Positions 1 to 34,596 of a stretch of 34,596 nucleotides of DNA are shown in pieces. Origin of the DNA: Neelides folsomi (taxonomy: Eukaryota; Arthropoda; Collembola; Neelipleona; Neelidae); NCBI GenBank assembly GCA_034687125.1, contig JAQGBZ010000534.1, forward strand, positions 1 through 34,596. The letters run 5' to 3'. Position 1 is the first letter of the stretch. Each line of letters starts with the position of its first letter. The notes under the pieces were generated by a model. That model was not told the DNA's origin. It did no database searches and was given only the letters and a program-made list of their open reading frames with translations. A program made the translations under genes and the position numbers.

Positions 1-240
1 CATCAGTAACAGTTGTTGGTTCTACGGGAGCATCAGTAACAGTTGTTGGTTCTACAGGAGCATCAGTATCAGTTGTTGGTTCTACAGGAGCATCAGTATC
101 AGTTGTTGGTTCTACGGGAGCATCAGTAACAGTTGTTGGTTCTACGGGAGCATCAGTAACAGTTGTTGGTTCTACGGGAGCATCAGTAACAGTTGTTGGT
201 TCTACAGGAGCATCAGTATCAGTTGTTTCTATTGTCGGAG
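1..240 (-). repeat. 30-bp coding minisatellite, about eight units
   Basis: Eight consecutive 30-bp units (plus-strand form begins CATCAGTAACAGTTGTTGG). They keep the reading frame of the sphingomyelinase-like gene on the minus strand and encode PVEPTTVTDA or PVEPTTDTDA. The V/D switch comes from one base (GTT/GAT). The unit at 211-240 is degenerate and marks the inner edge. The array continues beyond the window start, so copy number is unknown. The Thr/Pro content suggests an O-glycosylated stalk (inference). Confidence 0.95.
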
Positions 241-2971
241 ACGTTGTTGTTTCCAAAGGTGGACCTGAAGTTATATGAATTTAATAATTATTGAACACGT
301 TTTTAAATGAATGAATGAATGAATTTATCCATTTTAGGGCTGGAGTTCGGAAACCCAGCAAACTCCATGGTGCACCATGGTGATTACTTGTATTAGTATA
401 TGAGTGCAAGCTGTGCTCTCTATCCTAACCTAACCTAATACAATTGAAATACCTCACCATGGTTAAAGTACCCTAATACTGACTTTCCGAATTCCAGCCC
501 ATTTTAGTATATACTACTAGGTATATGTATAGGTATGCCAATTAATCTACTTTTATATGGTATAATATAATACCAATCAAATTTCGAATGATATCACAAT
601 TGTAATTATCCGAAGAATCAGCTTTTACTGTACTGCAAAGATATCCAATTTTGCAATTTTTATCTTCAATTGGACATTCTCGATAGTGCTTTTTTCCTCC
701 TTTTGAATACGTCCTTAAAACAGTAATAAGTATATTTTAAAAATATAAAATTTAAAAAAAATTACGTTAAAATAATACATTTTACAGTTTAGTATATTTT
801 CGAAACATTGTAATACCATTGATAATTATTGAAAAGTTCATGATCTTGAATCATTCTCAAAACAAATTCATAAACCTCATTTGGTCTTTGGGATTTCATT
901 TCAAAAAATTCCGAAGCCACGTAAAGCTGATTCCACACCGGACTTCCAGCTTCATTTGATAATTCCAAATCAAAAACCCATTCATCATGGTCAATCATTT
1001 CCCAAGTTGCATTTTCCCGCTCTCCATCAAAAAAGTAAGTCTTGTAAGCATATCCACCACGATCAGGATTTCCAGCCGGAGCTATATACTGAACACTGAT
1101 AGCTCGTTCAGTATTTGGCGAGAAATGAATTTTAAACTCGTCGTCGTGTCCATGACCATAAAATTGTCCTTTAATTATATTCTCATATCTATAAATGATT
1201 CTGTCAAAAATGGAACTCCATTTTCCCCAACAAGATCCGCTCCCAGGACTCACGTGACCTACAATAAGAACTTGGTCTTGAGCTGCTTCTGCGTCGTACA
1301 AAGTATCAGACAGCCATTGGAGTTCATTGAACGAATCGTTTGTGTAATAAGCAAGCCAAAAGTTATCTGTGTAACATAAATTTGAATTGATCATAATGAG
1401 CCTAAGTCCTGGTTCAGGTGACACGTGGTAATATCCATATTTGAGAAATGTTTCTTTTTGGTCGTCTGGGACAGCATCTGGGAAATGTTCGTCAACGAGA
1501 GTAAAAAGCCATCCAAGGTCAAATCCATCTTCCCAAAGTTCAGGAGGTGCAAATTGGTTTACAACATCTGGTTCATGATTTCCAACTACTGGGTAAATTG
1601 GAATGTCTGGGAAATATTCATTAATTCGTTCAAAAACGTGCGTGTGAACGCGGGTGTTTTCCTCTTTATTATAAAGCCATAGAACGGAATGAATAAAGTC
1701 CCCAGTCAAAAAAATATATTTTGCGTCCTGTGACAAACAATCATTAAAAAATCTCAAAGTAAATTGCAAATTAAAAAAATACATGTCCTTGGCTAATTAG
1801 TAAGTAACAATTGTCAATTTATTGTTTTTAAATACTGAATGTTTTTCTGAAGCCTGAGTAAAAATTTCCTCAAGTCCAATTTCTGGTAATTGGCAACTGT
1901 CATGACCGTATTTTCCAGCGCGTCCATCTCCTTCACCTTCGCCATCCCGACAACAACCAACTTCACTTCCGCAATTTCCAATTGATCCTTCTTTATAATC
2001 AAGATCCACATGAAGATCCGTGAATTGGATAATTTTAGCTCGCTCAACATCAACCTGAGATCATTATAATATTAGGATTCATAATTTAAAAAATAGGAAA
2101 TTGATGAAATAATCATTTTCATTATATTGTATATAATACAAAATAATATTTACCGGAAGAGGTGGTGGGGACTGAGGTTCAGGTTTATTTTCATCAATGA
2201 TGATATCCCAGTCAGTATAAATTGGATTAACTCCTGCTCCACAATTATTTCCCATTAAAATTCCACAAAAATCTTTTGGCTGCATCAAAGGTCGCAATCT
2301 CAAAACTTGAAGCACTGGATCCTTAAATTTTAATATATATCGATTAAATTCTCTATACATTCCTTTATTATATTACAATATACCATAATGGATAAAAAAT
2401 ATGTATTTAAGTATTTACAATAAATGATCTTATGAGTCCATCGCATCCTTCTGGAGGAATTATTTCCATACTGTTGCATATCCCAACAGCTAATTCAATT
2501 AGTGGGCCAGTTAAACCAGTTGCAATTGCTAAACGGGCCACTGGAACTGCCAACAAGCATGTTTGACAATCAATGTAGCCAATTTTCTCATTGAAGTCTT
2601 TAAATGGCTTAAATTCGGTTCGAAGTCCTTTTAAGTAAAATCGGGCCCATTCTTTTAATTGAACTCTAGTTATTGTACAGAATTGATTAGGGCAAGTAAA
2701 ATTATCATTATTGATCAAATACATATTTATAGCATTAAATGTACGGTTCCTAAAAGTTGTTATAATTAAATAACTTATAAGACTTATAACGCACATTGAC
2801 TATTTAAATTAATATTATTTAAATGTTCTATAAACTATAGTATATACAATTATCTTACTTATTTGCATTGAGATGATTTTCTAAAATTTCAAATTCACTA
2901 ATTTCGTTTAAATTTGCTCCTTTTGTCAAAGTGAGAAATAAAGTTAAAATTATTATAATAAGAAGTTTCAT
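1..2971 (-). CDS. Acid sphingomyelinase-like phosphodiesterase, copy 1 (3' end outside window)
   Basis: Exons, in transcription order: 2971-2859, 2749-2419, 2321-2154, 2054-1836, 1727-817, 713-574, 264-<1. Every phase joins, giving about 715 residues in the window. The start ATG opens a hydrophobic signal peptide (MKLLIIIILTLFLTLTKG). Residues ~45-150 form a saposin-B-like domain (CPNQFC, IDCQTC, ICNS, EGCDGL). A metallophosphoesterase core follows, with the acid-sphingomyelinase metal and catalytic motifs in order: FTDLH (~D217/H219), TGD (~D287), GNHE (~N327/H328), IVGH, and YGHGH where the family usually has GHTH. After the core comes the family's Cys-containing C-terminal segment (TYSKGGKKHYREC), then a Thr/Pro-rich tail of 10-residue repeats leaving the window. 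Expected to be a secreted or lysosomal hydrolase of sphingomyelin or a related phosphodiester; the substrate is inferred from family only. Lies head to tail with a paralogue just upstream (3806-6644). Confidence 0.88.
338..499. mobile_element. Non-autonomous hAT-like MITE, family A copy 1
   Basis: A 162-bp segment in the last visible intron of the first sphingomyelinase-like gene. It has terminal inverted repeats GGCTGGAGTTCGGAAA / GGCTGGAATTCGGAAA (right end reverse-complemented) and is flanked by a perfect 8-bp duplication, CATTTTAG, at 330-337 and 500-507. Inside are CCATGG palindromes and a short CCTAA run (423-438). The 8-bp target duplication fits the hAT superfamily. No coding capacity. 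The copy at 6287-6483 shares the terminal pattern GGCTnnnnTTCGGA, the CCATGG motifs and the CCTAA run. Confidence 0.85.
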
Positions 2972-3805
2972 TGTGAAATGACTTAATTTAAATTAATAAT
3001 TTTTAATAATAATTTTTGCTCATTTGTGGAATAAGTTTTTTCCTTTGCTATAAAGTTTGTTAGTGAGTTTTGAGTTTATACGCAAAAGTAGGGTGTACTG
3101 CATAATATGTAATAGTTTGTCATTTTTAAACAAAATTCCCATTTAGATTAAAAACAATTGAATATGAAATGATGAATTGATAAAATGAAGATGCTTTAAT
3201 GTCTATACATTAACTGTGTATTACCTATATAATATACATTTATTGATTTAAGCATTAACACTTAGGAGGAAAGTTTTAAAGCACATCTAAAAATAATTAT
3301 CATGAAAATTGAGAAATTGAATTGTTCTTCAGAATGAGTATCAAGTGGCCATATGGAGTGCGGAGTCCTACATATGTAAAGTGTACTAATAATCTGCTGT
3401 CAATTAGACAAGTTTTTAAAGTCAATGTCTATGATAATAATAATTGATAATAAAAGATGTCTGACATATTGATTGACAAATTCATATTATTGAATGGAAC
3501 ACTGATATGCTGTTTACATACATTACTTAACATCTAAATGCCTAATACCTACTAAAATAATTACATATATGATATTGTGCACATTAATGTACTATTTAAC
3601 ATAGTTCCTGTTTATGATTTATTGAATTTATTTAAAGTCAATAATTATAAATTATGTATTTAAATGCATTTTAGTAAATTGATTTATTAAATCGATTATA
3701 CTCCCATTCAGCTACTTTTTTCAAACAATCCGCAAAGTATAAATAATTGAATATGAATGTTAAATATTATTATTAATAATACCTATTAGTAAAATGGTAT
3801 ATTAT
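2972..3805. other. Intergenic spacer between the two sphingomyelinase-like genes
   Basis: About 830 bp of AT-rich sequence with no credible ORF. It should hold the promoter of the downstream minus-strand gene. A TATAAA on the minus strand at 3080-3075 lies about 105 bp before that gene's ATG, but no clear initiator is spaced from it. Nothing else is recognisable. Confidence 0.5.
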
Positions 3806-6644
3806 TTAATGTATATTATGAACAAAGTAAATAAACACAGTCGCGATTAAAAGAGTCAAGTTGATATTTACGATGGTAGACATTCCTTTGTTTTCTTGAG
3901 TTGACGATTCCGTGCTTTTGTTCTCTGTTGTTGGCTCACTCGAAGTTGTTGGAATGAATGTCGAGGAAGATGTGATAATTTCCTCTGTGGTTTTTGTTGT
4001 AGGAATAACCGTAGAAGTTGATTCTGATATTGTCGAGATTATAATTGTTGTTGAGGAAGTTGACTCAAGAGGTGGATCTAATAAATAATTTATAACCATT
4101 TATATCTCTATTTATTTATAATTTTAAGAAAGATAACTTCAATTAAATATACCAAAAATGTTTTTAATGATTTCACAATTAAATTCATTTGCAGAATCTC
4201 CTCTTACAGCGTTACACAAATAATTGATTTTGCATTGTTTATTTGTTTCTGCACATTCTCTATAATGGTCTCTCCCGCCTTTTGAATATGTCCTGTTCAT
4301 AAAACATGAAAGTTAAGTATAAATGAAATTTCGTAATGTTGTGATGAAATTTAATACCATTGATATTTTGTGAAAAGTTCATGATCATCGATCATCCTTA
4401 ACACAAAATCGTAAACATCTTGTGGTCTTTGTGATTTCATTCCAAAGAATTCAGATGCTAAATACAGCCTTGTCCAATTCGCTTGTTCTAGCTTATTAGA
4501 AGACGCCAAATCCATGACCCATTCATCGTGATCAATAATTTCCCATGTAGCGTCATCTCGCGCACCATCAACAAAATAAGTTTTGTATGCGTAGCCCCCT
4601 CTATCAGGAGTTCCCGAAGGGGAAATGTATTGGACGCCAGTTGCTCTTTGGCTCTCATCTTCAAAATGTAATCTGAATTCGTCATCATGTCCATGACCAT
4701 AAAATTGTCCTTTGATAATTCCTTCATATCGGTTAATAATCCGATCGAATTCATCGCTCCATTTAGGCCAATAAGCTCCACTTCCAGGACTCGCATGCCC
4801 AATAATTAAAACATTCTCATTTGAATCTTCCGCGTCTTGCAATGTATCCGACAGCCATTGGAGTTCCCCAAATGTGTCATTTGTGTAATAAGCCAACCAG
4901 TAATTATTAACGTAGGCCAAATTTGAATTTATAATAATAAAACGAACTCCCGGTTCGGGGGAATATTGAAAATATCCATATTGCAAAAAATGTTCTTTTT
5001 CATCTTCCGGAATTAAAGTTGGGAATTGGTCATCGATTAAATTGTAAAGCCAGGAAAGATCGAAACCTTGATCCCAAGTTTCTGGCGGAGAAAATAAATT
5101 AACAACATCTGGTTCGTGATTTCCAACTACTGGAATTATTGGAACAGATGGGAAATAATGTTTAAGTCGATCAAACGCGTGTACATGATGGCGCGTATTT
5201 TCTTCAACACTGTAGAGCCAAATGACCGAATGAATGAAATCTCCCGTTAAAAAGATATATTTTGCGTCCTAAATACATTTTATAATCAGAGTTGTTCTTA
5301 TTTCAATATCCAAATTAATGCCAATTAATGTTATTTAACGATAAATAGCTAACTGAATGAATATTCGCGGCATGTTCAAACATTGCATCAAGTCCACCAG
5401 GTGGCATTGCACAATTTCCATGGCCGTATTTTCCCGCTCTATCAGCTTCGCTTTCAGGTTCACCATCGCGACAACAACCTTGGGAACTTCCACAGTTTGC
5501 ATTTGAGCCTTCAATATAATCAAGATCCATATGGATATCAGTAAACTGAATAATTTTTATGGATTCGACATTTTCCTAAATTACATAAAAATACATCGAA
5601 AATTGTGTTTTTAATTCACATTTAGCTAAAATTAAACTTAGAATTTTTAAAATCTAAGAACTTAATTTTTACAGGCAAAGGAGGTTGCTCAACGACTGGT
5701 GGTTTATCTTCATTTATGTTAATTTTCCATGAAGTGTATCTTGGATGCACAGGTGCACAGCCAGGCTCCAATATTCCACAAATATCATTAGCTGTCATTA
5801 AAGGTCGGCTTTTAACAATGTGGACTACTGGATTCTAAACATTAAATAAAATCATCAAAATCATCACAATAAAATATTGACTTTTTGATATTTCCCGCAA
5901 TTTTACCGCAAATCCTCGAATGAGTTGATCACAAGCGTCTACTGGAATAATTCCAGTTTCTACGCACATTCCTATCGCAAACTGAATGATTGGTTCAGTT
6001 ATGTTAAGTAAAGCTGCTGCTTTTATTGCTGGAATTGCAAGTTTGCAAGTGTCGCAATCAATGTAGTCAAGTCTCTCATCAATTCCTTTATGGGGTTTTA
6101 TTTCAGTCTTTAATGATTTCAAATAGTAAAGTGTCCAATCCTTCAATCCATGTCTAAATACAAGCGTCCATGTGATCAATAAACAATTCATCAACCAAAT
6201 AATGTAAAAAATTACAAAAAGAGAAATAATATTATTAGGATTAGTCAGTATAATAGGGTTACGTGCAAATACATATAATGTTCTAAGGCTAACATTCGGA
6301 ATCTCTGCAAAACCATGGTTTTTCCATGGTTCATAACCATGTTCCATGGTTCCAGCGCGCATTTGAATAGGAATGGTGATTAGCGCCATCTAACCTAACC
6401 TAACCTAGCCTAACATATAAGAATAGGGAATCATGGTGCCCCATGGTTCTAGCATGGTTTTGCAGAGACTCCGAATCTCAGCCTGTTCTAATTATCGCGA
6501 ATGAAACAGTTGGTAAAAAGTTAAGATTTACCGTTTAGATTCTAAATGTTTGACAAATTTTCCTACTTCGTCTATATTTTCACTTGGACAAGAAAACGAA
6601 CGAGTAAACGTTATAGCAAAAATAAATATAATATAAAAATTCAT
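3806..6644 (-). CDS. Acid sphingomyelinase-like phosphodiesterase, copy 2 (complete)
   Basis: Exons, in transcription order: 6644-6532, 6153-5907, 5834-5673, 5575-5354, 5268-4358, 4292-4153, 4077-3806. All phases join to 688 codons plus stop. Three exons (113, 911 and 140 nt) have exactly the length of their partners in the neighbouring copy, and all six intron positions and phases match, so the pair arose by tandem duplication. Signal peptide MNFYIIFIFAITFTRSFS; saposin-B-like domain (IDCDTC, GMCVET, DACDQL); catalytic motifs FTDIH, TGD, GNHE, IIGH and YGHGH. The second exon is 84 nt shorter than in copy 1 and lacks its CPNQFC segment. The last exon encodes a Ser/Thr-rich stalk ending in a hydrophobic stretch (LTLLIATVFIYFV) with almost no residues after it, the pattern of a GPI-attachment signal. 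A family A MITE sits in intron 1. Predicted to act at the cell surface (inference). Confidence 0.9.
6287..6483. mobile_element. Non-autonomous hAT-like MITE, family A copy 2
   Basis: A 197-bp insertion in intron 1 of the second sphingomyelinase-like gene. The left end reads GGCTAACATTCGGAATCTCT; the right end reverse-complemented reads GGCTGAGATTCGGAGTCTCT, and the match continues through GCAAAACCATG. It is flanked by a perfect 8-bp duplication TGTTCTAA at 6279-6286 and 6484-6491. The inside carries several CCATGG palindromes and a (CCTAA)3-type run near 6390-6410. No coding capacity. Confidence 0.88.
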
Positions 6645-7856
6645 TTTACTATTGAAGCACTACTATACTTAAATGTGTATTTTTTAGCTGATAAAATTTT
6701 AACAAAGTATTTAAGATAAAATTTTAATAAAATACTTAAATGTTCATGATGACCAACGGAATAAATTATAGGATGTGTATGTTTAACTAGGTTTAATATT
6801 AAATGAAGGTTGAAATTGAAATCTTTGTACATATTTAAATATCAGATAATCCTTAAAATTATAAAAGTCACAGCCGATTAAAAAATTAATCAATAACTTC
6901 ATTATTATCTTTTATTTGTCAATCACTTAAATCAATAAAAGAAAACTACTTGATTTTAGCATAACTGTATAACATTAAATTGATTGTATTACATATTTTA
7001 TGTTATATTTTGTAAATATCTCAAAGAAAATATTTATAGTCCTTTATTAAAAGAAATCTAATTATTATCATAAGTCAAAGCCTTCAAACGTCATATATTC
7101 ATATATCTGATCTATCTGAATGATAGATCTCTCAATCTTGAGATTGATGAACTCAAATGATTTCTCTTGTTATCATCAACGTCAACAAAGAAAATGATTT
7201 TCTTTATAAGTTCCACTTTCATGAATGATGCCGTGAGTGGGTTAACGTTGACTGCTTATATCAATATCACATTCCTTAATGGCGATAATTATAGACATTT
7301 AAATTTTTTGATAATAGTAATTCGTCAATTCGCCAAATACATTTACAGATAACGTAGGTAAGCACAATTTCCTGGTACTTGTCTTATTCATTTTTGGTCG
7401 TAAGGTTCAATTGCATATCTTATGGTGTATTATTGAATACTGGTGTTATTATAAAAATCACCCATTCTTAGAATGTATGGAACACCACGAATATCTGATT
7501 GCAAAGGTGATTGTAACTAATTATATGAAAAATGCATAGAAGTTTGTGTTGAATTAAACGATTTAATGTATTTTTTGCTTTAGGCTGTAAGCCAAAACAT
7601 ACATGGCTTATAACTCCTACTGTTTCACACTTGCAAAAATTACAGCCTTTTCCAACAGAAACTTGAATTTCTCGGAACTTTAACCATATAGAGAATTCAC
7701 GTGTAAAAATTAAGCCTTTATTTGACATTACTCAAGTAAAATACTATACTTTATATATAGTGTTAGCGTGTCCATGTGTATTATTATGTTGGTCCAAACA
7801 CGTTTTTCAAAGAGCAGATTTGTCGGCATATATCATAATGTTTTATCGAATCCCTT
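6645..7856. other. Intergenic region upstream of the secreted-peptide gene
   Basis: About 1.2 kb, AT-rich. It should contain the promoter of the minus-strand sphingomyelinase-like gene at its left end. Two adjacent small hairpins lie at 7109-7129 (GATCTATC / GATAGATC) and 7132-7147 (TCAATCT / AGATTGA). A minus-strand open frame at 7468-7728 carries a CxxCxC cluster but has no signal peptide or recognisable domain, so I do not call it a gene. Confidence 0.4.
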
Positions 7857-7890
7857 TATAAAAGATCTTCTTTTTTCCTTTTGGTCAGTT
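7857..7890 (+). promoter_or_regulatory. Core promoter (TATA box + initiator) of the secreted-peptide gene
   Basis: TATAAAAG begins at 7857, and an arthropod-type initiator TCAGTT (A at 7887) lies 30 bp downstream, the standard TATA-to-start spacing. The predicted 5' leader is about 98 nt to the ATG at 7985. This is the clearest core promoter in the window. Confidence 0.75.
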
Positions 7891-7984
7891 CAATCTTCCT
7901 TATCACAAATAGCATAAAGGAAGATTAAATTAAAGAAAACTTCTAGATAGATTTATCCTCAACTTAAAATTTATAATTGTTACA

Positions 7985-8408
7985 ATGAAATTTTATCCCA
8001 GCCTAAAAGTTTTTATTTTTATGTTAATATCAACCTTGCAAATTTTTTCAAAATATATTCCATTAAACATAACAGATAAAAGTGCAGCTAAAAGCTATGT
8101 TAGTTTTACATTATACCATAAAGGAGATCATTTGAGGATAAAAGAGCCAATTGTACATTATTCATACAATATAGCTCATTCTAACAAAACTAAAGATAGT
8201 AATGAAAGCGAAGGTAAAAGTTCTTAAAATCCAAAATTCATAATTTTTTTATATAAATTGAATTAATTTGATTGTAGATACCAGTCAAACGGAAAATTTC
8301 ATACCTCTGTCATTACTGAGTTTTATTCGTCTTCGTAATCATAAATGTCCAGGTGGACAAAGGCAAGATCATCATGGAAATTGTAGGAAAAGATTAAGTG
8401 GAAAATAA
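7985..8408 (+). CDS. Small secreted peptide precursor, secapin-like C-terminus
   Basis: Exons 7985-8213 and 8278-8408 join in phase (G|AT) to a 119-residue precursor. The N-terminus is a signal peptide (hydrophobic FIFMLISTLQIF), followed by a low-complexity pro-region. The second exon ends in a short basic module, HKCPGGQRQDHHGNCRK, with the only two cysteines of exon 2, so one disulfide loop is likely. A CPxGxxxDxxGxCR-type ending on a secreted insect precursor recalls secapin and similar hymenopteran single-disulfide peptides; I see the pattern but cannot search for it. A strong TATA/initiator promoter precedes it and AATAAA follows at 8673-8678. Function unknown: antimicrobial, venom or signalling roles are all possible. 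Confidence 0.72.
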
Positions 8409-8914
8409 AAAGTCATTTTTAGTCAGCTTTACTAATTATATTTATTATTAAATTTGATATTTGTAATTCTCAATTTTTTACAGTATTTGTTAGGAATATA
8501 ATTCTTTAATAATCCGTGTTAAAAAACTTAAATGATATTCAAGATAAATTTTGCCTCTTATCTGGAAATTAATTAAAATTTTAGTTTATAGGTAATTCAT
8601 TCCAATTCACATGGTTGAAATCTTGAATATAATATTTATGTTTATCTAGTAGAAATATTTATAATGACTGACAATAAATAATAAATATTAATTCTTAAAT
8701 AAATTGATAAAAAATTTGCTATTGACTATTTACAATACAACTTGGCGGGATTCTGCCTTCCTCCATCAATCCATATCCATACACCATACCATACAGTACA
8801 GTCAGCCGAGCCCATACATACGCAATGAAATATATCCATCTCCTAATTTTTCTAAAGTTCGTCAAATAATATTTTATCAATTTTATCAAATACATATAAC
8901 TTTATATAAACAAA

Positions 8915-10813
8915 ATGAGTGTTAGTGAAAAATGCAAATTTTGTTTGTTATTAGATTCAAATTGCACATTAATTTCTTTATCGTCTATTCCGAAATTCAG
9001 GGTTTTGAGTTATTGTAAATCATTTTGTCAATTACTCTCACTTCCTGACTCTCCCTATTCAGACGAAATAATTAAAAGTTCTATTTGTACTGATTGTTTA
9101 AATACTTTAAAGAATATTTCATCAACAATGAAAAAATTTATTAATATTCAAACGAAAATATTGAAGCTTAAAGAAAAAATTGAGGAAATATTTTCCAAAG
9201 TCGATCTCAACACTGATGATAATGAAAGAATTGATGGTGAAAATTTTCGAAGAGGAGTTTTGAATAGTAAGTTTTTTCCATCCTTTTATATAATTTTATA
9301 AATTTAAATTTTTATTTAAAAAATAACTCATTTCAAATTTAAAGGTAATTAGTATTATATTTGTTTTTATAGAATTTTTGAGTAAAGAAACAGAAAATGA
9401 AATAACTCAAGAAACTTCTTCTAAAGAGGATTTTAATTTTTCCGAAGCGGAAAATAATGATGAAGATGAAAGTGAAGTGGAAATAAATTCGTCAACTGAT
9501 TTAAATATTTCTAATTCCAAAAATTTAATTAAATCAGATGAATCTCAAAATTCAATGAAAAGTAAATACAAAATGAATTCTTTAATAATAAAAGACGAAG
9601 ATAAATCAGAAAGTAAAAAAAGTTCACAAAGTGTTAATATTTTACAATATAATGAAAAATGCAAAAAATCTTCCAAACTTGCACGATTTTCCAAATCAAT
9701 TCGAGTTTTAAAATCATCTGAAATTGAAGCATTAAAATCTGAAGCTTTAAATAAAATCCCAAAAGTACAAATTCCAAAATTGGAACAAATGTCCAAAGCG
9801 GAATTAATGGAAATAAAATCTCGACCAAAATCTCGACCCCTTAAATATCCGATAACAAAACGGACATTGGTCCTTGCTGGATACAAAGGCCAAATTAAAT
9901 TCCCCGTTAAAGCCATATGCGAAATATGTGGGAAATTTTTTAATTCTAAAAGAGATTTAAAGGTGCATTGTTTTATTCATTCAAGTGAAAATAATTTCAA
10001 GTGTAACTTGTGCGATTTGTCTTTTAAAACTCATAAAAATTTATCTTATCACAAAACACAAAACCACGATTTCTCTAATGGATTTCCCTGCGATCGATGC
10101 GGAATTATTTTAAAAACAATTCAAATTCTTCGTATTCACATTAGAAGAACTCACGAGAAAGAAACAAATTTTAAATGTGAAGTTAAAAAATGTAATTTCA
10201 AAGCCATCCATCGTGTTGGATTGAAACGGCACATGTTGAGTCACGGGAATTTAAGGCCAATTTCTTGCACTTTTCCCACATGTGAAGACAAATTCAAATA
10301 TTCCCACCAACTTCAGCTTCATATAAGAATCAAACATACAGGAGAAAAACCGTTTTCTTGTCAAAACTGTGGAAAGCGATTTGCTGACAAGTGGAAACTT
10401 AAAGTTCATGAACCAATTCATTCAAATGAAACTCCTTTTGAATGTCATTTGTGCCATCAGGTTTGTTTAATATTAAAAATTATAATATTTCAAACTATAT
10501 AGGTAGTAGTTCATTCACGGGGAATTTGCGCTCGAGTTATAGGATGGCCCCTGCATCTGCATTATTTAAATTTTGTTACCAAACTAAAAACTGAGAAATT
10601 TTATTAATGTCCATGATGGCCTAATGTGTAGTATAACTCAAGTGCAAATTCCACGTGAATGAAATATTAGAATATCTTAAATATTATAAATCAAGTTTGA
10701 TATAAATTTTTATCATTTTTTAGAAATTCAAAGTATATCACTATTTGTACCTTCACATTCGGAAGCATAAAAAATCCGATAGTCGTGTTGAACACAAAGA
10801 TATTCAAACTTAA
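8915..10813 (+). CDS. ZAD-type C2H2 zinc-finger transcription factor
   Basis: Exons 8915-9266, 9373-10460 and 10724-10813 join to 509 residues. The start is AAAATGAGTG. The N-terminus is a zinc-finger-associated domain: paired cysteines CKFC (~7/10) and CTDC (~60) bracket the typical spacing, with a helical tail that mediates dimerisation in this arthropod family. A Ser/Glu/Lys-rich linker (~118-290) follows. Seven C2H2 fingers then run to near the C-terminus, beginning CEIC, CNLC, CDRC, CEVKKC, CTFPTC, CQNC and CHLC; the last is split by the second intron, and one typical HTGEKPF linker is visible. Expected to be a nuclear sequence-specific DNA-binding protein. ZAD genes are lineage-expanded in insects, so no orthologue is named. 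A polyadenylation signal AATAAA lies at 11050-11055. Confidence 0.93.
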
Positions 10814-11726
10814 ATCTCAACATCAATCACATCAACATTATTTTCTTCCATTATTTTAGACATTTAATAATTTTATTGTGATATGTAAAATTGAAATACT
10901 CACAATATTACAATATAAGTTTATAATACAAATGTCTGTAAATTCTAGCTATATTGTAGATATAACATATATGTATATAGCACTAGAAATTAATGAAAAC
11001 GATAATTTATATTGTATATAAATTATGTATTAATATAAAGTATTACTTGAATAAATCAATTTTCTTTTGAATTGAAGGACCTTAACCTTTAATTTAAATG
11101 TTTAAAAATAAATAAATACATATAGTATACTTATAGTGTTGCATTTATTGATTATTACATTTTAACATAAAGTACGGTATAGTCTGTAGATAAGTTGTTT
11201 AATTATTTTTACATTTATACTCATTTAACATTTATTAAATCATTCATCAGCACTTCATTATTTATCCTTACATAATAAATTATGACCATAGTTAATCAAC
11301 TTCCTCTTCCAAAGACCTTCAACGACCTCGAGAAAACATTGAAGAAATGAATGAGTTTTTTTCCCTGGAAATGTACCTCTAACTTCTGTATGAAGATAAG
11401 AAGGGGAAGTAAAAGATGAAGAGTGAAAATAAACCTTGTTTTTATTTTATTAACTTCCGAGTAGTCCAAAACTACTCACTTTTGATTAACTTTCTTCGAA
11501 CTTCAATTAAATTTTTAACTAAAAATTCAATACATTTTCATTTGAATTATGATATTGCCATATACATAGCATACTTATATCAAACATGCTTACTCTATAA
11601 ATACCTATAATATAAAGTAATAAACTTCTTCGAATTGACCCTTCTGTTAATAAATCAACTGTTAATAAATTAACAGTTAATTGATATTGTATCCATTTCT
11701 GGAATTATAAGATAAGTTATTTTAAA
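10814..11726. other. Intergenic spacer
   Basis: About 900 bp between two plus-strand genes. It holds the 3' end of the zinc-finger gene (AATAAA at 11050-11055) and presumably the promoter of the transporter. Only short chance ORFs; no repeat or RNA gene seen. Confidence 0.5.
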
Positions 11727-13196
11727 ATGCCTTCAATAATAATCCCTCGTATTTTGAACCCGGACGTGAAATGTGTTGTGGTTGACAAAGAATTGGACTC
11801 AAACAAAATGAAAGAATGTGTGAACAAAAGTGAAATCGCTATTAAAATCGAAGATAAGGATTTGATCCTAGACAAAGAATTGGGAATAAAGAAGTATGAA
11901 GGTTTGTTCCTGGCCTTCCTTTCCAGCATAATATTTTCATTTGGTGGCTTAATTATCAAATGTCTTCCTTCTTATCATCCATTCATGATGGCCTTTTTTA
12001 AATTTCAATCTTTATTTTGGCCTTCGTTTTTTCTCATGCTCTTTAAACTGTGTTCAGTCGATGGAAGAAAAACGTTCAGTTTGTGTTTAGGGAATTCAAA
12101 TTATCAACGTGGGAATTTTATTCTACTTTTCGTATATTGAAATTATTTTTAAATTATTATTAAAATTAAACTTTTTGATTAGTTTTAATATATGAATAAC
12201 TACAGTTATTTAGTTATAACAAAGAATTAAAATTTAAATAGTCCTAAATTAATTTCAGATTCGCGGGCTTTTGGGATGTTCTTCATTAATTTTACATTTC
12301 TTCGCACTCCAAGAAATGGAATTGGGAGACGCTCTCGTCATTTCCTCAACAGCTCCCATTTTTGTTACGCTCCTTGCTTATTTTTTCTTTAAAGAAAGTG
12401 CAGGAACAGGAGCAATAATCGCAGCACTTTTTACAATCTTGGGAGTTTCGATTATTGCTCGACCTCCTTTGCTCACTGGAGCTGAAGAATTTGATTACAA
12501 TACAATGGTATACAAATTATTCAATCAACAATTTAATAGAAAATTAATATTTAAATATTTAACTAGATGTTTAATTATCGATTTTTTATATTTAAGCTAG
12601 GTGTTGGGTTGGCCGAAGGAAGCACCGTTTTTACAACATTCTTTTTCCTCCTCACTCGTCATTTAAATTTGCGCGGGGTTGAATACAACGTGATGACTTT
12701 AATTTTTGGAGCTGTTGGATCAATTCAAAGTTTGGCGCTTGCAATTTCTTTTGGTGTTTTTAAGGTTAGTTTAACATTTTAGCTATATCAATTTTGCCCT
12801 TTGTTTTGGGAAGAAATAATATTTTATAAATGCAGTGGAAAATTTAATAGATTCCAGATTTGAACAATTTGAGAGATTTAAGTTTGTGGGTCATTTTGGC
12901 TCTGCTTACATTTGGAGGCCAATGGTGTACAGTGAAAGCTCTTAAATCTGAACTTGCTGGTCCAGTTACTTTGGTCAAATCTTCAGATGTTGTCTTTGCC
13001 TTCTTATGGCAATTTTTATTCTTCTCGATTGTCCCAGACATATTCAGGTACTTTGAGACAATTCATGATTTTAACATTATTCATAAGAATTTTCAATTTA
13101 TAAATGTTGCCTTATTTGGATTGTTTTCATTGCAGTATTATAGGGACAGGAATTGTTGTTGTGTCTGTGATACTCGTTACATTTGTTAAAAAATAA
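11727..13196 (+). CDS. EamA/DMT-superfamily membrane transporter, SLC35G-like
   Basis: Exons 11727-12131, 12259-12507, 12597-12764, 12851-13047 and 13136-13196 join to 359 residues. The first donor (TTC|GTATAT) is weak but gives the phase needed to reach LFIRGLLG, the conserved start of the third helix in this family. After a ~60-residue hydrophilic N-terminus, about ten hydrophobic helices follow in the EamA two-repeat layout: repeat 1 contains ALQEMELGDALVISSTAPIF and FFFKE; repeat 2 contains LTFGGQWCTVKALK and ends IIGTGIVVVSVILVTFVKK. These match the SLC35G/EamA drug/metabolite transporter fold. Substrate cannot be told from sequence. AATAAA lies at 13511-13516. Confidence 0.85.
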
Positions 13197-13670
13197 TTCA
13201 AATGTCTTAAAATATTTTATTTAATCATATTTATAATCATATTATTAGTTTAGTACCTCTATTTTACAAATTATATTTTTTCATTTTTACCATTTATGTG
13301 TGTTTACACTGTTTACCATACTATGGATTCTATTTTTGAACTAATATATTTGAAGATTGCGGATGAAGATAGTATATTATCTACATTTATTATATTTTTT
13401 TCTACTATACATATTTTTATTTTATATCTTCAATTTAGCATGTTATGAGCATTTAAAAATGTGTCTAAATTGTTAATTGTTACTTAAATCTCTGTATTTA
13501 ATGATTTTTCAATAAATGAATATAATTTTATTTGGTTGGTATTAGATATTTTACATATAAACATAATTCGACGTTTTGTTAATTTTAAAATTTGACCACC
13601 ATAAAGCCTAAAAGTGAGAATAATAAAACATTAATAATTTATTTCAATATCAATAATAAATTGTAAGTTT
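13197..13670. other. Intergenic spacer
   Basis: About 470 bp, very AT-rich. It carries the transporter polyadenylation signal (13511-13516) and then the presumed promoter of the next gene. No other feature seen. Confidence 0.5.
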
Positions 13671-14840
13671 ATGGATATGCATGGTATGTTTAGGTTTCCG
13701 CCTTCAATACCATCAAGTTCTTCTGTTTCAACAAAGCGCAAGCAGAAGAAGAAACCAAGGAACAACAATGCGGCTGAAACAATGTATAAATTATTAAAAC
13801 TTAAAATTAAATTACATTACATTAAATCTCTAAAAATTAAAGTGTTTTCCAAACTTATAAGAATTTCACATTCACAATTGCCGGTAATTCTACCAGTATT
13901 TAAATTTAAAATACATTTATCAATACATTGTTCTAGCGAATTACCGTGGACCCGAAGAACAAGAATTAGAAGCAGAATTGGTGATTTTATCACTGGAGGA
14001 AATTCATTCAAAGGAGCTGGAGATCAAACAAAGATTATTTTTAATAAGAGATCGTAAATTCAATTTTTATAACCAATTATTATTAACTGTTAAATTTTTA
14101 TACTTTTTAATTAGTCCCTATTCCAATTACAGTTTGTTTATGCTGAGTTTACTTAATATGGCAAATCTAACAGTTTTAAATTTAATTTTACTCATTTCAG
14201 ATTGATTCACAAAGCAGATCCAAATTGCCAATGCAATGGTTGTTTTGCACTTCTCGCTCCCTCGTCCCCCTCAGATTCTGAAAGCGAAGAAGACAATGTG
14301 GAGCGTCTTTTCTTTCATCGTTCTCGATCTCCTTCAATTGAGCGACCTCCAGCTGAAGAGAAAATGAAACGACCGTTTTTTAAAGGTCCAAGAAGAAATC
14401 TCCCGCCACTTCTGAGAGAGATTGATTCGATGAGTTCTTCAGATGAGATTAAATGGAACTATTTCATGGAAAATTCAAATATTGAAATATTCAGAAGGCG
14501 AAAAGAACCCGGGAGTGATATTTTATCATGCTTTCGAAATGCAATTCATCGACTTTACCGAATCTTCCGCTCTACTCGTAATACCCAAGTCAATCCGAGC
14601 GAATATGTGAAAATTAATGAGAAGGGAAGTGAAAGTAAGTCTAGTGAGAGCGAAACTGAATATGAAGCGAATTCTAAACACTACCTTGATGTGAAACGTA
14701 ATCCCAAAGAGAAAGGCGAAGGACCGCGCGGTTATTCAGCTAATTTCGATATCGATTCAAATGTCATCGTTTCGAGAAAAAACATTTTGAATACTAAAAG
14801 TTCAAGCGAATTTGAATACATTTACAAAATTAGACCATGA
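13671..14840 (+). CDS. Unrecognised Ser/Arg-rich protein
   Basis: Exons 13671-13783, 13937-14053 and 14201-14840 join in phase to 289 residues. I do not recognise the protein. The N-terminus is Pro/Ser-rich with a strongly basic run (KRKQKKKPR), a possible nuclear localisation signal. Residues ~80-95 contain a CxCxxC cluster (NCQCNGC), followed by an acidic serine stretch (SDSESEED), an RSRSPS dipeptide run, and a mostly hydrophilic C-terminus. No membrane segment or signal peptide. Exon 2 is open in a second frame that reads as a Glu/Leu-rich coiled-coil-like peptide, so the splice form is uncertain. AATAAA at 15010-15015 sits inside the 3' region of the convergent receptor gene. Confidence 0.6.
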
Positions 14841-15034
14841 TTTTTAATTAAGATTTAAATCATTTTCTTAATATGCTTTAAATTGATGAAATGATGCTAA
14901 ATATTTGTTTATTATGAATTAAATGAAAAGTGAACAACATTTTAGTAATGTTTTTAATCGAATTGCATATCTATTTGCTATACTACATACACTGGCATAA
15001 AAGACAATCAATAAATGTGTTTAAAAATTGTCGA
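14841..15034. promoter_or_regulatory. Shared 3' region of two convergent genes
   Basis: Only 194 bp separate the stop codon of the plus-strand gene from that of the minus-strand gustatory receptor. The plus-strand AATAAA (15010-15015) falls 20 bp from the receptor stop, and a minus-strand AATAAA (plus TTTATT, 14908-14913) falls 70 bp from the other stop. The two 3' UTRs therefore probably overlap. Confidence 0.5.
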
Positions 15035-17051
15035 TTAATTAAAATGTCCTTCGTGTGAAGATTCAGAAAATTGTGCAATTACTACCGTATAAGTAAGAAC
15101 GAGACTTAGGATCTAGATTTTTATAAAAGTTAAAACAATTTAATTAATACCTAATAAACAACATATATGAATAACATTTTATGTGCTTACCGTTGTTATA
15201 AACGTGTTTGTGATAACAAAGAAATTGAAGCCTTTAAAACCAATTGCATCACGACAGTAAATTTGCGAAGTGAAAACTTGAAGTTTTTTGAAATCAACCG
15301 CTAAAGTTTCATTATGTGAATTAGAACAAATTATTTCAAGCGAATCGGATATTTGATGCGCCTTCAAATTGAAATTACACATTTTAAATACACAAAATTG
15401 ACAATGCTTTAGAATGTTTCAAAATTGAGGTTTTACTTTTATATTCATATCTGCTGTGATCCAAAATATGAAAATGGTTTTAATGAAAAATTGCCCAACT
15501 ACAACTTTTCTCGTCCATCCACCCAAACCCCATAAAAGATAGTTGATGTTATAACTGAGATAAATGGTCGAGAAAAGCGTCCCGATGAAAGTCAATGGAC
15601 CCAGAAATTCGTTAACAATTTTCATTAAATTTCCCGCTTTGAAATGAACTTCAATTACCTATTTAAAATATTTTCATATTGATTATATGATTAATTACTT
15701 AAAAATATAGTTACTCTCAAGTTTAGAAAAAGATTTGACTTTTAGTAAAAGGCGCAAGATTTAATAAATTTAAAAAATAAGCGTACAACATCACGACTAC
15801 CAACATACTATATCCTGCACCTTTTGGCAAAAATTCAAATCTTTTTCTCAACCTGACGTTATGCGTTGCGTTAGTTAGTTTCTAATACATTTTTATGTAA
15901 AATTAAGTAACATATATAAATATTAACCCGATTTATTTGATCATATTTGACCATTTTATCGTTAGCTGCATCGAGTAGACTTGCATAAATTCTCCACATT
16001 ACGACTGCAAAAAAGAGGCGACAAGCATCCGCAAAATACCAAGCGTTCCAAGCAAATAAATCCAATATGAACGAAATGGTACCAATAATAATTTCTAAAG
16101 TGCCTGTCTCAAATTATTTAAAAATCAATTGATATGCAATTATTTATATACTGTGCATAGAGACTTGCTATTTAAATAGTTTTATTAACCAAGTTAAAAA
16201 TTAAATTAAGAATTATACTAACATACCGTGAATATCAGGATTATTATTGATCAAGCCAGATTTAATTATTAAATTAATATAATCATTTTTAAAAATGAAC
16301 AAAGATGAAAATTTTCTTTGTAAAACAACATGAACAATTCCAGTAAAAAAGAACAATAAAGGTAAAATCATTGACCAATATTTATCCTAAAAATTAAAGT
16401 TAATTTATATTATTTGAATGTTTTTATTTATAAATAACATTAAATAATAATTATTTACATACATAGCGGGATTTAAAAGAAATTTTAAGTTTTTCCATTT
16501 CTATTTCAATTTCATCAGCTTCTTGAAAAAATCGCTCCAAATAATTTTTCTTAACATTGAATGCGATCAAAGTCGTGACAATATATAAACCAAAAGCTGC
16601 AAAAGAAATGCGACTCAGCCATTTCATTACTTCAAGATCTTCAAAATCAGTTTTTTGTTGATGAATTCGAAATCCAATGTGGAATATTAACAATAAAGCG
16701 AATGATTTATAAAACATCTAAAAAGTATATTGGGAAATTATTTGTGTAATGTAATTCCATTATAAATAAATTTTGTATATAATTATCCCATACTCTGCGT
16801 ATAATTGAAGATTTTTCTCGATATAAATAAATTCCTAAATATTTTTCCCTTGTAATTTTAAATGGAAAAATTATAATCCATTGTCCGAAAATCAATAAAT
16901 ATTTCATAAACTTATATATTGAACAAGATCTTTCTTTAATTTCAGATTCTTTTTCTGTTAGATCTGAAGGTGTTATAACAAAATTTATTTTTGATTTATT
17001 AAAAAACATTTTTTCTGAAAAGAAAAACAAGCGCTGCTCCAAAGGATCCAT
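15035..17051 (-). CDS. Gustatory receptor
   Basis: Exons, in transcription order: 17051-16794, 16717-16463, 16386-16227, 16103-15928, 15658-15437, 15361-15191, 15112-15035. All phases join to 439 residues. The start is the ATG of MDPLEQRLF. The protein has about seven hydrophobic helices. The N-terminal part has GQWIIIFPF, like the GxxxGxFP region of insect receptors. The C-terminus is the diagnostic part: GFKGFNFFVITNTFITT, then a phase-0 intron, then LTYTVVIAQF, which fits the gustatory-receptor signature TYxxxxxQF. Known members are chemosensory ligand-gated cation channels in sensory neuron membranes. The acceptor of the 16103 exon has a second possible AG eight bases further on. Ligand unknown. 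The frame is intact. Confidence 0.88.
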
Positions 17052-17589
17052 CTCACTAGATAATTCCAATTTAATAAATTGTAATATTAATATATACCTA
17101 ATTAATAAAGAATTAAAAACCCATTATAAATAATAAAGTGTATAAATACTTTGTGTAATTCAGTTAAAAACACAGTAAAAAGCATAAACATATTAAACTT
17201 ATGTAGTTTATATACCGTGCACCATTAGTTAATTAAATTATATCCTTCTTAAATATCAATTTAATAAATAAAATAAAAATTTTAATTATATTGATTTGTC
17301 ATCAATTTTTTGTCACATTCAAGCTTTAGCCATAAAGACATCTATTTACTTTATAAGTAAAGATATCATTAAAGTCATAGAATGAACTTATTTAATCTTT
17401 GAACTGACAAATTAAATCCATATGACAATTTCTCATGTATTTACAGATATTTCATAATGTACTGTTCGTAACTTACTACATAATGGTTAACTTACATAAT
17501 GATGATGAAATATGGTTAGCATCCTTGACCAATAATGGAATAAAAATCGATAAATGATTAAAGTGTCCGAGGTCTGAGTTTAATCAAGT

Positions 17590-17720
17590 GGTATAAAAGG
17601 AAGTGCCCGAGCGAGTTGAGCTAAGAATCGATCTTCAAGATGAATAATACGTTATGAATTTATAGATTATAACGTATGTTTATTGTGCTACTTAAATACA
17701 GTTGGACGCTGTAACTCGTT
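17590..17720 (+). promoter_or_regulatory. Orphan TATA promoter-like / LTR-like segment
   Basis: TATAAAAGG near 17593 is followed by a moderately GC-richer leader (GAGCGAGTTGAGC) and an inverted repeat around 17645-17680 (AATACGTTAT / ATAACGTATG), but no gene follows. This arrangement is common in LTR retrotransposon promoters. No second LTR, pol or gag frame was found, so this is a weak call. Confidence 0.25.
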
Positions 17721-17826
17721 CCTCAATTTCCCAAGCCTCCTCCGTCTCCATACCGATGAAGCTGCGTTGTGCTTTGGTATAAATGGAAATGTAAATGGGG
17801 CCATATGGAACTATATTCATATAATC

Positions 17827-19031
17827 GGCCAGGGTAAAGAATTTGTGTACTGAAACGACCACATAGAACCCATAAAGAGGCACATTGAACCCAAAATGTG
17901 GCACATTGAACCCAAAAAGAGGCACATTGGACCCAAAAGGAGGCACATTGGACCCAAAAAAAGGTTCATTGAACTCTTAAACGGGCACAAAAAGTGGGCA
18001 CATGTGCCCGAAAAAAAGCACATCTGCACATAAACCTGCAGTTTATGTGTCCTCAAACGGGCACATAAACACAAAGTGGGCATTTACGTACTAAAATGGG
18101 CACAAATCTGTATATTATAGTAATAATTTTAGAAGTTTTTATAATAACATTAACTTATATCACAAAAAAATGGCTGGACGGAAAGAAAAACAGCGTACCC
18201 AATTTTGTTCAAATTCAAAAATAACCACAAATAAACAAATTTTGAATTTTATCTTGTATATATGGTTTTTGAAATTCCCATTTTGTACGGACGAGTTGAA
18301 TTGATAAGATTGAAATCTTGTTCTCTTTTATATGACTCTAAGACTCTTTCACATAACAATTATTTTCTACATAATTACTAACTATTAATTATTTAGCTAA
18401 TTAGTTTTTTTTAACAAATATTGGGTTGGGGTAAGGGTATTGGGAACTAAAGTGGGTACATTGGTACACTTAACCTCAAAAAGGGTACATTGAACCCTAA
18501 AAGAGGTACATTGAATTCTTAAACAGGTACATTTTAAAGGGTACATGCACCCTTGGACCCAAGGTGGGTAAATTGAGCCCCCAAAGACCCTAATTTTGTT
18601 AAAAAGGGTACATGTAACCTTGGACCCGTAGAAAAATAATGTATTATTATGTATTTAACAATGAGAAATAAATGTTCATTTTTAAAAAATATTAATTTAT
18701 TTATTTACAAAATTAAATATAATTTAATTGTACAAAATTAAATATAATTTAATTGTACAAAATATCTCATAATAAGTAATATAAGTCATCTAATAAAAAA
18801 TTAACCCTGTATATAATTTTATTTTAACTGACAAGATTGATTAATTTGAATAGCTGTTACTTATATAATACATTTTTAATTATTTATGATCGTTTTCAAC
18901 CACATTGTGCCCAGTTTGGGTCCACGAGCCTATGCGCCCCTTATCGGGAACATGTGCCTTTTTAAGGGTTCAATGTGCCTCTTTTTTGGTTCTATATGCC
19001 CGTTCCAGTACTCAGATTCTTTACCCTGACC
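17827..19031. mobile_element. 1.2-kb foldback-like DNA transposon, non-autonomous
   Basis: The left end GGCCAGGGTAAAGAAT and right end (reverse-complemented) GGTCAGGGTAAAGAAT begin inverted repeats of about 65 bp. They are flanked by a perfect 9-bp duplication CATATAATC at 17818-17826 and 19032-19040. Much of the interior is degenerate ~20-bp tandem subrepeats of the type GGCACATTGAACCCAAAA (17865-18110) and GGTACATTGAACCC (18420-18620), and their inverse near the right end. A 25-bp duplicate (18707-18756) is also inside. No coding capacity. The 9-bp duplication and subrepeat-rich ends fit Mutator/Foldback-like elements. Confidence 0.8.
17865..18110. repeat. Degenerate ~20-bp tandem array in the foldback-like element
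   Basis: Successive units read like CACATTGAACCCAAAAAGAGG with substitutions (GAACCC/GGACCC, AGAGG/GGAGG). Later units shift to CACATAAAC and GGGCACA forms. A minus-strand frame across it gives a repetitive GFNVPLFG-type peptide, which I take as a by-product of the repeat. Confidence 0.8.
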
Positions 19032-19040
19032 CATATAATC

Positions 19041-19783
19041 ATGTCGAGGTGTGGTATTCCTTGACATGAAGTGCAGTAGGACATCTAACAATATAATGAT
19101 GAGGAGATGCAGGTTATTTCTATTAACTAGTGGGCATTTCTAATAAACAACATTTTCACTACAATCAAATTGTTACTACAACAAAATCTAAAATCCTAAT
19201 TGTGATGATCCATTCGTAGAGATTTATAATGATGGAGCCAGAATTTTCTTTTCTTGAATGGTTACTTGATTCCATTATCCCATTGCTGCCCAGCATTTGT
19301 AAATGATGCTTGGTGCAGGATGAGAATAATGTAGACTAATTTGGTGTTCAAATTCAACTGTGTTTTTATTATAACTAAATTCCCCTTTTATATTCTCTTT
19401 TATCATTTCCAACTGGCGACGAGGATTCCCTGTTTGTGAAATATTAATCGTACGACTAATGTTTATCGTGCATCGTTACTTCCGTTACAATATTTATTCC
19501 CCTTTGGACTACAGTAATACATTTAATCAAACATTAATAACAATCGCCTATGAACAAGTTGAAAAATAATTTGATTTTATCGTTTCATATGCTAGTGATT
19601 TTATTTTTTTATCGCCATCTGCTTCAAAGCATATGGATAATATATATTGATTCTGAAATTATGTTGGTAAGTAGTTAATTACCATGACCAAATGGCACTG
19701 AATTGAAATACCAACCAAATTAAGTTTATTTAATCGATCAAAAGCAAAGCATTATTTTATTGCTTTTGAAATTGTCAATTAAA
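19041..19783. other. Gene-free stretch with possible retroelement remnant
   Basis: About 740 bp without a credible ORF. Near 19415 the motif ACTGGCGACGAGGATTC resembles the sequence just inside the 5' LTR of many arthropod LTR retrotransposons, but no paired LTR or pol sequence is visible. The right end presumably holds the promoter of the membrane-protein gene. Confidence 0.3.
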
Positions 19784-20909
19784 ATGTATCTCTCAATTAT
19801 TTTAGCATTATTTTATTTTTTAAATAATCAGTCAATGTGCCATCAAAATTCGATTTCAAATTTGGATATTAATTATAAAGCTGATTTTACATTATGTATC
19901 AGGAATAAAAAGGATTGCGCCAAAAGCTACCTTTACAACGCAAAAAATAATAATTTATCAGAAATTTTGAATTATATGAAAAAGAGTAATATAAATTCTT
20001 AATTATAAGCTTACATTAATGTATTAAAAATCAATTAGTTTTGTTACACTTCTCTTTATTAATAGATCGATGATTTTTTTTGATTTAAGACAATTCAATT
20101 GAATATGAAGAAATTGACAATTTTGAGAATATCACATCAAAATGGTCAACTGATTGCATTTATCAAGAATATCTTAACGAAACAACTGGTCAAGAATGTT
20201 CACTTAAAGAAATAAATTCAAACTCAAAAGGGATTTGGTCAATTTGCGAAAATATAATTTGTTCATTCAGTTACGTAAATAATTTAATTGAGATTACAAA
20301 GATTTCAATCAAAGCCGCTATTGTTGGAAACGGAAAGATTATAATTGATTTTAGCACAGGAAATAAAACAATTTTAAATGGAAATTCGAACGAAATTTCA
20401 TGGGTTTCAGAGCAAAATGACATCTGGAAAGAATTTAAATTAAATTCAAGTCATCCTTCTTCAAAAGTGAGAATAAAATTATAAAAATTTTCAAACAAAA
20501 AATTAAATATATTAATTTATAATTAAATTTTAATTATATTTTTTAAATTTAGATGAAATTGACTTTGATTTCAGTGAGCAAAAACGATTTTGTTGTTATT
20601 GACAAAATTATTTTAACAACGAAATCTGTATTTTTTGACAATAAAAATCCATTAACTAATGCTATGATTCTTTATGTAATTGCGTGTTTGGTTGGATTGG
20701 TCATTTCCTTAATGTTCCTTTTGATCATCATCACTTGTTGCAGAAGATGTGCTTGTTATAACAATTATGGTGATACTTTGACAGCTCCACAATCCACACT
20801 AGTTCAAGATTCGAGAAATAATGAAAACTTGTCAAAAAAGGCCAAAATGTTCATGAAAAAAAGAAATGAAAATCACATAAGCTATGTTTTGATTCCAAGG
20901 TCTAAATAA
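19784..20909 (+). CDS. Unrecognised type I membrane glycoprotein
   Basis: Exons 19784-19985, 20090-20466 and 20553-20909 join to 311 residues. I do not recognise the family. The order is: signal peptide (MYLSIILALFYFLNNQSMC); an ectodomain of ~230 residues with several cysteines and potential N-glycosylation sites (for example NIT, NET, NKT); a transmembrane helix (IACLVGLVISLMFLLIIIT); then a Cys-rich juxtamembrane CCRRCAC that could be palmitoylated; and a short basic cytoplasmic tail. The alternating hydrophobic pattern of the ectodomain suggests a beta-sandwich (inference). AATAAA at 20978-20983. Convergent with the ionotropic receptor. Confidence 0.7.
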
Positions 20910-21176
20910 TTTATTTGTAATTATTATTATAAATAATTTTAGTTTAAATAATTATAAATATTTTATGTTAAACCTCTAATAAAATACCTAACATTTTGAT
21001 TTTGATCACACAGTTTAAAATTTATATGCACATAAATATATGTATCTATATTAGATAAACATTTAATAAAAAACAAATGCAATTGGGTATTTATAAACAT
21101 TTTCTCTAACTTTTAAACAAGTGTATTTAAAGGATAAAATTACCATTAATAAAATGCATAAATAATCTAAAATGCG

Positions 21177-23402
21177 TCATTTTCTCATTTTAATAATTAT
21201 TTCACAAAAAATTACCATTATGCTAAATACTAATCCAATTAACAAAATTAAAAATATTGACAAAATATTGCTATTTTTCAATTCATCCTTAGAATTATCA
21301 AAGTAGAAATTATTTTTTGTCATTTCACTAAACATCCATGATTTTGTTAATGAATCCGAAAGGTGTTTTCTGCAAACTCCACTCCAAAGTTTATAAATCC
21401 CAGTTTCAAAAATTATTTGAAATAAATTTGAAATGTGTTTATTATGAAAACTTTTAAAAAACCATACTTGGTTTCTTTTAAAATATTCAACTTTTCCCAT
21501 TCCAGCTTTTGCCCCTTTTGTTTTGCGCATTGATAATTCTTTATACAAATCTAAACCCTGCGAATCTCCATATAAACAAACCTTTTCGAAATTCATCATT
21601 TTTCTAAATATAATTTTATCCTCCACCTGAATTTCCATCCTATTTAAAAGTTCTACAAGATCATGTTTAGTTTTCGGTATCTCTGTGTAATTAAATGAAA
21701 TGATCCCACAAGGAATATCATCTGAATTATATGTTGGTCTAAAAACTCCAAAATTTTGAGAACCAGGAATATTTGAATATTTCATACAATTACTTTCATT
21801 TATCTGAGTCCTGTAAATAAATTGACCTAAATATTCTGCAATTGGATCGAAATGGTAAAGCGGTGATTTAATCCCAGTAAAATAACTTTTGTAAATTTCA
21901 TAATTCTGCTCAATCAAATCTCTAATGTAACTTGGTTGTTCCATATTAGATGGAGCTATAACATGCGTTACTACAGCGCTCTTATACGAATTGCTCAAAA
22001 TGATGCTTGAAAGTAGCCAAATAAAAAGCGGGATAATTAAACTTGTAGAAACATAATTCAAACTTTTAGCTCTTCTTCCATAGGGCTGTTCAACCAAAGC
22101 GCCAAATTCTGGAATTCCATTCCATATGGTTTTAGATTTAAATTTATTTTTGTGAATGAGATAAGAAATAAGAGTGAAAGAAATATATGAACAAATAATT
22201 AAAAGTAAGCAATATTGACAAAAAGCGCTCCAAAAATGATCAACTTGAATTTTCTTGACGTGAAAATAGGTTAGGAAATTTTGACTGCTGGTTCCAACTG
22301 TCACGTAATAATCATACAAATTGGTTTGTTTTTCTGCTGCTTCGTTCGAGTCAGAAATTCTAAAGTCAGGACCGTATGTATCAAGTGTCGACTCGGGCGC
22401 AAAATCGATAGGGAGTCGTATTATATTTATTGAACTGAATTTCACTTTAAATCGATTTGGAAATGAAAAGTTATTCAGAGACTTAATGCGGCCAAATACA
22501 ATGTACCAAAAAACTTCAATTTCTCTGGAAAGATCCCATTGATTCCACATACCAATATAATCCTTTTTTCGCACATTTTGCTTGCATATTAATGATGTTT
22601 GTAAATATTCATTTAAAATAAATTGGTTAACATTTTCATTAAAATCTGAATCAAAAACATCGGGAATATCTCTTCTTTTTTTCTTAATTAAATTTTTATC
22701 TACAAAATTTCCAATTAATTCAAATGAACCGATCATTTTTTCTTCATTCATATCTTCAAGATCATTTAATTCAAATATTACTGCTTGTCTTTTTAAGCAG
22801 TTGATGCATAAAAATTGCATGGATTGTGTTTTATTTTCAGGATTTATTGAAAGAAATGCAACATTTATATTATTTCTTAGTTCTATTAAAAATGGCATTA
22901 TTTGTTTAGTAATGTTTTTTATAATGTCGTTAGAATCTTGAATAAAAATAGTAAAATCATAAATTGATTTATAAATGTAAGGAAATCCAATAAAACTCAT
23001 GCATATTGTAACTGGACTGCAAAATCTTGAAATATTTAACGAATTGTTAACAATTAAATTATTGTAAAATAAAACAAATTTAACATTACAAGTTCTTTTA
23101 AAAAACCCAAAATACCCCGTGTAATTTTTGTTATCTACAGATATATAAATTTCATAACTTCTAATATTATTGTATATGGAATAAACATTTGTCATTTTTT
23201 GCAAAATAATGTCCAATTTATCTGATTCATTATTTGGAAATATCTCAATAGCACAAGTATTAAATCTATTAATGAATTGTTCAATGTTACGGGTTATTAT
23301 TTCACTTTTGTTTTGATTCAAATAATAATTCATAAATGGAACAAAATCTTTGGAATAAACTGATGTGCATAATGAAACAATTTGAAATATTTTAAAGATC
23401 AT
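21177..23402 (-). CDS. Divergent ionotropic receptor (IR), single exon
   Basis: One uninterrupted frame of 741 residues from the ATG at 23402 (MIFKIFQIVSLCTSVYS, a signal peptide). Upstream in-frame codons exist but no earlier ATG. A long variable extracellular N-terminal region is followed by the ligand-gated channel part: S1 (FRISDSN region), M1 (FCQYCLLLIICSYISFTLI), the pore/M2 region ending LSNSYKSAVVTHVIAPSN (the SYTANLAAFLT equivalent of glutamate receptors), S2 with EQPSYIRDLIEQ, and M3 (ILSIFLILLIGLVFSIMVIF) close to the C-terminus. IRs are variant glutamate receptors acting as chemosensory cation channels. Intronless, rapidly diverging members are typical of the species-specific divergent class. 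Ligand unknown. A decayed relative lies at 33167-34596. Confidence 0.88.
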   Translation of the reverse strand: MIFKIFQIVSLCTSVYSKDFVPFMNYYLNQNKSEIITRNIEQFINRFNTCAIEIFPNNESDKLDIILQKMTNVYSIYNNIRSYEIYISVDNKNYTGYFGFFKRTCNVKFVLFYNNLIVNNSLNISRFCSPVTICMSFIGFPYIYKSIYDFTIFIQDSNDIIKNITKQIMPFLIELRNNINVAFLSINPENKTQSMQFLCINCLKRQAVIFELNDLEDMNEEKMIGSFELIGNFVDKNLIKKKRRDIPDVFDSDFNENVNQFILNEYLQTSLICKQNVRKKDYIGMWNQWDLSREIEVFWYIVFGRIKSLNNFSFPNRFKVKFSSINIIRLPIDFAPESTLDTYGPDFRISDSNEAAEKQTNLYDYYVTVGTSSQNFLTYFHVKKIQVDHFWSAFCQYCLLLIICSYISFTLISYLIHKNKFKSKTIWNGIPEFGALVEQPYGRRAKSLNYVSTSLIIPLFIWLLSSIILSNSYKSAVVTHVIAPSNMEQPSYIRDLIEQNYEIYKSYFTGIKSPLYHFDPIAEYLGQFIYRTQINESNCMKYSNIPGSQNFGVFRPTYNSDDIPCGIISFNYTEIPKTKHDLVELLNRMEIQVEDKIIFRKMMNFEKVCLYGDSQGLDLYKELSMRKTKGAKAGMGKVEYFKRNQVWFFKSFHNKHISNLFQIIFETGIYKLWSGVCRKHLSDSLTKSWMFSEMTKNNFYFDNSKDELKNSNILSIFLILLIGLVFSIMVIFCEIIIKMRK

Positions 23403-23646
23403 TTTCTGAATTACATTTAATATAAATTCATAACAATTAAACAAAAATTTTATGCTCTAAAAGGAAATTTTCAAATTGGTGAATTTTTTATAAGAATAAA
23501 ATGACTTTAATTTCAAATAACATATTTTATTTGATATACAATATTACTCAAAATTTAATAATGTATTATGTGAGGTCTTATTTTCTTTAATTCAGTTAAT
23601 GGAATTGTAACAAATACTATTATTAAGATAAACAAGTACTTGTAAG

Positions 23647-23838
23647 GGGAGATCCCAGTTAGCCGACAGCCGAGGTACAAGTTAGCCGAATAGCCGACGT
23701 CCAAGTTAGCCGAATATTTCCTTTAACATTATATTTCCTATCTAATCTCCAAGTTGGCCAAATAGCCGAAGTACAAGTTAGCCGAATAGCCGAATAGGGA
23801 CAACAGCCGATCTCCAAGTTGGCCGAATACTTTCAAAA
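23647..23838 (+). repeat. Left terminal inverted repeat of the 5.35-kb element
   Basis: Built from degenerate direct subrepeats such as AAGTTAGCCGAATAGCCGA and CTCCAAGTTGGCCGAATA, separated by an AT-rich spacer (TTTCCTTTAACATTATATTT). Its reverse complement recurs at 28803-28996 with differences at very few positions after the outermost 12 bp. Confidence 0.93.
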
Positions 23839-24201
23839 TGGTTCTCTTGTGTTGCGAGAAATAGAAAAATGTATTAGTTCATAGTTTTACAATGCCCATT
23901 TAAAGATAAGAATTCTGGAATCGATAATGTACATTCACCAAATGATATGCTTTACCAATACGCAAATACTTATTGTTATGCCATCTGGAATCGAATTGTA
24001 ATACCAATAAACATGAGTTAAAAACTGAGTTTTATTCAAATTTACATAATTTACGCTGATGTAATTTACAATAATTTTAAATTAAATTGATTGCATTTAA
24101 TGTTACCTCTTTTATTAAAAACAATAATGTCCGATTATTAAACATTAATTTAGTTATCATTTACTAAATCATAACCAGCATCTTCTTAAAGTTAATTCAA
24201 C
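23839..24201. other. 5' noncoding part of the 5.35-kb element
   Basis: About 360 bp of AT-rich sequence between the left inverted repeat and the first ATG (CAACATGAATTC). It should hold the element's promoter. No clear TATA/initiator pair was found. Confidence 0.4.
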
Positions 24202-27200
24202 ATGAATTCAGATTCAGGTAATTTGAGTAATACCATAATTAATAGTTTGTTAAGTAAATTCATTTTATCTTACAAAATTTCAATAAACATCTTAATGCCA
24301 GTAGCATTTCTAAATACTTGAAAAACACTTTCAAATTGTTAACAATGTGAACCTGTTCTATTTGAATTTGAGTGGTATTTGAATTTATTTCTAGAAGATA
24401 TATTCACATCAAATTACCATGCCAATTTGAATGACTGGAATTTTAATAAATTTAAAAAAGGTAGCCATTTAATATTATGAAAAATGTAAATCCTAGGAAA
24501 AAGACGTTACAATCTATTTAAAATTTAAATTGAACTCATTTTATTGTTTAATATTTTTCTAGATTTCACTCACAGTTCTCCTATTACAAATGAGCAAACA
24601 AGAAAAAGAATTTTACAAAGATCCAGATAAAAGTTATAATGAACTTCTAAGGGATACCACTAAACTTGGTCACTCAATTAATAAATGTCAAATCGGAAAG
24701 AGGAAAATGCTTTTAATACCAAATTGGGGAGATTCGAATTCAATCTGGGGAGATATTGAAAAGGATTTGTTAAAATCTGACAAAGTTGACGATGAAAGAA
24801 CGCGATTTTGGATTTTTAATATGTGGACTGACAATCAAAATGCAATTCAAGTATATAAATATTTTCATATTAATTAAATTAGTGTATATTATAATTTTAC
24901 ATTTATAGTAGGTATACCTTAATTTCTACGATTCTAATATATTATGTAGTAAGTCAATAATTTTAAAGTACGATTTAAATTTGGTAATAAATTTAGGACA
25001 GAGTTTACCAATTAGGAAGAAAAAGATCGAAACGCAAACTAAGTGATTTGGATATTAACGGGTGTTTTTGTAAACTAAAACAAGAAAAAGGAGATCCAGC
25101 AACAATTTTTTGCAATGGCTGTAAAACAAATTACCATTTTATTTGCTTAAAAATCAGCGCTGAGATTGAAATTGCCAATTTTCAATGTGAATTTTGCCAA
25201 AATAAAAGAGAACAAATGGTCGTGTCTCAAGCAGCACAGACTTCTATTGACGGTTAATATTTACCAATTTATACACATATTTACAGAGTAGCTATTAACA
25301 TTATTAGTAATAATAAAAATGGTTTAATAAGTAAAATGTTATAGCATGCTATTCAATTTAATTTTTATTGTATTTATAGAGAATAAACAAAATTCGTACA
25401 TCAATGATGCACAAATGTCATTACAATACGATGTTGATGAATATCATGAATTTTTTAATACATCCAATGAATCGAAGAGGGCCAAACTGACGTTGAGCAC
25501 TGAAAACAAAATTTTTGAAAATCCATTACAATTGTTTACGAATTCAGAAATGTTTACATTTCATGGAGAATTATCGCCAATTAAACAACAAACGTCAAAT
25601 GTTTTTGAAATTATAAATATATAAAAATATATAGTAATTAGAAATTCCTCATAAATTATTTAAAAAATAATTACCTAAATAAGATAACATTTATTTAGTT
25701 ACTTTAAAATGTATTAATAAAAATTTATTACAAGAATTCTATATAATATATTTAATTAATAGGCCCAGTCAGTGAATACTCGGTTGATAATTCTCCTTCA
25801 GATAAAAGTAATTTTATAAAAAAATATTTTATAAATACTTCATAATTTTTGGTCATAAACATTAAAATACAAATCAAAAATTCTTTTATTTAGGATTTGT
25901 CGACGTGAAAAATCTTCCAAAAAACTTCCATTTTCAAATGTCTCAAAAAGAATTCAGGAATCTTTTCATGAAAACTCAAGTCCTTTCAAAATCAGGAATT
26001 AAAAAAACAGTCGAATCTTTATTACCGATTTACACTGACATATTGGCAGAGAATTTCAATATACACAATCCGCAATGTGTTTTGAAATTTAATAAGAAAA
26101 TTTTAAATAGAAATTCCAAAATGATATTGACTGTTTACGCTAAATGCAAAAGAACGGGATGTGAAGCTACGATAGTGTTTTCTGTGGCAAATCATCAAGA
26201 AGGAGAATTTATTAAAATCAATGTTAGGTATTTCAACATTTAAATTTCTATTTTGTATTTACAATTATTGATCATTAATATCCTAGGTATATTCATTATT
26301 CATTAATAATAAATAAATTTCTACAAATAAAGGACATCCGGGGAAATAAAGCATATCGCAGGTGAAAAGAAATTTCGTCATTTGAAAGAACAAAGAAGGA
26401 GTGAAGCAAAAGATATTTTGCAATTTAAAAAACCAACAGCTGTTAGAAGGCTCAAATTTCAAAATGCAAATATTGCCGAAATTACAAGCGGAAACTACAC
26501 GTCTGTTAAAACTTTGAAAGTTTTTCAAACTGCGCGACTGGAGGTAAATTTGAATTATTTATTTTTGTTTAAAATTTAATTAAGTATATAGTATAGTTTT
26601 GGTTTAAAAATATATTATTAATACAATTGTAAGAAATTAAATAAATTTAAATGTTATTTTAATATTTCAATTAAAATAAAGTTTATAAAATTTTTGTTAA
26701 AAATATATATGGATTATATATATAATATTAAGAGACTAAATAACCTTATAAATAGATATACATATAAAATAATTTATTACGCTATTGTTTGTATATTTTT
26801 TTAAATCATTTAAAATTGTTTGGAAACTTTTAGAAATTCTCTGAAGACGATACTACTAATGCTATTGGTATACTTTTTTACCATTAAAATTTTTTTAAAA
26901 TTATTTAATGGTAAAAATAATTTTATAGAAAATCAACACAAAATATTGAAAGTGGATTTGAATTTTGGACGAAAGAAAATGCCACCAGGGAGGTTCTTGC
27001 GCGAACAAACAAAATTCATTACAGGTATTTGAGTATTGAGTACATAATGTTTTGATGCTATTTATTTAATGCATTATTCAAATATTATAATTTTATAATT
27101 TTAAAGGACGACTCAATCAATTCGAAGCATTAATGGATTCACTTCCAATTCACAAAAAGGATTCCAGCATTTTGGGTATCTATTAAATTCAAATATTAAT

Positions 27201-28227
27201 TTTATATCTTTTAGTTTATTATTAATTTTTATAATTATTTTTAAATTAAACTATTATTTATTATTTTGTTATAGAAAAGTCACGTGGAAGCCCAGAATCC
27301 AAAAAAGAAATTTTCTTAAAAAAACAAAGAGCTGAATTTCCCATAATGGCAACAAGTTGTTCGAATTATGTATTAATTCCATGGGGCGGCAATGCTCAGT
27401 TGCTCACTGAAAATGGATTCGAGAATATTACATTGGAAAATACTTGTAATATTGATGCTCCTATGAACATTTTATTTGAAATGTTCAATAACAACAGAAC
27501 AGCACAAATGTTCATTCAATCCAAAGCTAACCAAATTGATTTTGAAGCATCAACATTAATTGATATTTTCAAAAGTTTACAAAAAAAAGAATTTTCAGAA
27601 GCGAAACTTTTATGGATTACAAAGTTGTTAAAGGGCAAAGTTTCAACAACCACTAATTGTTTTTCCGATACACTTTCTAGTGGTTTGAAACCTTTCGGCC
27701 TTTGGAATCAGTTCATTAAATGTCGAAAATGCGAAAACGTCACTTGTTCTTCAAATTTTCCTGAAAATTCCACTTCAGCGATTGATGAATTACACTTACT
27801 TCCAACTAATTCTGAATTAATCACCATCGATCTAATATTCAATGTATCACCAACAGAATTTTTGAACAAAATCAATGGTATAACCATTGAAAATCATTGT
27901 AGGTTCTGCAAAGCCAAGTTTGTAAATGTTACCTACAATTTCGTGAATAATTTACCAGACGTTATATTTTATAATGTAAATGGTTGTTTTCCATCATCAA
28001 ACATTTATTGCTCAGAGTCTGAACTCCCATTGACTCAAGTTATTAAAAACACACCATTTGATGTATTTGGATATACAGTCTATACAGGCAACCATATTTA
28101 TGCTGTAATTTGCCATGAAGGTAAAAAGATTTTGTTCGATGGATTAAAATCAAAAGTTTCTGTTCACTCAGAAATTAGTCGGACATCTTCTATTGATTCG
28201 GTTTGGCTTGTAAAATCTAATGTGTAA
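24202..28227 (+). CDS. Transposon-borne PHD-finger and USP-like cysteine-peptidase protein
   Basis: Exons 24202-24217, 24576-24850, 24997-25252, 25380-~25600, 25763-25807, 25894-26227, 26333-26543, 26834-26867, 26929-27024, 27107-27175 and 27275-28227. All phases join except between exons 4 and 5, where no in-phase donor is visible. About 850 residues. Exon 3: PHD finger (CFCKL, FCNGC, YHFICL, CEFC). Exons 6-7: a basic block with CKRTGC and a run RRSEAKDILQF..ARLE resembling the N-terminal DNA-binding region of insect Mutator-like transposases. Exon 11: a peptidase-like domain with a putative nucleophile in LENTCNID, a zinc ribbon of CRKC and CRFC pairs, and a His-box GNHIYAVICHEG followed by LFDG, as in ubiquitin-specific peptidases. 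The DDE catalytic core expected between exons 7 and 11 is not seen. Family assignment is inference. Confidence 0.7.
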
Positions 28228-28802
28228 TTTTGTTTCATATCAATTTAAAAATGTAAATATTTAATTGAATCCATTAACTTTTATTCATTTTTTGTTAGTC
28301 ATTTAATTGATCAATTAAAATAAATTTATATTTATATTTAATTATAATATAATTTAAGTTTTCAGATTTTTAAGCCTTAAATTATTATTCATCATTAATT
28401 TAAAATTATTGTTATTATGATAAAGTAATCTATAGAAGTTTTTTCTAAATTAACTTATACTGTTAAAATAATAAATATATCTAAGTATTATAATTTAATA
28501 TAGAGATATACAGATAGTTGTTCAAAGTTATAATTTGTAATATATTTGAATCAATAAATTTTGATAACGCTGATAAATATTAAATCATTTATTCATATAA
28601 ATTTCAGCATTACCGAAATTGAAAATCAACATTCAATACTTTAATTACATAATAATAAAATTAATAAATGCTATTTATAATGTAATTTATGTTGGTAATA
28701 ACATACGATATAATTAGGAATTTCAAAGAAAATGTGCAATAATAATCGATAAAAAAATTCTAATAAAACTAATTTTAACATCATAATTAATTTGAAATAT
28801 AA
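28228..28802. other. 3' noncoding part of the 5.35-kb element
   Basis: About 575 bp, extremely AT-rich, between the stop codon and the right inverted repeat. AATAAA-type signals are frequent here, so the cleavage site cannot be chosen. No other ORF. Confidence 0.4.
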
Positions 28803-28996
28803 TATTTTGAAAGTATTCGGCCAACTTGGAGATCGGCTGTTGTCCCTATTCGGCTATTCGGCTAACTTGTGCGTCGGCTATTCGGCCAACTTGGAGATTA
28901 GATAGGAAATATAATGTTAAAGGAAATATTCGGCTAACTTGGACGTCGGCTATTCGGCTAACTTGTACCTCGGCTTTCGGCTAACTTGGAGATGCA
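28803..28996 (-). repeat. Right terminal inverted repeat of the 5.35-kb element
   Basis: Inverse copy of 23647-23838, with the same order of GCCGAA subrepeats and the same AT-rich spacer. Differences include GGCCGAATA for GGCCAAATA and CGCAC for AGTAC. The near-identity implies recent insertion or sequence homogenisation. Confidence 0.93.
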
Positions 28997-29174
28997 ACTT
29001 GTAAGTTTATTCATTTATAATGCAGTAAATCATTTATTTCAATTTCAATTTCATTATTACAGATTTGATGTATTATTTATTTAGATTTTAATCATTTTAA
29101 CATCCGAATTTATATTGAAAATTATATATTAAAAATTTGGAATTTTTTGTTGAGTTGAGTTAATTAGATTGTTT

Positions 29175-31634
29175 TCAAACAGAAATTGGCCATATTTTAT
29201 TATAACATATTTTAAAATATTGTTCTTGTCGGCATTCTTGAATATCTTCGCAATCTGTGTTTTTTGAACAAAAGCAATAATCCCACAACGCACATTTCTT
29301 CAAGTCGGGATCCGTGTCATATTCATTGGAAACATTTAAAAGTCTCTTGCCGAATTTATTCATAAAAATTCCATTAGGATCAAATGTTTTCATTAAATTT
29401 TTGAACTTTATGGTTAAATTGGGGTATGTAGTTGAGAAATTTTCTAATCTTTCTTGAGAATGAAAAATGAGCCCATTTTTCCCTTCAAATAAAAATTCCA
29501 TTTAAAATCTTTCAATAATTTATATCAACAAAATTTAATATTTATATTTCATAGTTTTATTAGTTTAGTATTTACCCCAATGTGGTCTTCCTTTATACTT
29601 ATTCAGCTAATTACAAAACAAAAAATTATTAGAATAGTTGTAAATTAAATTTAGTTTCTATAGTTCTATTTCTAAACTATAGTCTCAAAATCAAGTTAAC
29701 CAAACATTTCGCGAGTTTAACGTCAAGTAAAAAATTGAAACTTACATATTACCCTCGACCAATGAACGTTTGATATTTTTGAGCTATAGAAAAAGTGTTC
29801 AATTAAAGTTGAAACTCTCACCAAAAATAACAAACGTTGATTGGTTGTGGGTAAAATGATAGTTTTATTTTTTACTTGACGCTAAACTCCCGAATTGTAT
29901 GACTAACTTGCTTTTGTGCTTGTGAGAGGAATACATAATACATAGATATAACAATAGCTATAATAAGTTTATTAGTAGTTAAATCTGACTTGTTTAATTA
30001 AATGAAATCTAAATTTCATTTATATCTTCTAGGAATTAAATTATTTGAATATTATAATATTACTAGAAGTTGTCCCATTCCTTGGTAAGCTGCTATTCCC
30101 ATTCGTGACTTTGTATAGCTTTCATTTCCACGTCTTTGAATATTTATAAATTCAACGTAAGCTGTTTCATCGGAATCTTCAATTGCCATATAATTCGTAT
30201 AAGAAAGATTTCCTGAAAATCTAATAAAAATTCCCAATAATGGAAAAATCGGACCATTATTTTTTTTAAAAAATTTTTTAAATAATTCGTCTATATCTAT
30301 CAAGGCATTAGTTAAATTGGCAAGTTTAATTGCAATTGCTGTTTCAACTGGTTCAATTGAATTTTCCCCATGATTCCAAGGACAATTAAATCCATTTCCT
30401 TCACAGATATTGGTCATCATGTATCCTTAAAGTATATATTATGAGTTTACGTATTTTTAATTATAAAATGCCTATAATTAATTTTTTTAAGATAACATTA
30501 AAAATAATAATCTTACCAATATACCCCACTGCTGGATTTACATACGTTTTTAAATCCGAGTTGCGTTCGTAGAAAAACGCCCTTTTAAATAAAGGACCAA
30601 CGCCTTTAAAATAAAATTCCTGCGAAGCAAATTCAATCAATTTCATTCCATTGTTCAATCTATTATTTTGAGCAAATTCAAGCCCAGTTGAAAAAAAATT
30701 TGCACTAGTGTTATCAATTCCTGGAATCATATTGGTTGAACAATTGTTTAAACCAATTCTATCCAATAAAATATTTGCTTTATTGACCTTTGATCCATAA
30801 GATACAACAATTTTTTTAATATTCGGATACCAAAATACTTGATATATATCTTCTTTACGAGCATTATCGGTTAAATTTTTAGAAAACAAAAATGTATCAT
30901 TAAGCTCGATATTCATAATCTTAACTTTATATTCTGGGACAACTCTTAAAGTGGCACTTAAAATTATTCCCAACAATCCAAGATGAACTCGAAATCCACG
31001 AATGATATGAGCTTCATCCGAAGAAAAAGTGTTATTGTTTGTAGGTAATTGAACATTATGATAATTCCCCAAGCCATCGATGAATTCAACGCCATCTACA
31101 AGTTCTGATATCGAATTAGTAGTTTTTAAACTTGAACCACGTGCTCCGGTTCCCATGGCTCCTCCAATTGAAATTCCTCCATATGCTGGAACATGACCGA
31201 GAGTAAGATTGTTTTTATGAAGTTCGTCGATTGCGTTCATCAGCATAACTCCAGAACCAAGTAAAACAGTTTTTTTATCCTGACTGATAGTGATATTGAT
31301 AAAGTATTTCATTGACATTGGAATTCCATCTGTGCAAATGACGTCAGTCATCGAATGACGATTCCCGATGGCTTTTACAGTTAAATTATTTGAATTGGCA
31401 TATCGAACAATTTCTTGCACTTCTTCTTTATTTTTTGGGAACTTGATTTCAGTTGCAGGTTTACATAAAACAGTTTTTTGATAAGACCTGTAACTGTTAT
31501 CCCTGTTAAAAAATACAGTTATTTAAATTATTTTTTAGAAACATTATAAAAATGTAATTTTTCATAATTTTAACTTGCGTTGCCAAGGTATTACAAACCA
31601 TCAAGAATAATATTGATAATTTTAATATGCCCAT
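29175..31634 (-). CDS. Plant-type L-gulono-/sugar-1,4-lactone oxidase
   Basis: Exons, in transcription order: 31634-~31575 (tentative), 31502-30517, 30425-30064, 29606-29576, 29482-29175. Exons 2-5 join in phase. Exon 1 encodes a signal peptide (MGILKLSILFLMVCNTLAT), but its best donor is out of phase with exon 2, so that junction is unresolved. The N-terminal FAD-binding (PCMH) domain has AIGNRHSMTDVICTDG, with the His that links FAD in the family, and GGAMGTGARGSS. The C-terminal ALO domain ends in the hallmark GRPHWGKNG and FDPNGIFMN. A cysteine-rich tail follows (KKCALWDYCFCS, TDCED, ECRQE, ICY). The family oxidises aldonolactones to ascorbate-type products using O2. The tail and the HS/GTGARGSS motifs match plant GulLO proteins better than vertebrate GULO. 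Predicted secreted or in the secretory pathway. Intron 3 carries a foldback repeat. Confidence 0.85.
29711..29892. mobile_element. Foldback-type MITE in the lactone-oxidase intron
   Basis: A ~180-bp imperfect palindrome. The left arm GCGAGTTTAACGTCAAGTAA pairs with the right arm (reverse-complemented) GGGAGTTTAGCGTCAAGTAA, and the match continues through AAAAAT. An inner pair, CGACCAATGAACGTTTG versus CAACCAATCAACGTTTG, extends the symmetry almost to the centre. No clear target duplication was found. Lies wholly within the intron 29607-30063. Confidence 0.75.
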
Positions 31635-33166
31635 TATTTTAATTATAATCTAAATAATATATTATTAATTATATTTAAAATTGAGATTCAGTAATCAATT
31701 GAATGAATTAATATTAGTTATTAAAAATGGAAGGCAAGGCGGCAAGGCAATGAAGTACTCACAATTATTAGAAAAACAAAGTTTACTTTGCTAAATCGAA
31801 AATGCAGTCTTATTTTACAATTTTCAATAAACCATTTGTTGACATTGTTCGTAACGTTGGTCTAGTCATAAAAATAAGCATTCACGAATAAGTGTCAAAT
31901 AAAATTGATTGATATCAAACATTTTTAAAATTATCGTCAATTGAATAAATATTAAAATTTATAAAATAATATTTTTATTATTATACTATTTTTACAACAA
32001 TAAATTTCCATGTTAGCGATAAATAATTTCTCATAATTTTATGCATTTGCGTGGTATAATAAATTTTGTAAATTTCTGCATTAATATTGAATTAAATTGA
32101 ATTCAATGAAACCAATCCATTGTTCATTAAATTCATAAATATTAAATGAAAGGGCTTGGTCTTCAAAAATTCCCATAGGTGGGTAGGTACGTGGTACAAA
32201 TCATTACATATGAAGTTTCTAAATTATATAAGGCATATATTTTATAATTAAATAAAAGGTTTAGTTTGGGTAACTTTTTATAATCTGTTTAATGATAGAT
32301 GAATTTTTAATGAAATGTTTAATGACATACACGTGGCGATTCTGTAAATATTTTATTCGCCAATAACAATTAAAATTTTGATAAGTGTAATTAAAAAATA
32401 ATTAGCTTGTCTATCATTATAGAATATATTATTTTTACCATAATATTTATATAATAATTATTTTATCTTGTGGGATAAATATGATAAAAATTTATAATTA
32501 TATCTTGTTTTACAATGTTCTATTGTTTAACTTTAAATTGGTGTAATATGATGATAAGTATGTGACGAGTCAAGGGATGTGGATGATAGGTTAATTGAAT
32601 AGAGAGGGAATAAAAAAGAATTATGTCTAATTTATTCAGAGTTTAGTAAAAGATTTTTTAGGGCTGTCACGAGCGTAACTTAATACGCACTGTGACAGCG
32701 AGACGACAGTACCCGGGTCTTAGTATCAATGAGTCTTCCTGCAGTGGTTCTTCCTTCTGCTTGAGCTTCTTGAGCCACTGTCTCGATTCGTACAATTTTA
32801 TACTTTTTACACAATTAATAATAGCAAAAGTTTCAATAGTTTGCATATATATTTAAAAGTTGCTCATGAACTTTTTATTGAAACGGTAATTTAAATGGAG
32901 TCATAATCCACTTTCACTAAGATGTGTGTTAAATAGATATTTTTGGGTTATTGATTGTGTACGTGAAAGTCGGCTTTTACCGTAATTTATGAAGGGTGAA
33001 TAATTCAAATTGATGTTAAAAGGGATTGTTAATAAGTAAATTTAATAAAACCACTATATTAGGTATATTTTAATATATCGTATATACATACATAGGTAAT
33101 TTTATATATTTCTTAATCATTTTTTTCTTATTTCTTTTATTAAAACTTTTTTGTTTTATGTAACAA
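31635..33166. other. Intergenic region, mostly featureless AT-rich DNA
   Basis: About 1.5 kb. The left part should hold the lactone-oxidase promoter; no convincing core motif was found. A compositionally distinct patch at 32659-32795 is listed separately. The rest is AT-rich with no ORF of note. Confidence 0.45.
32659..32795. other. GC-richer patch, possible retroelement fragment
   Basis: Roughly half G+C in surroundings of about one-quarter. It begins GGGCTGTCACGAGCG and contains the short inverted pair TGTCAC / GTGACA. LTRs often begin TGT, but no matching partner exists in the window. The minus strand is open in two frames over most of the patch, without a recognisable domain. Confidence 0.35.
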
Positions 33167-34596
33167 TTGGGTAGTAACCAGTTAATATTAATTTCAAAAA
33201 ATTATTTAAATGCTATTAATTTGCCTATGATTTTGGATTGCCATATTGATTTTGTTAATTGGCCTCCAAGTAAGGATCATTTTGCTGAAGAAATTCTTCC
33301 CCAACTTTATTTAAGTGTTAACACAATCACATATACAAAATTTTATATTCCCGAAAGGGAAACAAACAGATGGTATTTTCAAATGCAATAAACGAGACTT
33401 TTAAACAATCTCAATATTATGAAAAATTTGGATCTTGTTTATTTTTTACAAGCAATCCGGAAACACCAGATATTATATTTTGGTTAAATAGCTTGTTAAA
33501 AACTGTGTTTTCCACAAAACAACACCATTTTTTTATATTTGTTTACCTGAATCATGATCATTATTCAGAAAATTCAAAGATTGCTGAAAATCCAATCTTT
33601 TCAATTGAAATTATTCATTATCTTTTACTTCATTATTACATAAAAATATTTTTTGTAATAATAGAATTGGATGATTTATAATCGCTTTTTGTTTATTGCT
33701 ACACTTGTCCATTATCAAATAAATTAGTTCGCCCAAAAAATAATTTAATCACTTTGAATGATTTTGACATATAATTTAAATCTATTAATGGGAATGGAAA
33801 TCTTCACATCGCTACAGCCACCGACATTTTTTTTAATGGCGAAGAAAAATTGAATTTCGGAAATTAAAATGTATAAAATTAAAAACTTTTGAATGCCTTC
33901 CAACGATTCGGATATATAAATTATTAGCAAATTATGGTAATTTAACATTAATATTCGCATCCATTTCACCAACATTCAAATTAGTGGCATTTAACTTTAT
34001 TATTCATAATCATCCTCTGATTTTACCCGATTTAAAAGATTACGATTTACTTCGTTTTGTTTTTGGAAAATTTTTTATTTATAGAAGTGAATTGATGAGA
34101 CTTGTTTATTGCATTGATGCTTCAGAATTCGAATCATTTAATTGGTTAATTTTAACAAGAGCATATGACCCTTATACTTGGATTCTAATGTCATTAGCTT
34201 TTACAATTGTTTTGATTTGTTCAACTAATAAAAATATGTTCAAATTTAACAAGTTCCAAAAAATGAAATTTAATAATATAATTATTAATTTTATGTACAT
34301 GGTAAAATTAATGATTCGGGAAGGCGCCATAAAAAAAGAAAAATTTACAATTTTAATGTGCTTTTGGGCAATTGTTTGTTTAATATTCAGCTTGAACTAT
34401 GAAAGTATTATAATGTTAACATTTACTGTCCCAATTAAACCTAAAGCATTGGCGAATATTAACGAACTTTATTCAAAAGAATTTAAATTACTCAATCTTA
34501 AATTTTACGGCGAATTTAATACAGTATGTAAATAATGTAATGACACTTAAATTTTTTAATCAATTTTATAAAATAATTTCAACAATTATTTACTTA
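33167..34596 (+). pseudogene. Ionotropic receptor pseudogene (continues past window)
   Basis: Receptor-like sequence is spread over three frames: 33167-33391, then 33370 to about 33850, then about 33850-34535. The middle frame has in-frame stops at 33679-33681 and 33772-33774, each followed by continuing receptor-like sequence. There is no ATG at the 5' end. Shifts occur near 33370-33390 and near the A-run at about 33840. The last frame contains the pre-M1 segment (RAYDPYTWILMSLAFTIVLI) and the post-pore segment NYESIIMLTFTVPIKP, equivalent to NSYKSAVVTHVIAP in the intact receptor at 21177-23402. At least two shifts and two stops make a decayed gene more likely than sequencing error. Confidence 0.78.

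Follow-up and report, generated by a model that had tools for sequence, protein, structure and literature searches.

A probable Rehavkus-like transposon of Neelides folsomi that appears to have lost most of the presumed catalytic core of its own transposase

The window, that is, the whole stretch of 34,596 nucleotides analysed here (contig JAQGBZ010000534.1 of the Neelides folsomi assembly GCA_034687125.1), holds a 5,350-bp element at 23647-28996 that is very probably non-autonomous and derived by internal deletion from a Rehavkus-like, PHD-bearing cut-and-paste DNA transposon of the Mutator group. The element has subrepeat-rich inverted ends and a target-site duplication (TSD), belongs to a dispersed, multi-copy family, and carries a gene with an open frame in which both sides of a catalytic region are fused within one exon. 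One internal deletion appears to have stripped the element's own transposase of most of what is presumed to be its DNA-cutting centre, so that the element is probably mobile only with the help of a related one.

The limits proposed in the earlier note for this element are correct, the 9-bp duplication ACTTGTAAG abutting both borders (left copy at 23638-23646, right copy at 28997-29005) and occurring on the forward strand of the window at these two places only. A 9/9 match is expected by chance at the local composition with a probability of ~2e-5, and none of 9,604 shifted control pairs reached it. The inverted arms (23653-23839 and 28804-28990) span 187 nt and are 97% complementary, their match scoring 315 bits versus at most 50.9 bits when the region was simulated 50 times under an order-1 model. 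Counted out to the borders, the full ends measure ~193 bp: the left one (23647-23839, forward strand) has the terminus GGGAGATCCC and six AGTT[A/G]GCC[G/A]A units, while the right one (28804-28996, reverse strand) has the terminus TGCATCTCC. The left end contains 10 copies of GCCGA and the right one 11, the G+C content of the ends is 45% versus 25% in the interior, and 39-nt repeat families within the ends show spacings of 24, 72, 24, 17 and 41, 72, 24. The inverted arms, the GCCGA subrepeats and the 9/9 TSD support the earlier proposal of a transposon whose ends are of the foldback type, rich in subrepeats and flanked by target duplications of 9 bp. When joined, the flanks of the insertion found no other match in the assembly, and hence no paralogous empty site.

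Between these ends, on the forward strand, the gene is read as 12 exons separated by 11 introns, all GT-AG, with a product of 852 amino acids and a frame that is open from ATG to stop across all exons; the earlier note had counted 11 exons. Exons 1 (24202-24217, with the ATG) and 2 (24395-24460), both short, as well as the acceptor before 25773, are predictions from genomic DNA rather than from RNA. Exon 3 (24576-24850) encodes an N-terminal domain common to relatives on C380, C582 and C786, and exon 4 (24997-25252) the PHD finger (residues 142-186, ~25063-25197). The frame across exons 5 (25380-25593) and 6 (25773-25807) is kept by a donor after 25593 and by taking the second AG as the probable acceptor. 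Exon 7 (25894-26227) contains a family-conserved Cys-rich (CKRxxCEA) region, and exon 8 (26333-26543) a conserved basic region that in relatives directly precedes the catalytic region. Pfam, the one family library used, detects the PHD finger in the N-terminal part of the protein (3.8e-5, 24.1 bits versus a cut-off of 24), the value for the whole 852-residue protein being under the cut-off (3.3e-4, 21.1 bits); excerpts of the relatives on C380 and C582 give 2.1e-9 and 1.1e-7, respectively, and the PHD half has no match in the stretch of C115 examined.

Exon 11 (27107-27175) is followed by exon 12 (27275-28227, stop at 28225-28227), which encodes a conserved C-terminal domain with NTCNIDAxMN, paired cysteines, HIYAV and FDG. 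The label of peptidase given to this protein in the earlier note reflects a motif resemblance that neither Pfam nor PDB sequences nor the protein database support, and a C19-like reading of the last exon was consequently discarded; similarity to ubiquitin-specific proteases (C19) was absent among Pfam families and PDB sequences at E<=10. The NTC...HIYAV...FDG arrangement is at most reminiscent of a Cys/His/Asp triad, its histidine being a phenylalanine in C66, and the fold predicted from the single sequence is of unusable quality (mean pLDDT of 36.9).

The deletion becomes apparent upon comparison with relatives. In C115, 1.6 kb encoding ~366 residues separates two points that directly adjoin each other in the window copy, where both sides of the missing region are fused within the 34-bp exon 9 (26834-26867), which joins the start (K.SEDD) and the end (EDTTN.I) of the catalytic region at the junction GAAGACGAT (26843-26851). 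The first codon of exon 10 (26929-27024), split with exon 9, provides the E of a retained TTNxIENxxK motif. The window copy lacks both D motifs and the C(2)H, and keeps TTNxIE, the PHD finger, the Cys-rich region and the C-terminal domain. C115, C375 and C380 show a D-D-C(2)H layout resembling that of Mutator-type transposases, with D1-D2 distances of 79, 78 and 87 residues, respectively (exon borders were set by eye, and the join before the D2 exon of C380, made without an intron, may inflate its 87), a D2-C distance of 43 and, in C115, an E motif 221 residues past D2. This order of motifs suggests an RNase H fold, even though searches with the proposed DDE region, including with a profile, found nothing among Pfam models, PDB sequences and database proteins. 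Used as a query, the catalytic region yields 23 matches over 10 contigs, and none on the window contig. DDE-bearing relatives are ~50-67% identical to the window copy in most shared exons, and no closer DDE-bearing copy that could be its direct parent was found in the assembly.

Junction sequences were compared among the window copy, C375, C351, C609 and C115. The junction repeat is present on the left in C375 and C351 and on the right in C609, while on the right its last triplet is missing in C351 and C115. Relative to C375, C351 has a separate 650-bp deletion that takes out D1 and D2, showing that this region was lost at least twice within the family.

FB-NOF of Drosophila likewise combines foldback ends with an internal protein gene, its FB ends being much longer than those of the window element, and Badal et al. 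are said to have reported it in 2013 as non-autonomous. The architecture fits Rehavkus, as judged from the published features of these elements rather than from Rehavkus protein sequences. A published table gives for Rehavkus a 9-bp TSD, terminal inverted repeats of 26-400 bp and a PHD finger (PMC6446971), and the same source states in 2019 that these elements are described in Repbase only. The window element has the 9-bp TSD, inverted repeats within that range (187 bp aligned, ~193 bp to the borders), tandem minisatellite-like subrepeats at its termini (10 + 11 GCCGA) and a PHD finger in its transposase (by Pfam in the N-terminal part, and in the C380 and C582 excerpts); of a MULE/Rehavkus-type DDE domain, the D motifs are missing here, and the relatives show D-D-C(2)H plus TTNxIE without a profile match. 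Rehavkus elements such as the 9.5-kb Rehavkus-1_TC of Tribolium share with it the 9-bp TSD, the inverted ends with tandem subrepeats, the PHD transposase and arthropod hosts (PMC6446971, PMC10218199). The window copy differs from them in having no D1/D2 part of the catalytic region and in a subrepeat spacing of ~24 bp instead of 164 bp. The D2-C spacing of 43 in its relatives is larger than the 11-19 given for prokaryotic Mutator-like transposases (PMC3942029).

Other systems share particular traits. According to PMC4079207, Tetris/DAIBAM of Drosophila virilis has terminal inverted repeats with internal tandem repeats, TSDs of 8-10 bp, and large and miniature elements with shared ends whose autonomous parent was not found; Tetris differs in its repeats of ~220 bp and in having, in that account, no apparent protein-coding capacity. 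Ginger1 and Mutator transposases with Ulp1/OTU protease domains also add a C-terminal domain to the transposase, one listed Ginger1 family bearing Ulp1 + PHD and a transposase with Peptidase C19 being mentioned in the same source (PMC2836005), whereas no protease significantly matches the C-terminal domain of the window protein. In the literature searched, no paper was recognised as describing the family of the window element.

Fuller members of the family would encode a multi-exon transposase with a PHD finger (in some of them), a Cys-rich region resembling DNA-binding ones, a DDE-like domain with C(2)H, and the C-terminal domain. Such a transposase would recognise the two ends by their tandem GCCGA subrepeats, cut the element out and place it in a new site opened by a staggered cut of 9 bp. 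The window copy has lost ~366 residues comprising D1, D2, C(2)H and the stretch from these to the E motif. The deletion apparently ran from one short GAAGAY-type repeat to another, as slippage or an incompletely repaired gap would produce, and the copy would then move only if another member supplied the transposase. Few Rehavkus elements are known, and this family would add one with asymmetric termini and miniature derivatives, and with a catalytic region that has diverged beyond recognition by Pfam, PDB sequences or a large protein database. Internal deletion may in this way be a route for a foldback-type element to become non-autonomous and still keep an open gene. It also advises caution, since what looks like a host gene flanked by inverted repeats can be a transposase that lacks its catalytic core.

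KP, a truncated P-element repressor, sets a precedent for repression in trans, and the truncated PHD/Cys-rich/C-terminal protein might similarly have been retained as a family repressor or as a domesticated DNA- or chromatin-binding protein. The deletion would then have produced a stable, catalytically dead PHD protein, still binding the subrepeat ends and kept as a trans repressor or an incipient host chromatin factor inside its own transposon ends, a scenario we consider unlikely. In its favour, (i) the 852-residue frame is open throughout with GT-AG introns, (ii) the deletion preserved the frame, (iii) C115, C351, C557, C563, C339, C380 and C582 each have a stop, frameshift, deletion or insertion, and (iv) the C-terminal exon compared with C66 gives a dN of 0.16 and a dS of 1.08 over 77 codons. 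Nonetheless, constraint before the last transposition accounts for this dN/dS, which does not tell whether selection acted before or after the deletion (dS is >2 for C115, C351 and C339; C66, a short piece, gives 1.08). With its perfect 9/9 TSD and 97% ends, the insertion may be too recent to have decayed, and the window copy is not alone in having an open frame, since the exons read in C375 are free of lesions.

The earlier note had left the choice between an unusual transposase and a captured gene, and this is settled in favour of the former, since the gene is multi-copy and adjoins family-type ends elsewhere. A Pack-MULE-like capture, with the PHD protein as a host fragment carried between transposon ends, would account for the multi-exon structure with spliceosomal introns, for a PHD finger of the kind that chromatin proteins typically bear and for the lack of a Pfam transposase domain in the window copy, but it is very improbable and was rejected on searches of the assembly: relatives occur on 16 other contigs, in four of which (C375, C351, C339 and C232) a family-type end is found within 1.2 kb of all or part of the gene; the PHD finger recurs in relatives; and in these the DDE-like region sits exactly between the two halves of the gene. 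The internal sequence of a Pack-MULE derives from a non-transposon host gene, and here it is instead multi-copy and linked to element ends and a DDE-like region. The label of host-like is not confirmed for this gene, although a host copy among the relatives, which were counted as search matches, is conceivable.

Further copies, which the earlier note had proposed to look for in the same genome, exist as a dispersed family that includes five short paired-end elements with their own duplications, 9/9 in C486, C106, C429 and C345, as in the window element, and 8/9 in C792. Sequence resembling the ends was found at 41 and 42 places; six of the 16 fetched end-bearing regions are paired, five of these six with 8/9 or 9/9 duplications, and no usable border pair was obtained for C514 and C351. 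The occurrence of single ends across the genome, named in the earlier note as evidence against its proposal, is borne out in part, since 10 of the 16 regions show a single recognisable end (a mate more than ~2.5 kb away would fall outside most of these stretches). That the ends are a dispersed minisatellite with the gene lying by chance between two copies, as those many places and single ends could suggest, is hardly credible and was rejected because the window element and the five others are each bordered by 9-bp duplications. The asymmetric termini, GGGAGATCCC on one side and [T/G]GCATCTCC on the other, recur in the window element, C486 and C792, with close variants in C106 and C429.

The window, one entire contig (C534) of the assembly searched (75 Mb, 840 contigs), has a G+C content of 28% and contains an element of 5,350 bp at 23647-28996. 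The assembly yields three hits to 7tm_6, an odorant-receptor family of insects, against zero in 14 control genomes, which suggests an insect source. The element is bordered by the 9-bp target-site duplication (TSD) ACTTGTAAG, at 23638-23646 and 28997-29005, with no further plus-strand occurrence in the window. The element ends are inverted repeats of 187 nt with 97% identity, holding 10 GCCGA units in one end and 11 in the other, and their G+C content is 45% versus 25% in the interior. Their inverted-repeat score reached 315 bits, against a maximum of 50.9 bits in 50 order-1 simulations.

When queried against the genome, the left end was found at at least 41 places and the right end at at least 42, the window's own two ends included. 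Among 16 genomic regions surveyed for paired ends, six showed an inverted pair (contigs C486, C792, C106, C514, C429 and C345) and ten a single recognisable end; most of these ten stretches span only ~2.5 kb to each side, so that a mate lying farther off could escape them. Borders could be placed in five of the six pairs, the right border of C514 being the exception, and TSDs matched at 9/9 positions in C486 (CATAAAATT), C106 (ACAAAAAAG), C429 (TATAAAAAA) and C345 (GTTAAATAT), and at 8/9 in C792, some of these borders being able to shift by one base. For single elements, the fraction of shifted control pairs reaching the observed TSD value was up to 0.00021; individual cases are weaker because the targets are A/T-rich, but taken together the TSDs of the five paired elements are strong. 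The termini of the window element, C486 and C792 are asymmetric, one side carrying GGGAGATCCC and the opposite side [T/G]GCATCTCC; C106 and C429 carry close variants, and C345 a third type on both sides. The element thus belongs to a mobile family. A second group of end-like sequences (C381, C339, C499, C173, C375:19919 and C297), ~75-97% alike over 130-340 bp and with outer borders in common, probably represents a further subfamily of this transposon.

The gene within the element comprises 12 exons joined by GT-AG introns into an 852-aa open frame. In Pfam searches of its protein a PHD finger alone attained the cut-off, with the N-terminal part as query (3.8e-5, 24.1 bits, cut-off 24); with the whole protein it fell under it (3.3e-4). 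The C-terminal half matches 14 other contigs and the N-terminal half adds two more; therefore, the gene is multi-copy. Protein identity with these relatives is ~50-74% in most exons, and this gene, whole or in part, lies ≤1.2 kb from a family-type end in C375, C351, C339 and C232. The C-terminal domain shows NTCNIDAxMN in all five covering rows, HIYA in four of five (C66 deviates) and FDG in 4/4. Its likeness to the layout of a ubiquitin protease is by eye only, and comparisons with Pfam families and PDB sequences were negative; Ulp1, OTU and C19 domains have been described in some transposases (PMC2836005).

Between the counterparts of the window residues flanking exon 9, contigs C115, C375, C351 and C380 contain open stretches. 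Exon borders were placed by eye for splicing, with a single C375 border corrected by hand and one C380 join lacking an intron; the spliced stretches show VVLMMDATKG, EIDFSK-ALLSAV, VHICRIH and EDTTNxIENxxK, or close variants, as the D1, D2, C(2)H and E motifs of a proposed DDE-like catalytic region. C351 is without both D pieces, and the reading of C380 and C375 stops short of the last motif, where the E of TTNxIE is probably the catalytic one. D1 and D2 are separated by 79 residues in C115, 78 in C375 and 87 in C380, D2 and C by 43 in all three, and D2 and E by 221 (C115). Mutator-type transposases are described in PMC3942029 as having a long helical insert and, following D2, a C/D(2)H motif, although the D2-to-motif spacing given there for prokaryotic members is 11-19 residues, versus 43 here. 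Queried against the assembly, the catalytic region matched at 23 places spread over 10 contigs, the window contig not being among them. In C115 this region is interrupted at ~3080-3235 by a short palindrome (ACTCTCGTTAGAAAGTTAGCTCTTGAG...), which may be an independent miniature element.

The window copy retains the joint of an internal deletion in the exon at 26834-26867 (AAATTCTCTGAAGACGATACTACTAATGCTATTG), whose start resembles the first catalytic exon as seen in C375 (AAATTATCAGAAGACGATTTC) and whose finish resembles the last as seen in C609 (GAAGATGATACAACAAATGCGATAG). The joint is marked by GAAGAYGAT, which a parent C375-like on the left and C609-like on the right would have had at either side; on the right side, C351 and C115 have GAAGAY without the next GAT. 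The loss amounts to ~366 residues (C115 numbering), the corresponding interval measuring 1,593 bp in C115, apparent nested insert included, and 1,036 bp in C351, itself deleted by 650 bp relative to C375.

TSD, length of the terminal inverted repeats, subrepeats and PHD finger all fit Rehavkus as described in PMC6446971, Rehavkus-1_TC being an example presented in PMC10218199. On these four features the element is classed as Rehavkus-like. Searches of a large protein database returned nothing at E≤0.001 or 0.1.

Full family members would bind the subrepeats of the ends, move by cut-and-paste through cuts staggered by 9 bp, and also mobilise derivatives whose ends match theirs, the window copy being expected to move in trans only. 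Extra transposase binding sites within end repeats are noted for Galileo in the Tetris paper (PMC4079207). Stops in C115 and C380 and a deletion plus frameshifts in C351 count against a claim of present family activity. In C375 the exons read (sequence to 57792) are free of lesions, but its contig end at 58665 probably leaves too little room for the last exon, judging by the window layout.

The window frame is intact, while damage is seen in C115, C351, C557, C563, C339, C380 and C582. Comparison with C66 (dN 0.16, dS 1.08, 77 codons) shows that the family was under constraint in the past, which need not have continued once the deletion had occurred; the truncated protein may, with low probability, act as a repressor or have been domesticated. 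Among the relatives, a tandem repeat (translation MVHHGEVHHGDGAP, repeated) splits the C-terminal exon at C563:15023-15683, C351 and C375 have 'accatggtt' repeats close to their left side, and two overlapping frames at C582:3131-4082, which resemble a Merlin/IS1016-type transposase, follow a gene relative that they may interrupt.

On one side of the insertion is what is presumed to be the end of a FAD-binding-domain gene (stop near 29175), whose two pieces probably form one gene; on the other is a 759-aa minus-strand open frame at 21177-23456, the element being ~180-240 bp from the 5' end of the latter. A Pfam search with this frame, which resembles a divergent ionotropic receptor, gave nothing at E≤0.001, and the joined flanks of the element matched no other place in the assembly. 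Elsewhere in the window, two minus-strand frames at 789-1796 and 4351-5268 appear related by eye, the former with a Pfam Metallophos match, and both resemble acid sphingomyelinases.
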